This document shows, piece by piece, positions 1-64,000 of a stretch of DNA of 64,000 nt; position 1 is the first letter of the stretch, and the number at the start of each line of letters is the position of its first letter. Position numbers and translations under genes: made by a program. The notes under the pieces are model-generated. The model did not search any database, was not told the DNA's origin, and worked only from the letters and a program-made list of their open reading frames with translations. Origin of the DNA: Spartobacteria bacterium (lineage in GTDB: Bacteria > Verrucomicrobiota > Verrucomicrobiia > Chthoniobacterales > UBA10450). The stretch lies in assembly GCA_003169975.1 (NCBI GenBank), contig PNAA01000024.1, positions 99,273 to 163,272 of the forward strand, in the 5' to 3' direction.

Positions 1-69
1 ATTCCGCGGCGCATGGACAAAGGGACAGCGTTTTTGCGCTCCTTGGTGCCTTTGGATCTTCGTGACTGA
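1..69 (+). CDS. C-terminal tail of an upstream protein, possibly the RND adaptor (partial)
   Basis: Frame 1 is open from the window edge to a TGA at 67-69 and ends in ...LVPLDLRD. It lies five bases before the RND pump start, the usual place for a periplasmic membrane-fusion adaptor in an efflux operon. Only about 22 residues are visible and another frame is also open here (stop at 63-65), so both the frame and the identity are inferred from position alone. Confidence 0.35.
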   Translation: MPRRMDKGTAFLRSLVPLDLRD

Positions 70-74
70 CTCTC

Positions 75-3000
75 ATGTATCGCTTTTTCATCAACCGGCC
101 GATCGTCGCGATGGTGATTGCCATCTTGATGGTGATCATCGGACTGGTTTCGATGGTGAGCCTGCCGGTCGCGCAATTTCCCAATATTGTTCCGCCGGAG
201 ATCCGCATTCAGACCACGTTCCTCGGTGGCGACGCGCTGACGCTCGCGCAATCCGTCGCGACGCCGGTCGAGGAACAGATGAGCGGCGTGGACAACATGA
301 ATTACATGTATTCCATCAGCGCGAACAACGGGGTCATGCGGATGGGCGTGAATTTCGACGTCAAGACCGACCCCAATATTGATCAAATGCTGGCGCAACT
401 CCGCGCGAACCAGGCCGCATCACAATTGCCGGCGTCTGTGCAGAATTACGGCGTCACTCTTCAGAAATCGCCGTCGAGTCCGATGCTGTTGATTGCCCTC
501 TCCTCGCCTAATGGCACGCATGACGCGACGTTCCTGGCCAACTACGCCTACATCAATCTGGTTGACCAGATCACGCAGTTGAAGGGGATTTCAAACATCA
601 ATGTTTTCGGCGCCGGGCAATACGCGATGCGTTTTTGGGTGAAGCCGGATCAACTCGCGACCCTGAACCTTACCGTCAGCGATATCCTCACCGCCATCAG
701 CGCGCAGAACAATGTCAATCCCGCCGGGCAAGTCGGCGGCCCGCCGATACCCCAGGGACAGGAATTCACCTACGCCATCACCGCCCAGGGCCGGCTCGTT
801 TCGGCAGAGGAATTTGGCCAGATTATCATTCGGGAAAATCCGGACGGTTCGGTCGTGCGGTTGAAGGATGTCGCGCGGGTGGAGCTGGGGGCGCAACTTT
901 ACAACGTGATCGGCAAATTTAACGGAAAACCAGCCGCGATCATGGCGGTTTACCAATTGCCCGGCTCGAACGCGCTCGATGACCAGAAGGCGGTGCTTAA
1001 TCTCCTGGCGAAACTCAAACAGAGTTTTCCGCCGGACTTGGATTATGCCGTCTCGCTCGACACCACGTCCGCCGTCACCCAGGGCATCTACGACATCGTA
1101 CGAACGCTGGTCATCGCGCTGTTTCTTGTTCTCCTGGTCGTTTTCATTTTTCTGCAGGGCTGGCGCGCGTCGCTCATTCCGCTGGTCGCCATTCCGGTGG
1201 CACTCATCGGAACCTTCGCGTTCTTCCCCCTTCTCGGATTTTCCTTAAACACACTTTCACTCTTCGGCCTGGTGCTCGCCGTCGGTCTTGTGGTTGACGA
1301 TGCCATTGTCGTCATCGAAGCCACCGAACGGCACATCGAAGAAGGCATGAAGCCCAAGGAGGCTGCGCTCAAGGCGATGGAAGAAGTCGCCGCCCCGGTG
1401 GTTTCGCTCGCGCTCATTCTCGCGGCAGTTTTTGTTCCCACTATTTTCATCGCGGGAATCACCGGGCGACTTTACCAGCAATTCGCGCTGACGATTGTCA
1501 TCGCGGTCATGCTCTCCGCGTTTAATGCGCTCTCCTTGAGCCCCGCGCTCGCGGCCATGTTGTTAAAGCCAAAAGGGGGAAACGAGAGCCGCGGGCCGCT
1601 CGGAAAATTTTACGGCTGGTTCAATCGCGGGTTTGAAAAAGCGCAGAACGGTTACGTCAAAGTTGCCGGCACGCTGATCCGCAAAAGTATTTTCACTGTC
1701 TTCATGCTCGTGGCGATCGCGGTGCTTGCGATTTTCCTAGGAGTGCGATTACCGACCGCATTCTTACCAGTAGAAGATCAAGGTTACGCCTACGTCGCCG
1801 CGCAACTGCCCTACGCCGCGGCGCTCGAACGCACCGACGCCGTCTGTAAAAAGATCGAGGACATTTTGAAGAATACGCCGGGCGTAAAATACTATACCAC
1901 CGTCGAAGGCTTCAGTTTGTTGAGCCAGGTTCAGGCCACCTATAACGCCTTCTTTTTTGTGACACTCGAGCCGTGGAGCAAACGGACAAAAGCTAGTGAG
2001 CAAATTCAAGCCATCAGCACGCATATCAATCGGGAGCTGGCCAAACTGCCCGAAGCCACGGCATCGGCCTTTTCGCCGCCGTCTATTCCCGGTGTCGGCA
2101 CGTCCGGCGGTTTTACTTTCATTTTGGAAGACCGCTCCGGCAAACAGGACCCTTCTTTTCTCACGCAGAATCTGGACAAGTTCATGGCCGCTGCGCGGAA
2201 ACGACCCGAAATTGCCGGCCTGCTCACGACGTATCTGCCGAGCGTTCCGCAGGTGTTCGTCAAAGTGGACCGTGCCAAAGTTTTGAAACTGGGCGTTCCG
2301 CTCAGTGACGTTTACACCACGCTGCAAACGTTCATGGGCGGAAATTTCGTGAATTATTTCAATCGTTTCGGGCGGCAATGGCAGGTTTATCTTGAAGCCG
2401 AAGGTCAATACCGCACCCGCGCCGAAAATCTCCTGCAGTTTTACGTGCGCAATACTCAGGGGCAAGCCGTTCCGCTTTCGGCCTTCACGGAGATTCAGTA
2501 CCGCACCGGGCCGGAATTCGTTATGCACTACAACGAGTATACCTCCGCGCAAATCAATGGCGCGGCCGCCTCCGGTTACAGTGACGGCCAGGCGAACAAA
2601 GCCCTTGAAGAGGTCTTCGCGCAAACGATGCCGCCTGGAATCGGCCACGATTATTTCGGCATGTCATTTCAGGAACAACAGGCGGCGGCCGGCGTTTCGC
2701 CCGCGCTCATTTTCAGCCTTTCAGTTCTGTGCGTTTTTCTAATTCTCGCGGCGCAATTTGAAAGCTGGTCGTTGCCCATTAGCGTTTTGCTCGGCACGCC
2801 CACGGCTATTCTGGGCGCATTCCTCGCGTTGACCCTGCGCGGATTTCAAAACAATGTGTATGTGCAAATCGGCCTGATCATGCTGATCGGCCTCGCCGCC
2901 AAAAACGCCATCCTCATCATTGCCTTCGCCAAAACGGAATACGAAAAAGGTAAATCCATTTCTGATGCCGCGTTGACTGGTGCGCGCATCCGGCTGCGGC

Positions 3001-3251
3001 CCATTTTAATGACTTCATTTGCGTTTATTCTCGGCTGCTTTCCGCTCTGGATCGCATCCGGTTCAGGCGGCGTTTCCCGCCAAACGCTCGGCACCGTCGT
3101 CATTGGCGGCATGTTGGGCGCAACGCTCGTGGACATTTTTATTGTGCCGGTCACTTTTTCGATCGTCGAAAAACTCGCCGCGCGTTTCAGCAAGAAAGCC
3201 CGCGGAGAGCACGCGCAACTACCGTTAGAACCGCAGCATCCGGTGGTCTGA
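75..3251 (+). CDS. RND multidrug efflux transporter, HAE1/AcrB family
   Basis: Inner-membrane proton/drug antiporter of 1058 residues, the normal length for the AcrB/MexB family. The N-terminus MYRFFINRPIVAMV is the typical first membrane helix. The proton-relay aspartate pair is at about residues 408-409 (LVVDDAIVVIE) and the partner lysine in the later helix is at about residue 943 (GLAAKNAILII). Two large periplasmic loops separate the helix groups, as expected for a trimeric pump that works with an adaptor and a TolC channel. The adaptor probably lies just upstream. The only TolC-like gene in the window is 33 kb away. The substrate cannot be read from sequence. Confidence 0.96.
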   Translation: MYRFFINRPIVAMVIAILMVIIGLVSMVSLPVAQFPNIVPPEIRIQTTFLGGDALTLAQSVATPVEEQMSGVDNMNYMYSISANNGVMRMGVNFDVKTDPNIDQMLAQLRANQAASQLPASVQNYGVTLQKSPSSPMLLIALSSPNGTHDATFLANYAYINLVDQITQLKGISNINVFGAGQYAMRFWVKPDQLATLNLTVSDILTAISAQNNVNPAGQVGGPPIPQGQEFTYAITAQGRLVSAEEFGQIIIRENPDGSVVRLKDVARVELGAQLYNVIGKFNGKPAAIMAVYQLPGSNALDDQKAVLNLLAKLKQSFPPDLDYAVSLDTTSAVTQGIYDIVRTLVIALFLVLLVVFIFLQGWRASLIPLVAIPVALIGTFAFFPLLGFSLNTLSLFGLVLAVGLVVDDAIVVIEATERHIEEGMKPKEAALKAMEEVAAPVVSLALILAAVFVPTIFIAGITGRLYQQFALTIVIAVMLSAFNALSLSPALAAMLLKPKGGNESRGPLGKFYGWFNRGFEKAQNGYVKVAGTLIRKSIFTVFMLVAIAVLAIFLGVRLPTAFLPVEDQGYAYVAAQLPYAAALERTDAVCKKIEDILKNTPGVKYYTTVEGFSLLSQVQATYNAFFFVTLEPWSKRTKASEQIQAISTHINRELAKLPEATASAFSPPSIPGVGTSGGFTFILEDRSGKQDPSFLTQNLDKFMAAARKRPEIAGLLTTYLPSVPQVFVKVDRAKVLKLGVPLSDVYTTLQTFMGGNFVNYFNRFGRQWQVYLEAEGQYRTRAENLLQFYVRNTQGQAVPLSAFTEIQYRTGPEFVMHYNEYTSAQINGAAASGYSDGQANKALEEVFAQTMPPGIGHDYFGMSFQEQQAAAGVSPALIFSLSVLCVFLILAAQFESWSLPISVLLGTPTAILGAFLALTLRGFQNNVYVQIGLIMLIGLAAKNAILIIAFAKTEYEKGKSISDAALTGARIRLRPILMTSFAFILGCFPLWIASGSGGVSRQTLGTVVIGGMLGATLVDIFIVPVTFSIVEKLAARFSKKARGEHAQLPLEPQHPVV

Positions 3252-3324
3252 GGACTGTCGCGCCTGGACCGAAGTTCGCGCTTTCAATCGGCAAACAACG
3301 CCGAAGGCCGTTCTGATGATTTCC

Positions 3325-4914
3325 CTAGGGAACGACCGTCAGCGTGAGATCGTTGCCATCGCCGCCTTCGTAGCTCGCCTGGAAGTTATTCCCGTTGACG
3401 GTCAGAATCGCGCCGTCGGCCAGATTGCTGAAGGCGCCGAAGATCGGCGTCGCGGCGGTGTTGCTGATCACGGTCAGGACGAGGCCTTGCGTCAGGGTGC
3501 CTTGCGCAGTGCCTTGGAAAGCAAACGTCGCGCCGCTGTTGATGGTCACTCTGTTGGCGATCACTTTGTCGCTCCGAGCTTTCTTCTTTTTCGCTTTGAA
3601 GGTGTAGGTATAGACGGCATCGGCGTTGAAGGTGAGCGCGCTTTGGATGGTGAGCGTGGTTTGCGTCTTTGTTCCGTGAGCCGGGGCGAGGAACGCTCCT
3701 GAGTTCACAGTCACAGCGCCGGAAATAATCCCGCTTCCGCCCAAGGTTCCGCCGTTCACCTGCACGGCTCCGGTTCCCGTCGCAGAGCCGCCCTTATTGC
3801 TCACGACCAGCGTGCCCGCGCTCACTGTCGTGCCACCAGTGTAGGTGCTGCCGTTGCTTAAGGTCAGAGTGTTATTGCCGATCTTGATCAGTGCCCCGCC
3901 CGTCTTCCCGCTGATGCCGCCATCCTGGATGACACCTGAAAAGGTTGTACTCAGCACACCGCTGCCAACCGAGAGCGCCTGGCCGCCAAGGAAGACCAGC
4001 CCGTCGCCTTCCAGCGAGCCGATCGTGACTCCGCCGCCGTGCGAACTAATATCGAGATTGCCATTGCCGAAGACTTCCACTCGCGCCGTGCCGCCAGCGG
4101 ACATGTTGTGAAACTCGATCAACCCGCCCGTCCCGCCATCAGTGCCGCCATTGGCGATCAGGGTCGCCGCATCCGCGCGCGAAGTGCCCAGGAACAGAGT
4201 GATGGCCCCGCCCGCGCCGCTGACGAGACCTCCATTCGCCGTGATCATGGCGCTATTCGCGTCGCCAAGATAAAAGGTCGTCACGGCTCCGTTGGCTCCA
4301 GCAGCTTCACCCCCATTCGTAACGATTGTCGCGTCACCCAGGGTTGCGCTTCCAAGGATGTCGATGAAAGAACCGAGCGCACCCGCGACCGTGCCGCCAC
4401 CACAGACAAAGGTCGAACTCATGGCGCTCGTTCCATTAAAGCTCGCGCCACCGGCCTGCGAACCTGTGCTCCTACCTCCCTCCAGAACAAAGGTGGTCAA
4501 TTCCCCGGAGCCGCCATCTCTCCCGTCAAACTGAAACAGACCCGCTCCGGTTTCATCGGCTGCGGCCAGGAAGTTTTGGACGGTTCCAGAATCGTTGACG
4601 ATACCTGCGTCAACACTCAACGCTGTGTTCGGCGAGGCTGTAATGACGTAGGCACTGGCTCCCACGTTAAAGCTCAGTTCGAACAGCTCTATCGGTGCTG
4701 ACATCAAAACCGCGGTCGTATTGGAAACCCCGAAAACGGCTGAATCGCTAAAACCGTTTGGCACAGTATTCGCAGACCAGTTAGCCGCGGTGTTCCAGTC
4801 TCCGCTAATTGGATTAGCGATCCAAGTGCCGCTGCTGGCGTGGGCGGGTTGACTAGCTTGACACAAGATCAATGTCAGCAGCAGGGCGGCTAGGATGAGG
4901 CGGTGGTTTTTCAT
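3325..4914 (-). CDS. Secreted autotransporter-associated beta-strand repeat protein
   Basis: 529 residues beginning with a clear signal peptide (KNHRLILAALLLTLILC...AHA). The body is rich in Gly, Ser, Thr and Asn, with repeats of NGG and GGA steps typical of a parallel beta-helix. Around residues 345-375 there is a good autotransporter-associated beta-strand repeat (TLTLSNGSTYTGGTTV followed by SAGTLVV). The C-terminus ...YEGGDGNDLTLTVVP is a common ending of such proteins in Verrucomicrobia and Planctomycetes. No C-terminal beta-barrel is present, so it is probably a secreted or surface protein rather than a self-exporting autotransporter. It converges with the RND gene. The ligand or role is unknown. 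Confidence 0.8.
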   Translation of the reverse strand: MKNHRLILAALLLTLILCQASQPAHASSGTWIANPISGDWNTAANWSANTVPNGFSDSAVFGVSNTTAVLMSAPIELFELSFNVGASAYVITASPNTALSVDAGIVNDSGTVQNFLAAADETGAGLFQFDGRDGGSGELTTFVLEGGRSTGSQAGGASFNGTSAMSSTFVCGGGTVAGALGSFIDILGSATLGDATIVTNGGEAAGANGAVTTFYLGDANSAMITANGGLVSGAGGAITLFLGTSRADAATLIANGGTDGGTGGLIEFHNMSAGGTARVEVFGNGNLDISSHGGGVTIGSLEGDGLVFLGGQALSVGSGVLSTTFSGVIQDGGISGKTGGALIKIGNNTLTLSNGSTYTGGTTVSAGTLVVSNKGGSATGTGAVQVNGGTLGGSGIISGAVTVNSGAFLAPAHGTKTQTTLTIQSALTFNADAVYTYTFKAKKKKARSDKVIANRVTINSGATFAFQGTAQGTLTQGLVLTVISNTAATPIFGAFSNLADGAILTVNGNNFQASYEGGDGNDLTLTVVP

Positions 4915-5007
4915 GGTGTGCTTTCGATTTGGGGCGCCGCTTGGGGCGCCGCTCGTCGGCGCGCTGTCTTTTACAAAGAACCTGCCGCCCGGGTGGGGGT
5001 ATTTCGT

Positions 5008-5038
5008 GGCCTGCGGGGCTCATCGACCCCGGCTACAA
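5008..5038. repeat. Class C hairpin repeat (partial) at the 3' end of nnrS
   Basis: On the minus strand this reads TTGTAGCCGGGGTCGATGA followed by GCCCCGC, a short stem. The same core TTGTAGCCGGGGTC occurs at 58307. The NnrS reading frame enters the repeat and terminates inside it, so its last residues (SRGR) and its stop codon are repeat-derived. See the finding on repeat-donated stop codons. Confidence 0.6.
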
Positions 5039-6192
5039 TCCGGCGCCGTCACCTTCGGCAGAACTTTTACCATCCAGATCACGAGCGCAGCGATCCAGCA
5101 AAACGCGGCTGCGACGAGATGAATCGTGCGCGCCGCCGGTGCGATGTCAGCGACATATCGGGAGAACATGGCGAGGAAAACAAGGACGGCTGCGACGATG
5201 AAAAATGGCAGGCGTTTTTCGAAAAGATGCGCGTTGCCGCTGTGCCCGAAGATGACGCGAATGGAAACGGTCAGGACAATGAAACTGAATCCGCTGATGA
5301 ACAAAATATGGAGCGCGCCGATGCGATACAGCGGCCAGGCCGCTTCGGCCACGAGTCCGAGAACGATGGCGGCCAAACCGGCGCGCATCGAGTCGCCCAG
5401 AAAACTACGGCCACGGCGTGGCATTCGCGCGGCGAGGTAAATAAGAACCGCGCTCGCACGCAGCCAGGCGGCCGATGTTGACCAACCGAATGTTTCCGCT
5501 ACGAAGGTCGCGTCGATCGTCAGGCCAATCGTGAGGGCGAAACCGGCGCGGGGCATCCATCCCGGCGGCAGGACGCGCGCTTCCGGCAGTGCATCAGCGC
5601 GCGAGATGTCAAGGAGGCGCGCGAGGAGATAGGGGCCAACGCCGAGAATCGGCAAGAGGACAAAGCCTTGCTCGAGCAAACACGCGCCGATGCGATAGGG
5701 CGCCGTATAGAGTTCGTTTTGATAAAGCGCAAGGAGCAGAGCGCCGATCACTCCGTTCAAAAGGCCCAGCGCCACGAGCACGAAATTTGGCGGAGGCGAA
5801 TCGGCGCGCTGCACGAAGCGTTGGCCGAGGATGAAGGCAAAGGCCGCGAGACAAAGAGCGAAAAGGAAATCAGCTACGCGGTGCGAACCCCCGCAGTGCA
5901 GACCGGCCGCGAGGAGATCGAGCGTGAGCAGAACCAGCACCTCGGCCCGGGAAAAATGAGGCGCGGAAGTGATGCGCGGCCCGGCGGTGCCAAGAAAACC
6001 GATGATGAAGGAGGCCAGGAATCCTTCGATCATCAGGCGCGCGTGCCAGATGGCGGGATACTCCGTGAGAATGCCGGCGTAGTAGAGCGGCCAGAGCGAA
6101 ACGCCCAAGAGGGCGAGGACCGCACCGATCGGGAAGAAAAGGCGAAAGGGTTCCTCGCAGAACAAGCCGTTCTTTGGTTGGCGGTATTGCAT
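5020..6192 (-). CDS. nnrS: NnrS family haem/copper membrane protein
   Basis: About 390 residues with roughly 12 hydrophobic segments, starting with the hallmark EEPFRLFFPIG and containing IWHARLMIEGFLASFIIGFLG, a pattern typical of NnrS. The family is linked to nitric-oxide stress and denitrification regulation, and to haem and copper binding. Histidines in LMIEG-preceding WHARL and in ALHCGGSHRVADF are candidate metal ligands. An in-frame GTG at 6231 would add 13 residues; the ATG at 6192 was chosen because the family motif follows soon after. The stop codon falls inside a class C repeat. No denitrification genes are nearby. Confidence 0.85.
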   Translation of the reverse strand: MQYRQPKNGLFCEEPFRLFFPIGAVLALLGVSLWPLYYAGILTEYPAIWHARLMIEGFLASFIIGFLGTAGPRITSAPHFSRAEVLVLLTLDLLAAGLHCGGSHRVADFLFALCLAAFAFILGQRFVQRADSPPPNFVLVALGLLNGVIGALLLALYQNELYTAPYRIGACLLEQGFVLLPILGVGPYLLARLLDISRADALPEARVLPPGWMPRAGFALTIGLTIDATFVAETFGWSTSAAWLRASAVLIYLAARMPRRGRSFLGDSMRAGLAAIVLGLVAEAAWPLYRIGALHILFISGFSFIVLTVSIRVIFGHSGNAHLFEKRLPFFIVAAVLVFLAMFSRYVADIAPAARTIHLVAAAFCWIAALVIWMVKVLPKVTAPDCSRGR

Positions 6193-6385
6193 GCTTTTTC
6201 GGGAGCTCGCGATGCGGTGCTGACGATTCACCCCAGGCGGCTGCTCTCCACGCGCTGCTTATCCTTTGCTTTTCAAACTCCGGCTTTGATCCAGATCAAG
6301 GCGGTGCGTGTTGGCCGACCAGACGGGCAACCGCATCCTGCTACCTTCCGGAATTGAAAGACGGAACGATCGCGTCGACCTGGCT

Positions 6386-7540
6386 TTACTCGACGGCTCC
6401 CGCCGGATCCCTGGCGTGGGCCAGATCGCGCACGGGATCGATTTTCCAACGACCGGCGACGGCTTCCAGCTCGGCGTTGAGCGACCAGCGGTCCGGCAGC
6501 GCATCGCCCGCGTGTTCGGCGTTCGCGCCTTTGAGACTCATGCAGTTCGTGTTGTCTCCGATCTCGGCGATCCGTGCGAATTCGTCCGGGGTCAGGGTCA
6601 CCTCGGGAAGGGAGGCCAGCTCCTCGACTTTTGTTTCGATGGGCTTCGCTTGCGCGCCCGGTTCCTGGATCAAGGTCGGAACCACGCTTTGCACGGGCGC
6701 ATGCGCGAGATTCCAGATGCAGGCCAGTTGCAACATCGTGAGACCGTGCGCGTCGGCGATCGCGCGCATCTTTTCGATTTTTTCGGCGCCGGCCTCGACC
6801 CAGCCGGCCGGACGAAACGTCCGGTGATCACGCGGCGCGAACTGGTGGCCCGGTTTCACATCGTCGTGGAAAAGGCCGCCGTAATCGACCACCCGCGTCA
6901 CGATTTTCGTTCCGGTTTTTTCCGCGGCCGGAAGGCAAAGGCTGCCGGGCCACGGCTCCAGGGGATTGAGGATGATCATCGCCCAATCGATCAAACCTTG
7001 GAATCGCTCGAGGCAGAGGATGAGGTCGAGGGTAAATCCATTCGCCGGGCCGGGCGCGACGCCGAGTCGTGTCGTTAGGCCGGCGTCTTTTAGTTTTTCC
7101 ATCCCTTTCCAGACGGCGTCGCTGGTGTAGCCGGTGGCATCGGGATTGTGCAGCAAGAGAAGATCGAAGCGGTCGCTTCGGCAGCGCGCCAGTGACTTCT
7201 CGGTAGCCGCGCGCAGATAGCTCGCGTATTCGCCCGGTTTGCGCAGGACCGGGCTGGTGAAACGGGGAAAGCCTTTCGAGCCATCGCGTTGCCCAGAATA
7301 GAAATCGTGCCCGACCGCCCCGACCAGGCAGTAGCTGTCTCGCGGAGTTCCTTCGAGGGCGCGCCCGAGCAGGGTATCGGCTCCGCCCGCGCCGTAAACG
7401 TCGGCCGTCAGGAAGGTGCGGATTCCCTTTTCGTAAGCGAGGCGGATGAGCGCGATGAAACGGTCGTCATCCAGCGGTTCGCCAAAGTGCATGAAACGTC
7501 CGGCACTCCACATTCCAAAAGCAGTCCTGGTCAGTTGCAT
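6386..7540 (-). CDS. Aldo/keto reductase family protein lacking the usual catalytic lysine
   Basis: 384 residues. The N-terminal barrel contains DVYGAGGADTLLGRAL, with the Asp and Tyr of the AKR tetrad, and the LLLLHNPD strand with the His. The strand that normally carries the catalytic Lys (usually I-x-T-K) reads CLVGAVGHDFY here, so that Lys is absent. The rest (GVAPGPANGF, MIILNPLEPWPG, RVVDYGGLFHDD) is well ordered and looks like a conserved subfamily rather than a decaying gene. An AGGGG just before the ATG supports this start. It may be a non-reductase or an altered NADPH-dependent enzyme; the substrate is unknown. Confidence 0.8.
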   Translation of the reverse strand: MQLTRTAFGMWSAGRFMHFGEPLDDDRFIALIRLAYEKGIRTFLTADVYGAGGADTLLGRALEGTPRDSYCLVGAVGHDFYSGQRDGSKGFPRFTSPVLRKPGEYASYLRAATEKSLARCRSDRFDLLLLHNPDATGYTSDAVWKGMEKLKDAGLTTRLGVAPGPANGFTLDLILCLERFQGLIDWAMIILNPLEPWPGSLCLPAAEKTGTKIVTRVVDYGGLFHDDVKPGHQFAPRDHRTFRPAGWVEAGAEKIEKMRAIADAHGLTMLQLACIWNLAHAPVQSVVPTLIQEPGAQAKPIETKVEELASLPEVTLTPDEFARIAEIGDNTNCMSLKGANAEHAGDALPDRWSLNAELEAVAGRWKIDPVRDLAHARDPAGAVE

Positions 7541-7589
7541 CCCCTTAAAATTGCAAAGCTACTGAATCATAATACCCGAAGCGCGCACC

Positions 7590-8102
7590 TCATAAACCCG
7601 GACCCGGGCGCGTCGTTCCATCGGGAATCGGCCTAACGAAATCGCTTTCGGTGGAAACGGTCGCCTGGCCCGCGTTTTGCCGGAGCGCTTCCTCCAGCGC
7701 GCGCCAGGCCAGCATCGCGCACTTCACCCGTTGCGGAAATTTTCGCACCCCGCGGAGCAGGCGAAGATCACCCAGGCTCGGCGCTGCGTCGTCGCTTTCG
7801 CCGGCCACCAGGCCGTGGAAGGCGTGCAGCATTTCTTCGGCGGCGGTGCGCGACTTCCCTTTCAATTTCATCGTCATGAGCGAGGCCGAGGCCTGGCTGA
7901 TGGCGCAGCCCTGCCCGCTGAATTTGATCTCCTGCAAACTCCCGTCGGCGCCGAATTTCACTCCGAGATCGATCTCATCGCCGCACGACGGATTGTCGCC
8001 GTGCACGCACACGGCCGCGTCGGCGAGAGTCCCGAAGTTTCGCGGTCTTCTCGAATGATCGAGAATCACTTCCTGGTACAACTCCTCGAGTTCCGGGTTC
8101 AT
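7590..8102 (-). CDS. sufU: SufU-type Fe-S assembly sulfurtransferase/scaffold
   Basis: About 170 residues in the SufU/NifU-like fold, starting MNPELEELYQEVILDH. The three metal-ligand cysteines are present: NPSCGDEI, GQGCAISQAS and RVKCAMLAW. The segment LRLLRGVRKFPQR is the insertion that separates SufU from IscU. SufU takes persulfide sulfur from SufS through its zinc site. The start at 8102 overlaps the sufS stop as ATGA, which indicates translational coupling. A longer in-frame extension back to 8231 was rejected because it lies inside sufS and is not SufU-like. Confidence 0.93.
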   Translation of the reverse strand: MNPELEELYQEVILDHSRRPRNFGTLADAAVCVHGDNPSCGDEIDLGVKFGADGSLQEIKFSGQGCAISQASASLMTMKLKGKSRTAAEEMLHAFHGLVAGESDDAAPSLGDLRLLRGVRKFPQRVKCAMLAWRALEEALRQNAGQATVSTESDFVRPIPDGTTRPGPGL

Positions 8103-9340
8103 GAAAAGAAGCGGACCGCCGCGCGCAGGATCTCCATCATGCGATCGATTTCGGTGATCGTGTTGTAAAAGTAAAAGCTCGCGCGGGTCGTGCCGGGCAA
8201 ACCGAATTTGCGCATCAAGGGTTGATTGCAATGATGCCCACCGCGCAACGCCAACCCCTGTTGATCGGCGAAGGTGGTGAGATCGTGCGGATGCACGCCT
8301 TTCATCACGAAGCCGACCAGCGCCCCGCGCTCGTTCTTCGGCCCGAGCACGCGCATCCCGGGCAATTCCGCGAGCTGCTCTGCGGCATAGCTGGCCAGCT
8401 CCGAATCGTGCGCAAAAATCGCCGCGCGTCCGATGCTCTCGAGATATTCAATCGCGGCCGCCAACCCGATCGCTCCGGCGATATTAGGCGTGCCCGCCTC
8501 AAAGCGGTGCGGTGCTTTTTTGTAGGTGCTCTTTTCCAAAGTCACGCTCACGATCATTTCGCCGCCCCCGTGCCATGGCGGCATCTTCTCGAGAATTTCC
8601 GCGCGACCGTAGAGCACGCCGATCCCGGTCGGCCCACACATTTTGTGTCCGGAGAAGGCGAGGAAATCGCAGCCCAACTCCTGCACATCGACCGGCAAAT
8701 GACCGGCGCTCTGCGCGGCATCGACGAGCGTGATGGCGCCGAGCGCGCGGGCCTGCCGGCAAAGCTCGGCCACCGGGTTGATTGTGCCTAACGAGTTGGA
8801 AACATGGGTGAAGGCGAACAGCTTCACCTCCGGCGTGAGTAATGCCGGCAGCTGCTCGAGCGCGAGCGTGCCATCCTCGCGCACGGGCACGAAACGCAGC
8901 CGCGCGCCGGTTCGTTCCGCGAGCAACTGCCAAGGCACGAGATTGCTGTGATGCTCCATCTCGGTGAGCAGAATCACGTCTCCGGCGCCGATAAATTTTC
9001 CACCCCACGCTTGCGCCACGAGGTTGATGCTCTCGGTCGTCCCGCGGGTGAAAACGATTTCGTCCGCGCTTGCCGCGCCCAGGTAGTCGGCCACGCCTTG
9101 CCGCGCGTTCTCGTAGGCCTCGGTCGCGCGCGAACTCAGTTCGTGCAGGCCGCGCTGCACGTTGGCGTTGTCGTGCTCGTAATAATCCCGGAGCGCATCG
9201 AGCACCGCGCGCGGCTTCTGCGAAGTGGCCGCGTTGTCAAAATAGATCAGGGGCTGGCCATGCACCTCTTCGCCCAGAATCGGGAATTCCTGGCGGATCG
9301 CACGCCAGTCGACGGAAGCGCGGAAAATTTCGTGCACCAC
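8099..9340 (-). CDS. sufS: Cysteine desulfurase SufS
   Basis: 413 residues of the class V aminotransferase fold. The PLP lysine is in FSGHKMCGPTGIG and the active-site cysteine is in LRGGHHCNQPLM, the short-loop (group II) form that pairs with SufU. LIYFDNAATSQKP is the typical N-terminal motif. It delivers sulfur from cysteine for Fe-S cluster building. It is followed by sufU with a four-base ATGA overlap. The start is GTG, with a second GTG immediately after it. No sufBCD genes are in the window, so the rest of the pathway is elsewhere. Confidence 0.95.
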   Translation of the reverse strand: MVHEIFRASVDWRAIRQEFPILGEEVHGQPLIYFDNAATSQKPRAVLDALRDYYEHDNANVQRGLHELSSRATEAYENARQGVADYLGAASADEIVFTRGTTESINLVAQAWGGKFIGAGDVILLTEMEHHSNLVPWQLLAERTGARLRFVPVREDGTLALEQLPALLTPEVKLFAFTHVSNSLGTINPVAELCRQARALGAITLVDAAQSAGHLPVDVQELGCDFLAFSGHKMCGPTGIGVLYGRAEILEKMPPWHGGGEMIVSVTLEKSTYKKAPHRFEAGTPNIAGAIGLAAAIEYLESIGRAAIFAHDSELASYAAEQLAELPGMRVLGPKNERGALVGFVMKGVHPHDLTTFADQQGLALRGGHHCNQPLMRKFGLPGTTRASFYFYNTITEIDRMMEILRAAVRFFS

Positions 9341-9600
9341 CTAATCTGCGGTGGCTGTTGTGGCGCGCCACTTATTTGCGCTCGCGAGGCGCCGCCGGGA
9401 CGCGGCAAGATTCGCCGCATTTTTGCCAAAGAACGACGAGTGGAAAAGCTCCAGTCGGCTGATGAGTCGGCGTGAAACAAGCCCCGAAGGTCAACCACGG
9501 TGCTCGGAAACCTCTGCCAAACAACGGAAGAATCCGCTTCCCTAACGAACGGAGCCGGTTCGCCGTCCAGAAAACACCCAGCCATTCCTTCCCGGCCAGC

Positions 9601-11277
9601 ATGCCGTTAGGCGAGTTTCTTTTCGAATACCTTTACCGCTGCGGTGTTCGCCACAGCTTCGGCGTGCCCGGCGACTTCGCCTTGCCCACCTTCGCCTGGC
9701 TCGAGAAATCAAAAATCAAAAGTGTGACCATGACGCACGAACCCAGCGCCGGTTTTGCGGCCGACGCTTACTCGCGCATCAACGGCATCGGACTGGTCTG
9801 CGTCACCTACTGCGTGGGCGGGCTCAACGTCCTCAACGCCATCGCCGGCGCTTATGCGGAAAAATCACCGGTCGTGGTGATCAGCGGCGCGCCTGGTCGG
9901 AAAGACCGCGAGAAAGATCCGCTCCTGCATCACAAGGTGAAGACGTTCGAGACCCAGCGCCGCGTCTACGACGAAGTCACGGTCGCGAGCACGGTGCTGC
10001 TCGATGAAGAGCGCGCCGCGGCGGAGATCGTGCGTTGTGTCGATGCCTGCCTGCGCCACAAACGCCCGGTCTACATCGAGGTGCCGCACGATATGGCGGG
10101 CCGCGAAATTCCGATCGCGCTCGGGCCGCCAACCGCCGCCGAGATATCCGATCCGCCGGCCCTGGCCGAAGCGGTGGAGGAAACGCTCGCGCTCCTGCGC
10201 GCGGCGAAACGTCCGGTCATTCTGGCGGGTGTCGAGCTGGCGCGCTATCGCCTCGCGCCTCTCGTCGTGCAGATCGCGGAACGGATCAACATCCCGATCG
10301 CAACCGATCTTCTGAGCAAGAGTGCGATTCCGGAAAACCATCCGCTTTACCTCGGCGTCTACGGCGGCGCGATGAGCAGCGACGAGCACGTGCGGAAGTA
10401 TCTGGAATCCTCCGACCTCGTTCTCATGTTTGGCACGTTTATCACCGACATGAGCATGGGTTTCTACACCGCGAAGCTCGATCGCGAGCGGACCGTGCTC
10501 GCGACCACGGAACGGGTGAGCGTGCAATATCACCGCTACGAATCGATCCAGTTTCGCGATTTTCTCGCCGCCCTAACGAGGGTGAAAATTCGCGCGAAAC
10601 CATTCCGTCATCCCAACCCGCACGCAGCTCCCAGGCCGCTGAAAAACAAGGAACGCTCCGAGCCGCTCACGGTCGTCGATTTCTTTCGCATCCTCTCGCT
10701 CCATCTCGATGAGGACTGCTGCGTGATCGCCGACATCGGTGACGCGATTTTCGGCGCAGTCGGGATTCGCAGCGAACGGCAGGCGCAATTCATCGCGCCG
10801 GCCTACTACATGTCGATGGGTTTCGCCGTGCCCGCGAGCATCGGTGTGGCCCTGGCGGCGAAGAAACTTCGTCCCTATGTCGTGGTGGGCGACGGCGCTT
10901 TTCAAATGACCGGGACCGAAATTTCGACTGCCGTCCGGCTGGGGCTGAACCCGATCATTTTCGTCCTGAACAACGATGGCTACGGCACGATGCGAAGAAT
11001 CCACGAGGGGAGTTTCAACATCATCACCCAGTGGAATTATGGCAAGATCTGCGAGTTGGTCGGGGGAGGGGCAGCGGTCACCGTGACCACGAAAGGCGAT
11101 CTCGACGAAGCCATTCGTGCGGCGCGGGACTCCGGGAAGTTGACCGTGATCGAAGTCAAAGTTCCCCGCGACGACATCAGCCCTCAGCTTGCGAGAATCG
11201 GTCTCGAAGTGGCAAGGTTGCGTGGCTGGAAGATCCCCGCCCGCCCCGGGAAAGATGGAAGCAACGCGTCGCGTTAA
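9601..11277 (+). CDS. ThDP-dependent 2-oxoacid decarboxylase (pyruvate/indolepyruvate decarboxylase family)
   Basis: 558 residues with three ThDP-enzyme domains. The cofactor-activating Glu is in MTHEPSAGFAADAY (about residue 47), the paired histidines typical of decarboxylases are in LLHHKVKTF (about 110-111), and the ThDP/Mg motif runs from VVVGDGAFQMTG to FVLNNDGYGTMR. The His-His pair favours a decarboxylase over acetolactate synthase. It would turn a 2-oxoacid into an aldehyde. The next gene on the same strand is an aldehyde dehydrogenase, so the pair could convert a 2-oxoacid to the acid one carbon shorter. An upstream in-frame GTG at 9472 is possible, but family similarity begins at the ATG. 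Confidence 0.85.
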   Translation: MPLGEFLFEYLYRCGVRHSFGVPGDFALPTFAWLEKSKIKSVTMTHEPSAGFAADAYSRINGIGLVCVTYCVGGLNVLNAIAGAYAEKSPVVVISGAPGRKDREKDPLLHHKVKTFETQRRVYDEVTVASTVLLDEERAAAEIVRCVDACLRHKRPVYIEVPHDMAGREIPIALGPPTAAEISDPPALAEAVEETLALLRAAKRPVILAGVELARYRLAPLVVQIAERINIPIATDLLSKSAIPENHPLYLGVYGGAMSSDEHVRKYLESSDLVLMFGTFITDMSMGFYTAKLDRERTVLATTERVSVQYHRYESIQFRDFLAALTRVKIRAKPFRHPNPHAAPRPLKNKERSEPLTVVDFFRILSLHLDEDCCVIADIGDAIFGAVGIRSERQAQFIAPAYYMSMGFAVPASIGVALAAKKLRPYVVVGDGAFQMTGTEISTAVRLGLNPIIFVLNNDGYGTMRRIHEGSFNIITQWNYGKICELVGGGAAVTVTTKGDLDEAIRAARDSGKLTVIEVKVPRDDISPQLARIGLEVARLRGWKIPARPGKDGSNASR

Positions 11278-11388
11278 AGTGAGAGTCACTTCGAAAAGCC
11301 CGACGTCGGTTCGCGTGCCGATTTTAGCATCGCTTTTCAACAGACGCGGTCCACAATTTGTCGAATCACCAATAAACGGAGCACACCT

Positions 11389-12918
11389 ATGAAAACAAAA
11401 CTTTCTCCTTCTCGGAAAAATCGACTCAGCGGCAATGGCGCGCATCGCGTCCGCAAACCCGTCGCCGGCAAAGCGCGGCGCATGTTAATCAACGGCCAGT
11501 GGGTGGAGGCGGCTTCCGGCGAAACCTTTGCCACCTATGACCCGGCAACGGGCGAGGTGATTTGCGACGTCGCGGCCGGCGGCGAGAAGGACGTCGACCG
11601 CGCTGTGAAGGCGGCGCGCGCGGCTTTCGAGTCCGGGCCGTGGCACAGGATGACGCCGTCCGATCGCGGCCGGGCGATCTGGAAGCTGGCCGATTTGCTG
11701 GAAAAGAATCTCGAGGAATTTGCCCGGCTCGAATCGCTCGACAACGGCAAGCCGCTCACCGTGGCGCGGGTGGCGGACGTTCCGCTCGCGATCGATTTGT
11801 TCCGCTACATGGCGGGCTGGGCGACGAAGATTCACGGGAGCACGCTCCCGGTTTCGGTTCCCTACGCAGCCGGCGCGAGGTTTTTCGCTTACACCTTGCG
11901 CGAGCCGATCGGGGTCGTCGGGCAGATCATCCCTTGGAATTTCCCGTTGCTCATGGCCGCGTGGAAACTTGGCCCGGCGCTCGCGACCGGCTGCACCGTG
12001 GTGCTCAAGCCCGCCGAGCAGACGCCGCTCTCCGCCTTGCGACTTGGTGAGTTGATGCAAGAAGCGGGCATTCCCGATGGCGTCGTGAACGTCGTCACCG
12101 GTCTCGGCGAAACCGCCGGCGCGGCGCTCGCCGCGCATCCGGGCATCGACAAGATTGCCTTCACCGGTTCGACCGAAGTCGGCAAGCTTATCGTTAGGGC
12201 GGCCGCCAATGATTTGAAAAAGGTGTCGCTCGAACTGGGTGGCAAGTCGCCCAACATCGTTTTCGAGGACGCGGATCTGGAGACGGCGATTCCCGGCGCG
12301 GCCAGCGCAATCTTCTTCAATCACGGCCAGTGCTGCTGTGCCGGCTCGCGGCTCTTTGTGCATAAAAAACATTTCGACAAAGTTGTGAGCGGAGTCTCCG
12401 ACGCGGCGAAGAAAATCAAGATCGGTCCCGGCCACGAGCCTGACACCGAAATGGGTCCGCTCGTTTCCGAAGAACAGCTCCATCGCGTGCTGGGTTACCT
12501 GCAATCTGGAAGGAACGAAGGCGCCAAGCCTGTCGTCGGCGGCGGACGCGCCGGCAAGCGCGGTTATTTCGTCCAGCCCACCGTGCTGGTGAATACGAAA
12601 CCCGGCATGAAAGTGATGGACGAGGAGATTTTCGGTCCGGTCGTCTGCGCCGTGCCTTTTACCGATCCGAACGAAGTGGTGAAGTCCGCGAACAACAACG
12701 TCTACGGCCTCGCGGCAGCGATCTGGACGCGCGACCTATCAAAAGCGCACCGGCTCGCCGCCGAGTTGCGCGCCGGAACCGTCTGGGTGAACTGCTACAA
12801 CATCTTCGATGCGGCGCTGCCCTTTGGCGGCTACAAACAATCCGGCTGGGGCCGCGAGATGGGTGCCGAAGCACTCGAACTCTATACCGAGACGAAAGCG
12901 GTCTGCCTGCAGTTGTGA
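11389..12918 (+). CDS. NAD(P)-dependent aldehyde dehydrogenase
   Basis: 509 residues of the ALDH1/2-like superfamily. The catalytic cysteine lies in GQCCCAGSRLFV, the general-base glutamate in VSLELGGKSPNIV, and the cofactor loop in IIPWNFPLLMAAWK and FTGSTEVGK. The N-terminal 35 residues are basic and poorly conserved. A GGAG sits 8-10 bases before the ATG. It follows the 2-oxoacid decarboxylase by 111 bases and probably oxidises that enzyme's aldehyde product. The exact aldehyde cannot be read from sequence. Confidence 0.92.
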   Translation: MKTKLSPSRKNRLSGNGAHRVRKPVAGKARRMLINGQWVEAASGETFATYDPATGEVICDVAAGGEKDVDRAVKAARAAFESGPWHRMTPSDRGRAIWKLADLLEKNLEEFARLESLDNGKPLTVARVADVPLAIDLFRYMAGWATKIHGSTLPVSVPYAAGARFFAYTLREPIGVVGQIIPWNFPLLMAAWKLGPALATGCTVVLKPAEQTPLSALRLGELMQEAGIPDGVVNVVTGLGETAGAALAAHPGIDKIAFTGSTEVGKLIVRAAANDLKKVSLELGGKSPNIVFEDADLETAIPGAASAIFFNHGQCCCAGSRLFVHKKHFDKVVSGVSDAAKKIKIGPGHEPDTEMGPLVSEEQLHRVLGYLQSGRNEGAKPVVGGGRAGKRGYFVQPTVLVNTKPGMKVMDEEIFGPVVCAVPFTDPNEVVKSANNNVYGLAAAIWTRDLSKAHRLAAELRAGTVWVNCYNIFDAALPFGGYKQSGWGREMGAEALELYTETKAVCLQL

Positions 12919-12974
12919 GCCTGCGGCTGCGAAGGCAGGCTCGACTTACCCATTGCAACCGGAGATAGTCGCCC

Positions 12975-13433
12975 ATGCTCCAAAATCTCTATCCGCAGTT
13001 GCTCGCGTTTCATGGGTTGCTTCGCTGGGTTGCTCTCGCGGCCGCGGTCGCCGCGATTTTCGTCGCGTTCTCCGGCTGGAGCGGAACAAAACCGGCGGGG
13101 ACGAATCTCCGAAAGTTCAGCGTCATCTTTGTCATCGCGATGGATCTCCAGTTGCTCATCGGCCTGCTGCTCTTCTTCGGAGCGAGCCCGATCACGCGCG
13201 CGGCCCTGTCCAATCTTGGTGCGGCGATGAAGCAGCAGGAGTCGCGTTTCTTTACGGTCGAGCATACCATGCTCATGCTCCTGGCGGTGGTTTGCGCGCA
13301 CGTCGGCGCAGCTTTGTCGCGCAAAGGTCGCAGTGACCTGATGAAATACCGCGGCGCAGCGATCGCCTACACCGTTTCCTTGCTCTTGATCCTTGGCGGG
13401 ATTCCTTGGTGGCGGCCGCTGCTCAGGTTTTGA
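12975..13433 (+). CDS. Four-helix integral membrane protein, unknown function
   Basis: 152 residues with four predicted membrane helices (about residues 15-32, 48-68, 94-112 and 125-143). Histidines lie near helix ends (FHGLLRW and TVEHTML), which could be haem ligands as in small cytochrome b-like proteins, but this is only a suggestion. It lies 57 bases after the aldehyde dehydrogenase and may be co-transcribed. No family was recognised with confidence. Confidence 0.65.
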   Translation: MLQNLYPQLLAFHGLLRWVALAAAVAAIFVAFSGWSGTKPAGTNLRKFSVIFVIAMDLQLLIGLLLFFGASPITRAALSNLGAAMKQQESRFFTVEHTMLMLLAVVCAHVGAALSRKGRSDLMKYRGAAIAYTVSLLLILGGIPWWRPLLRF

Positions 13434-13486
13434 GACAAAAGCTGAAAAGCTGAAAGAGCCTGCGGGACGAGCGAAGGAAGAAGAGA

Positions 13487-13515
13487 TGTCCTCAGAACGC
13501 GTGGTGGTTCGTCGA
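13487..13515 (+). promoter_or_regulatory. Candidate ECF-type promoter upstream of the YCII gene
   Basis: TGTCCT (13487-13492) and CGTCGA (13510-13515) are separated by 17 bases, and a strong Shine-Dalgarno GGGGAGG follows at about 13549-13555. ECF sigma factors often drive their own operon from two short blocks with this spacing, and an ECF gene follows. The assignment rests only on layout. Confidence 0.3.
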
Positions 13516-13560
13516 TATGGTATATGAACACTACGATCAACCACAACAGGGGAGGACATG

Positions 13561-13938
13561 ATGAAGACTGAATCCAACTCGTTTCTCTACATCTTTCGCG
13601 GGGGCGCTGACCCGAACCAGATGTCGCCGGAAGATATGCAGAAAAACATGGACGCCTGGTTCGCCTGGATGGGCGAGCTGAGAAGCAAAGGCCATCTCGA
13701 AGGAGGCGAGCCGCTCCAGGATGGTGGCAAGGTTTTGAAAGGCAAAAAAGGTCAATCGGTGACCGATGGGCCGTATGCCGAAGGCAAGGAGGAAGTCGGC
13801 GGTTACCTCATTGTCACGGCCAGGGACCTCGATCATGCGGCCGAGCTGGCCAAAGGTTGCCCCATCTTTCAGAATGACGGTAGCGTGGAAGTGCGCGCGA
13901 TCCGAAAGATGTCGGACGATCTGGCCGCGGCAGAGTAA
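13561..13938 (+). CDS. YCII/DGPF-domain protein
   Basis: About 125 residues with the YCII-related core: YIFRGGADPNQM at the start, then VTDGPYAEGKEEVGG, the DGPF-type signature, and a C-terminal strand VEVRAIRKM. These proteins commonly sit beside ECF sigma factors with a long C-terminal extension, exactly as here (13 bases apart). Two ATGs stand together at 13558 and 13561; the second is better spaced from the GGGGAGG ribosome-binding site. The biochemical role of the family is unsettled; a sensing or detoxification role for small molecules is conjecture. Confidence 0.85.
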   Translation: MKTESNSFLYIFRGGADPNQMSPEDMQKNMDAWFAWMGELRSKGHLEGGEPLQDGGKVLKGKKGQSVTDGPYAEGKEEVGGYLIVTARDLDHAAELAKGCPIFQNDGSVEVRAIRKMSDDLAAAE

Positions 13939-13950
13939 CCTGCGTCTCCG

Positions 13951-15249
13951 GTGAATCCGGAAGTGAATCAACTGGTGGACCATCTTTTTCGCCGTGAGGC
14001 GGGGAAGATGGTCGCCATGCTGACCCGCGCTTTCGGCCTCGATCACCTGCAGGTGGCCGAGGACGCGATGCAGGAGGCGCTCCTCAAAGCGATCCGGAAC
14101 TGGGGTCTGGGCGGTGTCCCGCGCAATCCCTCGGCCTGGCTGATGCGGGTGGCGAAGAATCGCGCGCTGGATATCGTCCGGCGCGAAACCAATTTCCGCA
14201 GCAAAGAAAAGGAGTTGACGGCTTTCTTCGAGCAGCGTCCCGAAAGCGCGGAGGATTCAGTCCGATTTGACGAGGAGATTCGCGACGGTCAGCTGCGGCT
14301 CATCTTTGCCTGTTGCCATCCGGATTTGTCGCGCGAAACACAGGTAGCACTGACACTCAAGACGCTGTGCGGTTTTGGGGAAAGGGAGATTGCCGCCGCT
14401 TTTCTCACCTCCGAGGCGGCGATCGCGAAACGACTGGTGCGTGCCCGCCGGAGAATCCGTGAGGTTCCGATCACGCTTGATATCCCCGCCGGCCCCAGAT
14501 TGGCGGCCCGGCTCGACGCGGTGCTCCAGACGCTCTACCTGCTGTTCAACGAAGGCTATAAAGCATCCCATGGTGACGAACTCGTGCGGAAGGAGTTGTG
14601 CGAGGAAGCAATTCGGCTGGTCAAGATTCTGGTCGATCATCCGACGGGTGATCGACCGAAGGCGCACGCGCTGCTCGCTTTGATGCTTTTCAACTCCGCG
14701 CGTCTGTCGGCACGGGCTGATGCCGAGGGCAACATGCTCTTGCTGGCGGAACAGGACCGCAGTCTTTGGGACCGAGCGATCATTGCGCGCGGTCTGCGAC
14801 ATTTGCATCGGTCGGCGGCCGGCAAGGAGATCAGCGAATTTCATCTGCAGGCGGGGATTGCCTACTGTCATTGTGCCGCGCCGACTTATGAGACGACGGA
14901 TTGGCGGCGAATTCTTTCGCTTTACGATATGTTGACCGAAATCGACCGCTCGCCAGTCGTGGCCTTGAACCGGGCGGTAGTGATTTCCAACGTGCAGGGT
15001 CCGGAAGCCGCGCTGGATGCCATTGCGGCGACCGGGTCGCGTGACTCTCTCGATGGTTACTACCTATACCACGCCGTCCTGGCTCATCTTCGTTACGCGG
15101 TGGGTGATTTCGCTAAGGCGGCGGTCGGATTCCGTCGCGCGGCGGAGTTAACCCATGTCACTTCCGAGCGGGTGTTTCTGCGCCGCCGGCTGAGGGAGTG
15201 TGGGAAGAGAAATGCGGAAAATCGAAAAAACCAGCGGACGGAAGGATGA
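13951..15249 (+). CDS. ECF sigma factor with long C-terminal domain (ECF42-like, DUF6596)
   Basis: 432 residues starting at GTG. Residues 1-80 hold sigma region 2 (AEDAMQEALLKAIRNW, AWLMRVAKNRALDIVRRE) and about 110-170 hold region 4 (LTLKTLCGFGEREIAAAF, EAAIAKRLVRARRRI). The remaining ~250 residues form a helical, TPR-like extension (LLFNEGYKASHG, ALNRAVVISNVQG, YHAVLAHLRY), typical of the group that pairs with DGPF/YCII proteins. No anti-sigma factor is present, so activity is probably controlled through the C-terminal domain or by transcription. Confidence 0.9.
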   Translation: MNPEVNQLVDHLFRREAGKMVAMLTRAFGLDHLQVAEDAMQEALLKAIRNWGLGGVPRNPSAWLMRVAKNRALDIVRRETNFRSKEKELTAFFEQRPESAEDSVRFDEEIRDGQLRLIFACCHPDLSRETQVALTLKTLCGFGEREIAAAFLTSEAAIAKRLVRARRRIREVPITLDIPAGPRLAARLDAVLQTLYLLFNEGYKASHGDELVRKELCEEAIRLVKILVDHPTGDRPKAHALLALMLFNSARLSARADAEGNMLLLAEQDRSLWDRAIIARGLRHLHRSAAGKEISEFHLQAGIAYCHCAAPTYETTDWRRILSLYDMLTEIDRSPVVALNRAVVISNVQGPEAALDAIAATGSRDSLDGYYLYHAVLAHLRYAVGDFAKAAVGFRRAAELTHVTSERVFLRRRLRECGKRNAENRKNQRTEG

Positions 15250-15288
15250 GGCAAGGAGGGTGAGTAGGTAGGACGAGCGAAGCAAACG

Positions 15289-18198
15289 CTATTTCCGCGC
15301 TTCCGGTGTGACGGTGAGGGTGACGCGCTGGCCGTTGCGTTCGACGATCATTTTCACCGGTTGCCCGATTTTTACTGCGTCGAGCGCATAGGTGTAATCG
15401 TAAATGTTGGCGATCTTCTGGCCGGCAAACTCTACGATGACATCGCCACCTTTCAGTCCCGCTTTTTCCGCGGGGCTGGCGCCGCGCACGCCGCTTAGCT
15501 TCACTCCTTTCACTTCCGTGGTGTAATCCGGAATCGTGCCGAGATAAGTGCGGAGCGTTTCCCGTCCGCCACCGCCCGTGCCGCTGCGCTCGACTTTCGC
15601 GAGGTCGGGACGTTGCGCGGTTTGTGCCAGATCGGAGACGATCTGTTCTGCAAATTTCGTGATCCGCTCGAGACCGTCGTAGTTCAGTTTGTCCGCGGTA
15701 TCGGTCGGCCGATGATAATCTTCATGCGCGCCGGTGAAGAAGTTCAGGGCCGGCACATTTTTGAGGTAGAGACTGGTGACGTCGGTCGGGAGGTAAGGGT
15801 CGTCCTGCAAGGCGAGATTAAAGCCGGCCGCGACATTGCGTTTTTCGAGCAGCCGGCGCCAGGCGTGGGAGGAGCCGACTCCCTGGATGGTGAGTTTGTT
15901 GTCGCGCATTCGGCCCACCATGTCGGCATTGAGGTAGGCGACGATTTTGTTCAACGGCACTGGCGGATGCTCGCAAAATGCGGCCGAGCCGATGAGGCCG
16001 ATTTCCTCGCCCGACCAGCAGGCGAAGATCACGCCGCGCTTGAATTTTTCCGGATGCTCGCTGTGCTCCTGCGCGAGCGCCCCGGCGAGTTCCATCACCC
16101 AGGCCACGCCAGACGCGTTGTCGTCTGCGCCGGGATGAATCTTGTTTGCCTCACCTGCGCGGTCGAGCGAGTTGGTGCCGCCATGCCCGAGGTGATCGTA
16201 ATGCGCCCCGACCAGGACATACTCGTCGCTGCCGCCGGGCGCGGCCGACAAATACCCAACGATGTCGCGGTCGGTTTTCTTCATGTGCTCGACGCCGCAC
16301 TCGAGTTTCACTTTTACCTTGGGCAAAACGAAACCGTGTTCCGCGTGCGGATTTTCATTGTCGAGCGCGGTCTGGAGTTGCTTCAAGGTCTTGCCGCCGG
16401 GCGCGAGGAGGGTCTCGGCCGTTTTGCCGCTGATCGAGGCGGCGACAATCCCGCTGCCGGCGGCCGTGCCGTCGTTCGTTAGGGGAAGAACTTCGCCGGC
16501 GTTCGGCGAACTCGGTCCCGTGACCACGAGCACGGCTTTCGCGCCGCGTTCGCGCGCCAGCATCGCTTTGTAACGCAGACCGGAATAACGATTCAGTTGC
16601 GCGCGCCGTGCAGGTTCCACGCCTTCCGGCACGTAACGCAGGAGAAGGACGATCTTGTCCTTCACGTCGAGGCCGTCGTAGGAATTGTAGGGCGCGCCGC
16701 CATTTCCTTCCGGCACCACCAGTCCGTAGCCCGCGAACACCACTTCGCCCTGGGCGCTGCCGTTTTCGCTAAAAGCCAGCGGCCGAAAATCGCGCTCGGC
16801 CGCGACGTTGACTGCTGCCTGCCCATCGATCGCGATCTCGCAGCCCGTCTTGTCCGGCAGGACGCGTTCGCCGGAGGTGAATTCGAACGGCAACGCGAAA
16901 TCCTTGCCGAATGATTTGAGTCCTGTTTTCTGAAAATAATCCGCCAGCCAGTTACCGGCTGCCTGCGCGCCCGCGGTGCCCGTCATCCGGCCATCCCGTT
17001 TTTCGTCGGCCAGCCATTCCACCTCGCGCTCCAAATCATTCTTGCTGATTGCGGGCGAAAATTTCGCCGCCGCCTGATTGCTTTCGCTGCCGCGCGCCGG
17101 CGCCTGCGCGATTGCCTCTTGCGCGGCTTCGTCGTTCCAATCGGCCAAAAAGACTTGCGCCTTGCCATCGCTTGTTCGTCCGCTCGTCCAGCAAAGTTTT
17201 TTTCCGTCAGGCGAAAAGACGGGCAGTCCATCGAACCCGTTGGTGAACGTGACCCGCACCGGTTCGTGCGCGCCGGCCGCGTCCACGATAAACAGCTCGA
17301 AGTTTTCGAAGCCGAATTTGTTCGAGGTAAAAATGATGTAATTGCCGCTCGGATGAAAGTACGGCGCCCACGACATCGACTTGAAATCGGTGATGCGCTG
17401 TTTGTCCGTGCCGTCGGTTTTCATCGTCCAGACGTCGGCGATCACTCCGTTTTCCTCGAAGTGGCGCCAGATGATGCGCTGCCCGTCCGGCGAGAAAAAC
17501 GGACCGCCATCATAGCCGGGTTCATTCGTTAGGCGACGGACATTCGAGCCGTCGGCGTTCATCAGGTAGATGTCGCCGAACCAGGAAGGGTCCTTCTGGT
17601 ATCGATCGCGCAGTTGGGGCGAAAGTTTCTCGAGCGGAAACGCCGCGCGCAGCGAACAGAAAACGATCTGCCTGCCATCCGGCGAAACCGATCCCTCGGC
17701 ATCGTAGCCGGGCGACCGGGTGAGATTCACGAGGTCGGTGCCGTCGTCTTTGGCCGAGTAGATGTCGAACGCTTCGTCGTAGTCCCAGGAGTAACGCCGC
17801 GCCTTGCCGCTCGCGCGAAAGTCCAGCTCCGCCTTTTGTTTGGCCGCGGCCTCCGGGTCGCCGTGGGTCGAGGCGAAGATGACACGATCAGTTCCCGGCT
17901 GAAAAAAGGAGCAGGTCGTCTTCCCGATGCCCGGCGAAACGCGGCGCGTATCGCCGGTTTGGAAATCGAGCGTGTAGATTTGGTAAAAGGGATTTCCCGG
18001 CTCGCGCTCGCTTTGGAAGATGAGCTTGTTGCCATCGGGCGAGAAATAGCCTTCGCCGCTCCGCCGGCCGTCGAAAATCAGCTGGCGGGTGTTGGTCAGA
18101 AACCGCGCCTCCTGAGCGGCATCATCCGCCGCAAATATTGGGGACGCGGCGAGCGTCAGCGCGAAAACGGAAATCGGTAGCTTGAGTTTTGTGGTCAC
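15289..18198 (-). CDS. Secreted M28 aminopeptidase with TolB-like propeller, PA and PDZ domains
   Basis: About 969 residues from a GTG start that gives a signal peptide (TTKLKLPISVFALTLAA...FA). Domains in order: a PD40/TolB-like beta-propeller (repeats such as YFSPDGNKLIFQSE, SVSPDGRQIVF, FFSPDGQRIIWR), a protease-associated region (about 470-610), the M28 zinc peptidase core (GAHYDHLGHGG, HPGADDNASG, WSGEEIGLIGS, AHEDYHRPTDT with zinc ligands and catalytic Glu), and a C-terminal PDZ domain (KAGLKGGDVIVEFAG). It should act in the periplasm or outside the cell on peptides. An in-frame start at 18282 is possible but would bury the signal peptide. Confidence 0.9.
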   Translation of the reverse strand: MTTKLKLPISVFALTLAASPIFAADDAAQEARFLTNTRQLIFDGRRSGEGYFSPDGNKLIFQSEREPGNPFYQIYTLDFQTGDTRRVSPGIGKTTCSFFQPGTDRVIFASTHGDPEAAAKQKAELDFRASGKARRYSWDYDEAFDIYSAKDDGTDLVNLTRSPGYDAEGSVSPDGRQIVFCSLRAAFPLEKLSPQLRDRYQKDPSWFGDIYLMNADGSNVRRLTNEPGYDGGPFFSPDGQRIIWRHFEENGVIADVWTMKTDGTDKQRITDFKSMSWAPYFHPSGNYIIFTSNKFGFENFELFIVDAAGAHEPVRVTFTNGFDGLPVFSPDGKKLCWTSGRTSDGKAQVFLADWNDEAAQEAIAQAPARGSESNQAAAKFSPAISKNDLEREVEWLADEKRDGRMTGTAGAQAAGNWLADYFQKTGLKSFGKDFALPFEFTSGERVLPDKTGCEIAIDGQAAVNVAAERDFRPLAFSENGSAQGEVVFAGYGLVVPEGNGGAPYNSYDGLDVKDKIVLLLRYVPEGVEPARRAQLNRYSGLRYKAMLARERGAKAVLVVTGPSSPNAGEVLPLTNDGTAAGSGIVAASISGKTAETLLAPGGKTLKQLQTALDNENPHAEHGFVLPKVKVKLECGVEHMKKTDRDIVGYLSAAPGGSDEYVLVGAHYDHLGHGGTNSLDRAGEANKIHPGADDNASGVAWVMELAGALAQEHSEHPEKFKRGVIFACWSGEEIGLIGSAAFCEHPPVPLNKIVAYLNADMVGRMRDNKLTIQGVGSSHAWRRLLEKRNVAAGFNLALQDDPYLPTDVTSLYLKNVPALNFFTGAHEDYHRPTDTADKLNYDGLERITKFAEQIVSDLAQTAQRPDLAKVERSGTGGGGRETLRTYLGTIPDYTTEVKGVKLSGVRGASPAEKAGLKGGDVIVEFAGQKIANIYDYTYALDAVKIGQPVKMIVERNGQRVTLTVTPEARK

Positions 18199-18332
18199 AA
18201 TCGGTGATCGACCATGCACGGAATCACCGCACCCTTCAATCATGCGGGGCTCGGCGACCAAGAAATGCGTGGTGTTTCCCAAGCAATGCGCAGGTCGCCG
18301 CTGCGGGTGGGGTGAAATTAATTAAGAAAACA

Positions 18333-19769
18333 ATGTCTGACCTGACCGAAAACGACAACAAAGCGTGGCCCACGAAGCATAACTGGCGTTACATCTCGCG
18401 GGAAATGCCGGCGAAACGCGAGGTCGCAGAGCGCATCTGCGACTTCGATGAGATTTACGGCTTTTATGATGAAGCCACGGCGCGGGCGCAGGCCAGCCGC
18501 TGCATTGATTGCCCCGATCCTCCCTGCGCCCAGACCTGTCCGCTCGGCAACCGGATTCCTGTCTGGCTGGCTCTAGTCGCGGACGGGCGTTTCCTCGAAG
18601 CGGCGGAAGTGTCACGCTCCACGAGCAACATGCCGGAAATTTGCGGTCGGGTTTGCCCGCAGGAACGGTTGTGCGAAGGCGCCTGCATCCTGAACGCGCG
18701 CTCCGAGCCGGTTGCCATCGGGGCGATTGAAAAGTTTCTCAACGAATACGCCTTTGCCCATGGCGCGGTGGACGCCGCGGTCGCCGCGCCTAACGGATTC
18801 AAGGTCGCGGTAGTCGGCAGCGGTCCCGGCGGAATCGCCTGCGCCGATGAACTGGCGAAGCTCGGCTACGCCGTCACCGTCTTCGAAGCGCAAAGCCGCG
18901 CCGGTGGTCTGTTGGTCAACGGTATTCCATCGTTCAAGCTCGAGAAGTCGATCGTCGAACGACGGCTCGATCTTTTGCGCCGTCGCGGTGTCGTTTTCCG
19001 CTGCGGCGTCAAAGTCGGTCGCGAAATTTTCTTGTCGGCCCTGCGTGAGCAGTTCGACGCGGTTTACCTGGCGATCGGCGCGCAAAAGCCGAAGGAGCTC
19101 CACATTCCGGGCGCCGAGTTGCGTGGCATTTTTCACGCCTTGCCGTTCCTGATTCAAAAGAATGTCGAGGCAACGCCCGCCGAGCCGCTGATCGATGTCC
19201 GAGGAAAAAATGTCGCGGTCCTGGGTGGAGGGGATACCGCGATGGATTGTCTGCGGACGGCGATTCGTTCCGGCGCGCGCGAAGCGATTTGCATTTATCG
19301 CCGCGACCTCGAGAACATGCCCGGCAGCCGCCGCGAATATAACAACGCGGTGGAAGAAGGCGCGCGGTTCATGTTCCTAACGAATCCGATCGCATTGTCA
19401 GGCAACGACCGCAGTTCAGTTGCGGCCGCGCGCTGCATGCGGATGGAGTTAGGCGAACCGGATGCCAAAGGGCGTCGCAAACCGCGGGAGATTACGGGCT
19501 CTGAATTCGATGTGCCGGTCGATGTCGTGCTGGTTGCTTTCGGCTTCGACCCAGTACCGATTTTTGCCGCCGGCAATTCGGACAACATCGAGGTCAACGA
19601 ATGGGGAGGCGTGGTCGTCGATCCCAACCAGATGACCAGTATGCCCGGCGTCTTCGCCGGTGGCGATCTCGTGCGCGGCCCCGATCTCGTCGTGCGCGCG
19701 GTGCGCGACAGCCGCAAAGCCGCGGCTGGCATTCACGCGTATCTGTCGGCGCAGAAACCGCGTCAGTAG
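18333..19769 (+). CDS. GltD-like NAD(P)-dependent oxidoreductase (glutamate synthase small-subunit family)
   Basis: 478 residues starting MSDLTENDNKAW. The N-terminal Fe-S region has SRCIDCPDPPCAQTCP and EICGRVCPQERLCEGAC, followed by an FAD-binding GxGxxG (VVGSGPGGIACADEL) and an NAD(P)-binding site (VAVLGGGDTAMDC). The C-terminus GVFAGGDLVRGPDLVV is standard for the family. In glutamate synthase this subunit feeds electrons to GltB, but no gltB is adjacent, so it may serve another partner or a distant gltB. A second family member (PreT) lies at 34187. Confidence 0.88.
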   Translation: MSDLTENDNKAWPTKHNWRYISREMPAKREVAERICDFDEIYGFYDEATARAQASRCIDCPDPPCAQTCPLGNRIPVWLALVADGRFLEAAEVSRSTSNMPEICGRVCPQERLCEGACILNARSEPVAIGAIEKFLNEYAFAHGAVDAAVAAPNGFKVAVVGSGPGGIACADELAKLGYAVTVFEAQSRAGGLLVNGIPSFKLEKSIVERRLDLLRRRGVVFRCGVKVGREIFLSALREQFDAVYLAIGAQKPKELHIPGAELRGIFHALPFLIQKNVEATPAEPLIDVRGKNVAVLGGGDTAMDCLRTAIRSGAREAICIYRRDLENMPGSRREYNNAVEEGARFMFLTNPIALSGNDRSSVAAARCMRMELGEPDAKGRRKPREITGSEFDVPVDVVLVAFGFDPVPIFAAGNSDNIEVNEWGGVVVDPNQMTSMPGVFAGGDLVRGPDLVVRAVRDSRKAAAGIHAYLSAQKPRQ

Positions 19770-20711
19770 CCAGGCGCGTTTACAAATAGAGCCACTGGTT
19801 CGTGTTTGAATGCCGCGGCTTCTTCCCTGGTAAATTCACGGAAGAACTTCCACATCTCGACACTGGCATCAATATCATCGCAGGTGTATCCGAACGCGTG
19901 GACGGTATACTTGTTATAAGGTGTCCCGGGCCAATTATGTCCGCCATGGTTAACGAGATACAAAAAATAGGGGGCGTTTTTGTCAGATGTTGATTCGTAT
20001 AAGGTCACTCTGGTTCTATCTTTCGGATCAAGGTCCGGCAGCAGCGTGCTGGTTGATTTGACGCAGGAATTTATCTGATACCAAAGGGCAATAGTGTCAT
20101 AAAGGCTGAGAAATCCCGGCCCTCCTTCAGTTGGGGTATACCTATCGGCCGTGCCGTGAAAATGAACAATCGGCATCTGATATGCAGGATTACAGGACGA
20201 GTAGATATCCGTGATCATGCTACCTGCCACGCTGGCGACGGCCGCAATCCGGTTGCTTGGCTCGCAGGCGAGCCGGTAAACCATGTCACGTCCGTTGCTA
20301 ATGCCGCAAACATAGACGCGAGCGAGGTCCATGTTGAAGTTATGGGCGATGATATCGATGAGGTCTGAGGTAAATGTCACCTCGTCTTCGGTCGTCCAGC
20401 GACCGTAATAATCTGCGCCGGCATTCCAAACGTGACGGTAGGCGGTGGGATAGGCGACGAGGAAGTTTTCTGTATCGGCGATACTCCCCACATGGTCGTA
20501 GGCCTCTTCGGCAGGGCCATTGCCGCCAAAGCCGTGGTAACTAATCACCAAACGGCACTGCCCGAGAGCCGTCATAGCTTGCCGGGATGTATAGCCGGCA
20601 AGTTCTGTTATGTCCGTTGTATTGGAAGTTGAAGTCAACATTGGTCTGGGCGTAGAGCTGACCGGAGAAGACAATGCCGATGACGCACGCAAGGATGCTT
20701 CTTATTTTCAT
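19763..20711 (-). pseudogene. Frameshifted poly(3-hydroxybutyrate) depolymerase/CE1-like esterase
   Basis: The intact protein would start at 20711 with a signal peptide (MKIRSILACVIGIVF...LYAQ) and run through YNGHNRTCRLYIPASYDG. The frame then breaks at an AAA run (plus strand 20550-20552); removing one base joins it to LVISYHGFGG and the rest of the hydrolase. The catalytic elements are present: nucleophile VCGISNGRD (GxSxG), acid HFHGTADRY, and His in VNHGGHNWPG. It may be a real one-base insertion or a sequencing error in a homopolymer. The gene looks less GC-rich than its neighbours. It converges on and overlaps the GltD-like gene by 7 bases. Confidence 0.8.
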
Positions 20712-20793
20712 GTTGTCAGGACTTGATGGATGCGTTTGTGCTTTACGAATTCAATTTCGGGTATGATACCAAAACCGCACCCCGGCTTCGAGG

Positions 20794-21396
20794 CTATGGA
20801 TAGAGCCATTGCTTCTGCCAACCGCTGGGAGCGCGCGTGTAAAGAATGCGCTCATGACGCCGGAAGGGCTTTTGTTTCCAGAACTCGATCTGCTTCGGCA
20901 CGACGCGAAAGCCGGACCAGAACGGCGGACGCGGCACTTCGCCGACTCCAAAACGGATAGCCGTTTTCGTCACTTCGGCCTCGAGTTCGAAATAGCCGCG
21001 CATGGTCTGCGATTGTTTGGAAGCCCAGGCTCCGATCTGGCTCAGGCGCGGTCGCGTCGCAAAATAGGCGTCGGCCTCGTCGTCGCTGACGCGCTCCGTC
21101 CGCCCGCGGATGCGGACCTGTTTGTCGATCTTATCCCAGTAAAGACAGAGCGCGGCGCGCGGCTCCTGCAGCAGGGCGTGCGCTTTCGGGCTTCCCAAGT
21201 TCGTGTAGAAAACGAACCCGCGCTCATCCACGCCTTTGAGCAGGACCATGCGCGCATCCGGACAACCATCCGGATCGACGGTCGCGACTACCATCGCGCG
21301 CGGTTCTTTTGATCCCGCGTCGATCGCCTGCTGAAACCAGGTTCTAAAAAGCGCAATCGGATCGTCACCGCATTGCACTTCCAAAACCTCAGACAT
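20794..21396 (-). CDS. pdxH: Pyridoxamine/pyridoxine 5'-phosphate oxidase
   Basis: 200 residues, close to the family length. FMN and substrate motifs are clear: ARMVLLKGVDERGFVFYTN, KQVRIRGRTERV, FATRPRLSQIGAWAS and the C-terminal IEFWKQKPFRRHER. PdxH makes pyridoxal 5'-phosphate, the cofactor used by SufS and others here. The terminal residues are WLYP where most members have RLxP, a small deviation. The start overlaps the end of the transketolase gene by 8 bases, so the two are probably co-transcribed. Confidence 0.94.
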   Translation of the reverse strand: MSEVLEVQCGDDPIALFRTWFQQAIDAGSKEPRAMVVATVDPDGCPDARMVLLKGVDERGFVFYTNLGSPKAHALLQEPRAALCLYWDKIDKQVRIRGRTERVSDDEADAYFATRPRLSQIGAWASKQSQTMRGYFELEAEVTKTAIRFGVGEVPRPPFWSGFRVVPKQIEFWKQKPFRRHERILYTRAPSGWQKQWLYP

Positions 21397-23812
21397 GCGC
21401 GCCCTGCGGCCGATCGCTGATGTATGCGCGGATCGCTTCGAACTGGCTGATCCCGTCGAGACCCGCTTCTTTCATCACGACCGCGCCCGAGCCGCTCCCG
21501 AGAAAATGCCCGTGCCGGAATGGATGAAGCGAATGTCCCCGACCATAATCGCTGCGTACCCAGCGCGTCATCGTGGCGAAGGTAAAGTCGGTGATTCCCA
21601 TCGCCTCCTGTTGATGCGCTTCCGGGAAAATTTTCTCGCGTTCGGTCGGCGAGAGCATGTCGAACAATTCGCTCGAGGTAACGACGTAAACGTTCAGGCC
21701 CAGACCCGCGTTGTGGATCAAGGGCAACGTCTCGTTCACGAACGCGTTCGTTACGCCTGCGCCTTGCAGCACGATCGTCCCTTGCGAATGGCCACGCACG
21801 GAACGCAATAGATAGACACCTTGGGCCGCGGCCGCGGCTGGGGGCAGACCGAGGGCGGCGCGATCCAGCACGATCTCCGCCGGACGCGTGACAAACGGCG
21901 CAATGATCGCTGGGCGTTTCGCCAGCGCCGCGGAGACGAGAAACCAGATTTCCTGCGGATCCCACGGCGTTAGCGTGATCATGGTGCCGAGCGGGAAATT
22001 ATCCTGGAGCAATTGCAGCGCCTGCGGATCGGCGTGGGTCGGACCGTCCTCGCCGGTTTTCAAACCGGCGTGCGCGCAGACGAGAAAGAACGGACGGTAG
22101 GCGCCACCTTCCGACGTGACGCGCGCCTGGTTGCCAATCGCGTGCAATCGCGCCGCGATATGCCCGAGCGGCGCGCTGAATGCGCCATAGGATGATCCGG
22201 CCCCAATGTGGGCGCCGAAGGCAGAGATTCCCGACAACATCGACATCATGGCATCTTCGCAAATTCCGCCGATCGCGAGCTGTCGCGCGCGGGGATTGGT
22301 CTGGCGATTGTAAAATCCCGGCGGAAAATCTTCTCCCGCTTTGCTGATACTGGTCGATCCGAGCAGGTCGGCGGCGGCGATGACGAATCCGCCGTTCGTG
22401 ATCTTGTTGTAATAGTTGAGCACCCGGCCGAGTTCGTCGCGCAGGGTCGCCGCGGTGCGGAACTTGAGCGCGAGCTCGCCCGGCGCGCGGCCATCCGTGT
22501 GGGTGGCGGTTTCGTAGGCGCGATCGATCTGGGGCGCATCCGCGCGCGGCCTGCGATTGAGCGTGTTCAGCCGATTTTGCGCCTCGCGCAATTGCCCAGC
22601 CAAGGCCTCAGTCATCGCGGGCCGGCTCTCCAGCGCCTGCCTAACGAGGCTGAGCGCTTGCCAGTAACAATCCTCCAGAACGGTCGTGTCCGTGCCGCAC
22701 TTACAGCGCTGGGCGCCGTCGCAGTGCGGAATCGGCGTCTCATCTTTTGGCAGGAGCGGCGCCACCGCTGTGAAAAACGCCTGCGAACAAAGGCCGTGCC
22801 CGGCCCCATGTGAAGCGCGTCCCTCGATGCCATAGCGCCAGCCTTTTATGGTGCGATAAACGATCGCCGTCGGCTGGCCGTTGTGCAGGTCGAGCGCGAG
22901 ACGTTGCCCAGTCGTGATCTGTTGCCAGTCGAAACCGTCCGGCACGTAGATGACGTTCCAGTCGTGCAGGTAGGCCAGCTCGGCTGGTGTCCATTGCACA
23001 TAGTCGCCCGGTGTTTCGCCCTCGCGGCAGACTTGGTCGGAGTCGATCGACGCCTGGTTCCAATCGACATGCAGGATGATGTTATCGAGCGAGGCGGTCC
23101 CGGCCGCCGCCAGGGCCTCGGCCACCCGCCCGGGAGTGAGTCCACCTTCGCCATCAATGATGTGGACGCGCGGCGCATTTTCGCCGTAGAGATCGGCCGC
23201 GCCCCAGGCGAGGCCGAACGATGCCGGCAGCCCGACGCCGGAAGCTCCGGTCGACAGCCTAACGAATGGCGTCGCCGGGGTGGGATGTCCATCGAGCGCT
23301 TTGGCGCGGAATTTCCTGAAGAGCGGCGTATTGGCAGATGGATTGCGACGGAAGCCGAGCAAATCTTCCAGCCGGAATTGAAACCGCTCCTGCATCGGCA
23401 GAAGCTCGGGCGCCGCGATGCGCGCGATCTCGTTGCGCAACGCCCACATCGCATAAAGACCGAGCGCTTTGTGCCCGGCGGCATAGGAAATGATGTCGGC
23501 GTCCCGGCGGGTCGGTCGCGCCAGGTCGTAGTCCATCGCGTCGAAGAGAAGCCGCGCGACGAAGCGACCGGAGGAAATGGAGCCGCCCGGATGACCGGAG
23601 AGTGGCGCGTAGTTGTACATCAACGCGCAGAGCGTGCGGTAAAAGAGATCGAATGTTTCGCAATCCTGCAGGGTCGATTCATCGAGCGGTTCGCCTTCTT
23701 CGGCCAAACGATCTGCCGCGTTGATATAAACGCCGCGCCGCGGACCGAATGAGATGGTCGATTTTTCCGGGCGCGCCGGGGTGGTCGGTTGAGAGATGAG
23801 TTCTGTTAACAT
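21389..23812 (-). CDS. tkt: Transketolase (long form)
   Basis: 807 residues, about 140 longer than the common enzyme. ThDP/Mg binding is visible in HIIDGEGGLTPGR followed by NIILHVDWNQ, and the N-terminal LSGHPGGSISSGR matches the substrate-entry histidine region. A Cys- and Arg-rich linker (HCDGAQRCKCGTD to about residue 470) accounts for some of the extra length. The pyrimidine-domain part (AGEDFPPG, GGICEDAMMSMLSGIS) and the C-terminal domain are in order. It may differ in sugar specificity from the standard enzyme. pdxH follows with an overlap. Confidence 0.85.
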   Translation of the reverse strand: MLTELISQPTTPARPEKSTISFGPRRGVYINAADRLAEEGEPLDESTLQDCETFDLFYRTLCALMYNYAPLSGHPGGSISSGRFVARLLFDAMDYDLARPTRRDADIISYAAGHKALGLYAMWALRNEIARIAAPELLPMQERFQFRLEDLLGFRRNPSANTPLFRKFRAKALDGHPTPATPFVRLSTGASGVGLPASFGLAWGAADLYGENAPRVHIIDGEGGLTPGRVAEALAAAGTASLDNIILHVDWNQASIDSDQVCREGETPGDYVQWTPAELAYLHDWNVIYVPDGFDWQQITTGQRLALDLHNGQPTAIVYRTIKGWRYGIEGRASHGAGHGLCSQAFFTAVAPLLPKDETPIPHCDGAQRCKCGTDTTVLEDCYWQALSLVRQALESRPAMTEALAGQLREAQNRLNTLNRRPRADAPQIDRAYETATHTDGRAPGELALKFRTAATLRDELGRVLNYYNKITNGGFVIAAADLLGSTSISKAGEDFPPGFYNRQTNPRARQLAIGGICEDAMMSMLSGISAFGAHIGAGSSYGAFSAPLGHIAARLHAIGNQARVTSEGGAYRPFFLVCAHAGLKTGEDGPTHADPQALQLLQDNFPLGTMITLTPWDPQEIWFLVSAALAKRPAIIAPFVTRPAEIVLDRAALGLPPAAAAAQGVYLLRSVRGHSQGTIVLQGAGVTNAFVNETLPLIHNAGLGLNVYVVTSSELFDMLSPTEREKIFPEAHQQEAMGITDFTFATMTRWVRSDYGRGHSLHPFRHGHFLGSGSGAVVMKEAGLDGISQFEAIRAYISDRPQGAHV

Positions 23813-23855
23813 AAGTGTTTGCCCTCCTGGCTGAATTTTTGAAATGGTGTGAGGG

Positions 23856-24219
23856 ATGTTCCTCGCGCATGCATATCCATCTCAAACCTGGCCGCGGTCG
23901 CGCTTGCCATTGCAATGCTTAGTCCGTGCGGCGAAAACGCTCCACACGGCGGTTGTGAAAAACCGGGCATTTCTTGCGCTGCACAGGCTCAAAGATGTGG
24001 AAACGCGGCTCGTTAACTGGCTGCCTGAGACGGTGTCCGCGTCCTTTGCCTAACGAGTCAATGACGATTCAACCCGACCGCAGCAAGCGCGTCCTCGCGG
24101 CCGAGATGGGTCCGACGAGCGAAACCCTTTCGCGCGCGCTGGCCAAGTTTCGCGACCAGAAATCTCTGACCGTGAAAGGAAATGCAATCACCCTGACCGG
24201 CCGCGCCAGTCGCAAAAGC
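23856..24219 (+). pseudogene. Truncated, frameshifted Crp/Fnr-family regulator remnant
   Basis: One frame (23856-24023) encodes LVRAAKTLHTAVV and LALHRLKDVETRLVNWL, the dimer helix of Crp/Fnr regulators. After an extra C near 24024 the next frame encodes RRCPRPLPNES, then SKRVLAAEMGPTSETL and SRALAKFRDQKSLTV, the DNA-binding winged helix. The cNMP-sensing N-terminal half is missing; the transketolase start lies there on the other strand. One dispersed CCTAACGA octamer (24049) lies in the remnant. It occupies the ~450-bp space that otherwise looks empty. Confidence 0.7.
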
Positions 24220-24266
24220 CCGCGGCACAACCAGGCGATCTTTAATCGGGCCAGGAGTTTTCCTGA

Positions 24267-25415
24267 TCAAGCCGCCCCCGCGGCGTGCGGTCTTTCCTGG
24301 TTGATTTCGAGGCCTTCGTAAGTCTCCTCGACAATCTGATCGACCACGTCTTTGACCTCGTGCCTGACCTCCCAGGCAGCGAGTTGTCGATCCGCGCCCG
24401 TGCCTTCTCGCATGATGCGCTCGATATGAGCCATCTCGCGCAGGCTGCCGAGTTCGTTCGCTTCCGGAGCGACAAATTCCAGAATCTCATTGATCAAACT
24501 GCGCGTCTCGGCTTCGCGACAGCGACCGAAATCAATCAGCTTGCCGTCGAGTCCGTAGCGCGACGCGCGCCAGCGATTTTCCTCGATTAAGCGGCGCTTA
24601 TAAATTCGAAAGGAAGTATTTTGCCGGAGGAGCTTGTGCAATTTGACGACCACGGCCTGAATCACCGCTGCCAGTGCGATCGTGTCGTCCACTCGCGATT
24701 GGGCGTCGCAGATGCGGAATTCGAGGGTGTTAAAAAATGGATGGAGCCGGATGTCCCACCAAATTTTTTTCCCGTTATCGATGCAATTGGTATCGACGAG
24801 GAGTTTCAGGTAGTCGTCGTACTCTGAGAGACTTTCGAACGGGTCGGGAATGCCGGTGCGCGGAAAACGCTCAAAGATGTTGTGCCGATAGGCCTTAAAA
24901 CCGGTGTTCTGCCCGAGCCAGAAAGGCGAGTTGACGGAAAGAGCATAAAGGTGCGGCAGAATATAACGCGCCTGATTCATGATCTGGATGGCCTCCTCGC
25001 GATCCGGGATTCCGACGTGCACATGCAAGCCGAAGATGAGGTTTGCGCGCGCGATCTGCTGCATGTCGTTGACGATGGTGGCGTAGCGTTCGCCTGCAGT
25101 AATCAACTGATCCATCCAGTGCGAGAAAGGATGGGTGCCAGCGGAAGCAATCAGCAGCCCGCGGTGGGCGGCGAGCGTCGCGAGTTCGGTGCGCAGCTGC
25201 ATGACTTGCTCGCGGGCACAGGCGACATCGCGACAAATCTCGGTCCCGAGCTCGACGACTGATTGGTGCATCTCCGGTTTGACGTGTTCTTTCAGCGTCA
25301 CCTTGCCGTCGGCGATGATCTGCTGAACGTGCGAGCGCAACTCGCGCGTCTCCGGATCGATGATCTGGAACTCTTCCTCGATCCCGAGGGTGAAGACGTG
25401 GTCCTTATCGGTCAT
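24267..25415 (-). CDS. ybdK: Carboxylate-amine ligase YbdK (GCS2-type glutamate-cysteine ligase family)
   Basis: 382 residues. The start FTLGIEEEFQIIDPET is the GCS2 signature, with VVELGTEICRDVACAREQV, FGLHVHVGIPDRE and TLEFRICDAQSRVDD as further active-site strands of the glutamine-synthetase-like fold. The family has weak glutamate-cysteine ligase activity in vitro and its true substrate is often unknown. It overlaps the preceding GYF/STAS gene by ATGA (25412-25415), so translation is coupled. No glutathione synthetase is nearby. Confidence 0.88.
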   Translation of the reverse strand: MTDKDHVFTLGIEEEFQIIDPETRELRSHVQQIIADGKVTLKEHVKPEMHQSVVELGTEICRDVACAREQVMQLRTELATLAAHRGLLIASAGTHPFSHWMDQLITAGERYATIVNDMQQIARANLIFGLHVHVGIPDREEAIQIMNQARYILPHLYALSVNSPFWLGQNTGFKAYRHNIFERFPRTGIPDPFESLSEYDDYLKLLVDTNCIDNGKKIWWDIRLHPFFNTLEFRICDAQSRVDDTIALAAVIQAVVVKLHKLLRQNTSFRIYKRRLIEENRWRASRYGLDGKLIDFGRCREAETRSLINEILEFVAPEANELGSLREMAHIERIMREGTGADRQLAAWEVRHEVKDVVDQIVEETYEGLEINQERPHAAGAA

Positions 25416-25975
25416 GGGAGCGCATGCCTTTCGCCGTCGTCATTTTGCAGTGCGCGGATTTCCGTTGCTTCGTCGCGACTCTGGCAGGTCTTGATTTGAA
25501 CGTCCGGCCCATAATGGAAACGGGACATGATCTGGAATCCGATATCACGTTTTGGATCGGGAATGATCCGCACCACCGCGCTCACCCCTCGCTCATCACA
25601 AAGCCCCATGATGCGCTCGAGATGCGGCGCACAAGCAACCTCCATCGATTCCAGGTCGGTGAAATCGACCAGGAGTCGAAAACCGGGCGACAGGCCCGCG
25701 AGCGCGGCTTCGACTTCGGCGGCGCAGCGCTCGACGGCTGGCGCCTTGACGTGATCCCGGTAACGGATCGCGAGCAGATTATTTTCGGCGTCGACCTCCA
25801 CGGTATAAACGAGCGGGCCGATCCCGGGCACCGCGCCGACCGGAGTCCAGCTGCGCCCATTATCCCAGGAGGCAAAATGCGCGGGACTGAATACCGCAGC
25901 CTGCACCTCCTGCCGGAGCTCGTCGACCGAGTAAGGCCCGTAGCGTTGGCCGTTTTTGGAAACGTAAATCTGCAT
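25412..25975 (-). CDS. GYF_2 domain plus STAS-like domain protein
   Basis: 187 residues. Residues 1-50 (VSKNGQRYGPYSVDELRQEV, SWDNGRSWTPV) match the GYF_2/DUF4339 fold, thought to bind proline-rich peptides. Residues about 55-180 (NLLAIRYRDHVKAPAVE, LLVDFTDLESMEVACA) look like a STAS or SpoIIAA-type domain, often a signalling switch. It is followed by ybdK with an ATGA overlap. The combination suggests a regulatory or scaffolding protein, but no partner is known from sequence. Confidence 0.6.
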   Translation of the reverse strand: MQIYVSKNGQRYGPYSVDELRQEVQAAVFSPAHFASWDNGRSWTPVGAVPGIGPLVYTVEVDAENNLLAIRYRDHVKAPAVERCAAEVEAALAGLSPGFRLLVDFTDLESMEVACAPHLERIMGLCDERGVSAVVRIIPDPKRDIGFQIMSRFHYGPDVQIKTCQSRDEATEIRALQNDDGERHALP

Positions 25976-26018
25976 TACGCAAATAGATTCAGGGAACCAA
26001 TCGTTAGGGAAAACGGGT

Positions 26019-26537
26019 TCAGGTTTCTTCGGGCATTGATTTCTTCGCGGCGCTCAACTGGCTGCGCGCTGCTTGCAGACGCCGCACCATCACTTCGCTC
26101 ATGCGTTTAAACAGTTCATGGCTGAGAAAGAGATCTTCGTCGCGATGCTGCCGCAGCATAATACCGGAAAAACAGATGGCGCGACACGCTCGCGTGGCGC
26201 GGGCATCGAATTGCCAAAGGTAGGGCGGGAAAAGCCAGGACCATCCCAGAGGTTCGCCGTCCGCAACCACGTCGATCACCACCGTCTCGCCGTCTTCATG
26301 TCGTTCCTCCAGCACGATGGTTCCATCTTCGATCAGATAAAAACCATTGGCCGGTTCACCGGCGCGGAAGATCACCTGGCCCGACTCAAACTGCGTCGGC
26401 ATCGCGCACCCGGCCAAAATTTCGATGTGTTTCTGACTCATCCCCTTGAGAAAGGGATGAGCTGCCAGCCGTTCTTCGACGCCCTCTTTGTCCGCCCCGC
26501 GGGAAGGCTGGGGCTCCGATTTAACGCTCGTATTCAT
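26019..26537 (-). CDS. Cyclic-nucleotide-binding domain protein without DNA-binding domain
   Basis: 172 residues from MNTSVKSEPQPS. The cNMP fold is visible in LAAHPFLKGMSQKHIEIL, ESGQVIFRAGEPANGFYLI and EDGTIVLEERHEDGE; the phosphate-binding loop is replaced by ADGEPLGWSWLFPPY, so nucleotide binding is doubtful. There is no C-terminal helix-turn-helix; the chain ends in a basic helix (MVRRLQAARSQL). It resembles stand-alone sensor proteins rather than Crp. A longer start at 26684 was rejected because it overlaps the divergent metalloprotease promoter region and adds no recognisable fold. Confidence 0.75.
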   Translation of the reverse strand: MNTSVKSEPQPSRGADKEGVEERLAAHPFLKGMSQKHIEILAGCAMPTQFESGQVIFRAGEPANGFYLIEDGTIVLEERHEDGETVVIDVVADGEPLGWSWLFPPYLWQFDARATRACRAICFSGIMLRQHRDEDLFLSHELFKRMSEVMVRRLQAARSQLSAAKKSMPEET

Positions 26538-26682
26538 ATTCTCAAACTGCGCAAATCTTCGGCGCTTCGCTCTCCCATAATTGGCAAAAACTGCTCTTTT
26601 TTTGTTCTTCCACGGCCGGTATGCGGAAGCGGCAGGGGACGATTTCAATTCGCGGGCTCGATCTGCTACCTTGCCGATCAAC

Positions 26683-29169
26683 ATGCGCAGTCTTTGTTTC
26701 GGTTTCGCTCTCGCTCTCGCAGCCCTCCTTTTGCCATCCGCTCACGGGGCGGAGAAAAACAAAGAAAACGAAGACCAGGACAAGCCGCTGCCGAGCATCG
26801 CGCAGAAGACGCGCGGCATGCAGGCGATGCCCGGCTTCTGCAAGATTTATTGGGACGCACGCTCCGGCAAAATTTGGCTCGAGATTGCGAAGTTCGACTC
26901 CGAGTTCCTCTATGTCGTCTCGCTCGCGGCAGGTGTGGGCTCGAACGACATCGGCTTGGATCGCGGAGAATTTGGCGATCTCGAAGCGAACGCGGGCAGT
27001 CCCGAGCATCTGGTAAAGTTCGAACGCGTGGGGCCAAAAGTTTTGCTCGTCGAGCAGAACCTTGCCTATCGCGCCGTGACCCGGAACGCGGATGAGAAGC
27101 GCTCGGTCGAGGAGGCGTTTGCGCAGTCCGTGCTCTGGGGCTTCAAAGTCGAGGCGCAGGAAAATGGCCGCGTGCTGGTCGATGCAACCGCCTTCCTGTT
27201 GAACGACGCGCACGGGGTCGCCGAGAAATTGAAAGAGAAGAAGCAGGGAACTTACAAGGTTGATGATGCGCGATCGGCGATCTATCTGCCGTTCACCAAG
27301 AATTTTCCAAAGAACACCGAGTTCGAAGCGACCCTGACTTTCGCCGGTGAACCGACGGGCGATTGGATCCGCTCCGTCACGCCGACTGCCAAAGCGGTAA
27401 CGGTGCGCGAGCATCATTCTTTCGTCGAATTGCCGGACGACCAATATCAGCCCCGCGCCTTCGATCCGCGCGCCGGCTACTTCCTGATGAGCTATGCGGA
27501 CTACGCGGCGCCGATCCAGGATTCCCTGGTGAAGCGCTTCATCATCCGGCATCGCCTGCGCAAGAAGGATCCGACGGCGCCGCTGAGCGAGCCGGTGCAA
27601 CCGATCGTTTACTACGTCGATCGCGGCGCGCCGGAACCGATCCGGTCGGCGCTGATCGAAGGCGCCTCGTGGTGGAACAAGGCGTTCGTGGCGGCGGGTT
27701 ACAAGAATGCTTTCCAGGTGAAGGAGCTGCCGGAAGGGGTCGATCCGATGGACCTGCGCTACAACGTGATCGAATGGGTGCACCGCTCGACCCGCGGCTG
27801 GTCCTACGGCACGTCGATCATCGATCCGCGTACTGGCGAGATTATCAAGGGACACGTGTCGTTAGGCTCGCTGCGGGTGCGGCAGGATTTTCTGATCGCG
27901 CAGGGCCTGGTCGAAGCCTATGCGAACGGCGCGACGCCGGATCCGCGCCTGCTCGAGTTGTCGCTCGCGCGGTTGCGGCAACTGGCCGCGCACGAAGTCG
28001 GGCACACGCTCGGCTTGCAGCACAACTTCGCGGCCAGCACGCAAAATCGCGCGTCGGTCATGGATTATCCGCCGCCGGTCGTGGCGATCGACTCGAAGGG
28101 GGACATCGATTTGAGCCAAGCTTACGCGACCGGCATCGGCGCGTGGGACAAGCGCACCATTCTCTACGGCTATCGGGAGTTTCCGAGCGGGACGAACGAA
28201 GCGGCCGGGCTCGCCTCCATTCTGCAGGAGAACATTGCGCAAGGTTTCCGTTACCTGACGGACGCGGATGCGCGCCCGCCCGGCAGCGCCAATCCTTTCG
28301 CGCATCTCTGGGATAGCGGCGACTCGGCGACGGACGAATTGAATCGCCTGATCAAAGTGCGCGCGCTGGCCTTGAATCGCTTGAGCGAAAAAAATATTCC
28401 GCCCGACGCGCCGCTCGCGACGCTCGAGAACGTGCTCGTGCCGGTCTACCTGATGCACCGTTTCCAGGCCGAAGCCGCCACGAAATTGATCGGCGGCCTG
28501 AATTACGCCTACGCCGCCCGCGGCGACGGGCAGACGACTAACGAACCGCTCCCGCCGGAAGAACAACGCGCCGCGCTGGCGGCTGTGCTGCAGACTTTGC
28601 GGCCCGAATTTCTCGAGATGCCGACGAAGCTGGTCGCGCTCCTGGCGCCGCGTCCGCCGGGTTATCCGCGCGATCGCGAATCGTTCGATTCGCACGCCGG
28701 CCTGGTCTTCGACCCGTTGGCGGCGGCGGAGAGTTGGATCAATGCCGAACTCGATCTGCTGCTCAACCCGCAGCGTCTTTCCCGGATCGTGGCGCAGAAC
28801 GCGGAGGTCGCGCACGGGCTGTCGTTGAACGAGCTTTTCGACGCGATTTTGCAAACCGGCGAACGCACCGCCCAGCAGACAGGTTTGCAAAAGGAAATCG
28901 CCCGCGCTGTCGAAAAGCAATTCCTCAATCATCTCCTGCAACTCGCGCTGGAGCGCGACACCGAGCCGCAGGTCAACGCCTATGCCTTGCGACGAATCGC
29001 GGATCTGGAGACTAAATGGAAGGCGCGCTCATCGAACGATCCGGCGGAGATGGCGCAGAATGCTTATCTGCTCTCGCAGATCGATCAATTCCACCGCGAT
29101 CCCAAAGCGCTCGACATCCCGAAGCCGCCCCGCATTCCCGACGGTTCGCCGATCGGCGCCGACGAATAG
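26683..29169 (+). CDS. Zinc-dependent metalloprotease, DUF5117/met-zincin type
   Basis: 828 residues with a signal peptide (RSLCFGFALALAALLLPSAHG). The zinc motif HEVGHTLGLQHNF is near residue 438, an extended HExxH with a third ligand. Other typical blocks are FYVDRGAPEPIRSALIEGASWWNKA-like segments (visible as IRSALIEGASWWNK) and SVMDYPPPVV, the met-turn region. Members are secreted proteins of unknown substrate. An in-frame TTG at 26581 would add 34 residues without a signal peptide, so the ATG is preferred. Confidence 0.88.
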   Translation: MRSLCFGFALALAALLLPSAHGAEKNKENEDQDKPLPSIAQKTRGMQAMPGFCKIYWDARSGKIWLEIAKFDSEFLYVVSLAAGVGSNDIGLDRGEFGDLEANAGSPEHLVKFERVGPKVLLVEQNLAYRAVTRNADEKRSVEEAFAQSVLWGFKVEAQENGRVLVDATAFLLNDAHGVAEKLKEKKQGTYKVDDARSAIYLPFTKNFPKNTEFEATLTFAGEPTGDWIRSVTPTAKAVTVREHHSFVELPDDQYQPRAFDPRAGYFLMSYADYAAPIQDSLVKRFIIRHRLRKKDPTAPLSEPVQPIVYYVDRGAPEPIRSALIEGASWWNKAFVAAGYKNAFQVKELPEGVDPMDLRYNVIEWVHRSTRGWSYGTSIIDPRTGEIIKGHVSLGSLRVRQDFLIAQGLVEAYANGATPDPRLLELSLARLRQLAAHEVGHTLGLQHNFAASTQNRASVMDYPPPVVAIDSKGDIDLSQAYATGIGAWDKRTILYGYREFPSGTNEAAGLASILQENIAQGFRYLTDADARPPGSANPFAHLWDSGDSATDELNRLIKVRALALNRLSEKNIPPDAPLATLENVLVPVYLMHRFQAEAATKLIGGLNYAYAARGDGQTTNEPLPPEEQRAALAAVLQTLRPEFLEMPTKLVALLAPRPPGYPRDRESFDSHAGLVFDPLAAAESWINAELDLLLNPQRLSRIVAQNAEVAHGLSLNELFDAILQTGERTAQQTGLQKEIARAVEKQFLNHLLQLALERDTEPQVNAYALRRIADLETKWKARSSNDPAEMAQNAYLLSQIDQFHRDPKALDIPKPPRIPDGSPIGADE

Positions 29170-29189
29170 CGCCTCGTGCGCCTAACGAC

Positions 29190-30572
29190 TCAAAAATGAT
29201 CCGGCTCGCGCTGGAGGAATTTCCCCCGCCCGATGTCGCCGACAAACTTCCCGTCCCGCGCCGCCACCTTCCCCCGCACGGTGACGACATGTGGGCGGCC
29301 CTCGATCTCGAAGCCTTCGAACGAATTGTAATCGAGATTCATCTGGTGTGTTTTCGCGGAGATGGTTCCGCGGTACTCCGGATCATAAACAACAAGGTCG
29401 GCGTCGCTGCCTAACTGAATCGTTCCTTTGCGCGGAAAGAGCCCGAAAATTTTGGCGGTCTGCGTACTCGCGGTGTCGACGAACTGATGCAGATCGATCC
29501 GGCCGCCTTTCACGCCGTGGGTGTAGTAGAGATTGATCCGGTCCTCGAGCGACGGAATGCCATTGGGGATTTTCGTGAAGTCGTCGCAGCCCATGATTTT
29601 TTGCGTCGCGAAATCGAAGGGCGCGTGATCGGTCGCGAGCGTCGAAACGAATCGCTGCCGCAAACCATTCCAAAGCACTTCCTGATTCTTCTTGTCGCGC
29701 AACGGCGGCGACATAACGGCCTTCGCTCCTTCGAAATCAGGCTTCTCCGCATCGGTGCGATCGAGGAGCAAATACTGAATGAGCGTTTCCACCCAGACGT
29801 GCACCCCGCGTTCGGCGCCGCGTATCGCTTCGCGGAGCGATTCTTCGCAACTGAGATGCACGATGTAAACGTGCGCGCCGGTCATTTCGGCAAACGTCAT
29901 CAGGTGATGGACGCCTTCGGCTTCCACCACGGGCGGACGACTCCAGTAATGCCACTCCGGGCCGGTCTTGCCTTCGGCGAGGAGCTTCTTTTGCAACTCC
30001 GCCACGAGATCGGCGTTCTCGCAATGCGCGGTCGTGATCACGCCTAACGACTTGGCGAGTCGCAAGGTCTGGTAGAGTTGCTCATCGCTGATCCCGAGCG
30101 CGCCCTTGTAGGCGAGGAAGACCTTGAAGCTGCTGACGCCGCGCCTGACGATTTCCCTAAAATCGCGCTCCGCTTCGTCATCGTAGCGGGTCACGCCCAT
30201 GTGAAAACTGAAGTCGCAGGCGCTGGCGCCGCTCGCCTTGCCGAGCCAAAGCTCAAAGGCCTCGAGCGGTTTCTCCGCGCAGCCAGGGCAGATCATTTCG
30301 ATGAAAGTTGTCGTTCCGCCGACGACCGCCGCGCGACTCGCCGTCTCGTGCGTGTCCTTCGCGAACGTGCCCATGAACGGCAGGTAGATGTGCACGTGCG
30401 GATCAATGAAACCTGGGAAGACATATTTGCCGGTCGCATCGATCACCTCCGCGCCGTTAGGCGCGGCGAGGTCGCGATCGATCCGGGTGATCGTTTCATT
30501 CTCGCAAAAAATATCCGCCACGTAACGCTCGTCCGGCGTAACGATCTCGCCGCCTTTGACGAGCAGACTCAT
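29190..30572 (-). CDS. hydA: Dihydropyrimidinase (D-hydantoinase)
   Basis: 460 residues of the amidohydrolase fold. Metal ligands: PGFIDPHVHIYLPF (HxH), a lysine in SSFKVFLAYKG expected to be carboxylated, TTAHCEN, and the late Asp in STLATDHAPF. It opens dihydrouracil/dihydrothymine to N-carbamoyl-beta-amino acids, the second step of reductive pyrimidine breakdown. It starts inside the vapC stop (ATGA, 30569-30572) and lies downstream of preT, preA and mmsA on the same strand, which supports the pyrimidine role. Confidence 0.93.
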   Translation of the reverse strand: MSLLVKGGEIVTPDERYVADIFCENETITRIDRDLAAPNGAEVIDATGKYVFPGFIDPHVHIYLPFMGTFAKDTHETASRAAVVGGTTTFIEMICPGCAEKPLEAFELWLGKASGASACDFSFHMGVTRYDDEAERDFREIVRRGVSSFKVFLAYKGALGISDEQLYQTLRLAKSLGVITTAHCENADLVAELQKKLLAEGKTGPEWHYWSRPPVVEAEGVHHLMTFAEMTGAHVYIVHLSCEESLREAIRGAERGVHVWVETLIQYLLLDRTDAEKPDFEGAKAVMSPPLRDKKNQEVLWNGLRQRFVSTLATDHAPFDFATQKIMGCDDFTKIPNGIPSLEDRINLYYTHGVKGGRIDLHQFVDTASTQTAKIFGLFPRKGTIQLGSDADLVVYDPEYRGTISAKTHQMNLDYNSFEGFEIEGRPHVVTVRGKVAARDGKFVGDIGRGKFLQREPDHF

Positions 30573-30964
30573 GGTTTGAAAATCTTTAGCCGCGGGAAAT
30601 GCGCTCGCATGAAGTCATCATCAGCCGTCGCGAGTCCGCTCGTGTGTTCGAGGGCATGACCGGCAATCAGAAAATCGGCGATCAGGCGTTGGCGGACGCC
30701 CCCTCGCTTGCGATAACCTGCGAAAAGCTGACCCGCGGCGAAACAGGCGGCCTCATCGAGGGGCGAAAAATGAACGCCGATTTGCGACATGCCGGTGCGC
30801 AGCGCGGGCAGGGTGGAAAAAAGCGGCGCCACCTCGGCCCAGACGACATCACAGGCCGCCAGGGGGTTCTCGGTCCGCAGGCGCAGGAGAAAATTCAGCC
30901 ACGCTTCGCCTGTCGGTTCACCTTTGAAGATGGCGAGGAGAACCGAGCTATCGACGGCGATCAT
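30569..30964 (-). CDS. vapC: VapC-like PIN-domain toxin (RNase)
   Basis: 131 residues. MIAVDSSVLLAIFKGE gives the first acidic residue, VVWAEVAPLF the second, LIADFLIAGHA the third and TADDDFMR the last; this is the four-acid magnesium site of PIN nucleases. VapC toxins usually cut tRNA or rRNA. It is coupled by ATGA to the upstream antitoxin (30961-30964) and by another ATGA to hydA (30569-30572). Its place inside a catabolic gene chain is unusual. Confidence 0.88.
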   Translation of the reverse strand: MIAVDSSVLLAIFKGEPTGEAWLNFLLRLRTENPLAACDVVWAEVAPLFSTLPALRTGMSQIGVHFSPLDEAACFAAGQLFAGYRKRGGVRQRLIADFLIAGHALEHTSGLATADDDFMRAHFPRLKIFKP

Positions 30965-31206
30965 CGAGCAAGGCGCACGCGCCGGCCGCGGGTTTCCGAA
31001 AGCCACTTTTCGGCCGTGTAACCGGGCAGTGCATGCTGCGCGCAACCCAGAACGGCACGCGCCTTTTTCTCATCGATCACGGGGTGCGCCTTAAGATAGC
31101 CGGCGGCCTCATCGAATTCCAGAATGCTGCCAGGCTTCAGCCTGAGTCGGTGTCGGATTCGGGCGGGAATGGTGATCTGCCCTTTACTGGTAAGAACTGC
31201 TCTCAT
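30961..31206 (-). CDS. vapB: VapB-like AbrB-fold antitoxin
   Basis: 81 residues. RAVLTSKGQITIPARIRHRLRL is split here into TSKGQITIPARIRHRL and the following beta strand GSILEFDEAAG, the swapped-hairpin AbrB/SpoVT DNA-binding fold. The C-terminal part (YTAEKWLSE) would wrap the toxin. It precedes vapC with a four-base ATGA overlap. As antitoxin it should autorepress this promoter, which may then also govern hydA. Confidence 0.88.
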   Translation of the reverse strand: MRAVLTSKGQITIPARIRHRLRLKPGSILEFDEAAGYLKAHPVIDEKKARAVLGCAQHALPGYTAEKWLSETRGRRVRLAR

Positions 31207-31250
31207 TTCCCTAGAGTAGGAGGCAAAAGTAAGGCAGACAAGTAAGGAAT

Positions 31251-32747
31251 TTATTTCTTCCAGACATCGCTGACGCCTTCGCCGAACCAGCGGCTGCTCA
31301 CCACTTTTTGCTGGGTGTAGAACTGGACGCCTTCCCGGCCCTGAATGTGGAGATCGCCATAGAAGGAGTCGTCCCAGCCGGTGAAGGGGAACATCGCCAT
31401 CGTGGCCGGCACCCCGACGTTAATCCCCACCATGCCGGCTTGGACGCGGTGCTTGAACTCCCGCGCCGCTTTGCCCGAGTTGGTGAAGATGGCGGTGCCA
31501 TTGCCGTAGGCGGATTTGTTCGCGAGTTCGATCGCGTGATCAAGATCATCCATCCGCATGACGTTCAGGACCGGACCGAAAACTTCTTCGCGGGCGATGG
31601 TCATTTCGTTTTGCACCTGGTCGACGATCGTCGCGCCGAGGAAGAATCCGTTAGGCGCGTCGGCGATTCGCGCGCGTCGACCGTCGCAGAGAATTTTCGC
31701 TCCCTGCTCTTCGCCGCTGGCAACGAGGCTCAGCACGCGATCCCGATGCTGCGCGGTAATGACCGGGCCCATATCGGGCTGATCTCTTACATCCGTCGGG
31801 CCGACTTTGATCGCACGCGCGGCCTCGACTAACGACGGCAGCAAACGCTCCGCCGCCGTGCCCACGGTCAACGCGGTCGAGCCCGCCATGCAGCGCTCGC
31901 CGGCACAACCGAAGGCCGCGGTGGAAAGTGCTTCCACGGTTCGCGGCACGTCGGCGTCGGGCATGATGACGATGTAGTTCTTCGCGCCACCGTTGGCCTG
32001 CACGCGTTTGCCGTGACGGGTGCCGGTTTCGAAAATGTGCTTTGCGACGGGGGATGATCCGACAAAGGAAATGGCACGCACTTTCGGATGGGTGAGGAGC
32101 GCATCGACGCACTCGCGGCCGCCATGCACGACGTTGAGGACGCCTTTGGGCAGGCCGGCTTTCTCGAGCAATTCGATCAAGTAATTGGCGGTCAGCGGGA
32201 CCTTTTCACTCGGCTTGAGCACGAAGGTATTTCCGCAGGCGAGGGCGAGGGGGAACATCCACATCGGGACCATCGCGGGGAAGTTGAAGGGGGTGATGCC
32301 GACGCACACGCCTAACGGCTGGTGCATCGTCTCGCAATCGACGCCGCGGGCCAGATTTTCGAGCGTGTCGCCCATCAGCAGGGTTGGGATACCGCACGCG
32401 TATTCGATATTCTCGAGCCCGCGGCAGGCGCTCCCGCGCGCTTCCGCGAGCGTTTTGCCGTGCTCGCGCGCGACCATCTCGCAGATGCGATCGAAGTTCT
32501 CTTCCACCAACTGGCGATAGCGGAAAAACAAACGCGCGCGCTCGACTGGCGGCGTGTCGCGCCAGGCGGGGAACGCGGCGGCGGCGGCGTTGACGGCATC
32601 GTTGACGACATCTGCGCCGCAGAGCGGCACCTCGGAAATCACTTCGCCGCGCGAGGGATTATAAACCGGCGATGTTTCCAGGCCGGAAATTTCCCGCCAT
32701 TCGCCGCCGATGAAAACGGGGCAGGGTTCCAAGGCTTCTTTAACCAT
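31251..32747 (-). CDS. mmsA: CoA-acylating methylmalonate-semialdehyde dehydrogenase
   Basis: 498 residues of the ALDH superfamily, MmsA branch. The catalytic cysteine is in GCAGERCMAGSTAL, the cofactor motifs in ITPFNFPAMVPMWMFP and FVGSSPVAKHIF, and VQANGGAKNYIVI replaces the usual LELGG, as in MMSDH. It would convert (methyl)malonate semialdehyde to propionyl- or acetyl-CoA, the last step from beta-aminoisobutyrate or beta-alanine. A longer frame to 32804 exists only because a class A repeat is translated there; MVKEALEPCPVFIGG is the proper start. Confidence 0.93.
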   Translation of the reverse strand: MVKEALEPCPVFIGGEWREISGLETSPVYNPSRGEVISEVPLCGADVVNDAVNAAAAAFPAWRDTPPVERARLFFRYRQLVEENFDRICEMVAREHGKTLAEARGSACRGLENIEYACGIPTLLMGDTLENLARGVDCETMHQPLGVCVGITPFNFPAMVPMWMFPLALACGNTFVLKPSEKVPLTANYLIELLEKAGLPKGVLNVVHGGRECVDALLTHPKVRAISFVGSSPVAKHIFETGTRHGKRVQANGGAKNYIVIMPDADVPRTVEALSTAAFGCAGERCMAGSTALTVGTAAERLLPSLVEAARAIKVGPTDVRDQPDMGPVITAQHRDRVLSLVASGEEQGAKILCDGRRARIADAPNGFFLGATIVDQVQNEMTIAREEVFGPVLNVMRMDDLDHAIELANKSAYGNGTAIFTNSGKAAREFKHRVQAGMVGINVGVPATMAMFPFTGWDDSFYGDLHIQGREGVQFYTQQKVVSSRWFGEGVSDVWKK

Positions 32748-32765
32748 AAATCCTGACTCTAAGTT

Positions 32766-32856
32766 GTCATTCTGAGCGAAGCGAAGGATCTCTGACTTTT
32801 TCATCCGAGGACTGGTTCAGAAAGAGCCAGAGATGTTTCGCTTCGCTCAACATGAC
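32766..32856. repeat. Class A hairpin repeat (GTCAT...GAGCGAAGCGAA type)
   Basis: Left arm GTCATTCTGAGCGAAGCGAA and right arm ending CGCTTCGCTCAACATGAC form an imperfect inverted repeat. Copies lie at 40946 and 46531. It lies between preA and mmsA and could act as a transcript hairpin or processing site. Related elements are widespread in soil bacteria. Confidence 0.85.
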
Positions 32857-32873
32857 GGTGATAAGAAGAGCTT

Positions 32874-34184
32874 TCACGGGTGCGGTGCGAAGGCGGTGGC
32901 GTCGCCGGCCGCGAGCCGCGTCTGGTAGTCGGCCCAGGCGAGGCGTTCCAATCCATTCTCGACGCTGACCATCGTAATGCAGTCGTGCACCGGACAGACT
33001 AACGAACAAAGATTGCAGCCAACGCACTCCTCTTCCTTGATCTCCGGCACGGGTTTGTTAGGCACGCGCCCGGGTCCGAGGCCGTAGCCGGCCGGATCGA
33101 CGAGCGCGATCGCCTGGTGCGCGCCGTCCTCGCAGGCGATGTAACAAAGATTGCAGCCGATGCATTTGCCGTAATCGATCTCGGCGATCCGCTTGTAATT
33201 GAGGTCGAGCGTTTCCCATTTCCGCACCGTGTCGACCGCGCGGCCGCGGAGTTCGTCGAGGTTTTCAAAGCCTTTGCCGTCGAGGTAGTCGTTCAGTCCG
33301 TCGATCATGTCCTCGACGATGCGAAAGCCGTAATGCATGACCGCGGTGCAGACTTGCACGGTGGTCGCACCGAGCGCGACGAACTCGGCCGCGTCGCGCC
33401 AGGTGGTGATGCCGCCGATGCCGGAAATCGGGAGGCGGACTTCGGGATCGGAGGCGCAGGACTGCACCATGTTGAGCGCGATCGGTTTCACCGCCGGCCC
33501 GCAATAGCCGCCGTGCGAACTCAGGCCGCCAACGAACGGTTCGGGCACGAAATTGTCGAGGTTGACCTGGGTGATGCTGTTGATCGTGTTGATGAGCGAG
33601 ATGGCGTTGGCGCCGCTGCGTTTCGCCGCGCGGGCGGCGGCGGTAATGTCGGTGATGTTCGGTGTCAGCTTCGCGATCACCGGAATGGTGGCCGCTTCCA
33701 TCACCCAGCCGATGATGGTCGCGGCGACATCCGGGTTTTGGCCAACGGCCGAGCCCATGCCGCGCTCACACATGCCATGGGGACAACCGAAATTCAGCTC
33801 GATCCCGTCGGCGCCGCAATCGGCTGAGCGCCTGACGAAATCGTGCCAGTTCTCCCGGGTATCGACCATGAGCGACGCGATGACGGCATGGTTAGGCCAG
33901 CGTTTTTTTACTTCGGCAATCTCGCGAAAGTTGGTTTCCGGCGAGCGATCGCTGATCAACTCAATGTTGTTCAACCCGACCATCCGCATGTTTCCGTAAT
34001 CGATCGAGGAGTAACGCGAGGAGACGTTGCGGATCGGGTCACCGATCGTTTTCCAAACGACGCCGCCCCAGCCCGCCTCGAAAGCGCGGTGCGCCTGGTA
34101 AGCGGTATTGGCCGGCGGGCCGGACGCGATCCAAAACGGGTTGGGGGACTTGATGCCGGCGAAGTCGGTGGATAGATCAGCCAT
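32874..34184 (-). CDS. preA: NAD(P)H-dependent dihydropyrimidine dehydrogenase, catalytic subunit
   Basis: 436 residues from MADLSTDFAGIKSPN. The FMN barrel is seen in IELNFGCPHGMCERGMG, PVIAKLTPNITDI and ISGIGGITTWRDAAEF; the C-terminus carries two 4Fe-4S motifs, CIGCNLCYIAC and CVGCNLCSLVCP. It reduces uracil or thymine, the first step of reductive pyrimidine degradation, with electrons from PreT. The gene begins two bases after the preT stop, with AGGA ahead of the ATG. A longer frame to 34448 overlaps preT and is not family-like. Confidence 0.94.
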   Translation of the reverse strand: MADLSTDFAGIKSPNPFWIASGPPANTAYQAHRAFEAGWGGVVWKTIGDPIRNVSSRYSSIDYGNMRMVGLNNIELISDRSPETNFREIAEVKKRWPNHAVIASLMVDTRENWHDFVRRSADCGADGIELNFGCPHGMCERGMGSAVGQNPDVAATIIGWVMEAATIPVIAKLTPNITDITAAARAAKRSGANAISLINTINSITQVNLDNFVPEPFVGGLSSHGGYCGPAVKPIALNMVQSCASDPEVRLPISGIGGITTWRDAAEFVALGATTVQVCTAVMHYGFRIVEDMIDGLNDYLDGKGFENLDELRGRAVDTVRKWETLDLNYKRIAEIDYGKCIGCNLCYIACEDGAHQAIALVDPAGYGLGPGRVPNKPVPEIKEEECVGCNLCSLVCPVHDCITMVSVENGLERLAWADYQTRLAAGDATAFAPHP

Positions 34185-34186
34185 CT

Positions 34187-35692
34187 TTATTCCTGATTCA
34201 TTGAGGTGAGGGCGCTGGTCGCCGGCGCCGGATGCGACGCGGGCGAGAGCTGTTCGTATTTCGCTTCCAAATCCGGCACGCGGATCGGCGCGTCGAAACC
34301 AGAACCGTAGGGGCCCGGCGCGACACCCCAGCGCGACGGTTGAATGGGGCCGATCGCTTCGGTCTCGCCGAAGAACCGATGAATCCCGCGCGCGGCCTTC
34401 TTGCCTTCGCCGACCGCGTTGACCACTTCGCGGCCGCCATTGGCGCAATCGCCGCCGGCGTAAACTTTGCGCAGACTCGTCTGGCCGGTGTCAAAGTCGC
34501 GCTTCATCGTGCCGTTGCGATTCATCTCCAGCTCTGGGAAAAGCTGCGCCAGCCAATCGCTTTGTTTCTGCTGGCCGACGGCCTTGATTACCATGTCGAA
34601 GGGCTCCGTGAATTCCGAGCCGCCGATCTGCTCGAGCGCGCCGCTCGCGTTGAAACGCGTCTGCACAAGACGAAGGCCGGTGACGTGGCCATCGTGGCCG
34701 AGCACTTCGACCGGCGCGTGGTGGAAAAGGAAGGAGGCGCCGTCTTGTTTCGCGAGATCGTATTCGAAGGCATAGGCGGACATGTCGCGTTCGCCACGGC
34801 GATAAATGACCACGACCTCGGCCGCGCCGAGCCTGCGCGCCTGGGTGGCCGCGTCGATCGCGGTGTTGCCGCAACCCAGGACCGCCACCCGCGCCCCGAC
34901 TGGGACGCGGTGCAGCGGCTCGGTATGAATCTGCTCGATGAAATCGAGCGCTTCGACCACTTCGGGCAGCTCTTCACCCGGAATGCGCAGCCGCTGGCCG
35001 TCACCCAGACCGATCCCGATGAAAATCGCGTCGAACCCGTCGAGGTCGGCGCGGGTCACATCCCGGCCCACCTCAACCCCGCAGCGGAACTCCACGCCTA
35101 ACGATTTCACCAGCTCGACTTCCTCGAGGCTGATCTCCGGCTTCATCTTGTAATAGGCGATGCCGTAGGTGTTCAGCCCGCCGGCGTTTGGTTTGCGCTC
35201 GAAGATGACGACGTCGTGTCCGAGTTGCGCCACTTCGGCCGCGCAGCCCAGTCCGGCTGGTCCGCCGCCGATCACGGCCACGCGTTTGCCGGATTTTTTC
35301 GTCGCCGCCCGCAAGACTTGGATTTCGTTTTCGTAGACGTGATCGGTCGCATAACGCTGGAGCCGGCCGATTTTGATCGGATCGCTGTCGCGGTCGAGCA
35401 GCACGCACGCGCCTTCGCAAAGCACCTCGGTCGGGCAAACCCGCGCGCAGCTCGCGCCCAGGATATTCGCCGAGAGGATCGTCCGCGCCGCGCCGGTGAC
35501 GTTGCCGGTCATGATCTTTTTGATGAAGGCCGGAATATCGATGCCGGTGGGGCAGGCGGTGATGCACGGGGCATCGAAGCAAAAGAGGCAGCGGGAGGAT
35601 TCGACGCTCGCTTGCTGCTCGGTGTAACGCGGTGCGATGTCGGCCAGGTTGGCCTCGAGTTGGTCGGCGCTTAGTTTCGGGCTCAGGGGCAT
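34187..35692 (-). CDS. preT: Dihydropyrimidine dehydrogenase, electron-transfer subunit
   Basis: 501 residues. The N-terminal Fe-S region has SRCLFCFDAPCITACPTGID and ASCARVCPTEVLCEGAC; FAD (VAVIGGGPAGLGCAAE) and NAD(P) (VAVLGCGNTAIDAA) sites follow, ending with VYAGGDCANGGREVV. It passes reducing equivalents to PreA. The two genes are adjacent, spaced by two bases. A ~60-residue C-terminal tail (SRWGVAPGPYGSGFD and on) is Pro/Ala-rich and extra to E. coli PreT. Confidence 0.93.
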   Translation of the reverse strand: MPLSPKLSADQLEANLADIAPRYTEQQASVESSRCLFCFDAPCITACPTGIDIPAFIKKIMTGNVTGAARTILSANILGASCARVCPTEVLCEGACVLLDRDSDPIKIGRLQRYATDHVYENEIQVLRAATKKSGKRVAVIGGGPAGLGCAAEVAQLGHDVVIFERKPNAGGLNTYGIAYYKMKPEISLEEVELVKSLGVEFRCGVEVGRDVTRADLDGFDAIFIGIGLGDGQRLRIPGEELPEVVEALDFIEQIHTEPLHRVPVGARVAVLGCGNTAIDAATQARRLGAAEVVVIYRRGERDMSAYAFEYDLAKQDGASFLFHHAPVEVLGHDGHVTGLRLVQTRFNASGALEQIGGSEFTEPFDMVIKAVGQQKQSDWLAQLFPELEMNRNGTMKRDFDTGQTSLRKVYAGGDCANGGREVVNAVGEGKKAARGIHRFFGETEAIGPIQPSRWGVAPGPYGSGFDAPIRVPDLEAKYEQLSPASHPAPATSALTSMNQE

Positions 35693-35982
35693 TGGTTAGG
35701 TCGTTGCAGGGAAGAGCGCCCAAGTTTGTTCCGACGCGGATTTCGAGGAAATCATTTTACGTTTTGGCCTGCAAGCTTTTCGATCTGTAGACGCTTCGCT
35801 CTCTCCGAGCCGTATGCTCTTCCGAGCCGGAGGCTGCGAAGCGCGGGAGTGGGCTGGGTCCCGCGGAGGACGAAGGCGAATCGCAGGGCAGCGGGCGATT
35901 CACCCGCGCTTCCCTGAGGGACCCGTCAACAACGCGGGCGGTTGACACTCCAGTCGTGCCTCATAGTTTAGGCGTGCCAAAG
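35693..35982. other. Intergenic region with a decayed class B repeat
   Basis: This ~290-bp divergent spacer between preT and marR contains TGTAGACGCTTCGCTCT at 35786, identical to one arm of the class B repeat found at 44386 and 48090, and a partly matching GCTGCGAAGCGCGGG near 35828. It must also hold both promoters, but no confident -35/-10 pair was found. No gene is apparent. Confidence 0.5.
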
Positions 35983-36453
35983 ATGGGAGCAGCCACCGCT
36001 TATTTGCACACCGAGACCGATGAACTGCGCGGCGACGCCGAGCGTCTTGCGCACATCATCATGGAGATGCAGCGCTGCTTCATCCTCAACCTTTCGAAGG
36101 AACTCGCCCCGGGAAATGTTTCTTTCCCGCAGTTCTTCCTCCTCACTTATCTCGATCTTAAGGAGGTGCTGACGATGTCCGAAATCGCGCGGAAAATGGG
36201 GCACACCACCGCAGCCGCCAGTGGACTCGTCGCGCGGCTGGAGAATCTTGGTTATGTTATGCGTTCCCACGCCTCGGATGACCGGCGCAAAGTGATGGTT
36301 TGCATCACCCCGCGCGGGTCGGCGCTCGTCCGGCGCATCCGAGAGGAAATGATTTGCAACCTCATGAAGATGATGGCGCACCTTTCCCCGGGTGAGCAAA
36401 AATCGTGGTTGCAAATTTACAGCAAGATATACGATTACTGCCAAAATAAATGA
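35983..36453 (+). CDS. MarR-family transcriptional regulator
   Basis: 156 residues from ATG (GTG alternatives at 35956 and 35974). The winged helix is clear: LTMSEIARKMGHTTAAASGLV for helix-turn-helix, then ARLENLGYVMRSHASDDRR and KVMVCITPRGSALV for the wing. MarR proteins usually repress nearby efflux or stress genes and release DNA when they bind small phenolic ligands. The gene overlaps tolC by ATGA, so it probably controls its own transcript with the outer-membrane channel. Confidence 0.92.
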   Translation: MGAATAYLHTETDELRGDAERLAHIIMEMQRCFILNLSKELAPGNVSFPQFFLLTYLDLKEVLTMSEIARKMGHTTAAASGLVARLENLGYVMRSHASDDRRKVMVCITPRGSALVRRIREEMICNLMKMMAHLSPGEQKSWLQIYSKIYDYCQNK

Positions 36454-38069
36454 GTCGTGACCCGGCGGGGGCAGTGATCTTGTCCGCCTTTCAGCGCATC
36501 GAGTGCTTCTGCCGCACGCGCATTTTTTCAGCTCCGCAACGCCGCCAGGCCGCGTCCGTTCTTGGCCTGCTCATCCTCGCCTCGACCGTTTTCGCGGGAC
36601 AATCGGCGGAGACTTTGCGCGAAAAGGCGACCTCTTCCGGGGCTCGCGTTTTCACCTTGAGAAAAGCGATCGAAACGGCTTTCCAGCGCAATCCCGCCAT
36701 CTTGACGGCGCGCCAGGAGATCCGGCGCACCAAAGGAGTGCAGATTCAGGTGCTCTCGCAGGCCCTGCCGCATCTCGACGCGACCGCCGCATTCAACTAC
36801 ACCGACCCGAGTTTAAACAACGGTAGTGGAGGATCTCTCATCACGACGGGTGGCACGCCCTCTCCCACCCCGGCGCCGACGGCCACACCGGTTTCGTCCG
36901 CGCTTAGGGCAGCCACCCTAACTACTCCGACGACATCCTTCAGCAGCATCGCCGACTCCTACAACCTTCGTTTGACCGCTTCGCAGTTGCTTTACAACGG
37001 TTCGGTTGTTCCCGCCATCAAGGGCGCCGGGTCGGCCAGCGACGCCAGTCTCTATGCCTTGCGCAACACGATCGATCAGGTGATCGCGACCGTGCGTGAG
37101 CAGTTCTACACGGTCATTTTGGACAAGGCGCTGATCGGCGTGCAGGAGGAGTCGGTTCACCTTTTGGAGAGCCAGCTCAAAGATCAGCAGAATCGTTTCG
37201 AGGCCGGCACTGTGCCGCGGTTCAACGTCCTGCAGGCGGAAGTCGCGCTCGCCAACCAACAACCGGCATTAATCACAGCGCGGAATAATTACCGCATCGC
37301 CCAGATCCAGCTCGGGCGAACCATTGGACTCGATTTTGATCCGAGGCGGGGCGATAAAGCGCCGCTCGAATGTGTCGGCGAGCTGGCTTTTGAGCCGCGC
37401 GAGATTCCGCTTCCGGTTGCAATTGAGCTGGGCAAGGAACGCCGGCCTTTTCTGAAGCAGCAACGCGCTAACATTCTCGTGCAGGTGCAGCAGTTGCGGG
37501 GCGCCTTCGCCGGTATCCAGCCGAGTCTGAGCATGAACGGCGGCTATGCTTTCGAGAGTTCAGAATTTTCCGACAAACTAAGCGCCGTCGCCACCGGCTG
37601 GTTTTTTGGCATAACCGGTAGCTGGGCAATCTTCGATGGCTTGCAGACCGTCGGCGCGGTGAAATCGGCGCGAGCCACGCTCAGCCAGGCGAAGATCACC
37701 TACGACGACGCCGTTCGGCAGGTCGAAGTGGAGGTTCAGCAGGCCTACTCCAATCTCCAGCAGGACCGCGAACTCTACGCCAGCCAATCCAAGAACGTCG
37801 ACCAGGCCCGCGAAGCGCTCCGTCTGGCGACCGCCCGGCTCGGGGTGGGCGCCGGGGTGCAATTGGATGTTTTGAACGCGCAACTGGCCCTCACGCAGGC
37901 GCAGTCGACCCGGCTCTCGGCGCTTGCTGCTTATAATAGCGACCTCGCTGAATTCGATCGCGCGACAGCCACGGACACGATCTATCATGACGACTTCGAC
38001 GATCCGATGATGCGCAAACGCCGCGAAACGCGGATGACGACCACGACGGTTACGCCGTCGCCGAAATAA
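36450..38069 (+). CDS. TolC-family outer-membrane efflux channel
   Basis: 539 residues with an N-terminal signal region (SVLGLLILASTVFAGQ) and two outer-membrane-efflux repeats. Helical features such as NPAILTARQEIRRTKG, FEAGTVPRFNVLQAE and RLGVGAGVQLDVLNAQ are the repeated alpha-barrel motifs. It forms the outer-membrane part of tripartite pumps. marR precedes it with an ATGA overlap, but no adaptor or pump follows, so it probably serves pumps encoded elsewhere, perhaps the RND at 75. Confidence 0.92.
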   Translation: MSRDPAGAVILSAFQRIECFCRTRIFSAPQRRQAASVLGLLILASTVFAGQSAETLREKATSSGARVFTLRKAIETAFQRNPAILTARQEIRRTKGVQIQVLSQALPHLDATAAFNYTDPSLNNGSGGSLITTGGTPSPTPAPTATPVSSALRAATLTTPTTSFSSIADSYNLRLTASQLLYNGSVVPAIKGAGSASDASLYALRNTIDQVIATVREQFYTVILDKALIGVQEESVHLLESQLKDQQNRFEAGTVPRFNVLQAEVALANQQPALITARNNYRIAQIQLGRTIGLDFDPRRGDKAPLECVGELAFEPREIPLPVAIELGKERRPFLKQQRANILVQVQQLRGAFAGIQPSLSMNGGYAFESSEFSDKLSAVATGWFFGITGSWAIFDGLQTVGAVKSARATLSQAKITYDDAVRQVEVEVQQAYSNLQQDRELYASQSKNVDQAREALRLATARLGVGAGVQLDVLNAQLALTQAQSTRLSALAAYNSDLAEFDRATATDTIYHDDFDDPMMRKRRETRMTTTTVTPSPK

Positions 38070-38077
38070 CTTCGGTG

Positions 38078-38749
38078 ATGGACGCTCCGGCCGCGGATCC
38101 GGCGGTGGAGTTCTTCCCGGCGCTGCGCGATCTGGCCGCCGTGAGGCACGGGTTCATTGGGCGTATCCCGGGGATCGACGTCGCCACCGATCGCGCGCAG
38201 GCGCTGGCCCGGTTGGATGCCACGCACCGCGCGCTGCGGGCGGATCTCGGTTTCGTGGGAGGGGCTTTCGCGACTGCCGAACAAGTGCATGGCAACAAGA
38301 TCGCCGTCCTCGATGAGCCGCTGCGCACGGACCGATGCCTCGATGGGGCGGACGGTCTGATCACAAATCAAAAAGGCGTCTCGTTAGGGATTTATGTCGC
38401 GGATTGTTGCGCGATTTTTCTGGTCGATCCGGTCCGGCTTTGCATCGGCCTCGTCCATTCGGGAAAGAAAGGGACTGCCTTGGATATCGTCTCGCACGCG
38501 ATCCGGCAAATGGGCGAACGATTTGGCTCCGTGGCGCACGACCTCATCGTCCAGCTCAGTCCGTGCATTCGTCCGCCGCATTACGAAATCGATTTCGCGG
38601 CCGAAGTCGTCAGGCAAGCGCGCGCGGCCGGAGTGGAAGAGGTGCAGGACTCCGGCCGCTGTAGCGCTTGCGAGCTGCGGCGCTATTATTCCTATCGCGC
38701 GGAGAAAGCGCGCACCGGCCGGATGCTCGCGCTCCTCGCCCTGAGGTAA
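38078..38749 (+). CDS. pgeF: PgeF/YfiH-family multicopper-like (laccase-domain) protein
   Basis: 223 residues. The family's metal-site residues are visible as AEQVHGNKIAV, VADCCAIFLVD and LVHSGKKGTALDI; the last block reads HSGKKG where most members have HAGWRG. Family members have been reported as purine nucleoside phosphorylases/adenosine deaminases and, in E. coli, as an editor of peptidoglycan precursors. It starts eight bases after tolC, so co-transcription is likely but functional linkage is not evident. Confidence 0.85.
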   Translation: MDAPAADPAVEFFPALRDLAAVRHGFIGRIPGIDVATDRAQALARLDATHRALRADLGFVGGAFATAEQVHGNKIAVLDEPLRTDRCLDGADGLITNQKGVSLGIYVADCCAIFLVDPVRLCIGLVHSGKKGTALDIVSHAIRQMGERFGSVAHDLIVQLSPCIRPPHYEIDFAAEVVRQARAAGVEEVQDSGRCSACELRRYYSYRAEKARTGRMLALLALR

Positions 38750-38818
38750 CGCCCGTGAACACCGCACGCTACTTTTTGGGTTGACGCTCCGGCGTCTTCT
38801 CTGGTATTCGTTAGGCGA

Positions 38819-39097
38819 ATGAAACGCTGGCAGTTTGTCCTTTTGCTGATCGTTGGCCTGGCCTGCGTCTGCCTGGGCCTGGTGACGATTGTGTTTGCCC
38901 GCGAGAACCGGAAACTGCAGGAAGCGCTGCAAACGCAGCAGGCGGCGATCAACAAGGGATCGCTCAGTCAGCAGATCGGCACCAACCTTCTCCGTGAGAT
39001 GGCTGCCACCGCGCAAACGGACGAAAAAATGCGCGATCTGCTGCAGCAAAACGGTTTTTCTCTTTCGGCCAGGAGCGCCCCTTCGCCCACGCCCTAA
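38819..39097 (+). CDS. Small membrane-anchored coiled-coil protein
   Basis: 92 residues. A membrane helix (QFVLLLIVGLACVCLGLVTIV) at residues 5-26 is followed by a heptad-rich helix (ENRKLQEALQTQQ) and a short Pro/Ser tail. It looks like a topological partner of the next gene, which has the same plan. The stop codon TAA lies in the octamer CCTAACGA (39093-39100) that also leads into the next ATG. No function known. Confidence 0.6.
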   Translation: MKRWQFVLLLIVGLACVCLGLVTIVFARENRKLQEALQTQQAAINKGSLSQQIGTNLLREMAATAQTDEKMRDLLQQNGFSLSARSAPSPTP

Positions 39098-39099
39098 CG

Positions 39100-39432
39100 A
39101 TGGACCAGGAATCTCACAGCCAGCCGACCGCACCCCCGCACGTTCCGACTTATCACGGCTTCTGGCCGGTGCTCCTGATGGGGCTGAGTCTCGTCCTCGT
39201 TTTCTCATGGGAGATCCGCGTCGGCATTGCGACCCGGCGAGGCGCCCAGCAATTGCAGGAGCAGCAAGCGCGTTTGGTCGACGAGGCAAAGCGCGTCCAG
39301 ACAGGTCTCGAGAAACTCGTGCGCGGGCTGGTCGAACTTTCCAAGACAGACGACGCGGCGAAAAAGATCGTCACCCAGTTCGGCATCAAATTGAATAATC
39401 CGTCGGTTCCGACGGCCACTCCGGCGCCCTAG
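39100..39432 (+). CDS. Small membrane-anchored coiled-coil protein, second of a pair
   Basis: 110 residues. A cytoplasmic Pro-rich N-terminus is followed by one membrane helix (FWPVLLMGLSLVLVFSWEI, about residues 21-40), then a coiled-coil (GAQQLQEQQARLVDEAKR) and a Pro/Thr tail. It starts three bases after the previous stop. The same architecture in tandem suggests a heteromeric membrane pair; nothing in the sequence identifies its role. Confidence 0.6.
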   Translation: MDQESHSQPTAPPHVPTYHGFWPVLLMGLSLVLVFSWEIRVGIATRRGAQQLQEQQARLVDEAKRVQTGLEKLVRGLVELSKTDDAAKKIVTQFGIKLNNPSVPTATPAP

Positions 39433-39435
39433 GCG

Positions 39436-40239
39436 TTAATCTTCGCTGCTCGGTCCACGAGCGCGCCGCAATCCGCAGATCCCGCGGCGTTTCGCTCCGG
39501 CGACGAAATCGAAGAACGCCTCGGCCGGTTCGCGCCACTTCCGTTCGCGCGCTTGCGCGAGCGCCTGGCTCACGTTCAAGCCGCTTTCATAAAGCAAACG
39601 AAACGCCGCCTTGATCTCCGCGCGCTCTTCCGGGTCAAACCCGGCGCGGCGTAAGCCGACGACATTCAGGCCGACCACCTTGTTGATTCCAGCCGCAGCG
39701 ACAAACGGCGGAATGTCTTTGCCAAATCCGGAAGTGCCCTGGGTGATCGCGAGCTGCCCAACGCGCATGAATTGATGGAAAACACAGCCGCCCCCAAGAA
39801 ACGCGTCGTTTTCCACCGTCACGTAACCGCCGAGGAGACAGTTGTTCGCGATAATCACCTTGTCGCCGAGGGTGCAATTATGCCCGAGATGCGCGCCGGC
39901 CATGAGGAAATTGTGGTGGCCGACGCGAGTCGCGGAACCCGTGGCAGTGCCGCGATGAATGGTCACATACTCGCGAATGATATTGCCGTCGCCGATTTCG
40001 ACCGCGCTGCGAGTCCCGGGCTTGAAACCGAGATCCTGCGGAAGGCCACCGATGAGTGCGCCGTGTCCGATCTGATTATCCGCCCCCAGACGGACGACGC
40101 CTTCGATCACCACATGCGATCGGACGACAGTGCGCGCTCCGATTTCCACTTCACCGCCGATGCAGGAAAAAGGTCCGATCTCGACGTCGTCGCCGAGGCG
40201 CGCGCCGGGGTCGACCATGGCGGTGGGATGGATCTTCAC
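39436..40239 (-). CDS. lpxA: Acyl-[ACP]-UDP-N-acetylglucosamine O-acyltransferase
   Basis: 267 residues of left-handed parallel beta-helix hexapeptides (VDPGARLGDDVEIGPF, IGHGALIGGLPQDLGF). The catalytic His lies in MAGAHLGHNCTLGD. LpxA makes the first intermediate of lipid A, showing the organism builds LPS. It overlaps radC by ATGA (40236-40239). The C-terminal helical part is present, with a short basic tail. Confidence 0.95.
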   Translation of the reverse strand: MKIHPTAMVDPGARLGDDVEIGPFSCIGGEVEIGARTVVRSHVVIEGVVRLGADNQIGHGALIGGLPQDLGFKPGTRSAVEIGDGNIIREYVTIHRGTATGSATRVGHHNFLMAGAHLGHNCTLGDKVIIANNCLLGGYVTVENDAFLGGGCVFHQFMRVGQLAITQGTSGFGKDIPPFVAAAGINKVVGLNVVGLRRAGFDPEERAEIKAAFRLLYESGLNVSQALAQARERKWREPAEAFFDFVAGAKRRGICGLRRARGPSSED

Positions 40240-40934
40240 AGCACGCCCGTTTCCTTGAAGCTGAAATAAGGGAGCCGCCCTTCCGCGGGCGCCCCAATGA
40301 TGATGTGATCGAGGAGCTTGATCTGGAGCAGTTCCGCCGCCTCCCGCAAGCGTCTCGTGAGGCCATGGTCTGCCTGGCTAGGGGCGGGGTCGCCCGAGGG
40401 ATGATTGTGCACCACCACCACGGCGTAGGCCGAGTAGATGAGCGCCGGCCGGAAGACATCGCGCGGGTGCGCGATGCTTTCATTGACGCTGCCTAACGAA
40501 ACGTCCTCCACCCGGATGAGGGAGTAACGCGTGTCGAGCAGGATGATGCGAAGCGATTCCTTGTGCAGGGCGCGCATCTCGGGTCCGAGCAACTCGTAGA
40601 CCCGCTCCGGCGTGTCGATTTTTTTCCGGGCCAGGTTCTCACGCGCCAGGCGATGGCCGAGGCCAAAGGCGGCCGCCAGTTGCGTCGCCTTAGCAAATCC
40701 GATTCCCTTGATTCTGGCCAGCTCCTGGACCGAACAGCGACTCAATGCGCCTAACGAGCCGTATTCCTTGATCAATTGGCGCGCTACTTCGACCGCGTTC
40801 GCGCCTTTCAAGCCGGTACGCAAAAGGATCGCGATCAATTCCGCGTCGCTCAGCGCGCTGGCGCCGCGCGCGGCGAGCTTTTCGCGCGGCCGATCCCCCT
40901 CCGGCATCTCGCGAATCTTCAGCGGCGCCGTCAT
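40236..40934 (-). CDS. radC: RadC-family JAB/MPN domain protein
   Basis: 232 residues. An N-terminal helix-hairpin-helix region (GIGFAKATQLAAAFGLG) precedes the MPN domain with VVVVHNHPSGDPAPSQAD, the zinc-binding JAMM signature. RadC is often named a DNA-repair protein, but its true activity is not settled. The unusual point is its ATGA coupling to lpxA. The upstream spacer carries a class A repeat at 40946-41036. Confidence 0.93.
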   Translation of the reverse strand: MTAPLKIREMPEGDRPREKLAARGASALSDAELIAILLRTGLKGANAVEVARQLIKEYGSLGALSRCSVQELARIKGIGFAKATQLAAAFGLGHRLARENLARKKIDTPERVYELLGPEMRALHKESLRIILLDTRYSLIRVEDVSLGSVNESIAHPRDVFRPALIYSAYAVVVVHNHPSGDPAPSQADHGLTRRLREAAELLQIKLLDHIIIGAPAEGRLPYFSFKETGVL

Positions 40935-40945
40935 CTTCTTATCCT

Positions 40946-41036
40946 GTCATGTTGAGCGAAGCGAAACATCTCTGACCATTTCCGCGCTGAGTGGGCCTGA
41001 AATAGTCAGAGATCCTTCGCTCTGCTCAGGATGACA
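40946..41036. repeat. Class A hairpin repeat
   Basis: Left arm GTCATGTTGAGCGAAGCGAA, right arm GATCCTTCGCTCTGCTCAGG followed by ATGAC. It fills the space between the polyprenyl synthase stop and the radC start, both on the minus strand. Confidence 0.85.
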
Positions 41037-41038
41037 GA

Positions 41039-42064
41039 TCAGCTGCGCAGCTGCTCGAGCATTTCGTGCAACGCCTCGCCCAGCGCGAAGAGCGAATCGA
41101 CGCAACCGTTTGCAGCGAGCGGCGCGAGTTCGGCCTGGGCGGTCCGGATCAATTCCGCGGCCGTGTCGATGGAAGCGCCGAGCGCGCCGTCGGCCGGCGA
41201 ATTTTTGAGCAACATCGTGACCTCGGCGAGCTTCCCTTCGAGCACGAGCGCGCAACAGCGTTCGCGATCGAAGACCGACGCTGATTCCAGGAGCGTCAGC
41301 ACCGGCAGCGTCAGCTTTCCCTTGCGCAAATCGGTTCCGAGGGTCTTACCGGTTTCGCTTTCCGTGCCGGCGATGTCAAGGCAGTCGTCGTAAATTTGGT
41401 AGGCGGTTCCAATCTTGGCGCCGAAACTCCTGAGCCGCCTAACGACTACATCCGGCGCGCCGCTAATGACCGCTCCCAGTTCCGCCGCGCAGGCGAAAAG
41501 CGATCCGGTTTTCATCCCGATGATCCGAAAATATTCGTCGCGCGAAAGTTGCAGGTCGAAACGCCGTTGGGTCTGGATCATTTCTCCGGAGCAAACTTCG
41601 GTGGCGGTCCGCGCGATCGTGCGACTGATGTGGGTGTCGTCGAAGTCGGTCGACAAATTGAGCGCGTGGGCGAAGAGCACGTCTCCGAGCAGCACGCTGA
41701 GCGAATTTCCCCAGCGCGCATTGACCGTAGGCTGCGAGCGGCGGCGTTCCGCCTCATCCATGATGTCGTCGTGCACCAGGGTCGCGAGGTGAATCAGTTC
41801 GACGATGATCGCGAGATCGATATGACCCGAAGCCAGCGTACCGGTCGCGCCTCCACTGAGCAGCGCGACGAGCGGGCGCAAGCGTTTCCCGCCGCCGCCG
41901 ATGGCGTAGGCGACGTAGCCTTCGATCGCCGGGTCAAACGCCGCGGTCTGGGCCGAGATACGACGGTCCACCTCATCGAGCTGTGGCTGAACCGGCGCAA
42001 AGACGCGACTCAGCGGGCCCGCCACGCCATTGGCGGTGGCAGCTGAATTCGCGGTGATTTTCAC
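41039..42064 (-). CDS. ispB: Polyprenyl (octaprenyl-type) diphosphate synthase
   Basis: 341 residues of the all-helical prenyltransferase fold. Both Asp-rich motifs are present: LVHDDIMDEAERRRS and QIYDDCLDIAGTES, with the GGGKRLRPLV substrate lysine-arginine block. The enzyme extends isoprenoid chains for quinone side chains; chain length is not certain from sequence alone. It is followed by a class A repeat three bases after its stop. ispE at 43561 is a nearby isoprenoid gene. Confidence 0.93.
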   Translation of the reverse strand: MKITANSAATANGVAGPLSRVFAPVQPQLDEVDRRISAQTAAFDPAIEGYVAYAIGGGGKRLRPLVALLSGGATGTLASGHIDLAIIVELIHLATLVHDDIMDEAERRRSQPTVNARWGNSLSVLLGDVLFAHALNLSTDFDDTHISRTIARTATEVCSGEMIQTQRRFDLQLSRDEYFRIIGMKTGSLFACAAELGAVISGAPDVVVRRLRSFGAKIGTAYQIYDDCLDIAGTESETGKTLGTDLRKGKLTLPVLTLLESASVFDRERCCALVLEGKLAEVTMLLKNSPADGALGASIDTAAELIRTAQAELAPLAANGCVDSLFALGEALHEMLEQLRS

Positions 42065-42172
42065 AAGCGCAGAATAGAAGGTCAGTTTTTAATGTCAAAG
42101 CTGCTTCACTGGCCGCCGCTTTGGGAAAATTAGACGGGCCGGCACAAGCAGGCAGTGCGTTCCCCGGAGAAG

Positions 42173-42835
42173 TCACCAGCGGCGCAACCATTCGTCGGTT
42201 CCGTATTTTTCGGCGGCCAGCGCGGTGGCACGGTCGAGGGTTTGCGGCGGGATTGCCGCGCGCTGCAGTTGCATTGCCAGCGCGCCCGCGAACCGGTCGC
42301 GGAAGGTTCCAGAGAGGTCGGGAATTTGGATGCTGCCTTGATGGAGAAAACCGCCGCGCGTGCGGCGTTGCGCGGCCCCGGCGATTTTGCGACCGCGGAA
42401 GAGGACATCGTCGCGCACGGGGTTGGCGAAACAGGCATCGGAGATTTTTGGTGCGGCGTGGGCGGCGAGTTCCGTCTCTCTCCCTTCCACCCGGAGCGCA
42501 TCGCGAATGGCGCCGTGCAACGCGGCGTAAATCGCCGAGGGTCCCCGGGTCGAGGCGGGATTTTCCGCCGGGGTCACGAGCGAGTAAGTCAGGTCCTCGC
42601 CGTGCAGGACGCTGCCACCGCCCGTCCAGCGCCTAACGACGTCGCGCTTTTCCAATTCGCCGGCGACGTCCGCAAATTTCCCGAAGTAGCCAAACGAGAG
42701 CGCTGGCCTTTGCCAGCCGTAGAAGCGCAGGAGGGGCAGGGTGGAATGCTCGAGCAACGCCTCGTCGATCGCCATGTTCATGGCCGCGCTCACCCGGGCG
42801 CGATCGTCGTGCAGAATCAGGCGCTCAAACAGCAT
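42173..42835 (-). CDS. Lipoate-protein ligase A family protein
   Basis: 220 residues. The ligase fold is visible in AAMNMAIDEALLEHS, VVRRWTGGGSVLHGED and the lysine-bearing GRKIAGAAQRRTRG, which binds lipoyl- or octanoyl-adenylate. It would attach lipoate or octanoate to E2/H-protein domains, or act as an octanoyltransferase. The start overlaps the end of pyrF by 11 bases, so they are co-transcribed. Confidence 0.87.
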   Translation of the reverse strand: MLFERLILHDDRARVSAAMNMAIDEALLEHSTLPLLRFYGWQRPALSFGYFGKFADVAGELEKRDVVRRWTGGGSVLHGEDLTYSLVTPAENPASTRGPSAIYAALHGAIRDALRVEGRETELAAHAAPKISDACFANPVRDDVLFRGRKIAGAAQRRTRGGFLHQGSIQIPDLSGTFRDRFAGALAMQLQRAAIPPQTLDRATALAAEKYGTDEWLRRW

Positions 42836-43511
42836 CGACCACGATCTGATCGAGCGCCGCGCGCGGATTTTGCGCAGCCGTGATCGGACGGCCGATGACG
42901 AGAAAATCCGCCCCCGCGGTGAGCGCGTCGGCCGGGGTCATGGCACGCCTTTGATCGTCCGCCGCCGCGCCGCGCGGCCGGATTCCGGGTGTGACGATTT
43001 TGATTTTCGAGCCGTAAGCCCGCCGGAGAGGAGCCACCTCATGCGGACTCGCCACGACGCCGCCAATGCCGCTTTCGGCGCCGAGTCTCGCGAGTCGCAG
43101 CACGTGTTCCTCCATCGGCGCATCGACGCCGGTTTCGCGCAGCGTCGCGGGATCGATGCTGGTCAGAACGGTCACCCCGAGGAGCAACATTTCAGGATTG
43201 GCCGCGCGCACCGCCGCTTCGATCATGGCGCGTCCGCCGCTCAGGTGAATGGTCAGCATCTCCACCCCTAACGAGTCCGCGCTCTCCACCGCGCGGCCGA
43301 CGGTATGGGGGATATCGTGCAATTTAAGATCCAGGAAAATCCGCCCGCCGAGGTCGCGCACCGCGCGCACGATCTCCCGGCCGGCCGCGGTGTAAAGCTG
43401 GAGTCCGATCTTAAAGAGCCCGGCATGCGGAGAAAGCCGACGGACGAGCGCGAGCGCCGCTTCGCTCGTCGGGAAATCGAGCGCGATGATAATGCGCGCG
43501 CGGGGATTCAT
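42825..43511 (-). CDS. pyrF: Orotidine 5'-phosphate decarboxylase
   Basis: 228 residues from MNPRARIIIALDF. The catalytic Lys-Asp-Lys cluster lies in RIFLDLKLHDIPHTV and phosphate binding in GVVASPHEV and IVTPGIRP. It makes UMP. The start at 43511 lies 49 bases from divergent ispE. A longer frame to 43589 overlaps ispE and is not family-like. Confidence 0.95.
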   Translation of the reverse strand: MNPRARIIIALDFPTSEAALALVRRLSPHAGLFKIGLQLYTAAGREIVRAVRDLGGRIFLDLKLHDIPHTVGRAVESADSLGVEMLTIHLSGGRAMIEAAVRAANPEMLLLGVTVLTSIDPATLRETGVDAPMEEHVLRLARLGAESGIGGVVASPHEVAPLRRAYGSKIKIVTPGIRPRGAAADDQRRAMTPADALTAGADFLVIGRPITAAQNPRAALDQIVVDAV

Positions 43512-43560
43512 TTCAGTGGCTTGCCAGTTCATGCCGTTCCACACAGGGTTGCGGAAACCT

Positions 43561-44391
43561 ATGCAGCTTTTCGCGCCCGCGAAGATCAATTTATCATTTC
43601 AAATCCGGCACCGGCGCGCGGACGGTTTTCACGAAATCGAGACTTTGATGACGCCGATCGCGCTTTGTGATGAGCTGACGATCGAGCCTAACGAGCCGGG
43701 CGCGGGCCTGGCCTTTTCCTCGGATGATCCCAGCCTGCCGGCGGGCGAAGACAATCTGGTGGTCCGCGCGGCGCGCAGTTTTTTTGCGGAAATAAAAGTG
43801 GAGCCTGCGGTGCGGATCGCGCTGCGCAAGAGGATTCCGCACGGTGCCGGGCTGGGCGGCGGGAGCAGCGACGCAGCGAGCACGCTGCTCGGTTTGAACG
43901 AGCTTCACGGCTGGCCGTTGCCGCCCGCTTGCCTAACGAGTCTGGCGGCCGGGATTGGATCGGACGTGCCTTTTTTTCTGGCGCAGGGAGCGGCCCGCTG
44001 TCGCGGGCGAGGAGAGATCGTCGAGCCGGTCAGTCCGCTGCCGGAGTGGCCGTTGCTGCTTTTGAAGCCGGAGTTTGGCGTGCCGACCTCGTGGGCCTAC
44101 CAGCATTGGCGCGACTCGCGCGGGCTGCCGGGAGTGGACTACACGCCGCAGACGGTCGGGGAGCTGAGTTTGCAGAACGATCTCGAGCGGCCGGTCTTCG
44201 AGAAATATCTCTTTCTCGCGCGGATGAAGGGTTGGTTGCGCGAACAACCGGAGGTCGCGGCGGCGCTTCTTTCCGGTTCGGGCTCGACCATCTTCGCGGT
44301 TCTGCGCGCGGCGAAGGCAGCCGGTGCGCTGGCGGATCGCGCGCGCGCGGAACTTGATCCAGGCCTGTGGACCTGCGCGGCGTCGTTGTAG
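43561..44391 (+). CDS. ispE: 4-diphosphocytidyl-2-C-methyl-D-erythritol kinase
   Basis: 276 residues of the GHMP kinase family. FAPAKINLSFQIRHR is the N-terminal signature, and the ATP loop is PHGAGLGGGSSDAAS. The late glycine-rich motif SGSGSTIFAV is present. IspE is a step of the MEP isoprenoid pathway. The stop codon TAG is supplied by a class B repeat (TTGTAGACGC, starting 44386). An in-frame start 25 codons upstream was rejected because it overlaps divergent pyrF. Confidence 0.95.
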   Translation: MQLFAPAKINLSFQIRHRRADGFHEIETLMTPIALCDELTIEPNEPGAGLAFSSDDPSLPAGEDNLVVRAARSFFAEIKVEPAVRIALRKRIPHGAGLGGGSSDAASTLLGLNELHGWPLPPACLTSLAAGIGSDVPFFLAQGAARCRGRGEIVEPVSPLPEWPLLLLKPEFGVPTSWAYQHWRDSRGLPGVDYTPQTVGELSLQNDLERPVFEKYLFLARMKGWLREQPEVAAALLSGSGSTIFAVLRAAKAAGALADRARAELDPGLWTCAASL

Positions 44392-44489
44392 ACGCCTCCC
44401 TCTGGGAGGCGCGGGGCGGCGCCCTCGCGCAGAGGTGAGGGAGACGAGCGACATTTTCCGCCGCGCTTCGCAGAGCGAAGCGTCTACAA
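44386..44489. repeat. Class B hairpin repeat at the ispE stop
   Basis: Begins TTGTAGACGC and ends GCGTCTACAA, with inner sequences GCCTCCCTCTGGGAGGCG and CTTCGCAGAGCGAAG forming separate small stems. The TAG at 44389-44391 is the ispE stop. A second copy is at 48090 and a decayed one near 35786. Plausibly a terminator or a short mobile element. Confidence 0.85.
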
Positions 44490-44519
44490 CAGGCCCACGA
44501 TGTTCGCCCGAGAGGGTCG

Positions 44520-45134
44520 TTAGGCCAGGAGCCGAGCGAGCTGATCGACGCAGATCTGCGACCACGTCTCGAGCGTCGCACGGCGCTCCAGCAATTCGTT
44601 TTTCGTGAGGAACGCAAGGTTGGTGATCATCGCCTCGCGCTTTTGCACCTTCGCTTCCCGCAGACGGAAAACGTGCACGACCCCGAGGTGGACGCGTCCG
44701 ACTTCCGTCGTGTCGTCATTCAGGAGCGCGACGATCCGGTCCTCGAACGGCGTCTCTATGAGCACCTCTTCATTCACCTCGCGCTCGACCCCGGCGCGGT
44801 AGGCCGCCTCGTCCCACGCGAAGAGCGATTCGTCCTCATCGTTCATGTGACCGCCGATCCCGATCGATCCCTTGGCGACGAGCCGTTGCTCGCCGGCTTT
44901 TTTGCCGCGGACGTAATGGAGAACCCGGTCGCCGCAGGCGAGAAGGGCGTAAGGGATGATTTGTTTACGCGTCGGATCGGTCTCGGCGACGGCGCGGGCG
45001 AGGAAGTGATTGTTCCCGCGCGCAAGAATGGCGTCGAGATAAGGCTGCGGCTCGAAGTTCAGCCCGTGAAAGCTGCCCAGCTGGTCGAGGAGACTTCGCC
45101 TAACGACGAGCACGTTTTCGTTAGGCGGAGTCAC
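44520..45134 (-). CDS. Nudix-like hydrolase
   Basis: 204 residues. A variant Nudix box is visible in SIGIGGHMNDEDES and GVEREVNEEVLIE, giving the G...E...REVNEE pattern. An N-terminal extension (NENVLVVRRSLLDQ) contains a possible recognition domain. The start is GTG at 45134. The stop TAA falls inside one dispersed octamer (TCGTTAGG at 44517). The substrate is unknown. Confidence 0.75.
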   Translation of the reverse strand: MTPPNENVLVVRRSLLDQLGSFHGLNFEPQPYLDAILARGNNHFLARAVAETDPTRKQIIPYALLACGDRVLHYVRGKKAGEQRLVAKGSIGIGGHMNDEDESLFAWDEAAYRAGVEREVNEEVLIETPFEDRIVALLNDDTTEVGRVHLGVVHVFRLREAKVQKREAMITNLAFLTKNELLERRATLETWSQICVDQLARLLA

Positions 45135-45149
45135 GCGGCCGGATTTTTC

Positions 45150-45776
45150 CTAGAAAGAAAAGGTGGCTCCCACCTGCGGTCCCAGGAGGTTGAGGCTTGG
45201 GTTCGGATCGGTTTGCCCGGCGTTCGAGAGGTGCTGGTAGAGGATTCCCAGGTTGAGTTTCCAATGGTCGTCCAGTCGGTAAGTCAGACCGGCGGCGGTC
45301 AGGATATTGAAAGTGAAATCCTGCCCCTGGCCGTGGCGGAACGCGTCGGTGCTGTCGATGAAGCCAAGTCCGACTCCCCCGGAAATGTAGGGCTCGAGGC
45401 GCCAGCCGGGCCGGATGAAGACGTGACGAAAACCGGTCGAGATGCCGAAGTAATGATTCTCCGGCCCGCGGAAAATCGGCTCCGCCATGCCGAGAAGATA
45501 CACCTGGTTGTAACCACGAAACCAGCTGTCGTCATTGCGATTGACGCCCCAACGGAGGCGGGCGGTGATGAATTCGGCCCCGATCTCGTAGCTGTTGGGA
45601 TTGCCGATGATACCGAGCAGGTAGGCCGACTCCGCGGCGAACTCCAGATGCGGCACCTCAAAATCGTCCGACGGCAGAACCGTGTTCTTCGCCTCCGGTG
45701 TCGGGGCATCGCCGGCGAGGACCTTCGTCGCGAAAAGGAAGGCGGCGCAGAGGGCGAGCGCGAGCGAGGGTTTCAT
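45150..45776 (-). CDS. pagL: PagL-like lipid A 3-O-deacylase (outer-membrane)
   Basis: 208 residues with signal peptide (KPSLALALCAAFLFATKVLA). The C-terminal half has beta-barrel alternation and the PagL active-site block GILYQHLSNAGQTDPNP, with catalytic His and Ser. It would remove a 3-O acyl chain from lipid A at the outer membrane. It is divergent from the exported protein at 45845. Fits with lpxA in the same window. Confidence 0.8.
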   Translation of the reverse strand: MKPSLALALCAAFLFATKVLAGDAPTPEAKNTVLPSDDFEVPHLEFAAESAYLLGIIGNPNSYEIGAEFITARLRWGVNRNDDSWFRGYNQVYLLGMAEPIFRGPENHYFGISTGFRHVFIRPGWRLEPYISGGVGLGFIDSTDAFRHGQGQDFTFNILTAAGLTYRLDDHWKLNLGILYQHLSNAGQTDPNPSLNLLGPQVGATFSF

Positions 45777-45844
45777 CAACGGCCCGAAGCATATTTCGGC
45801 TTCGGGCAATTGCAATGCAGGCGGCGGATCGTCATATTGCCGTC

Positions 45845-46507
45845 ATGAAAAAATTGTGCGCTCTCCTTTTCGTCGTGGCCTGCACTTTTCGACCGGGGCT
45901 CGTTTTGGCGCAGGAAAATGCAGGGAACGCCGGTCAACTCGCTGAGGCGGTCTGGAAAGCGAGCGGCGGCGAGCATTGGCCAAGTGTGCAGGCGATCGAT
46001 TTCACCTTTGCGGTCGAGAAGGGCGGGCAGACGGTGCTCTCGGCCGAGCATCATTGGGACGTCGCCGCGCAGACCGATCACGTGAAATGGAAGGACAAGG
46101 ATGTGACTGTGAATCTGCTCAGTCCGGCCGCCGACGAGAATGCGAAGGCGGCTTACGCGCGCTGGGTGAACGATTCGTATTGGCTGCTCGCGCCGCTCAA
46201 ATTGAAGGACCGCGGCGTGCACCTTGCCGTCGAAGACCGCAGGAAAATCGACGGCGCGGATCGTGAGGTTCTGCACCTCAGTTTTGGGACGATCGGGCTC
46301 ACGCCTAACGATCAGTATAAACTCTACATTGATCCGGCCACGAAGCTCGTGACCTCATGGGATTACATGCCCAAGCCCGGCGAATCGATGCACAGCACCT
46401 GGACCGATTACCAGGAATCGGGCGGGCTGAAGCTGGCGACGGATCACAAAATGGATGGCGGCGTGCGCATCCGGATTTTGAATCTCAAGGTGACGGCGGC
46501 GAAGTAG
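45845..46507 (+). CDS. Exported protein of unknown function (LolA-like beta-sheet suggested)
   Basis: 220 residues with a signal peptide (KKLCALLFVVACTF...VLAQ). The mature part (GQLAEAVWKASGGEHW, VQAIDFTFAVEKGGQ, HHWDVAAQTDHVKW) resembles periplasmic single-sheet proteins related to LolA or DUF6503, with a recurring YIDPATKLVTSWDY strand. No catalytic motif is apparent. It is divergent from pagL across a 68-bp spacer. Confidence 0.6.
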   Translation: MKKLCALLFVVACTFRPGLVLAQENAGNAGQLAEAVWKASGGEHWPSVQAIDFTFAVEKGGQTVLSAEHHWDVAAQTDHVKWKDKDVTVNLLSPAADENAKAAYARWVNDSYWLLAPLKLKDRGVHLAVEDRRKIDGADREVLHLSFGTIGLTPNDQYKLYIDPATKLVTSWDYMPKPGESMHSTWTDYQESGGLKLATDHKMDGGVRIRILNLKVTAAK

Positions 46508-46530
46508 GCGCGCGCCACTCCGGACTCTCC

Positions 46531-46623
46531 GTCATCCCGAGTGCAGTCGAGGGATCCCGTTGCGCGACCTTCAAGGTCACTCCCCGGGATCCTTCGACTC
46601 CGCTGCGCTTCGCTCAGGATGAC
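46531..46623. repeat. Class A hairpin repeat entering rluA
   Basis: Left arm GTCATCCCGAGTGCAGTCGA, right arm ending CTTCGCTCAGGATGAC. The C-terminal residues CHPERSAAESKDP of the neighbouring pseudouridine synthase are a translation of this repeat. Confidence 0.88.
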
Positions 46624-47413
46624 AGTGCTGGGACGAACGCATCCAGTTTTGCAGGTCCTCCGGCAGCCGACTTTGCCAATCGAATTCGCCTTCCAGAGAA
46701 ATCCGCGCTGAATGCAGCGCGTGCCGCGGCAGGAGGAGCTGACCCGCCAGTTCTTCGGTCCAGCCCCTCTCGATAAAACGAAGATAGAGCTTCTCGTTAG
46801 GCCCATAGAGTTTGTCGCCGACGATCGGATGACCGAGGTGCGCGAGGTGAACCCGGATCTGGTGCGTCCGCCCGGTGCTCGGGATGGCCCGGATGATCGT
46901 AAATCGATCTCCCCGGTCGCCTGGCCTAACGAATCGTTTTTCAACCCGAAACTCCGTCACGGCGGCCGCGCCTTTCTCGTGAATCGCCTGTTTCAACCAA
47001 ATGGCGGAAGGCCCATGCGCGCCCTGCCGCGCGAGCGGAGCGTCCATGGTCGTGGTTTCCCAGGCCGGCCAGCCGCGCACGATGCCGAGGTATTCCTTCG
47101 CAACGAGCTGAGCCTGCATGGCGAGACCGAAGCGACGCGCGGTGGCGGCGTTCTTCGCGACCAGGACGAGGCCGCTCGTCTCGCGGTCGAGTCGGTTCAC
47201 GATGGAAACCTGCCCGCCATTCACGAGCTCGAAGGCGAGCAGCTCGCGCAACGCCGCCCAGAGCGTGGGGGTGCCGTCGGGCTTGCTCGGATGGATGAGG
47301 AGGAAGGGCGGCTTGTCGACCACCAGGTAATCCGCGCTCTCGGCGATGATCCGGAATTTCGGCGGCGTCCTTGCGTGAGCCTTGGCCGTGGGTAGATGAG
47401 CGGACGCCGGCAT
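46577..47413 (-). CDS. RluA-family 23S/tRNA pseudouridine synthase
   Basis: 278 residues. The catalytic aspartate is in SIVNRLDRETSGLVLV, with DYLVVDKPPFLLIHPS and STGRTHQIRVHLAHLG as family blocks. It isomerises uridine to pseudouridine in rRNA or tRNA. The last ~15 residues (CHPERSAAESKDPGE) are repeat-encoded and not part of the fold. Its ATG and the ATG of the divergent ABC gene share the palindrome CATG (47411-47414), leaving no leader between them. Confidence 0.9.
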   Translation of the reverse strand: MPASAHLPTAKAHARTPPKFRIIAESADYLVVDKPPFLLIHPSKPDGTPTLWAALRELLAFELVNGGQVSIVNRLDRETSGLVLVAKNAATARRFGLAMQAQLVAKEYLGIVRGWPAWETTTMDAPLARQGAHGPSAIWLKQAIHEKGAAAVTEFRVEKRFVRPGDRGDRFTIIRAIPSTGRTHQIRVHLAHLGHPIVGDKLYGPNEKLYLRFIERGWTEELAGQLLLPRHALHSARISLEGEFDWQSRLPEDLQNWMRSSQHCHPERSAAESKDPGE

Positions 47414-48095
47414 GATCTCTCTGCAAGACGTTAACCGCTATTACGAGGCCGGCGAACGCTCCGTCCACGCGCTCGACCACGTGTCCCTCGACATCGCGCG
47501 GCACGAGTTCGTTGCGGTCGTCGGGCCGAGCGGCTGCGGGAAGAGCACCCTGATGCACCTGATTGCCGGGCTCGATCGCCCGACCGGAGGCGAGATCACG
47601 GTCGACGGTCTCAGCCTAACGACGGCGGACGATGCCGCCCTGACCCACTTTCGCCGACGCCAGCTCGGACTGGTTTTTCAGTTTTTCAACCTCCTGCCGA
47701 CCATGAACGTGCGCGAAAATGTCAGCCTGCCGCTGCTCCTCCAGGGCGTGCCGATCGCGGATGCGTTCGCGCGGGCGGACGAACTGCTGCGGCTTGTCGG
47801 CCTGACGAATCGGGCAACGCACTTCGTGCATCAACTGAGCGGCGGCGAGCAGCAGCGGACGGCAATTGCGCGGGCCCTGGTTCATCGGCCTTCGCTCCTC
47901 ATCGCCGACGAACCGACCGGCAATCTCGACACCGCCTCGGCGGCGCGTGTCCTGACGCTCTTGCGCCAGATCGCGGATGAACAACTGGCGACGCTGATTC
48001 TCGTCACCCACAGCGCAGAAGTCGCGGCGGCGGCTTCCCGGCTGATCGAAATGCGCGATGGCAGAATCGTGAGCGATCGGATGGTCGCGTTGTAG
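47412..48095 (+). CDS. ABC transporter ATP-binding protein, LolD/MacB type
   Basis: 227 residues. Walker A GPSGCGKSTLMH, signature QLSGGEQQRTAIARAL and Walker B LLIADEPTGNLD are intact. The sequence belongs to the LolD/FtsE/MacB group that acts with a FtsX-like permease, but no permease gene is adjacent. The stop TAG comes from a class B repeat (TTGTAGACGC at 48090). It is divergent from rluA with overlapping start codons. Confidence 0.9.
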   Translation: MISLQDVNRYYEAGERSVHALDHVSLDIARHEFVAVVGPSGCGKSTLMHLIAGLDRPTGGEITVDGLSLTTADDAALTHFRRRQLGLVFQFFNLLPTMNVRENVSLPLLLQGVPIADAFARADELLRLVGLTNRATHFVHQLSGGEQQRTAIARALVHRPSLLIADEPTGNLDTASAARVLTLLRQIADEQLATLILVTHSAEVAAAASRLIEMRDGRIVSDRMVAL

Positions 48096-48184
48096 ACGCC
48101 GCCCTCTGGACGGCGCGGGAAAAAAACTTCACCTGGGCTGTTGGCATCGCGTTCCCCGCGTTTCGCACAGCGAAACGTCTACAA
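48090..48184. repeat. Class B hairpin repeat at the ABC ATPase stop
   Basis: Starts TTGTAGACGC and ends ACGTCTACAA, with inner GCCGCCCTCTGGACGGCG and TTTCGCACAGCGAAAC stems. The TAG at 48093-48095 terminates the ABC gene. The same arrangement occurs after ispE. Confidence 0.85.
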
Positions 48185-48265
48185 ATCTGGGCGCGAACGG
48201 TTGCTTGACCACGCCGTCAAAACCGCTTTACCTAACGTCTCACCAACGCCGGAAAGGAAGCGCCT

Positions 48266-48733
48266 TTGGAACTTAAAGATATCAAAGCCATCATCGACCT
48301 GATGAGAAAAAACGACCTCTCCGTTTTCGAGATGGAGAAGGACGGCTTCCGCCTGAAGCTGCAGAAGGGCGCGGGCGAGCAAACGGTTTTCGCCGCGCCA
48401 GTTCTTCCGCAGATGATCGCGGCCACGGCCCATCCGGGTGCAGCGGCGCACTCTGGGGACGCGGCGCCAGCGACGCCGAGCGCGCCCCCCGCAGCCGCGA
48501 CCAAAGAGATCACTTCCCCGATGGTTGGGACGTTCTATCGCGCGGCTTCGCCGGAGTCACCCTCGTTCGTCGAGGTCGGCCGGGAAGTGAACGAAGACAC
48601 CGTCGTCTGTATTATCGAGGCGATGAAAGTGATGAACGAAATCAAGGCGGAGACCAGCGGGGTGATTACCGAGGTGGTGGCCGAAAACGGCAAACCGGTG
48701 CAGTTCGGCCAGGCCCTTTTCAAAGTTCGTTAG
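48266..48733 (+). CDS. accB: Biotin carboxyl carrier protein of acetyl-CoA carboxylase
   Basis: 155 residues from a TTG start, with AGGAAG 6 bases upstream. LKDIKAIIDLMRKNDL begins the chain, an Ala/Pro-rich linker follows (residues 55-80), and the biotinyl lysine lies in EAMKVMNEI. It carries CO2 in the first step of fatty-acid synthesis. accC follows. The TAG stop is part of the octamer TCGTTAGG at 48727. Confidence 0.95.
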   Translation: MELKDIKAIIDLMRKNDLSVFEMEKDGFRLKLQKGAGEQTVFAAPVLPQMIAATAHPGAAAHSGDAAPATPSAPPAAATKEITSPMVGTFYRAASPESPSFVEVGREVNEDTVVCIIEAMKVMNEIKAETSGVITEVVAENGKPVQFGQALFKVR

Positions 48734-48796
48734 GCGAAAGACCCGGCGCGGGCTTCCAGCTTGCGTCGCCTGACCAGCTGGCTCGCCCCACTTTTC

Positions 48797-50182
48797 ATGT
48801 TCGAAAAAATACTGATCGCAAATCGCGGCGAGATCGCGCTCCGCGTCATCCGCGCCTGCAAGGAACTCGGCATCCGGACGCTGGCCGTCTATTCCGAGGC
48901 CGACGTGGATTCTCTCCACGTGCAGCTGGCGGACGAATCGATCTGCATCGGCCCGGCGCCGAGTTCCGACAGTTACCTGAAAATCGATCGCATCATGAGC
49001 GCGGCGGAGGTGGGCGACGTCGATGCGATTCATCCCGGCTACGGATTTCTGGCTGAGAACGCGCACTTCGCGGAGGTCTGCGAGAGCTGCAACATCAAGT
49101 TCATCGGGCCGACTCCCGCCGCGATGCACGCGATGGGCGACAAGAATTCCGCGCGGACCGCGGCGCGCAGGGCCGGCGTCTCGGTCACGCCGGGCAGCGA
49201 TGGCATCGTCGAAGACGAAGCGGAAGCGATCAGGGTCGCGAAGAAGATCGGTTTTCCGGTGATGATCAAGGCGGTCTCCGGCGGCGGTGGTCGGGGAATG
49301 CGCGCGGCGCATAATGAAGTGAGCCTGATTCAGGGATTTCATGGCGCCCGGCTGGAAGCGGAGAAAGCTTTCGGCAACGCCGAAGTTTATATCGAGAAGC
49401 TGATCTTAAACCCGCACCACATCGAGTTTCAGATCATGGCCGATCACCATGGCAACACGGTCCACCTCGGCGAGCGCGATTGCTCGATCCAGCGGCGCAA
49501 CCAGAAGGTGATTGAGGAATGTCCATCGCCCTTGCTCACACCGGCCCTGCGCAAGCGGATGGGTCACGCTGCGGTGAAGCTCGCGCAATCGGTCGGCTAC
49601 ACGAACGCCGGCACGATGGAATTCCTGGTCGACCAGAAGGGAAATTATTACTTCATCGAGATGAACACCCGCATCCAGGTGGAGCATACCATCACCGAGG
49701 AAGTATATGGTTGCGACCTGGTGAAGGAACAAATTCACATCGCGGCGGGCGACAAACTTTCGCCGCACGTTGCCAAGCCGATGGCCCGCTCGCACGCCAT
49801 CCAGTGCCGGATCAACGCCGAGGATCCGGCGCGCAATTTTCAACCGTCGGCCGGGAAAATCACGTTTTATTACGCGCCCGGCGGTCGCGGGGTGCGGATC
49901 GATTCCCACGTCTACACTGGCTACAGCGTTCCTCCTTTTTATGACTCGATGATCGCGAAACTGATCGCGGTCGGCGCGACGCGCGAGTCGGCCATCGCCC
50001 GGATGCGGCGGGCGCTCGGCGAGTATCTCATCACCGGCATCAAGACGACGATCCCGTTTCACAACGCGATCATGCGCAACGCCGATTTCCGCAATGGCAA
50101 TTACGACACGGGGTTTGTCGACCGGATAATGAACTCCGAGACTTTCGAGCTGCGGCCGTCAACCGGTGGCTTCCGCGATTGA
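48797..50182 (+). CDS. accC: Biotin carboxylase subunit of acetyl-CoA carboxylase
   Basis: 461 residues from [15 protein letters not shown]. The ATP-grasp elements are visible ([37 protein letters not shown]). It carboxylates the biotin of AccB using bicarbonate and ATP. It follows accB by 63 bases and overlaps thiE by 17 bases. A further in-frame ATG at 48761 is not family-like. Confidence 0.97.
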
Positions 50183-50822
50183 GCGCACCGGGGTGGACTC
50201 ACTCTCGCGCTGCCATCTCTACGCGATCCTCGATCTCGGCTATGTCGCGCCCGGCGATGCGGCCGCCGTCACCGCGGAGTTGATTCGCGGCGGGGCCGAC
50301 GTGATTCAGCTGCGCGGAAAAAGCCAGACAATCGCCGAGCTCACCGGACTGGCGGACGAACTGCATGGCCTAACGAGCCATGCCGGCGTCCCGCTGATCA
50401 TCAACGATCATCCGGAAATCGCGCGCGACCTTCCGGTGGAAGGCGTGCACCTCGGGCAGAACGATCTCGCGATCGCCGCTGCGCGGGAGATTGTGGGGCG
50501 AGATTGCTGGATCGGAAAGTCGACCCACAGTCTGGCCCAGGCGACCGCCGCCGTCGCTGAGGGCGCCGACTACATCGGCTTCGGCCCACTCTTCGCCACC
50601 CCGACGAAGCCGGATTACGCGCCCATCGGTCTGGGCGAGATTCGACGCGTGCATGACCAAGTGCAGATCCCGATTTTCTGCATCGGCGGAATCAAGCTCG
50701 AGAATCTGCCGGATGTTCTGGCCGCTGGCGCGAAGCGCGCCGTTATCGTATCTGGCCTGCTGCAAAGTAAAGATGTGGCCGCCGCCGGCCGCGCGGCGAG
50801 AGCGCTGCTCGCCCAATTTTAA
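50166..50822 (+). CDS. thiE: Thiamine-phosphate synthase
   Basis: 218 residues starting at GTG within the last codons of accC. The barrel shows [15 protein letters not shown] (pyrophosphate), [36 protein letters not shown] and [13 protein letters not shown]. It joins the pyrimidine and thiazole halves to form thiamine phosphate. ThDP enzymes in this window (2-oxoacid decarboxylase, transketolase) would use the final product. Other thi genes are absent. Confidence 0.93.
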
Positions 50823-50850
50823 ATTTGGAATCTAAAATCTGAAATTACCC

Positions 50851-51768
50851 ATGTCCGTCCTCGTCGTTGGCTCCATTGCGCTCGATACCGTCAAAACTCC
50901 GGTGGAGAAGCATACCGATCAGCTCGGCGGTTCGGCTTCCTACGCGGCGGTCGGCGCGAGTTTCTTTGCGCCGGTCAAGCTGGTCGGCGTGGTGGGCGAA
51001 GATTTCCCCGCATCGGAGTTTGCCTTCTGGAAGACGCGCGACATCGACGCGAGCGGCGTGCAGCGTGCGCCGGGCAAAACCTTCCGCTGGTCGGGCGAGT
51101 ACGCGTGGGATTTGAACACGCGGGAAACAAAGTCCGTGGCGCTGAATGTTTTCGAAAATTACAAGCCGGAGTTGCCGGAAAGTTTTCGGGCCACGGAATT
51201 CGTGCTCCTCGCCAACATCGCGCCGTCGCTCCAATCGCATGTCCTCGATCAGATGCGGCGGCCCCGGTTTGTCGTCGCCGACACGATGGATCTTTGGATC
51301 GAAACCACCCGCCGGGATCTCGACGCCCTTCTGCCCCGTGTCGATCTGCTCATCCTGAACGATAGCGAAGCGCGGCAGATGACCGGTGAGACGAGCCTGA
51401 TCCGGGCCGGTCGCGCGATTCGGCGCATGGGTCCGAAATACGTCGCGGTGAAGAAAGGGGAGCATGGCGCGCTGCTCTTCGGTCCGGACGATTTTTTCAG
51501 CTGCGGCGCTTATCCGCTCGAAGACATCCACGATCCAACCGGGGCTGGGGACACCTTCGCCGGCGGAGTGGCCGGCTACCTCGCGGGCGAGTGCGAAGGC
51601 AAAGTGGATTTTCCGCAACTGCGCAAGGCGCTCATTTACGGCAGCGTGCTGGCGAGCTTCAACGTCGAGGCCTTCAGCCTCGATCGCCTGCGTCGCCTAA
51701 CGAGTGAAGAAATTGAGGACCGCTACCAGATGTTCAAGCTAATGAGCCAGTTCGAGGTGCTCGAATAG
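50851..51768 (+). CDS. PfkB-family carbohydrate/nucleoside kinase
   Basis: 305 residues. LVVGSIALDTVKTP and QLGGSASYAAVGASFF are the N-terminal pattern, and HDPTGAGDTFAGGVAGY is the anion-hole/catalytic Asp block. The substrate could be a sugar or a nucleoside such as adenosine; the sequence does not decide. It starts 28 bases after thiE and is in the same direction, possibly the same operon. Confidence 0.9.
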   Translation: MSVLVVGSIALDTVKTPVEKHTDQLGGSASYAAVGASFFAPVKLVGVVGEDFPASEFAFWKTRDIDASGVQRAPGKTFRWSGEYAWDLNTRETKSVALNVFENYKPELPESFRATEFVLLANIAPSLQSHVLDQMRRPRFVVADTMDLWIETTRRDLDALLPRVDLLILNDSEARQMTGETSLIRAGRAIRRMGPKYVAVKKGEHGALLFGPDDFFSCGAYPLEDIHDPTGAGDTFAGGVAGYLAGECEGKVDFPQLRKALIYGSVLASFNVEAFSLDRLRRLTSEEIEDRYQMFKLMSQFEVLE

Positions 51769-51780
51769 ATTCGCCGCAGT

Positions 51781-52407
51781 ATGGCGCGATCCGAAAACCA
51801 ACCGCCAGGAAGCGCGTCCAGCAGCCTGTCGCTGCTCCTCTGCGCGATCTGGTTTGTGGTCGCGCTGTTTGCTGGAGCGAGCGGCAAGATGGCGGAGTTG
51901 CGCCCGCCCGCGCCGCAGGTCGTGCTGCTCGGTCTGACGCTCGCGCTCATTCTCGCCTACAACCTCTCGCGATCGTTTCGCGATTGGACTACGCAGTGGG
52001 ATCTTCGCGCGCTCGTCGCGTTGCATCTCACGCGTTTCGTCGGAGTCTATTTCCTGGTACTCAATCATCGCGGCGGGTTGCCGCGCGAGTTTGCTCTGCC
52101 TGCCGGTTTCGGTGACATCGCTGTCGCCACTCTCGCGCTCATCTTGATCACCCTGCGGCCGGCGGCGGAACGGAGACGACTCTACTTCCTGTGGAATTCG
52201 CTCGGCTTGATTGACATCTTGTTCGTGGTCGCGACAGCGGCGCGTCTGGCCTTTCGCGATCCGGCTTCGATGGCAGCGCTTTTGCGCCTGCCTTTGAGTC
52301 TTCTGCCCACGTTTCTGGTTCCATGGATCATCGCTTCTCACCTCCTCATTTTCGTTAGGCTAAGGCAACCTTCGGGTTTGCCTTCTTCGTCCCCCCACTC
52401 GTATTGA
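51781..52407 (+). CDS. Multi-helix membrane protein, unknown function
   Basis: 208 residues with about six hydrophobic stretches (LLLCAIWFVVALFAG, VVLLGLTLALILAY, FVGVYFLVLNHRG, IAVATLALILITL, LLPTFLVPWIIASH). The pattern is that of a small membrane protein with short loops, and no motif was recognised. It lies 12 bases after the PfkB kinase and 6 bases before pdxJ, so it is likely within one transcript. Confidence 0.65.
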   Translation: MARSENQPPGSASSSLSLLLCAIWFVVALFAGASGKMAELRPPAPQVVLLGLTLALILAYNLSRSFRDWTTQWDLRALVALHLTRFVGVYFLVLNHRGGLPREFALPAGFGDIAVATLALILITLRPAAERRRLYFLWNSLGLIDILFVVATAARLAFRDPASMAALLRLPLSLLPTFLVPWIIASHLLIFVRLRQPSGLPSSSPHSY

Positions 52408-52413
52408 ATCCAG

Positions 52414-53166
52414 ATGGGAACCCTGCGCCTCGGCGTTAACATCGATCACGTGGCGACGCTCCGGCAGGCGCGTTACGCGACGATGCCGGACTCGAAGAAC
52501 GCCGAGCCCGATCCGGTGGCGACAGCAAGCCTGTGCGAGCGGGCCGGCGCGGGCGGGATCACGGCGCATCTCCGCGCCGACCGTCGCCACATGCAGGATC
52601 GCGATCTGCAACGGCTGCGCGCGAACATCATGACGAAGCTCAATCTCGAGATGGGCAACACCACCGAGATCATCGATTTCGCGCTCCTTCTGCAGCCGGA
52701 CGAAGTCTGTCTCGTGCCTGAGAAACGTCAGGAGATTACGACCGAAGGCGGACTCGACCTCGCCAGGCACGAGCGCGAGTTGGCGCCGACGATCAAGCGT
52801 CTGCACGCCGCCGGAATTCGGGTCAGTTTGTTTATCGATCCCGCACCGGATCAGGTCGAGACGGCGGTGCAACTGGAGGCGGACATGGTGGAACTGCACA
52901 CCGGCGCGCTCTCCAATGCCTTCACAGAAAAAATCGAGCAGCAGGAACTGGAACGCCTGCGCGAAGCCGCGCTGCGCGCGTCGAACTTCGGGCTGCAGGT
53001 CAACGCCGGCCACGGCATCAACTACCGCAATATTTCCCTCATCCACCAAATCCCGCACCTCGTCGAGCTGAACATCGGCCATGCCATCGTGGCCCGCGCC
53101 ATGTTCGTCGGGATCGAAGCCGCGGTGAGCGAAATGCTCGGGTTGATGCAAAACTACCGGGGATGA
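52414..53166 (+). CDS. pdxJ: Pyridoxine 5'-phosphate synthase
   Basis: 250 residues. The start RLGVNIDHVATLRQAR is the PdxJ signature; GGITAHLRADRRHM and LEADMVELHTGALS give the phosphate and active-site strands. It forms pyridoxine 5'-phosphate, upstream of PdxH (20794). acpS follows with an ATGA overlap (53163-53166), the pairing commonly seen in bacteria. Confidence 0.97.
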   Translation: MGTLRLGVNIDHVATLRQARYATMPDSKNAEPDPVATASLCERAGAGGITAHLRADRRHMQDRDLQRLRANIMTKLNLEMGNTTEIIDFALLLQPDEVCLVPEKRQEITTEGGLDLARHERELAPTIKRLHAAGIRVSLFIDPAPDQVETAVQLEADMVELHTGALSNAFTEKIEQQELERLREAALRASNFGLQVNAGHGINYRNISLIHQIPHLVELNIGHAIVARAMFVGIEAAVSEMLGLMQNYRG

Positions 53167-53552
53167 GCATCATCGGTATTGGGATCGATCTGGTGGACTG
53201 CGCCCGGATTGAAAATTCGATCGAGCGCTTCGGCGAACGTTTTCTCAAGCGCGTCTTTACCGAAGGCGAGATTGCCTATTCGCAATCGATGAAATTTCCC
53301 GCGCGTCACCTGGCGGCGCGCTTCGCGGCCAAGGAGGCGCTTTCAAAGGCGTTCGGCACCGGCATCGGCAAGGCGATGGGCTGGCGCGATCTCGACGTGC
53401 AGAAAAAAGAGAGCGGCGAACCGTTCGTTGTCCTGAGCGGGGGCGCAAAACAAATGGCCGAGGCGCGTGGAGTGGCCAAAGTCTGGATCAGCCTGAGCCA
53501 CACCGAATCGAGCGGGATGGCCACCATTATTCTCGAAGGTCGCGACGGATGA
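53163..53552 (+). CDS. acpS: Holo-[acyl-carrier-protein] synthase
   Basis: 129 residues. GIGIDLVDCARIE and RFAAKEALSKAFG supply the Mg2+ and CoA-binding residues. It adds phosphopantetheine to acyl carrier protein. It is coupled to pdxJ by ATGA. A perfect 27-bp hairpin (53574-53649) follows the stop. Confidence 0.97.
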   Translation: MSIIGIGIDLVDCARIENSIERFGERFLKRVFTEGEIAYSQSMKFPARHLAARFAAKEALSKAFGTGIGKAMGWRDLDVQKKESGEPFVVLSGGAKQMAEARGVAKVWISLSHTESSGMATIILEGRDG

Positions 53553-53573
53553 CGCGGCTACGGCAAGCGGCGC

Positions 53574-53649
53574 AATGTGGGAGGGGCCTTTGTGCCCCGA
53601 TCCGTTGGCGCACCGCAGTCCCTCGGGGCACAAAGGCCCCTCCCACATT
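53574..53649. repeat. Class D perfect inverted repeat
   Basis: Two 27-base arms, 53574-53600 and 53623-53649, are fully complementary: AATGTGGGAGGGGCCTTTGT and its mirror ACAAAGGCCCCTCCCACATT at the outer parts. The loop is 22 bases. It lies 21 bases after the acpS stop and could be a strong transcription stop or a small mobile palindrome. Confidence 0.9.
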
Positions 53650-53656
53650 TTCCAGA

Positions 53657-55281
53657 TTGCACCGCTCGTTATGCCTAACGATTGCGGGATGGTGCCTTTG
53701 TGCGCCGCTCGCCATGCAGGCGGCGACCGCCGCGCAGCCTTCGCCCGAACCGGTGGCAGCACTCTCGGCTCAGCGCGCCGCGGCGGAGCGCGGCAAAATT
53801 CATCAGACCGGCGTCGCCTACAGCCAGTGGATCGACGGCCTCGCGCAGGACAGCGGCAGCCCGTTTCTGCAGCGGCGCGTCTTTGATCGCGTCACTTGGA
53901 TGCGGCTCCTGGCCTGCGCCGGGACGCTTCTGATTGTCGGCCTGGCGACCGGCTGGTTTCTCTGGTTCGTCCGCCGGCGCGCGGGCCGAATCGAGTCCGA
54001 CGAAGAGCAGTCATGGCAGGCCCTCGCGGCGGCTGCCGTTCGCAAGCCACTTGCGCTGCTCGCCTGGGTGATCGGCGGTTTTCTCTCGCTCATGCCGATC
54101 GTCGAGGGGATTGCCTCGCGCCCACGCGGCTCTTCCTCGTGAACGGGTTGACCGCGATCCTCTACGCCGGTCGGGTGACCGCGGTTCTCTGGCTGATTTT
54201 TCAAATCATCCGCGGGGCGGAAAAACGGATGCGGCAGTGGGCGCAGGGCACGGGCAAGGTGCTCAACAACGTCATCGTGCCGGTGGCCGGCCAGACGCTC
54301 CGCCTGGCCGTCCCGCTCCTTGCCATCATTTTGCTCCTGCCGCTTTTGAGCCTGCCGGATCGTTGGACCTGGGTAACGCAAAAGGGCTTTGGCATCCTGC
54401 TCATCGTTAGTCTGGCCTACCTCATCATCCGCGGCGTGCGCGCCGTGCAGGTGGCGCTGATGCGGGAGCATCGGTTGGATGTGGAGGACATCCTCGCCGC
54501 GCGCCGGATTTACACCCAGGTCTCGGTCATTCGCAAGATCATCATCGCGGCGGTCGTGATCCTCGGCACGGGCTCGATCCTGATGATGTTCGATCCCGTT
54601 AGGCAACTTGGGACCAGCATTCTCGCTTCCGCCGGGATCGCGGGCATCGTCCTCGGTTTCGCGGCGCAAAAGACGCTCGGAAATCTGCTCGCCGGCATCC
54701 AGATCGCGCTCAGCCAGCCGATCCTGATCGACGACGTCGTGATCGTGGAAGGTGAGTTTGGCCGGATCGAGGAAATCACCCTCACCTTTGTGACCGTGCG
54801 GACGTGGGACCTGCGGCGGCTGGTCGTGCCGATCACCTATTTTATCGAGAAGCCGTTCCAGAACTGGAGTCGCAAATCGACCGAAATATTGGGAGCGGTT
54901 TTTCTTTATCTCGATTACCAGGTGCCGTTAGGCGAGCTGCGCGAGGAGGTGAAAAGGCTGGTCGATGGCAACGAAAAATGGGACCGCCAGGTGTGTGGCG
55001 TGCAGGTCACCGACACGAAGGAAAGCACGATCGAAGTGCGTGTCGTGGTCAGTAGCACAAACGCCTCGAGGAATTTCGATCTGCGCTGCGAAGGGCTGAT
55101 CGAATTCCTGCGCGCCAAATATCCGGAAAGTCTGCCGCGGACGCGGCTGGCGTTGCAGCGGCTCGATGACACCGGCCAGCCGCAGACCCGCCACGGCGCG
55201 GCGGTCGAAGGAAAAGAGCACGAGCGCGGCTCGACCGCCCCGGGCCTGGAGCCGAAAGATTCGGATGGATCTACTCGTTGA
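53657..55281 (+). pseudogene. MscS-family mechanosensitive channel gene split by a frameshift
   Basis: The upstream frame encodes a signal-like start (TTG at 53657), a helix (LLACAGTLLIVGLATGWFLWF region) and ALLAWVIGGFLSLMP, then breaks at the C run 54121-54123. The next frame carries on with RLFLVNGLTAILYAGRV, the pore helix region GTSILASAGIAGIVLGFAA and the MscS beta domain (QPILIDDVVIVEGEFG, DLRRLVVPITYF). Adding one C restores a single frame, so this may be a real deletion or a sequencing error. It is otherwise complete and would gate ion flow on osmotic down-shock. An alternative start at 53549 would translate the class D repeat. Confidence 0.8.
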
Positions 55282-55507
55282 AGTCGACGTTTCGTGCCCG
55301 CACTGCGGCGAGGTTTTCCCCTTGCAAATCGACACTTCGCAAGGCGAGCACACCATGATTGAAGACTGCAGTGTCTGTTGTCGCCCGATCACCTTACAAC
55401 TGGAATGCCTTCCGGGCGAAGTGCTTAGCATGCGCGAGGAAGATTGAGCCGCTGGCGTCCGCGGCGCAAGAATCGTAGAAACCTGGGACGTTCCCAATGG
55501 CTGCGTT
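55258..55507. repeat. Direct repeat, left copy (CPXCG locus)
   Basis: About 250 bases that recur at 57254-57504 with roughly 85% identity by eye. It includes the whole CPXCG gene plus a relic of the next gene's start: ACGTTCCCAATGGCTGCG here matches ATGTTCCAGAAGGATGCG at 57485. Confidence 0.8.
55265..55447 (+). CDS. CPXCG-motif cysteine-rich zinc-binding protein
   Basis: 60 residues. CPHCGEVF near the start and CSVCCRPI later provide four or more cysteines for one zinc site, the CPXCG family pattern. It overlaps the end of the MscS gene by 17 bases. Family role is unknown. The second copy at 57261 is broken, so this is the only intact one here. Confidence 0.8.
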   Translation: MDLLVEVDVSCPHCGEVFPLQIDTSQGEHTMIEDCSVCCRPITLQLECLPGEVLSMREED

Positions 55508-55523
55508 CGCCGCCGCCGCATCG

Positions 55524-57152
55524 TTACTTTTGTGTTTCCAAGCCGAGCCTCTTTTGGACCTCGCCCAAGGATGGAACATTGCGATAGTATTCGTTAGGCA
55601 ACTCGTTCCTAAAATCGCTCCAGGCCACGAAGCGCAGACCTGTTCCGGGCGGCTCCTTTAGATCGGCGCGCAAGAGAGGCGCAAACAACTTCAAATCCCA
55701 ATCATCGAATTCCTGCGTCAACGCGCCGAGCGGGACGTTGGGAATCGGGAGATTCGCTCTCTGGCATTCGCGCGCCATGGCCACAACGGCCTGCCACGCG
55801 CGCGCGTGGGAAATCATCGATCGCGGTTCCACCTTTGGATAGACATTGGCGGCATACTGCAGATTGCCAAGGATCGCGCAAACCATCAGGCCTGCATTCA
55901 AACTTGCGTTGAGCAGGCTGGGCGCGGAAGCAAAAAGGAAAAGGAGTTCGCCCAACAGCCCGGCGAGCGCAAACGTGCTCGGGATGAGGTAGCGGGAGCC
56001 CGCCAGGTAATCCGCAAATCCGTGAGGCGATGGCTCTCGCCACGCTCGAACTGAGGCCAGGACAATAATCCCCAGGAACGAGACTGAGGCAAAAGTCCGA
56101 AGGACAAACCTTGCCTGGTTCGGCGTCGTCGGTTCTCGGAGGAAGCGAAGGAAGGCGGAACTAACGAGAAAACCAAAGCCCAGAAGGATCGCCAGGCCAT
56201 AGGGCCAGTCTTGAGTGATCTGCCACGCGCTGGGTATTAGCTGGCCTGCGCTGACAAGGCTGCGCACCGTGGCAAAAGCAAAATTTGGGATGAAACCAAG
56301 AGACGCCATCAAGAATGAAGTGGTCTGCCATCCCGTCGCCGGGGCAGCGGCCTTTTCCCAGGGAAACTCGAGCATGACTGCGGCGTGAAGCGTCGTTAGC
56401 GCGATCATGCTCAAGAGTGGGAGTATTATCTTCGAGTCATCCGAGGAGACACGGCGTCGAGTCCCAAGCCAAATGCCAGCCAGCGTGGCCGCCGTGGCTG
56501 CGACGGTCGCTATCCCCAGGCCGAGAAAGTGCAGCGAGGCATAGGACGCTCCGGCGGCGAGCCACGGCCAGAGTGATTCGCCTGGTCGGCGGACCGTTTG
56601 AACCAGACTCAGCAGGCCGAGCACAGTGAAGAGGAGCCAAAAGATTTGCAGGATCATGAAGGGCCACGCGACGAAGTCTCGCATCTGCGGTTGGAAGATC
56701 AGAATCGCGGACAGGCCGACGGCGGAGAAGCCGGCCCTAAGTCGGGTTAGCTGTAAGGCGCACCCAGTGTTGCGCGCGAACAGAAATAACGTCGTAGCCA
56801 GCAACGCCAGGACGGTGATCTGACGCCACTTCCAGAATCCAGCGTGAGTGCCGATCAGTTTTGCGGTCGCGAATTCGAACAGAAAAGCAAACGGCGTGTA
56901 ATGCCCCTTGAAGCTTTTCGTCAAAAGATTTTTTTCGAAGTCGTGTTGCACGGCGGGGGCGGCGTTGGAAAGGAACAAATACCATCCGCTCTCGGCGCGC
57001 AGAAAGTTGCTTTGCGTATGGTGATAAACGAACGCCGTCACGATCCACCACAAAAGAAACGTGCTCATGAATGCGACCATCGGTGAAGATCTCCGCGCCG
57101 CTGCGGTGTCTTCTCGTTCGCCACTCGGCCAAGGCTTGAGCAATCCTGTCAC
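55524..57152 (-). CDS. Polytopic membrane protein, possibly glycosyltransferase-C-like
   Basis: 542 residues with about 11-12 hydrophobic helices, on the strand opposite its neighbours. The N-terminal portion (FLRAESGWYLFLSN, THAGFWKWRQITVLAL) resembles the layout of GT-C membrane proteins, which often have an acidic residue in the first loop, but no definite motif was found. It is bracketed by two copies of the CPXCG locus and looks less GC-rich than its surroundings, both consistent with acquisition. Later ATGs (25 and 29 codons in) are possible starts. Confidence 0.6.
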   Translation of the reverse strand: MTGLLKPWPSGEREDTAAARRSSPMVAFMSTFLLWWIVTAFVYHHTQSNFLRAESGWYLFLSNAAPAVQHDFEKNLLTKSFKGHYTPFAFLFEFATAKLIGTHAGFWKWRQITVLALLATTLFLFARNTGCALQLTRLRAGFSAVGLSAILIFQPQMRDFVAWPFMILQIFWLLFTVLGLLSLVQTVRRPGESLWPWLAAGASYASLHFLGLGIATVAATAATLAGIWLGTRRRVSSDDSKIILPLLSMIALTTLHAAVMLEFPWEKAAAPATGWQTTSFLMASLGFIPNFAFATVRSLVSAGQLIPSAWQITQDWPYGLAILLGFGFLVSSAFLRFLREPTTPNQARFVLRTFASVSFLGIIVLASVRAWREPSPHGFADYLAGSRYLIPSTFALAGLLGELLFLFASAPSLLNASLNAGLMVCAILGNLQYAANVYPKVEPRSMISHARAWQAVVAMARECQRANLPIPNVPLGALTQEFDDWDLKLFAPLLRADLKEPPGTGLRFVAWSDFRNELPNEYYRNVPSLGEVQKRLGLETQK

Positions 57153-57253
57153 GGGAAGACGCCAAGCGAAACAGATCCACTTTATCTTGTCGAAACATTA
57201 CGAGGGGATGAAGAGACTGGTGGTCGGCACTTCGAAGTGGGGCCGCCAGGTGT

Positions 57254-57504
57254 GATTCCGATGGATCTACTTGTTGGAATCGACGTTTCGTGCCCGCATT
57301 GCGGGGAGGTCTTTCCCTTGCAGATCGACACTTCACAGGGCGAGCACACCATGATCGAAGACGGCAGCGTGTGTTGCCGCCCGATCACCTTGCAACTGGA
57401 AATGCCGGCCGGGCGAAGTGCTTGGCATGCGCGAGGAAGATTGAGGCGCTTGCGCTTTCGGCGCAAAAATCGTAGAAACGAAGGATGTTCCAGAAGGATG
57501 CGAT
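57254..57504. repeat. Direct repeat, right copy (CPXCG locus)
   Basis: Partner of 55258-55507. Just before it, 57239-57254 matches an internal mscS stretch (54980-54995) at 15 of 16 bases, so the copied segment seems to have included the 3' part of mscS with about 260 bases lost. Confidence 0.75.
57261..57444 (+). pseudogene. Decayed second copy of the CPXCG protein gene
   Basis: It starts MDLLVGIDVSCPHCGE but the later zinc site reads DGSVCC instead of DCSVCC, and an extra A at 57400-57402 shifts the frame (LEMPAGRSAW instead of LECLPGEVLS). In the original frame the TGA would be at 57442-57444. Loss of a cysteine and the frame together point to a redundant copy that is decaying. Confidence 0.75.
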
Positions 57505-58306
57505 CGTGCGGCTCCTGCGCGACAACGATCCCGCCACCGTTACTTTGCTGAAGGAGCAGCTTATCGAGTCCGGCATGGAAGGCGCCGCGGCTTTGCGCGA
57601 TTTGCTCGCGCTGGATGACGCAGCGGTGACGGCGCACGTGCGCGAGGTGCTCGAGAAAATCGAGACCGATGAAGCGCAGGACGAAATGCTGCTCTGCGCG
57701 CATTTGTTTCCGGAACACGGCGACATCGAGGCGGCATGGTGGCTCCTGACGCTCTGCTTTGAACCGGACGCGCCGATCGCAAAATTACGGCGCAAGCTCG
57801 ACGCGTGGGGACGGCGGCTGCGCATGCTGGTCGCGAAAGCCGGATCGGCGCGCGAGCGACTCCAGGCCCTTACGACTTTTCTGGCGGAGGATCTCGGGTT
57901 CCGCGGGAACGCGGAGGAGTATTACGATCCGAAGAATTCGCTCCTGAGCGACGTGATCGAGACGCGGCTCGGAATTCCGATCTCGCTCGCCATGCTCTAT
58001 GTGATCGTTGGCCGCCGCGCCAATATGCAGATCGACGGGATCAATTTGCCGGGCCACTTCATCACGCGTTACGACAGAATCCTGTTCGACCCGTTCCACC
58101 AGGGGCGAATCCTGTCGCGGCCGGATTGCGAGGCGATTCTCGCCCGGCAACGGCTAAAAACGGAGTCGAGTTATTTCGCGCCGGCCTCGCCGCGGCTCGT
58201 CCTCATGCGGATGCTGGCCAATCTGCTCTTCATTTTCGAGCGCGCGGGCGAGAAGCAGAAGCACCAACTCGTGATGAGCTGGTTGAAGGCGCTGGATCGG
58301 GACTGA
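57485..58306 (+). CDS. SirB1/transglutaminase-like protein
   Basis: 273 residues. AEEYYDPKNSLLSDVIETR and GIPISLAMLYVIVGRR then INLPGHFITRYDRILFDPF match the SirB1 family with a transglutaminase-like fold; an N-terminal helical repeat (VRLLRDNDPATVTLL) precedes. The typical catalytic Cys of transglutaminases is not evident, so enzymatic activity is doubtful. It is convergent with the FGGY kinase; a class C repeat fills the gap. Confidence 0.8.
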   Translation: MFQKDAIVRLLRDNDPATVTLLKEQLIESGMEGAAALRDLLALDDAAVTAHVREVLEKIETDEAQDEMLLCAHLFPEHGDIEAAWWLLTLCFEPDAPIAKLRRKLDAWGRRLRMLVAKAGSARERLQALTTFLAEDLGFRGNAEEYYDPKNSLLSDVIETRLGIPISLAMLYVIVGRRANMQIDGINLPGHFITRYDRILFDPFHQGRILSRPDCEAILARQRLKTESSYFAPASPRLVLMRMLANLLFIFERAGEKQKHQLVMSWLKALDRD

Positions 58307-58377
58307 TTGTAGCCGGGGTCGGTCACCCCGGTGGCGAGGAGCGTATCCGCAAGTGGCCGGGGTCAACGCCCCCGGCT
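58307..58377. repeat. Class C hairpin repeat between convergent genes
   Basis: Starts TTGTAGCCGGGGTC directly after the SirB1-like stop and ends CCCCCGGCTAAA. The FGGY kinase on the other strand ends in SRGR plus a TGA that lies in the repeat, the same ending as NnrS at 5020. Confidence 0.8.
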
Positions 58378-59781
58378 AAAGAGCAGCTCTTCGAGTTGAA
58401 TTTGACGTGCCCGAGCTTGGCGCGCGTCGGTTGCTTTGGCCCGGTCGTGACGAATGACTTTGCCGCGTTTCAGTGTCGGAATTCTTCCGCCCAGCTGCTC
58501 CAGAACGTGAACCGCGGCGCCGCGCAGCGATGCTTCCTGATCGAGGCAAGTCTCCAGATCGTGCCCGAGGGCGTCGGCGAGGATTTGCAGCGAGGCAGGC
58601 GATTGCAATATCCCGCCGGAGACGATGACTCTTTTCGCGGGACCGATCGCGCCTTCCAGCTGTTCGAGAATCTGGGCTAGCCGGTGATACACCGCGGTGG
58701 TCGTGGCGCGGAGGAGATCGACCGCGGTAGTCGCCTGGGTGAGGCCGAGAATGGCGCCGTCGAGACGCTCGGGCCAGCTGGGCGCGCGTTCGCTGACCCA
58801 AAAGGGCAGAATCGTCAGGCGCGCGGACGCCGCGGACGGCTGGCGCAGAACTTTCTCGAGCGCGTGCTCGTCGTCTGCCAAGCGAAGTTCGCGCCGGCAC
58901 CAGGCGCGCAGGTTACCGGCGTTGCTGACCGCGCCGCCGAGGAGGGCGCGTTCTTGATCAACCACAAAACGGAAGAGGCCGAAAGGCAGGCGCGCATTCG
59001 CCGCCGGAATGGCGCGGACGGCGGCGCTCGTCCCGATATTGATCGCGACGATTCCCGGGCGGCCGGCTCCGGAGCCAAGGTTGCTGGCGGCGCCGTCGCC
59101 GATCGCGGGGAAGACGGTCACGCCATCGAGGTGCACCGCGTCGCGGAGCGGGCCGAGCCGCGAACTCGTTAGGCCGGAAATTTCGAGAAGAACTTTGTCC
59201 CAATCGCGCCGCGCAAAATCGTAAAGGCCCGTGCCGCTGGCCATCGAGTGGCTGCAGCCGCGGGCTCCGAAAGCCTTTTCGAAAATCCACTCCGCGGGTG
59301 AGACCCAGCGCGTCACGCGACGGAATAATCCTGGTTGCGTGCGCTGCAGCCAGAGGAGCTTGGCCGGCCAAAAAGAGGCGCGCAGCATGCAACCGGTGCG
59401 TTGCTGGATGGCGCGCTCCTCGAGTCTTTCGCGCAGACGGGCCGCATCCTCGGCGCAGCGCGCATCGGCCCAGGTATAAATCGGGGTGAGCGGTTCGCCG
59501 GCACGATCAAGCCCGAGCAGGCTGTGCCAGAAACCGGAACCGCCGATGGCCGGGACCGGGCCTTTCGTCAGGCGGCGCGTCTGCCGAAGGCAATTCCTGG
59601 TCGCACGCCACAAAACAGCGGGATCGAGTTCCGCGCCGTGCTCGGCGGAATGGCGGACGCGATAAACCTGGCTGGCGCCGGAACCCGGAACGCGCTGCGC
59701 CTTTTCGTCGAAAAGCGCCGTCCGGACGGAGGAGGTGCCGATGTCGATGGCCAGGACGGCCGGCTCCGGGCGGCGGTGCAT
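58363..59781 (-). CDS. FGGY-family carbohydrate kinase (gluconokinase/xylulokinase-like)
   Basis: 472 residues from MHRRPEPAVLAID. The ATPase fold is visible in AIDIGTSSVRTALFDEK, INIGTSAAVRAIP and RVIVSGGILQSPAS. It phosphorylates a sugar acid or ketose, perhaps gluconate; substrate is not settled by sequence. The last residues SRGR and the stop are repeat-derived (class C). An in-frame start at 59868 adds 29 non-conserved residues. Confidence 0.87.
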   Translation of the reverse strand: MHRRPEPAVLAIDIGTSSVRTALFDEKAQRVPGSGASQVYRVRHSAEHGAELDPAVLWRATRNCLRQTRRLTKGPVPAIGGSGFWHSLLGLDRAGEPLTPIYTWADARCAEDAARLRERLEERAIQQRTGCMLRASFWPAKLLWLQRTQPGLFRRVTRWVSPAEWIFEKAFGARGCSHSMASGTGLYDFARRDWDKVLLEISGLTSSRLGPLRDAVHLDGVTVFPAIGDGAASNLGSGAGRPGIVAINIGTSAAVRAIPAANARLPFGLFRFVVDQERALLGGAVSNAGNLRAWCRRELRLADDEHALEKVLRQPSAASARLTILPFWVSERAPSWPERLDGAILGLTQATTAVDLLRATTTAVYHRLAQILEQLEGAIGPAKRVIVSGGILQSPASLQILADALGHDLETCLDQEASLRGAAVHVLEQLGGRIPTLKRGKVIRHDRAKATDARQARARQIQLEELLFSRGR

Positions 59782-59890
59782 CGGGGAAAGTAAACGGGGT
59801 GCCACCGACGAAGAGAAGTCTTTTCGCGCTTGGCGCGGGGGTCGGTTTTCACGATTCTTGATCCGCACGGTTGGTGCCTAACGATTTTCC

Positions 59891-60316
59891 ATGTACAACA
59901 AGATCCTCGTCGCGCTTGATAACAGCAGCACCGACAAGGCGATGTTTCAGCACATTGCCGAGTTGGCGAAGGTGCATGCGGCGGAGTTGCTGCTCGTCCA
60001 TGTGGCCGACGGCTGGGCGGCCCGAAACTACAATCGCTTCCAGCTCGCCGATTCCGAGGAGATGAAGGAGGACCGCGCCTACCTGGAGAAAGAGGCGGCC
60101 GATTTGCGCGCCCAGGGGCTCAAGGTCCAGACGCATCTCGCGCTGGGCGACCCGGCCACCGAAATTCTCAAGGCGTCGACCGGGGAGAAGTGCGACCTGA
60201 TTGCGATGACGACGCACGGTCACCGCTTTTTCAAGGACTTGCTTTACGGCAGTACGATCACCCAGGTGCGCCATCGCGCGAGGATGCCGGTGTTGCTCGT
60301 GAATGTTGCGAAGTAA
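59891..60316 (+). CDS. Universal stress protein (UspA family)
   Basis: 141 residues. The N-terminal YNKILVALDNSSTDKAM and the C-terminal MTTHGHRFFKDLLYGS match the UspA nucleotide-binding fold, with G-H-R-x9-G-S at the ATP site. It sits between the sugar kinase (divergent) and the glycogen synthase. The octamer CCTAACGA lies 7 bases before the ATG. Role is general stress adaptation. Confidence 0.92.
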   Translation: MYNKILVALDNSSTDKAMFQHIAELAKVHAAELLLVHVADGWAARNYNRFQLADSEEMKEDRAYLEKEAADLRAQGLKVQTHLALGDPATEILKASTGEKCDLIAMTTHGHRFFKDLLYGSTITQVRHRARMPVLLVNVAK

Positions 60317-60352
60317 AGGCTGCGCGATGTGGTTTCCTCCGAATCCGAGAGA

Positions 60353-61567
60353 ATGAAGACGCTTTTCCTGACCAACGAATACCCGCCGCACATCTATGGC
60401 GGCGCGGGCGTGCATGTCGATTACCTGTCGCGGGAGCTGGCGAAGTTGATGGAGGTGGAGGTGCGTTGTTTCGGCGATCAACAATCGTTAGGCACAAATC
60501 CGGAAGTGCGCGGTTTCGAGCTCGCAACGAGCGCCTTCACCTGCCCGCCGCGGTTGCAGTCCGTCTTCGGCGCGGTGCAACGCTGTCTCGATTTCAACAC
60601 CCTCAACATCACCGCCGACCTCGTCCATTGCCATACTTGGTACAGCCATTTCGGTGGGATCCTGGCGAAGTTGAATTACGGCATTCCGCTCGTCATCACG
60701 GTCCACTCGCTCGAGCCGCTGCGCCCTTGGAAGCGCGAACAATTGGGGGGCGGTTATGACTTCACTGTCTGGTTGGAAAAGACCGCGCTCGAGATGGCGG
60801 ACGCGGTCATCGCGGTCTCGAACGGGACGAAGGCCGATTTGGAACGGCTATTCCAGATCAAACCGGAGCGCTTACACGTGATCTACAACGGGATCGATCT
60901 CGACGAATATCGGCCGACCGATGCGACCAATGCGCTGGTGCGCCATGGGATTGATCCGGCGCGGCATTATCTGCTTTTTGTGGGGCGAATCACGCGACAA
61001 AAGGGAATCATTCACCTCGTGCGCGCGGTCCAATTCATGGATCCGGACTTCCAGATCGTCCTCTGCGCGGGCGCGCCGGACACGCCGGAGATCGCGGCGG
61101 AAATGAAAGCGGCGGTGGGCGAGGCGCAGGCGAAAAGGAGTGGCATCATCTGGATCGACGAAATGGTCGACAAGGAAACGGTGCACCAGCTCTACGCGCA
61201 GGCTGCGGTTTTTTGTTGCCCCTCGATCTACGAGCCGTTTGGAATCATCAATCTCGAGGCGATGGCCTGCGAAACCGCGGTCGTCGCGAGCGCGGTCGGC
61301 GGAATCAAGGAGGTGGTGGTCGACGGCGAGACGGGATTTCTCGTGCCCGTCGAGCAGATGATGGAAAGCCCGTTCGAGCCGATCGACCCCGAGAAATTTG
61401 AGCGCGATCTCGCCGCGCGGGTCAACGAGTTGATGGCAGATCCGGAGTTGCAAAGGAAGTTCGGACGCGCCGGCCGGAGACGCGCGGAGGGAAAATTTGG
61501 CTGGGCCGCGATCGCGCAAGAGACGAAGCGACTTTATGCATCGCTCCTCAAATCCCCTGGACGTTAG
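60353..61567 (+). CDS. glgA: Glycogen synthase, Corynebacterium-type (GT4/GlgA family)
   Basis: 404 residues. The N-terminus TLFLTNEYPPHIYGGAGVHVDYLSREL matches the TIGR02149 family in two pieces: NEYPPHIYGGAGVHV and VDYLSREL. Nucleotide-sugar binding is in FVGRITRQKGI and the C-terminal EPFGIINLEAMACET. It elongates alpha-glucan from ADP- or UDP-glucose, or makes maltose-1-phosphate as GlgM does in mycobacteria. The FGGY kinase upstream could feed the sugar pool. Confidence 0.88.
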   Translation: MKTLFLTNEYPPHIYGGAGVHVDYLSRELAKLMEVEVRCFGDQQSLGTNPEVRGFELATSAFTCPPRLQSVFGAVQRCLDFNTLNITADLVHCHTWYSHFGGILAKLNYGIPLVITVHSLEPLRPWKREQLGGGYDFTVWLEKTALEMADAVIAVSNGTKADLERLFQIKPERLHVIYNGIDLDEYRPTDATNALVRHGIDPARHYLLFVGRITRQKGIIHLVRAVQFMDPDFQIVLCAGAPDTPEIAAEMKAAVGEAQAKRSGIIWIDEMVDKETVHQLYAQAAVFCCPSIYEPFGIINLEAMACETAVVASAVGGIKEVVVDGETGFLVPVEQMMESPFEPIDPEKFERDLAARVNELMADPELQRKFGRAGRRRAEGKFGWAAIAQETKRLYASLLKSPGR

Positions 61568-61605
61568 GCACTGTCGTTATGCGCGAGGCGGTGTATCGTC
61601 TCGTG

Positions 61606-62736
61606 ATGTTTGTCGATCGGATCAAGGTGGTGGCGAAGGGGGGCGACGGTGGACGAGGGTGTGTCAGTTTCCGGCGCGAGAAATTCGTCCCGCGCGGCGG
61701 TCCGGACGGGGGCGACGGGGGCAGGGGAGGCGACGTCGTTCTCCGCGCCGACGAGCACACGGATAATCTCGCGAGTCTTTTTTACGAGCCGTTGATCAAG
61801 GCGAAGAATGGGGCGCACGGCATGGGCAAACAAATGCATGGCCGGGGTGCGCCCGCGAAGATCGTGAAGGTGCCGGTCGGCACTGTCGTGCACCGGCTGG
61901 ATTCGTTAGGTGATCCGGCCGCCTTTGCTGATTCCGCGGGGCCAGCGGAAGCGGGACCCGCGCCGGGAACGGCGCTCGAGCAAATCGCGGATCTGGCTTT
62001 GCCTAACGAAGAGTTTATTCTCTGTCACGGGGGCAAGGGCGGGAAAGGGAATGTCCATTTCAAGAGCGCGCGCAATCGGGCGCCGCGCCAATACTCCGAG
62101 GGGGAGGAGGGCGAGGAGGGGACTTTCGTTTTTGAGTTGCGCACGATCGCGGACGCCGGTCTCGTGGGTTATCCAAATGCCGGAAAATCGACGCTCCTGC
62201 GACGAATCTCCGCGGCGCACCCCAAAGTGGCGTCGTATCCCTTTACCACCTTGCATCCGATGATCGGAGTGGTGCAGTTTGCCGATTATCGGCGCGCAAC
62301 GGTCGCGGACATCCCGGGATTGATCGAAGGGGCGCACCGCGATCTTGGTCTCGGGCACGCTTTTCTCCGGCATATCACGCGGTGCCGGTTACTCCTCTTC
62401 GTGCTCGACATGGCCGGGAGTGAAGGGCGCAATCCGATTGAGGATCTGCAGCATCTGCGGCGCGAGATCGACCTTTACGACCCGCGGCTGGCGCAGCGGC
62501 CCTGGCGAGTGGTGGCGAACAAGATGGATTTGCCGGAGGCAGAAGAGAATCTCGCTGCCTTCCGCCAGCGTTTTCCAGAGCGGGAGGTCATCCCGGTCTC
62601 GGCGAAGGAAAATGAGGGCATCGAAAACTTGAAACGCGCTTTGGATCGCTGGCTAAATGAGCCGGAATTGGAGTTGCCAGGGCCGCGTGCCGAAGGATGC
62701 ACGAATAGAGTTAGACAAGCGGAGGCAATGCGGTAA
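61606..62736 (+). CDS. obg: Obg/CgtA GTPase
   Basis: 376 residues from MFVDRIKVVAKGG (an ATG nine codons earlier at 61579 is possible). The glycine-rich Obg fold (CVSFRREKFVPRGG, GGDGGRGGDVVL) is followed by GTPase motifs G1 GYPNAGKS, G3 DIPGLIEG, G4 NKMD and G5 VSAKE. An acidic loop around residues 115-135 (AGPAEAGPAPG) interrupts the Obg domain. No OCT domain. It acts in ribosome assembly and stress control. Confidence 0.95.
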   Translation: MFVDRIKVVAKGGDGGRGCVSFRREKFVPRGGPDGGDGGRGGDVVLRADEHTDNLASLFYEPLIKAKNGAHGMGKQMHGRGAPAKIVKVPVGTVVHRLDSLGDPAAFADSAGPAEAGPAPGTALEQIADLALPNEEFILCHGGKGGKGNVHFKSARNRAPRQYSEGEEGEEGTFVFELRTIADAGLVGYPNAGKSTLLRRISAAHPKVASYPFTTLHPMIGVVQFADYRRATVADIPGLIEGAHRDLGLGHAFLRHITRCRLLLFVLDMAGSEGRNPIEDLQHLRREIDLYDPRLAQRPWRVVANKMDLPEAEENLAAFRQRFPEREVIPVSAKENEGIENLKRALDRWLNEPELELPGPRAEGCTNRVRQAEAMR

Positions 62737-62783
62737 GAGTTCACGACTTTTTGGCGCTACCATTAGGGAGTTCCCCATTTATT

Positions 62784-64000
62784 ATGTCGAAATTGGTCGT
62801 CGCAAGTTACTGCACCACATTCCTGAAATCGGAGATGCTCCACATCTACCGACAGGTCACGGCCCTGCGCGATGTGCAGACCTTCGTGATGACGAAAAAG
62901 GTGCAGAACAACGAACGCTTTCCGTTCGATGACATCGAGTTGATTCCGGCGCCGCGTCCGAATCCGTTCCGACACGGCTGGTTGAAATTTGTCGAGCGGC
63001 AGCCGCCGATCGTTTATCGCGGCGAATATCAGTTGCTCGCCAACCTGCTCGAGCGCCGAGGCGCGGACCTGATGCATATTTATTTCGGCCACACGGCGGT
63101 GCATTTGCTGCCGTTTATCGAGTGTTGGAACAAGCCCTGCATCGTCTCGTTTCACGGCGCCGACGTGATGGTGAAGGCGGAAAGCCCGGATTACGCGGCG
63201 AAGTTGCGCCGGGTTTTCCAATCGGTCCCGCTGGTCCTGGCTCGTTCGCGATCGCTCGAACAACGCCTCATCGTTCTCGGGTGCCCGCCCGAGAAAATTC
63301 GGATTAACCGGACGGGGATTCCGCTCGAGCAATTTCCGCTGGTGCGCCGACGGGCTCCCGAGGGAGGACGGTGGAGATTTCTGCAAGCGTGCCGCTTGAT
63401 CCCCAAAAAGGGCCTGGCGACCTGTTTACGCGCCTTCGCTGTTTTCCGGCAGGAAAATCCGCGCGCGAAGTTGTTCATCGCCGGGAAAGGCCCGTTGCAA
63501 CCCATTCTCGAAGCCCTCGCCATGCAGTTGGACGTGAGCGATCACGTGCACTTCACCGGTTTTCTTTCGCAGCCGGATCTGCTCGCACTCTACCACAGCT
63601 GCCACGTCTTTTTGCACCCGAGCGAAATGCCGGCGGACGAAAACCAGGAGGGAATTCCCAACTCCATCCTCGAAGCGATGGCGACCGGCATGCCGGTGCT
63701 CGCGACGCGGCACGGCGGGATTCCCGAAGCGGTGGAAGAGGGCCGCTGTGGAGCGTTGGTCGATGAGCGCGATTATCTGGCGCTGGCCGCCGAGATGAAG
63801 AAGATCACGCGCTCGCCGTATTCCTTCGGTGAGATCGGCGTGCTGGCGAGCGAATCGGTCGCCGCCCACTTCGAGCAGCGCTTCCACATTGCGCAACTGG
63901 AGCGGCATTACCGCGAGGCGTTGGAGGTTGCGAACGAAGCCGTCGCTCGTGAGAGGTCCGAGCGTCCGGTGACGGCGCCGCAGTTTCAGCCGGAGCGCGC
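62784..64000 (+). CDS. Family-4 glycosyltransferase (partial, runs off the window)
   Basis: An open frame from ATG at 62784 to the window edge with no stop, at least 405 residues. MSKLVVASYCTTFLKSEM starts it; then IVSFHGADVMVKAE, LFIAGKGPLQPILE and the sugar-nucleotide block PADENQEGIPNSILEAMATG with VLATRHGGIPEAVEEG. It adds a sugar to an unknown acceptor. It follows obg by 47 bases. The stop lies beyond this window. Confidence 0.88.
   Translation, partial: MSKLVVASYCTTFLKSEMLHIYRQVTALRDVQTFVMTKKVQNNERFPFDDIELIPAPRPNPFRHGWLKFVERQPPIVYRGEYQLLANLLERRGADLMHIYFGHTAVHLLPFIECWNKPCIVSFHGADVMVKAESPDYAAKLRRVFQSVPLVLARSRSLEQRLIVLGCPPEKIRINRTGIPLEQFPLVRRRAPEGGRWRFLQACRLIPKKGLATCLRAFAVFRQENPRAKLFIAGKGPLQPILEALAMQLDVSDHVHFTGFLSQPDLLALYHSCHVFLHPSEMPADENQEGIPNSILEAMATGMPVLATRHGGIPEAVEEGRCGALVDERDYLALAAEMKKITRSPYSFGEIGVLASESVAAHFEQRFHIAQLERHYREALEVANEAVARERSERPVTAPQFQPER

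Follow-up and report, generated by a model that had tools for sequence, protein, structure and literature searches.

The window analysed here, 64,000 nucleotides corresponding to bases 99273-163272 of the 379-kb contig C5, belongs to a 4.47-Mb draft genome of 59 contigs whose close relatives are metagenome bins labelled Chthoniobacterales. It contains a mscS homologue (53549..55281, plus strand; Pfam MS_channel_2nd), an intact CPXCG gene coding for 60 amino acids (55265..55447, plus strand; Pfam Cys_rich_CPXG), a minus-strand gene for a 542-aa multi-pass membrane protein (55524..57152), a CPXCG pseudogene (57261..57446, plus strand) and a live sirB1-like gene (57485..58306, plus strand), the latter having a Transglut_core2 domain and forming the native downstream flank. 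Palindromic repeats flank the region at 53563-53660 and 58309-58378 (GTGGGAGGGGCCTTTG... and TAGCCGGGGTC...), and elements related or similar to them fill the acpS-sirB1 gap in congeners.

A preliminary description of this DNA reported that some 250 bp at 55258 recur at 57254, which is borne out: in the repeat search positions 55258-55405 match 57254-57401 at 89% and positions 55404-55509 match 57401-57506 at 82%, and BLAST over the whole 379-kb contig returned a single match of 253 bp (85.4%) and no third copy. The repeat extends from 7 bp ahead of CPXCG to about 26 bases inside sirB1. A 16-base match to mscS had also been noted ahead of the right copy; the match is real but far longer, as positions 54942-54995 in the interior of mscS recur at 57201-57254 (54 nt ungapped, 74%, E 2.6e-7; score 26, whereas 200 shuffles reached 14 at most), the 16 bases being the end of a decayed mscS fragment that possibly starts as early as about 57178. 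Taken together with the 253-bp repeat, this match therefore delimits a duplicated block that begins within mscS, includes CPXCG and stops in the first part of sirB1. The duplicated target, comprising the 3' part of mscS, CPXCG and the sirB1 start, measures about 0.6 kb. Its left copy is recognised at 54942..54995 and 55258..55509 and its right copy at 57201..57254 and 57254..57506 (all on the plus strand), the right copy having lost 262 bp that separated its mscS fragment from CPXCG. Each copy retains one native flank, the left being joined to acpS-mscS and the right to sirB1-xylB-uspA-glgA, in the order of four congeners.

The left copy had been described as an intact CPXCG gene next to a dead relic of the sirB1 start, and the right copy as a broken CPXCG gene next to the live start; both assignments hold. 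The left reading frame matches Cys_rich_CPXG with an E value of 7.7e-17 and keeps the residues common to about 40 related sequences, and the adjoining sirB1 relic (55484..55509, plus strand) differs from the live gene at 8 of 26 aligned bases. The right CPXCG shows an extra A at about 57400-57402 (GAA-ATG versus GAA-TGC) that shifts the frame, as well as the replacement of the conserved Cys35 by Gly. The mscS gene, previously taken as whole, is one C short near 54121-54123 compared with family orthologues, which read through this point, and hence is split into an N-terminal part (53549-54142) and a C-terminal part (53896-55281). The missing base may be a sequencing error in this genome; either that, or mscS is decaying across the genus, being a relic in one congener (G004) and gone from the others.

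The decayed sirB1 start and mscS fragment enclose an insert of about 1.65 kb that consists of a single gene and little more; the homology of the insert to relatives ends within the reading frame. The gene reads leftwards, its stop codon lying 15 bp from the sirB1 relic and its start within 50 bp of the mscS relic. The protein was assigned to no family by sequence searches of Pfam, NCBIfam and PDB, and its fold predicted from the single sequence without an alignment (mean pLDDT 43) was too poor to use. Relatives of the gene occur in 15 of 81 genomes of the family, and a profile search of sampled genomes from other families of the order returned none. These proteins, which among the sampled genomes occur only in this family of the order, share invariant RAESG...GHYTP...W-R motifs; by eye only, the motif pattern resembles that of GT-C glycosyltransferases. 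The nearest relative (64%) is found in G010, a member of another genus, and phylogenetic analysis grouped the two genes at 100/99 to the exclusion of the congeners of G010, a disagreement with the genera that suggests transfer or patchy loss. The GC3 of the membrane gene is 0.68 versus 0.74-0.81 for neighbouring genes. No repeats bracket the gene in G010, where it sits elsewhere, nor in G028 or G022, and our searches found no donor molecule carrying it beside mscS-CPXCG-sirB1.

The preliminary description proposed an original order mscS-CPXCG-sirB1 into which the membrane gene entered, duplicating the junction, and suggested comparing relatives that lack the gene. Our search covered four congeneric genomes (G001-G004) and some 75 others of the same family. 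The neighbourhood pdxJ-acpS-gap-sirB1-xylB-(uspA)-glgA is common to all four congeners, uspA being unmatched in G002, and the membrane gene and CPXCG are both absent from all four. Two of them hold relics in the gap, namely a broken mscS in G004 and an end piece of CPXCG (about 80 nt), adjoining sirB1, in G002; neither relic is present in G001 or G003. Taken together, these relics at this place support acpS-mscS-CPXCG-sirB1 as the probable ancestral order in the genus. The entry of the membrane gene likewise agrees with its presence in this genome alone within the genus and with the junction copies on both sides. A relative having two CPXCG copies and no insertion, which would have pointed to an older duplication, was sought and not found among the four congeners. 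No intact empty site was found at this locus: the congeners without the insert hold at most relics of a single copy, mscS and CPXCG having been lost there. In other genera, where neither mscS nor sirB1 accompanies it, CPXCG lies close to xylB or uspA and glgA. At two loci of other genera (L046:7053-10030 and L051:6280-9358) CPXCG adjoins a CNNM/CorC-type transporter gene, and in the second its other neighbour encodes an Nramp-type metal transporter, hinting at a connection with metal handling.

The divergence of the two copies allows them to be dated, as had also been proposed, albeit from small samples. In the 47 codons preceding the frameshift, 13 synonymous and 3 nonsynonymous changes separate the CPXCG copies (dS about 0.63, dN about 0.03). 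In simulations, a right CPXCG left unconstrained for half its branch was expected to accumulate about 16 nonsynonymous changes versus the 3 observed, a number plausible only if the gene was neutral for roughly the last quarter of the branch or less. The synonymous-heavy substitution pattern and the simulation thus indicate a right CPXCG long under selection, and show that both copies were constrained for most of their divergence and that the right one broke late. The substitution pattern speaks against a right gene broken by the insertion event and dead on arrival. The partial genes (mscS, sirB1) have diverged by 26-31%; in the mscS fragment 14 of 54 bases differ, about 10 of the changes being nonsynonymous (codons assigned by inspection). 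This contrast is what a single duplication of the block would be expected to leave, with immediate decay of the partial genes and retention of both complete CPXCG genes. Since dS to congeners ranges from 0.8 to 1.6 for pdxJ, acpS and sirB1, the duplication is younger than the congener splits; dating thus puts it later than the separation from the sampled congeners, yet it is old (synonymous divergence about 0.6).

On balance we think it probable, though far from certain, that the membrane gene was inserted with duplication of a target of about 0.6 kb, the simplest route being a single crossover by a circle. The repeat, the single native flank of each copy, the congener gene order with its relics and the substitution pattern can all be read directly at the locus and in its relatives; what we infer is the recombination route and the occurrence of insertion and duplication in a single event. 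The ancestral chromosome would have read acpS-mscS-CPXCG-sirB1-xylB-uspA-glgA. A piece of about 1.65 kb would have entered it and left the target on both sides, most simply if a circular molecule bearing the gene plus a homologous fragment recombined by one crossover, although the same anatomy would follow from template switching or from end-joining into a staggered break. The partial genes, i.e., the right mscS fragment and the left sirB1 start, would then have decayed freely, the right copy would have lost its 262 bp, and both CPXCG genes would have long been kept under selection before the right one broke. The sequence CGTTACTTT, common to the left junction and sirB1, is a candidate microhomology at the non-homologous joint, the match itself being not significant (E 1.3).

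An identical anatomy would result from two steps, a tandem duplication of mscS'-CPXCG-sirB1' followed by insertion of the membrane gene exactly at the junction of the copies. Tandem duplications are common in bacteria (PMC3784515), and both CPXCG copies appear to have been long functional, as after an ordinary tandem duplication. This succession nevertheless seems unlikely: the insert sits precisely at the meeting point of the sirB1 and mscS fragments, which would be a coincidence had later deletions not trimmed the copies, no significant sirB1 or mscS remnant is found on the wrong side of the insert, and the tandem state was found in no relative. Alternatively, the copies may have differed before they met, the incoming DNA having carried the mscS'-CPXCG-sirB1' of a related species, so that their divergence would predate the insertion. 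The differences between the CPXCG copies are indeed mostly synonymous, like those of orthologues, and the cryptic prophage e14 of E. coli K-12, recovered as a positive control, is likewise an insert between two diverged copies of a target gene end (the icd 3' end and icdC, 87% over 216 bp), although it measures 15 kb, encodes an integrase and involves one gene end only. In the right mscS fragment, however, about 10 of the 14 changes are nonsynonymous in a stretch conserved among family orthologues and most of its divergence would therefore have arisen after fragmentation, which makes previously diverged copies improbable. A chimera, in which the assembler joined two strains' versions of the locus, might be suspected in a 59-contig draft whose congeners are metagenome bins; we consider it very improbable, as the 15% divergence, the decayed fragments, the deletion and the frameshift fit long coexistence in one genome, and the topology, on a 379-kb contig, is that of an orderly insertion. 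Finally, although direct repeats bracket a foreign-looking gene, the idea of a transposon or site-specific integrative element whose attachment sites they would represent can be dismissed with near certainty, the 1.65-kb insert holding the membrane gene only, with no mobile-element, transposase or integrase domain detected by domain searches and no terminal inverted repeats, the repeats being some 0.3-0.6 kb long and spanning parts of three genes, and the gene being free of bracketing repeats in the three genomes mentioned above.

With its long target repeats, one native flank per copy and lack of transposase, integrase or terminal inverted repeats, the membrane-gene locus is, by its sequence anatomy, an instance of a known, poorly explained kind of event, insertion with long target duplication (Nobusato, Uchiyama, Ohashi and Kobayashi 2000, Gene 259:99-108), as described in PMC1643837, PMC3154945 and PMC4978471. 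In those descriptions, as here, an extra gene lies between long direct repeats of target DNA and no element of its own explains them. The cases they describe are mostly restriction-modification genes of Helicobacter pylori, for which closely related strains could be compared, whereas the present one involves an unclassified membrane protein, copies that are 15% diverged and a site that has decayed in relatives. Experiments in E. coli in which a circle bearing part of the target gene integrated by a single crossover gave target duplications of 109-950 bp (PMC3240628), i.e., a partial duplication around the insert in the same size range, albeit with a laboratory plasmid; for the present locus no circular donor is known. 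Homology-facilitated illegitimate recombination (PMC3240628 and references there and in PMC3784515) would also add foreign DNA beside a homologous anchor, but the E. coli study (PMC3240628) expects deletion of the target rather than its duplication. Transposed genes of Arabidopsis (PMC2869330) share the flanking repeats of host target sequence and a model of circle integration, although in a eukaryote and with mostly shorter repeats.

Other bracketed loci were sought by self-comparison of 1.16 Mb of the genome, retaining direct repeats present in two copies, with a length of at least 80 bp, an identity of at least 78% and a spacing of 0.3-8 kb. Fourteen were found, about nine of which are gene fragments, the others being short palindromic or other non-coding sequences. 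At least one of them appears to be a further clear instance with the same topology: a DUF1801 sequence of 456 bp (C5 210559-211014 and 212905-213360, L140:10559-13360; 97.6%) lies on both sides of an M28 peptidase gene. When its outer flanks are joined, they align unbroken to G004 (L247:3407-4069) and to G003 (L250:5132-5730), which therefore provide two empty sites, a locus-level comparison weakened by the occurrence of DUF1801 itself at several places in congeners. We rejected as a target duplication the katG gene lying between yjbQ copies (C5 217632 and 220936; 217632-221096, L140/L141), as the full yjbQ keeps both native flanks in G002; the locus holds a whole yjbQ and an extra 161-bp 5' fragment of it (94%). 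The repeats at C5 45475/47378 and 51185/54740 were not counted as clean, lying in a zone with many other repeated pieces. The stretch C5 42000-57600 (L135:2000-17600), probably a decayed mobile region, consists of many pieces that recur on other contigs here and in G003 and G004.

Applied to 0.4 Mb of G010, the same filter returned two repeats, and applied to 0.36 Mb from other loci of the family it returned none. It found none of this type in E. coli K-12 (0.4 Mb searched), where it recovered e14/icd once the distance limit was raised. An excess of bracketing repeats in this genome is thus no more than suggested, the control samples being small and not random. In G010, the 195-bp start of a helicase gene is duplicated (98.5%) around a 0.7-kb insert (C23 186578-187666, L211:6578-7666); G034 looks like an empty site, and other congeners have a different upstream sequence. 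Another bracketed stretch was seen on contig C34 of G004, where an esterase 3' fragment is separated by about 3 kb from the complete gene (L247:4064-4319 and 7377-8162).

Gene gain in bacteria is mostly discussed in terms of phages, plasmids, integrons and transposons. Single-gene insertions with long target duplication may conceivably be a recurrent way of acquiring genes in this lineage; we propose this only tentatively, from the membrane-gene locus, the DUF1801/M28 locus and several further two-copy gene fragments found around single genes or short gene runs, both here and in a related genus. Published gene-only insertions of this kind mainly concern restriction-modification genes of Helicobacter, and the Verrucomicrobiota cases, with an ordinary membrane gene and a peptidase gene, suggest a more general route. 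Moreover, as the duplication gave a second CPXCG gene that remained functional for long, such an insertion can yield a gene duplicate as a by-product.
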